From the NCBI GenBank assembly GCA_030612485.1, contig JAUWNS010000122.1, positions 1 through 7,037 of the forward strand: a stretch of DNA of 7,037 bases. The letters are read 5' to 3'. The notes under the pieces are model-generated. The model was given only the letters and a program-made list of their open reading frames with translations, searched no databases and was not told the origin of the DNA. Position numbers and translations under genes: made by a program. Positions 1-7,037 of this stretch are shown piece by piece (position 1 is the stretch's first letter; each line of letters starts with the position of its first letter). This DNA comes from Candidatus Bipolaricaulota bacterium (GTDB lineage: Bacteria; Bipolaricaulota; Bipolaricaulia; UBA7950; UBA9294).

Positions 1-465
1 GTCCCACCCAGCGGTGACCAACCTTGCTCCATCGGGAAGGTAGTAGTTCTGGTTCGGTGCGATCTCGACGTTCCGATCTCCCAGCGTCTGGACGGGAGAT
101 AGGTCGATGGTCACCGCCTTCTCCTTCTCATCATACTGTGCGCCAACCGCGCCGGCCGCACCCGTCCGGCCCATGCCGGTACTCATATCATCCGCCGATT
201 GCCCGGGAGTTATCGTGGTTTCGATCATATCATACAGGTCGCCGTTCGGCACGATCTCTGTCGTGATTAAGTGTATGGGCCTATCCGCACCTCCACGTTG
301 GAGTTCGAAGGTCACCTTCAGCGTCCCTCCTGGATAGGGCCCTAGCCCAAAGAGATACTCAAGCTGCGGAGCCTCCTGAGAGAGAGCTGTGCCGCTGACC
401 AATGCCAGGCTGAGAAACCCCAGTATGATCACCCCTATGAGCCGTCTGTCCACTCTTATCGCCAT
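1..465 (-). CDS. Secreted protein of unknown function (3' end outside window)
   Basis: An open frame of 155 codons starts at an ATG at 465 and continues without a stop past the left edge, so the protein is incomplete. The N-terminus is a clear Sec signal peptide: basic start (MAIRVDRR), a hydrophobic stretch of about 17 residues, then a likely cleavage site after ALS, before QEAP. The mature part begins with a segment rich in beta-prone residues (LKVTFELQ), then a Gly/Met/Ala-rich stretch around residues 95-110, and ends in the window at a NYYLPDGARLVT segment. I do not recognise the family. An AGGAGG sits 6 bp before the ATG. The gene starts 32 bp after the stop of the lipoprotein gene on the same strand, so the two are probably cotranscribed and both act outside the cytoplasm. 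The gene being real is well supported; its function is not known. Confidence 0.8.
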   Translation of the reverse strand, partial: MAIRVDRRLIGVIILGFLSLALVSGTALSQEAPQLEYLFGLGPYPGGTLKVTFELQRGGADRPIHLITTEIVPNGDLYDMIETTITPGQSADDMSTGMGRTGAAGAVGAQYDEKEKAVTIDLSPVQTLGDRNVEIAPNQNYYLPDGARLVTAGWD

Positions 466-471
466 GTTGAT

Positions 472-477
472 CCTCCT
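472..477 (-). promoter_or_regulatory. Shine-Dalgarno of the secreted-protein gene
   Basis: AGGAGG on the minus strand, 6 bp before the ATG at 465. It fixes the start of a gene that has no stop inside the window. Confidence 0.8.
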
Positions 478-497
478 GTATTCGTTTATTGGAATCT

Positions 498-1127
498 TTA
501 CTTATCATCGGGGGATGTATTTTCTCCGCCCATTTGTTCGATCGTCTGTTGCAGGATCATATCTCGCCGCAATTCATCGAGGATCTTCTGGAACTCTTCC
601 ACCTGCTCTGGCGTGAGAATTCCCTGAATCTCTTCATTCAGCGACTCTTGCTGTCCTTGCTGCTTCTGCATCATTCCCACCATCTCGTCGGTCATCTCCG
701 GGCGAGACCCTGCAGGGTTGGACCCCTCGGAGCGAGCCCCTCTTTGGCTTCCTGGCGTGCCCTGTCCTGCAAATTGGGCTTGCCGTGCCTCCAGCTGCTT
801 TTCCATGGCCAGCAAGTATTCCTGCATGATGATGCGAATCTGCGTCTCCTGGTCCTCGCTTAGATCCAGGCGCTCGTGTACCTGAGCCATCAGGTCATCG
901 AGTCGCACTTCTGTTGCTTGTTCTGACTCATCCGACTCGCTCGGCTGCTCCGTCGCCGCGGTAGCCTCTGGATCGGATACCGCGTCCCCTGATCCAATTG
1001 ATTGACTTGTTGTCGGCATGGTTGCTTCTGGCTCGGATACTGTGTCTTCCGATTCCTGTCCACACCCGGAAAGGATGAGAAGAGACACAAGAAAAAAGAC
1101 CAGAACAATCCAAGGAACATGTCTCAT
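498..1127 (-). CDS. Lipoprotein with LTxxQ (Spy/CpxP-like) domain
   Basis: This is a 209-residue predicted lipoprotein. Residues 1-22 form a short lipoprotein signal: MRHVPW, a hydrophobic core, then lipobox LSGC with the lipidated Cys at 22. Residues 23-73 are an acidic Ser/Glu/Thr linker containing a duplicated D-[TA]-V-S-[ED]-PEAT unit. Residues 75-190 are helical and charged and carry two LTxxQ-type motifs, LDLSEDQ at 87-93 and LTPEQ at 171-175, in the order and spacing seen in the Spy/CpxP/CnrX group of periplasmic chaperone, stress-sensor and metal-response proteins. A Gln/Met-rich segment (about 145-162) lies between them. The function as an envelope-stress or chaperone protein is inferred from family resemblance. 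The start is uncertain: a GTG at 1169, behind a purine-rich AGAGGGGG, would add 14 residues. I prefer the ATG at 1127 because it gives a normal-length lipoprotein signal. It is probably the first gene of an operon with the secreted protein downstream. Confidence 0.82.
   Translation of the reverse strand: MRHVPWIVLVFFLVSLLILSGCGQESEDTVSEPEATMPTTSQSIGSGDAVSDPEATAATEQPSESDESEQATEVRLDDLMAQVHERLDLSEDQETQIRIIMQEYLLAMEKQLEARQAQFAGQGTPGSQRGARSEGSNPAGSRPEMTDEMVGMMQKQQGQQESLNEEIQGILTPEQVEEFQKILDELRRDMILQQTIEQMGGENTSPDDK
961..1046. repeat. Intragenic direct repeat in lipoprotein linker
   Basis: Two 26-bp units, 961-986 and 1021-1046, match at 21 of 26 positions with a 60-bp period. They encode the duplicated VS[ED]PEAT segments, so the acidic linker seems to have grown by an in-frame duplication. 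Confidence 0.6.
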
Positions 1128-1388
1128 CGAACTTAATATCCACCATCTTTCGTCAGTACGTCTGCCCACATTAGCCCCCTCTTACGTGATTCCATCCTAG
1201 AAGCGTTGATCGATGTCCGCAAGGCATATGATAAAGCCAAGATGTGGGCGAGCGCGGTCAAAGTTGTGGCAGGGATGTGAAGAAGATTAGTTCCTCTCTG
1301 TTTCGCCTGCCTACAATCCGGCTATAAGGAAGCCAGGAGGCCATGAGAAATCCAACAGATGATGTGGGTTGAAAGATTGACACTTCTG
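1128..1388. other. Intergenic stretch, promoter side of lipoprotein operon
   Basis: This stretch lies between the lipoprotein start and repeat copy A. It should hold the lipoprotein promoter. The minus strand has a TATCAT hexamer and an upstream TTGACC, but their spacing (22 bp) is too long for a standard promoter, so I do not call one. The plus strand has a start-less frame from 1137 to 1280 (TGA at 1278-1280) whose end reads as a plausible charged helix; it is discussed as a possible relic. I see no RNA gene or terminator. Confidence 0.5.
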
Positions 1389-1425
1389 CTCTCGCCCGTT
1401 CGTGCCACTCACTCAAGACGCAAAG
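1389..1425 (-). repeat. Dispersed repeat copy A (end fragment)
   Basis: This 37-bp stretch matches the reverse complement of the right end of copy B (around 2620-2655) at 34 of 37 positions, including the blocks CTCTCGCCCGTTCGT and CACTCACTCAAG. Only this end of the repeat is present. It contains the stop codon and last few codons of the hydrolase gene. Confidence 0.75.
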
Positions 1426-2435
1426 GCGTCGAAACTACCGTCTGTCAGGAGATTGCCGGCTTCGATCGCTTCTGTCTCCCCAACAGCGGTCACAGCAAGG
1501 TGCTCGTCAAAGAATTTGCGCACTTCTTCATACGCATCAGGAGGGAACCCACCGTGCTCACACCCTTTCATCACGCGCAGGGTCGATTCCACTCCTGCTT
1601 CTTGCAACGCGGTGTCGAGAAGCTTGGACTGCTCAAGCGGGACCACCAGGTCCTTATCTCCGTGCATGATCAGGAACGGCGGATCATCAGGACTCACATG
1701 GGTAATTGGATTCGCCTGCTGCAGGAGATCGGAATGTTCGGTGGGGATTCCCCCAAAGAGGAGGCAGAGTGGGTTCTTCGTTGGATCCATCTTGGCGGTG
1801 TAATAGTAGAGCAACGCAAGATCAGTAGGACCGTAAAAATCGCAGACTGCCTGCACCGCGCTCGATCGATCCAGGTGATTCCCCACATCACCTTCGAGTT
1901 CTTCCACTCCCCCTGAGGTGCCGAGGAGCGCGACCAGGTGTCCGCCGGCCGACCCTCCCCAGACTCCGATCCGATCAGGATCGATATCGTATCGATCCGC
2001 GTTCGCTCGCAGCCAACGTATGGCCGCCTTGCAGTCGTAGATCTGCGCTGGGAATGTGGCCTCCTTGCTCAGGCGGTAGTCGATGCTCGCCACGATGTAG
2101 CGATCGCCCAGCTCGCGCGGGGCGCGGGGGGTGGCCTTGTCTCCCGAGATCCAGGCACCACCATGCACCCAGACCACAAGCGGTAATCGCTCGCCTTTAT
2201 CGTGGGGTGGGATGTAGAGATCGAGCTTCAGGGATCTCTCTCCGATGCGCGCGTACTCTAAGTCCTGGAAGATCCGCGCCATTACCGGATATCCCACGAG
2301 CGCTCCGCCTAGCAGGATCCCTAGAATGAGGACCATTCCTGTTTGCAGCAGATGGGAGCGCGCCGGCCCGGTCCCTCTCTTCTCCAGCGATCGAAGAACC
2401 CCCCTTCGCCGCTTTGAGCCCTCATCCGTATTCAT
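1413..2435 (-). CDS. Membrane-anchored alpha/beta hydrolase (BD-FAE / carboxylesterase type)
   Basis: A 340-residue serine hydrolase, probably a carboxyl ester hydrolase; the substrate cannot be told from sequence. Residues 1-30 are basic and cytoplasmic-looking. Residues 33-54 form one hydrophobic segment (MVLILGILLGGALVG), so the enzyme is probably anchored with the catalytic domain outside. The hydrolase fold follows: oxyanion-hole HGGAW at 91-95, nucleophile elbow GGSAGG with Ser162, catalytic Asp262 in HGDKD, and His294 in CEHGG. All triad residues are present. The fold normally finishes near FFDEHL (308-313); here about 27 extra residues follow, and the last four codons and TGA come from repeat copy A. 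The start is uncertain: the ATG at 2435 lacks a clear Shine-Dalgarno, while a GTG at 2477 has AAGGA about 9 bp upstream and would add 14 residues. Confidence 0.88.
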   Translation of the reverse strand: MNTDEGSKRRRGVLRSLEKRGTGPARSHLLQTGMVLILGILLGGALVGYPVMARIFQDLEYARIGERSLKLDLYIPPHDKGERLPLVVWVHGGAWISGDKATPRAPRELGDRYIVASIDYRLSKEATFPAQIYDCKAAIRWLRANADRYDIDPDRIGVWGGSAGGHLVALLGTSGGVEELEGDVGNHLDRSSAVQAVCDFYGPTDLALLYYYTAKMDPTKNPLCLLFGGIPTEHSDLLQQANPITHVSPDDPPFLIMHGDKDLVVPLEQSKLLDTALQEAGVESTLRVMKGCEHGGFPPDAYEEVRKFFDEHLAVTAVGETEAIEAGNLLTDGSFDAFAS

Positions 2436-2504
2436 AGGGCCACTGTACCATAGATCACAGGGACTGGCCAGCCTCACGTTCAGTCGTCCTTGGAAAGAGA
2501 AGAG

Positions 2505-2712
2505 TCAAGAGGTGGGTATCTCGCCAAGCCGCAGAGACGCAAGAAACAGCGAAAGACACGGTCTGAGAAGCAAAGTGCGAGACAAACCAAGAATACTGTT
2601 GAGCTGTACCCCTTCGCGATCTTTGCGGCTTGAGTGAGTGTAACGAACGGGCGAGAGAAAAAAGATCGTATCTCGCAAAGGCGCAAAGACGCAGAGAACA
2701 GCGGAAGACCGG
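2505..2712 (+). repeat. Dispersed repeat copy B with 3' direct repeat
   Basis: The left end (2505-2536, TCAAGAG...AGCCGCAGAG) matches copy C at 27 of 32 positions. The right part (2617-2662, CGATCTTTGCG then GCTTGAGTGAG...GGGCGAGAG) matches C closely and A in reverse. Within the unit, CCAAGCCGCA near 2524 and TGCGGCTTGAG near 2624 are inverted relative to each other. The left motif also recurs as a direct repeat: 2517-2561 resembles 2669-2712 (TATCTCGC-AAG-CGCA-AGACGCA-AACAGCG-AAG), about 152 bp apart. The second one ends 4 bp before the ATG of a broken GxxExxY gene. No protein is convincingly encoded here. Confidence 0.7.
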
Positions 2713-2716
2713 AAAA

Positions 2717-2818
2717 ATGACTGAAAACGAGATAGGAAAGATTGTCGTTGATGCTGCAGTTTCGTCCCACCGAGATAGACCGCGGCTTTGGTTTTTACGT
2801 ACAGGAGTATCTCGATAG
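2717..2818 (+). pseudogene. Broken 5' end of a GxxExxY-family gene
   Basis: The first 15 residues, MTENEIGKIVVDAAV, match the typical N-terminus of GxxExxY proteins (Pfam PDDEXK_3, PD-(D/E)XK nuclease superfamily). After VSSHR the conserved HRELGPGLLE..Y core is lost and the frame stops at 2818 after 33 codons, against roughly 120-130 residues in the family. The ATG follows 4 bp after the direct-repeat half of copy B, the usual repeat-then-gene arrangement I associate with this family. The identification rests on a short segment and is from memory of the family. Confidence 0.55.
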
Positions 2819-2921
2819 GAGTGCCTCTTACAACCACCTCCTACCTGAAGTGTGAGGATACACAAAGTCAAACTTACCCACACCTGCCCGTCGGGGAAGC
2901 AGGCCGAATGAGGAAAAAGAC
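2819..2921. other. Spacer between GxxExxY relic and tRNA-Pro
   Basis: This spacer is non-coding as far as I can see. It contains a 21-bp palindrome at 2883-2903. On the minus strand, the tRNA 3' end is followed by GTCTTTTTCC, a short T run that could help termination although no separate hairpin precedes it. Confidence 0.4.
2883..2903. repeat. Palindrome, CCTGC...GCAGG (third variant)
   Basis: The arms CCTGC (2883-2887) and GCAGG (2899-2903) enclose a GC-rich centre that can also pair CCC with GGG. It resembles the two CCTG-type palindromes inside copy C but is more diverged. No T run follows on either strand, so it is not an obvious intrinsic terminator. Confidence 0.5.
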
Positions 2922-2998
2922 TGGTCGGGACGCCCGGATTTGAACCGGGGACCTCTTGCGCCCCATGCAAGCACGCTGCCAGACTGCGCCACGTCCCG
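2922..2998 (-). tRNA. tRNA-Pro, anticodon GGG
   Basis: The reverse complement folds as a full cloverleaf of 77 nt including an encoded CCA. The acceptor stem is CGGGACG paired with CGTCCCG. The D stem is GCGC/GCGT with one G-U pair. The anticodon stem is CTTGC/GCAAG around loop ATGGGGC, giving anticodon GGG (reads CCC and CCU). The variable loop is AGGTC, and the T arm is CCCGG-TTCAAAT-CCGGG. The discriminator base is A, followed by CCA at 2924-2922. It stands alone with its own promoter just upstream. Confidence 0.96.
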
Positions 2999-3009
2999 AG
3001 ATGCTTTTT

Positions 3010-3038
3010 ATAGTACCACTTCGCACGTCTGTTGACAA
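3010..3038 (-). promoter_or_regulatory. Sigma-70-type promoter of tRNA-Pro
   Basis: On the minus strand, -35 TTGTCA (3038-3033) and -10 TACTAT (3015-3010) are separated by exactly 17 bp. Transcription would start near 3003, leaving a leader of about 5 nt before the mature tRNA. The -35 overlaps the right-hand edge of a 17-bp direct repeat that borders the adjacent putative insertion. Confidence 0.75.
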
Positions 3039-3051
3039 ATGTACTTGTTCT
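3035..3051 (+). repeat. 17-bp direct repeat, left copy
   Basis: ACAAATGTACTTGTTCT; it matches 3554-3570 (ACAAATGCACTTGTTCT) at 16 of 17 positions in the same orientation. The two copies border the 502-bp block. Confidence 0.8.
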
Positions 3052-3123
3052 GGTTCCTCACGGTTAAGGCAAGGTAACCCAGAAAAAGACTCAAGAGATG
3101 AGTCTCTCGCTGAGCCGCAGAGG

Positions 3124-3153
3124 CCTGTCTGCCATCGTGTTCTGACAGGCAGG
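3124..3153. repeat. Palindrome in copy C, CCTGTCTG...CAGGCAGG
   Basis: The arms at 3124-3131 and 3146-3153 pair over 8 bp with one G-T wobble and a 14-base loop. It is followed by a run of G. It is related to the palindrome at 3223-3249 by its identical right arm. Confidence 0.65.
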
Positions 3154-3222
3154 GGGGGAGGGGAGACTCGGGGACACGGAGACGCGAAGAGTGAAGACCA
3201 ATATTCCTTAGCGATCTTTGCG

Positions 3223-3249
3223 CCTGCCTGTGCCGGTACGGCAGGCAGG
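3223..3249. repeat. 27-bp palindrome inserted in copy C
   Basis: Perfect 8-bp arms, CCTGCCTG (3223-3230) and CAGGCAGG (3242-3249), with an inner TGCCG/CGGCA that can form an alternative pairing. Copy B reads CTTTGCG directly into GCTTGAG at 2627/2628; copy C has exactly these 27 bp between the same two sequences. Confidence 0.75.
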
Positions 3250-3318
3250 GCTTGAGTGAGCGTAGCGAGCGGGCGAGAGAAAAAGCTTGTGTCTCTCGCA
3301 GAGGTACAGAATTGTTTT

Positions 3319-3345
3319 ACCACGAAGGACACGAAGAGCACGAAG
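3319..3345 (+). repeat. CACGAAG tandem repeat, left inverted copy
   Basis: Three CACGAAG heptamers with a 9-10-bp period (ACCACGAAGGACACGAAG...). Its reverse complement matches 3455-3481 at 23 of 27 positions; the four differences come from swapped spacer bases between the heptamers. Confidence 0.8.
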
Positions 3346-3348
3346 GGG

Positions 3349-3453
3349 TCAAAAGCACTGCTCATAGGGCGACACCGATAATTCTGGACCCAGTTCCCGG
3401 TGCACTTTAATCGCACAGTCAATTACTCGATTCGAAAGCTCATTGGATTCCAT
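3349..3453 (-). pseudogene. Broken 5' end of a second GxxExxY-family gene
   Basis: A 34-codon frame starting MESNELSNRVIDCAIKVHRE, followed by LGPELSVSPYEQCF and TGA. It aligns by eye with the GxxExxY (PDDEXK_3) N-terminus through VHRELGP and the YEQC stretch, but the signature Gly is Glu and the signature Glu is Val (GPELSVSPY instead of GPGLLESVY). The remaining three quarters of the gene are absent: the stop comes 3 bp before the left CACGAAG repeat. The start abuts the right CACGAAG repeat, and upstream in-frame codons simply read through that repeat as Arg-rich sequence. I take it to be a decayed fragment, not a small functional protein. Confidence 0.7.
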
Positions 3454-3454
3454 T

Positions 3455-3481
3455 CTTCGTGTCCTTCGTGCTCTTCGTGGT
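3455..3481 (-). repeat. CACGAAG tandem repeat, right inverted copy
   Basis: On the minus strand it reads ACCACGAAGAGCACGAAG then GACACGAAG, and it ends 1 bp before the ATG of the GxxExxY relic. With 3319-3345 it forms a 27-bp imperfect inverted pair enclosing the relic. Confidence 0.8.
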
Positions 3482-3553
3482 GAATTCTCTTTGGTCTCTG
3501 TCCCGTGCGAACCGAAATTAGAAGTTGCTACCCACTCGAAACGACAAGGAACC

Positions 3554-3570
3554 ACAAATGCACTTGTTCT
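3554..3570 (+). repeat. 17-bp direct repeat, right copy
   Basis: Partner of 3035-3051 (16 of 17 identical). It lies directly outside the AGGAACC end of the 502-bp block, about 70 bp before the ribonuclease start codon. Confidence 0.8.
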
Positions 3571-3585
3571 AAAGCCTGCGAATGT

Positions 3586-3609
3586 GTAAAAAGGGGCGGA
3601 CCCTTTTAC
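3586..3609 (+). other. Hairpin in ribonuclease leader, GTAAAA-GGG...CCC-TTTTAC
   Basis: AAAAGGG (3589-3595) and CCCTTTT (3601-3607) pair perfectly around a 5-base GCGGA loop. With one bulged A the stem extends to GTAAAA/TTTTAC. It is terminator-like in both directions but sits only about 20 bp before the Shine-Dalgarno, so it could instead be a leader hairpin or a REP-like repeat. The GC part is short (3 bp). Confidence 0.5.
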
Positions 3610-3626
3610 TGTATTCAAGCATTCGA

Positions 3627-3632
3627 AGGAGG
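3627..3632 (+). promoter_or_regulatory. Shine-Dalgarno of the ribonuclease gene
   Basis: AGGAGG, 6 bp before the ATG at 3639. It selects this start over an in-frame ATG at 3582, which would add 19 low-complexity residues read from the leader hairpin, and over an out-of-frame ATG at 3634. Confidence 0.85.
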
Positions 3633-3638
3633 AATGGG

Positions 3639-5015
3639 ATGAAGATTACCTTTTGTGGAGCGGCGGAGACGGTTACCGGCTCGTGTCACCTGGTGGAGAC
3701 TAACGGATTGAAGATCCTGCTCGATTGCGGCTTTTTCCAGGGATCGCGCGAGGTATCGTCTCGCAACCGGTCAGAATTTCCCTTTGACCCTGCGCAGATC
3801 GATTACGTCCTCCTCTCGCACGCCCACCTCGATCACGTCGGTAGGATTCCTCTCCTGACCAAGGAGGGATTTCACGGCGAGGTGATCACGACCCCGCCAA
3901 CAGCGGCGATCGCCAAGGTGATCCTCGCCGACTCCGCGCACATCCAGGTGGAGGAAGCGGCGTACAGAGCGCGTAAGGCCCGCCGCCGCGGGGAGGAGGC
4001 ACAGCCCCCTCTCTACGATATGGGAGACGTCCTCGACAGCCTCGATGCATTCCATCACCAGGTTCCCTACAATCAGCCGACCATCCTCAAAGACGGCGTG
4101 GAGGCGACCTTCCACGATGCGGGGCACATCCTCGGCTCCTCAATCATCGAGCTGAAAGCGGAGGGGAAGACCCTTCTCTTCAGCGGGGATTTGGGAAACC
4201 GGCACCAGCCGATCGTCCGCGATCCGAGCGACCCGCCGCACGCCGATATCGTTCTTGTAGAATCGACCTACGGAGACCGGTGTCATCGCAGCCTGGATGA
4301 CTCGGTCGACGAGTTGAAAGAAGCGGTGCACGCGGTCATTGGTCGGGGCGGGAACCTGCTGATCCCTTCCTTTGCACTTGAACGGACGCAGGAGGTGCTC
4401 TACGAGCTCTTCGCCATGTGGAAGAAGAAGGAGCTACCCAAGTGCAAGATCTTCCTTGACAGCCCGCTCGCTATCGCTACAACGCGGATCTTCGCCCGCT
4501 ACCCCGGCTACTTCGACAAGGAGGGGAAGGAGGTCTTTGCTCGTTCGCCGAACCCGTTTAGCTTCCCCTTGCTTCACTACACCCAGACGACGGAGGAATC
4601 GAAGTGGATCAACGCCATCCCTGAAGGGAACATCATCATCGCCGGGAGTGGGATGTGCACCGGCGGGCGGATAATCCATCACCTCCGGCACAACCTGTGG
4701 AAGGAGGAGGCAGGGGTGATCTTCGTCGGTTTCCAAGCGCGCGGGACGATCGGGCGACAGATCGTCGAAGGGGCCAAGGACGTAAATATCTATGGCGAGG
4801 AGACTGTGGTGCGGGCGCAACTCTGGACGGTCAACGGCTTCTCCGCCCACGCTGATCAGCCGATCCTCATCAACTGGTTGAAGAAGGCGGATGCCAAGAA
4901 AGTTTTCCTCGTGCACGGCGAAAAGGAATCGCTTGAGGGGTTCAAGGAGGCAATTGCGGAGGAGCTCGCAATCGATGCACATGTTGCCATGTGGAAGGAG
5001 AGCGTGGTTATATAG
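3639..5015 (+). CDS. Beta-CASP metallo-beta-lactamase-fold ribonuclease (COG1236/Ysh1-like)
   Basis: A complete 458-residue protein, normal length for bacterial and archaeal RNA-processing beta-CASP enzymes related to CPSF-73/Ysh1. The metallo-beta-lactamase part carries the zinc ligands HAHLDH (61-66), His163 in GHILGS and Asp184 in SGDLG. Beta-CASP motif A is Glu208 in VESTYGD; the beta-CASP insertion runs to about 390 and includes AGSGMCTGGRI (335-345); motif B is His404 in FSAHAD and motif C is His426 in LVHGE. All catalytic residues are present, so an active zinc-dependent endo- or exoribonuclease in the cytoplasm is likely; the RNA substrates cannot be inferred. The start is set by AGGAGG 6 bp upstream. 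The promoter probably lies in the 70 bp after the repeat island, with no convincing -35/-10 pair. Its 3' end overlaps the convergent phosphatase gene by 8 bp. Confidence 0.95.
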   Translation: MKITFCGAAETVTGSCHLVETNGLKILLDCGFFQGSREVSSRNRSEFPFDPAQIDYVLLSHAHLDHVGRIPLLTKEGFHGEVITTPPTAAIAKVILADSAHIQVEEAAYRARKARRRGEEAQPPLYDMGDVLDSLDAFHHQVPYNQPTILKDGVEATFHDAGHILGSSIIELKAEGKTLLFSGDLGNRHQPIVRDPSDPPHADIVLVESTYGDRCHRSLDDSVDELKEAVHAVIGRGGNLLIPSFALERTQEVLYELFAMWKKKELPKCKIFLDSPLAIATTRIFARYPGYFDKEGKEVFARSPNPFSFPLLHYTQTTEESKWINAIPEGNIIIAGSGMCTGGRIIHHLRHNLWKEEAGVIFVGFQARGTIGRQIVEGAKDVNIYGEETVVRAQLWTVNGFSAHADQPILINWLKKADAKKVFLVHGEKESLEGFKEAIAEELAIDAHVAMWKESVVI

Positions 5016-5676
5016 GGGACTCCTTCCGATCGAAGGTGGCGATCAATTCGGGAATCTCAGCGAAGTCATCTATTACGTGATCGGCGACCCGTTTGAGCTC
5101 ATCGTCCTTGGGGTTGAAAGCGATCCCCAGGCCGACGATCTCCATCACCGGAACGTCGTTCATGTGGTCGCCTATGTAGCAGATCTCGGAGAGGGCAAGC
5201 CCTCTCTCTGTCGCGATCTCTCGCATCACCTCCGCCTTCTTCCACAGGTCGACGATCGTCTCGCTCTCTCCTGTGAAGTGCCCGTCTTCAATGATCAGGT
5301 GGTTAGCAACAGCAAACTCCAACTCGAGGTCCTCGCAAACACGCTCTGCGACAAGGTCTACTCCTGAGGAGAGGATTCCCAAGCGGTAGATCCCGCGCAA
5401 CCGTGCGATCGCCTCTAATACCCCTTTTGCATATGGAGGAGGAAATATATGCTTGGTGACACTGATCACAGGAATACCGGCTAGAAGGGCGGCATCAGCA
5501 GCCACCCACTGCTCATAGGCATCATGTTGTTCTAAGTAGAGAGAAAGAAGACGGGTCGACTCCTCGTGCTTACCAATAGCAGCCGCAACCGCTCCCCAAC
5601 TCGATTCGAACTCAACCCCGTGGTAGCGAACGAGTGTCCCATCAAGATCGAAGATAACCGCCTTGATCTGTCCCAC
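5008..5676 (-). CDS. HAD-superfamily phosphatase, SerB-like
   Basis: A 222-residue cytoplasmic HAD hydrolase. Motif I is FDLDGT (Asp10 nucleophile, Asp12 acid/base), motif II is LSSG (Ser103), motif III is Lys147 in LWKKAEV, and motif IV is GDHMNDVPVM with Asp170 and Asp174 for Mg2+. The helical cap lies between motifs I and II. The end, AFNPKDDELKRVADHVI, follows the phosphoserine-phosphatase pattern, so SerB or a related small-metabolite phosphatase is the best guess; the exact substrate is open. The start codon is GTG, chosen because AAGGAGG lies 6 bp upstream. The gene begins 11 bp after the stop of the beta-helix gene and is probably translationally coupled to it, although the two products have no obvious functional link. 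The stop overlaps the convergent ribonuclease gene by 8 bp. Confidence 0.92.
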   Translation of the reverse strand: MGQIKAVIFDLDGTLVRYHGVEFESSWGAVAAAIGKHEESTRLLSLYLEQHDAYEQWVAADAALLAGIPVISVTKHIFPPPYAKGVLEAIARLRGIYRLGILSSGVDLVAERVCEDLELEFAVANHLIIEDGHFTGESETIVDLWKKAEVMREIATERGLALSEICYIGDHMNDVPVMEIVGLGIAFNPKDDELKRVADHVIDDFAEIPELIATFDRKESPI

Positions 5677-5682
5677 TATGCA

Positions 5683-5688
5683 CCTCCT
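5683..5688 (-). promoter_or_regulatory. Shine-Dalgarno of the HAD gene, overlapping upstream stop
   Basis: AGGAGG 6 bp before the GTG at 5676. Its first base is the last base of the upstream TAA (5690-5688), so ribosomes ending the beta-helix gene are placed for re-initiation. It justifies the GTG start. Confidence 0.8.
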
Positions 5689-7037
5689 TACGGGAAGACG
5701 AGGCGCGAGCCAGTCCCGATCCCTAAGTTGGCAAGTGTTCCACTCGGAAGCTCAAGTGCATACTGGAACGGCCCCTTCGCCGTATAGAGATCGTCGGAAT
5801 CCGCCTCCATGGTCGTGCTTCCTACGAATGCTCCGCTCCCGTCGAAGAATGCGATATCGAGCGGGAAGGGGACCGTCTTCATAGTGAAGCGCCGTTCTGC
5901 TTCGTCTTCGTATGCGAACAGGATTCCCGGAGAATCCTCGATCAGCTCGGCTGGGTAACCGCGGAATCCGACGAACCGTTCGGCTCCTTCATCGGCGATG
6001 AGAGCAGGGATGGAGAGGGAGTCGCCATTTTCCGTCACCACGGTGAGATTCCTCTCTTCCAGGCCATTCAACGCTCCCAGCCCATTCCTAGCCGTCTCCA
6101 AGGAGAGGAGAGGTGCGGTGTCCTCCACCCCGGCGGGGTAGAGCATAACCGGATCATCGCCGATCCCATCCCCATCGCTGTCTTTCCCCTGGTAGTTACC
6201 CCAGTAGTTCCCCTCGTTAGCAATGGTCCACGTTGTCTTACCGTAGTCCTCGATGAGAGCGCTCCCCCCACCGAGGAAGGCGTTCCGGTAGACTCGCGTC
6301 GCCTCGGAATCGTGGTTGAGATAGAGGTGCCGTCTGTTATCGGCAAACAGGTTATCGTGGAGCGAGTTTCCACGTGCGATCTGCTTCCCATAGGTTTCGG
6401 GGAAGAGTATTCCTCGCGTGCTCTGCGAGAGGAGGTTGCCAGCAACCTCGTTGTTGGAACCGGTAATCGACATTCCATAGGCGGCTTTGACGACCGTATT
6501 CGACAGAACCTTGTTGCTATTTGCCTGCACCCCGAGGAGAATTCCGGTCTCCGCCTCGACGATCACGTTAGCCTCCACATGGTTCTCCATCGCCTGTTCG
6601 ATACTGATCCCGTACGTCGTGTTCTCATGGGTGATCGTGTTCCCCACGATCTCGTTCCCTATCGAACCGGCGTTGACCGCGATCCCGGTCGGATTCGCGT
6701 AGACGATATTCTCCGTAACCCGGTTATCGTCCGATGCTGCCAGGATCAGGCCGTAGTTGTTTGCGAGGAACTGGTTTCCCGCGATCTCGTTCTTCGAGGA
6801 GAACCGCAGGTAGAGCCCGGCATATCGATTATTCTTGAGCAGGTTCTCCTTCACCGTGTTCCCATTCGAGCGGTAGAGACTAATTCCATGGTCGGTCGGG
6901 ATTGGGGTTGTTCGGTAGACCTCGTTGCCGCTGATCACAGAGTCTTCGACGAAGGCGAGCTTTATCCCGTCCCCATTTACGATCTCGTTATCCGTGATCG
7001 TCATGTGGCGGCTGGCAACGATGTACAGGTTGCTCGA
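5688..7037 (-). CDS. NosD-like right-handed beta-helix protein with C-terminal DUF192 domain (5' end outside window)
   Basis: 449 codons are visible; the frame stays open to the right edge, so the N-terminus, presumably with a signal peptide, is missing. Visible residues 1-275 are a series of roughly 22-24-residue parallel beta-helix coils of the NosD/CASH type, with recurring N-x-[IV]-x-x-N and G[IL]x[IL] positions (for example NEIVGNTI, GISIEQA). They end in the NosD hallmark NYWGNYQGKDSDGDGIGDD (277-295), a calcium-type Asp-rich loop. Residues about 331-449 match DUF192: VGFRGYP, SPGILFAYEDEAERRF, MKTVPFPLDIAFFD (386-399) and YALELPSG (426-433), ending at the domain's usual end. The beta-helix part probably binds or cleaves surface polysaccharide or acts as a structural exoprotein; DUF192 has no firm function. 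It is read just before the HAD gene, with 11 bp between them. The domain calls are by motif recognition. Confidence 0.88.
   Translation of the reverse strand, partial: SSNLYIVASRHMTITDNEIVNGDGIKLAFVEDSVISGNEVYRTTPIPTDHGISLYRSNGNTVKENLLKNNRYAGLYLRFSSKNEIAGNQFLANNYGLILAASDDNRVTENIVYANPTGIAVNAGSIGNEIVGNTITHENTTYGISIEQAMENHVEANVIVEAETGILLGVQANSNKVLSNTVVKAAYGMSITGSNNEVAGNLLSQSTRGILFPETYGKQIARGNSLHDNLFADNRRHLYLNHDSEATRVYRNAFLGGGSALIEDYGKTTWTIANEGNYWGNYQGKDSDGDGIGDDPVMLYPAGVEDTAPLLSLETARNGLGALNGLEERNLTVVTENGDSLSIPALIADEGAERFVGFRGYPAELIEDSPGILFAYEDEAERRFTMKTVPFPLDIAFFDGSGAFVGSTTMEADSDDLYTAKGPFQYALELPSGTLANLGIGTGSRLVFP

Follow-up and report, generated by a model that had tools for sequence, protein, structure and literature searches.

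A transposase-less block between tRNA-Pro and a beta-CASP ribonuclease-like gene in Candidatus Bipolaricaulota is very probably a hybrid of two ISL3-family elements

The window, as we call the whole 7,037-nucleotide stretch of DNA analyzed here, carries a 502-bp block (3052-3553) between a tRNA-Pro gene and a gene for a beta-CASP ribonuclease-like protein. The first bases of the block are GGTTCCT and the last are AGGAACC, and it is flanked by two copies of a 17-bp direct repeat that are identical at 16 of 17 positions and lie 519 bp apart, start to start. The features at the locus are listed here; L numbers denote loci and G numbers denote genomes.

2922..2998, minus strand: tRNA-Pro (GGG), left neighbor of the block, identified by ARAGORN and as Rfam RF00005
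3010..3038, minus strand: promoter-like site TTGTCA-17-TACTAT, its -35 box sharing 4 bases with the first direct repeat
3035..3051, plus strand: direct repeat copy 1, ACAAATGTACTTGTTCT
3052..3076, plus strand: left end of the block, ISL3-type group L (GGTTCCTCACGGTTAAGGCAAGGTA)
3124..3153, no strand: small palindrome CCTGTCTG...CAGGCAGG in the left half, with a similar one near the same place in L110
3223..3249, no strand: small palindrome CCTGCCTGTGCCGGTACGGCAGGCAGG, not in the sister repeat copy at 2611-2662 but occurring in L167
3316..3345, plus strand: left arm of an inner CACGAAG inverted repeat
3352..3501, minus strand: relic of a GxxExxY gene, the remainder of which is missing
3455..3484, plus strand: right arm of the inner CACGAAG inverted repeat
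3529..3553, minus strand: right end of the block, ISL3-type group R (outside in: GGTTCCTTGTCGTTTCGAGTGGGTA)
3554..3570, plus strand: direct repeat copy 2, ACAAATGCACTTGTTCT
3639..5015, plus strand: beta-CASP ribonuclease-like gene, right neighbor of the block (Beta-Casp, 6.8e-40; RMMBL, 2.3e-15)

An Rfam scan at gathering thresholds returned nothing besides the tRNA. The promoter-like site, one of which occurs in the real sequence against a mean of 0.4 across 50 shuffles, faces tRNA-Pro, is separated from the block by 13 bp, and probably belongs to that gene. The beta-CASP gene, whose start codon is the ATG at 3639, retains repeat copy 2 on its upstream side, and two further related genomes encode a beta-CASP protein at 79 to 80%. 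The 17-bp repeat may in this way let tRNA-Pro and the beta-CASP gene each retain their own upstream or promoter bases.

The initial annotation of this DNA had described an element with 7-bp inverted ends between 17-bp direct repeats, and both the ends and the repeats are present as it placed them. A chance repeat was ruled out, since, when 2600-4200 was resampled 200 times under a first-order Markov model, no 17-bp repeat matching at 16 or more of 17 positions turned up; the real segment has three spacings with such a repeat, the spacing of 519 among them. It had further found no transposase in the block and had read the content as older repeats and a gene relic. Indeed, the three listed open reading frames of at least 60 amino acids overlapping 3052-3553 gave no transposase match (Pfam, E value of 1), and both the repeats and the relic were recovered. 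The two small palindromes resemble CCTGCCTG...CAGGCAGG, similar ones occur in L104, L110, and L167, and comparison with the copy at 2611-2662 shows the palindrome at 3223-3249 to be cleanly inserted.

The ends of the block are genuine element ends, found repeatedly in relatives, and in this respect the proposal of an inserted element holds; the ends themselves are 25-bp ISL3-type ends belonging to two groups, and a 7-bp inverted-repeat element of unknown kind is ruled out on that ground. Group R ends start with GGCTCTTTGTCATTCCGAGTGGGTA or GGTTCCTTGTCGTTTCGAGTGGGTA, and group L ends start like GGTTCCTCACGGTTAAGGCAAGGTA. The two 25-bp ends of the block agree at 15 of 25 positions, the 7-bp match being only the outermost part. 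When six relatives were searched with 3035-3570, each genome gave from 1 to 77 matches, and parts of the block matched in all six, although in G001 by 29 bp only. Among the matches listed, 12 begin at window position 3051/3052 and 13 end at 3553/3554, in five of the six relatives, and none covers the whole block. Block homologs with ends lying elsewhere, which had been named as evidence against such an element, were not seen among the recurrent ends.

ISL3 transposases (PF01610) are encoded in four of these six genomes; a second set of 12 genomes, with G003 common to both sets, has them in 7. One locus, L111, has an intact 434-amino-acid ISL3 transposase between two group R ends, 1,369 bp overall, and the final 25 bp of the block match the left end of this element at all 25 positions. 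The right end of the block therefore matches the terminal repeat of an autonomous ISL3 element, as is characteristic of an ISL3-family MITE. The L111 element shows no recognizable target duplication. For group L, an end lies within some tens of bases after the C terminus of an ISL3 transposase in L116, L223, and L226, and no complete autonomous group L insertion sequence with both ends was found. Of 13 near genomes, one end-pattern scan detected ends in 9 and another in 8, with 0 matches for the reversed control. The corresponding scans of 100 genomes of the phylum detected ends in 13 (0 matches for the control) and 15 (1 match). Two further complete ISL3 genes are of other kinds: L216 has one R-like end at 5 mismatches and a 7-mismatch L match that falls within the gene, whereas at L217 neither an L nor an R end occurs at 7 or fewer mismatches. 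In G013, group R ends recur near contig starts, which suggests many near-identical copies that break the assembly.

The two groups are represented in the interior of the block as well as at its ends. We compared the halves with 40 elements, 15 of group L and 25 of group R, and the following parts were delimited.

3052..3310, plus strand: left half, homologous to group L, about 240-260 bp
3293..3553, plus strand: right half, homologous to group R, about 245-260 bp
3293..3310, plus strand: switch from L to R, with the motif CAGAGG common to both groups

From 3052/3055 to about 3122, the left half is 77 to 92% similar to 14 of the 15 L elements, and 3249-3310 is 94% similar to L099. In the right half, the stretch from 3293 to 3345-3348 is found at 81 to 89% in five R elements, and 3414-3553 is 82% similar to L096. 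Similarity to group L ends by 3310, and similarity to R elements that lack L-like inserts begins at 3293. Parts of the L-like middle (3251-3281) also occur within 8 of the 25 R elements (L091, L093, L158, L161, L164, L198, L209, and L213), in L198 reaching 3304, and because R elements with L-like inner segments exist, the crossover may lie to the left of 3293. The left end matches the group L pattern and the right end the group R pattern with 0 mismatches each, both patterns having been designed with the window's ends in view. The block is thus almost certainly a transposase-less hybrid of two ISL3-family elements, group L on the left and group R on the right, and we describe it as a product of ISL3 elements whose mode of movement is the usual one.

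Removal of the block and one repeat leaves 121 bp from tRNA-Pro to the ATG at 3639, in line with the compact spacer of about 120 bp that had been predicted. We identified 11 relatives (L131 to L141) that have the beta-CASP gene at 73 to 80% identity with the gene start inside the locus. tRNA-Pro lies directly upstream in five of them (L131, L132, L139, which equals L002, L140, which equals L005, and L141, which equals L006), and no tRNA was found upstream of the gene in the remaining six. A sixth, more distant relative with tRNA-Pro next to the beta-CASP gene is L142, at 69%. The spacers of these six measure 116 bp (L002 and L005), 114 bp (L006), 152 bp (L131 and L132), and 174 bp (L142), and the block is absent from all of them. 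That the block is an insertion is supported. Both 17-bp copies without the block, the other case named as contrary evidence, did not occur in the six same-neighbor relatives. Where the window reads TTG and then copy 1, L131 and L132 have one TTGACAAATGC; their C is also present in copy 2, and it is therefore copy 1 that carries the altered base. The part of the 17-mer reading ACAAATGC occurs once in the spacers of L131 and L132. The remainder of the 17-mer shows no conservation in these relatives, and so no empty site with a single full 17-mer was found among the six. In two other genomes, group L-type ends were seen 52 bp (L133, 425) and 58 bp (L134, 1442) upstream of the beta-CASP gene, the L134 end matching group L over its outer 15 bases only. 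The beta-CASP promoter region may have been hit repeatedly by insertions.

The length of the direct repeat was evaluated against other elements of the same groups. End pairs were defined as two ends matching the patterns at 6 or fewer mismatches and lying 80 to 2,000 bp apart, in the window and in loci L091 to L215. This gave 57 pairs, window included, some of which share an end; the reversed patterns gave 0 pairs at the same loci. Fifty-six of the 57 are L/L or R/R, and the window is the sole L/R pair. No second L/R hybrid within 2 kb was found when the ends listed for 100 phylum genomes at 2 or fewer mismatches were compared by their coordinates. Duplications were scored as matches minus twice the mismatches, and those scoring 5 or more were considered recognizable. 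By this measure, 30 of the 57 pairs have a recognizable duplication: 26 of 8 bp, two of 9 bp, one of 7 bp, from a pair that has one end in common with an 8-bp pair, and that of the window at 16/17. The other 27 pairs score below 5, 18 of them at 0 or lower, and the longest fits under the cutoff (L196, 8/10; L096, 9/13; L168, 8/14; L163, 9/15) look like chance. With control flanks taken from different elements, 46 of 3,192 combinations reach 5 and none reaches the window's 14.

Groups L and R therefore normally leave 8-bp duplications, and the initial annotation was right to regard 17 bp as long and anomalous. The window is the only one of the 57 pairs with a 17-bp repeat, and in this it departs from the 8-bp duplication of an ISL3-family MITE. 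Since both groups normally leave 8 bp, the 17-bp repeat, first read as a target duplication, is probably not the plain duplication of a single transposition. The octamers adjoining the block are CTTGTTCT on the left and ACAAATGC on the right; in the 17-mer they are separate, with one base between them. Because these flank octamers differ, a plain duplication of 8 bp in some other register is ruled out. A footprint model was likewise rejected, since two rounds of 8-bp insertion and excision would leave 8-mers in tandem, an arrangement that the 17 bp do not show. At another locus, L168 (G033:C12:71-378), considered with L169 and L167, the left-flank octamer is the target of one insertion and the right-flank octamer resembles the target of another; these mixed flanks reflect either recombination or an assembly fork.

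The octamers also bear on two further explanations of the repeat. It is barely credible that no transposon was involved and that the block arose by recombination or nuclease repair between preexisting 17-bp repeats, an option the initial annotation had raised. Seventeen base pairs is long for a target duplication, but the borders of the block match those of ISL3 elements with single-base precision, the ACAAATGC part is single in the L131 and L132 spacer, and no evidence was found for a separate nuclease. A single ISL3-type transposition of the hybrid, its 8-bp duplication lengthened by an earlier or later small duplication, is quite improbable. In favor of this explanation, the spacer and its surroundings are rich in small palindromes and repeats, but CTTGTTCT and ACAAATGC differ, so there is no 8-bp duplication in register, and we estimate a chance extension at 8 of 9 positions as about 1 in 10,000.

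The best account of the 17 bp is recombination between two alleles. Group L and group R elements would have inserted independently into one promoter region, generating two alleles, with the 8-bp CTTGTTCT as the L target, the 8-bp ACAAATGC as the R target, and one base between the targets. The group R parent element would once have carried a GxxExxY cargo gene. The alleles may then have recombined within the elements, at or near the common CAGAGG motif, to give a product with its left flank from the L allele and its right flank from the R allele. The stretch from the first target to the second would thereby be duplicated, and 8 + 1 + 8 gives 17 bp. We hold the combination of hybrid identity with this source of the 17 bp tentatively, at a confidence a little short of probable. 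The 1-base difference between the copies fits two alleles, L131 and L132 carrying the copy 2 base, and the ends in L133 and L134 favor repeated insertion upstream of the beta-CASP gene. Pairs without matching flanks, such as recombination between copies would leave, are also common (18 of 57), although decay or wrong pairing would have a like result.

Several points weigh against recombination between alleles. Two insertions 9 bp apart are a coincidence, the exact identity at the switch is short, and a join of two strains in assembly would look identical. No strain with the L insertion alone or the R insertion alone was found. A small target-preference matrix, built from 20 clean 8-bp duplications, is of no help to this model: the implied targets score -0.61 and -0.19, which is low, ranking 59 and 50 of the 114 8-mers in the native spacer, and the left-out scores of the matrix's own 20 duplications run from -1.47 to 3.05, three of them below 0. 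Models on one chromosome, with L and R elements side by side, were discarded because they give the wrong order or require two additional precise excisions.

The main rival to allele recombination is that a preformed L/R hybrid moved as a unit and that its ends were joined 17 bp apart and not 8, either by mixed L and R transposases or by one transposase acting on a foreign end. We consider this somewhat unlikely. It needs no two insertions at one place, and the sole mixed-end pair among the 57 is also the sole long duplication. GGTTCCT is present in both ends, which agree at 15 of 25 positions, and the R elements with L-like inner segments imply that hybrids form. Against it, none of the 29 other recognizable duplications exceeds 9 bp, and the ends listed for the 100 phylum genomes yielded no second hybrid. 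We know of no ISL3 case of mixed-end, wide-stagger transposition. A spacing of 17 bp is longer than 8 bp by about one helical turn. The specific proposal that transposases of the two groups pair one end each, and that target cuts made by these mixed complexes are spaced by 17 bp, is distinctly unlikely.

It is improbable that the block is an assembly artefact, in which an L-bearing and an R-bearing strain were joined at the common inner motif. In the G033 contig C12, the left octamer is that of C103 and the right one resembles the octamer in G032 C51; C12 and C103 both begin 70 bp before the element, which suggests that assemblies may fork in such repeats; the 1-base difference between the direct repeats also fits. 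Usual assembly word lengths, however, far exceed the exact motif shared at the switch, which speaks against such a join unless the parents resembled each other in that stretch more closely than the known copies do.

Returning to the proposed recombination, its group R parent is the presumed source of the cargo relic. The relic comprises the N-terminal 50 residues, matching the N terminus of L128 at 76% over 50 residues, that of L125 at 69% over 55, that of L127 at 68% over 34, and that of L126 at 52% over 33. The open reading frame at 3349-3618 has a weak match to PF13366 PDDEXK_3 (E value of 0.0012; 19.7 bits, below the cutoff of 22) and none at an E value of 0.001 in Pfam or NCBIfam; the relic does not reach the cutoff of the GxxExxY family (TIGR04256/PF13366) and has no NCBIfam match. 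A survey of GxxExxY genes or gene fragments in relatives gave 25 rows, merged to 20 places by removing repeats of the same gene or stretch. Six of the 20 lie between both ISL3-type ends at 6 or fewer mismatches per end, three of them with perfect 8-bp duplications. The units with both ends are as follows.

L231, 1356-1966
L125, 1397-1962
L128, 1394-1981
L235, 71-680
L240, 1393-2066
L244, 41-341

Four places have one plausible end (L232, L233, L239, and L242) and ten have none; L237, with an R end inside a weak gene match, was scored as having no end. Reversed patterns gave 0 pairs at the GxxExxY places. The unit in L231, 611 bp long with the 8-bp duplication TTACATTT, has a gene open across the whole family length. 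ISL3-type ends may explain part of the scattered distribution of the GxxExxY family. Mobile insertion cassettes (MICs) are transposase-less elements with an unrelated open reading frame between insertion sequence ends. They resemble the GxxExxY units found here, such as that in L231, whereas the block in the window differs from them in that its cargo is a relic and one of its ends comes from another group.

Elements of related kinds are known. The ISL3-family MITE of Microcystis is nonautonomous, with ends matched to ISL3 transposases and 8-nucleotide direct repeats (PMC11448079). Its ends begin GGCTCTTCG (PMC11448079), like many group R ends here; the block departs from it in combining two groups of ends and in the 17-bp length of its repeat. 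Tn7546 encodes an ISL3 transposase and has 11-bp ends starting GGGTCTTCG and an 8-bp duplication, which is 7 bp in one host (PMC9782665). Both published elements are in keeping with the 8-bp duplications found here. It differs from the block in carrying its own transposase together with mercury genes, and its description, as far as available to us, mentions no hybrid ends (PMC9782665). TIMEs are nonautonomous and mosaic like the block but belong to the Tn3 family (PMC4133298). ISL3-derived MITEs are thus known, and the combination of two-group ends with a 17-bp flanking repeat is a variant. We did not file the block as an ordinary ISL3 MITE because it lacks two defining features, ends of one group and an 8-bp duplication.

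These results connect the CACGAAG and CGCAGAG repeats dispersed in Ca. Bipolaricaulota, as well as part of its scattered GxxExxY genes, with ends of the ISL3 family and their 8-bp duplications. They also provide one clean case in which the length of a flanking repeat reveals a hybrid history. If recombination between alleles gives that length, such repeats would mark recombination between strains. If the paired ends instead set the length of the duplication, target repeats could serve as a record of hybrid transposition, and if mixed-end transposition occurs, elements with swapped ends and cargo could arise in one step.

A second stretch of the window, 2468-2861, may be the decayed remains of an older unit resembling group L; the left border, near 2468, was judged by eye. 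Its left part resembles L elements, and 2500-2536 and 2627-2681 match the block. It contains a fragment of a GxxExxY gene start, 62% over 21 amino acids to L126, and at 2861 it has a right end of group L type that is degenerate, with 7 mismatches.
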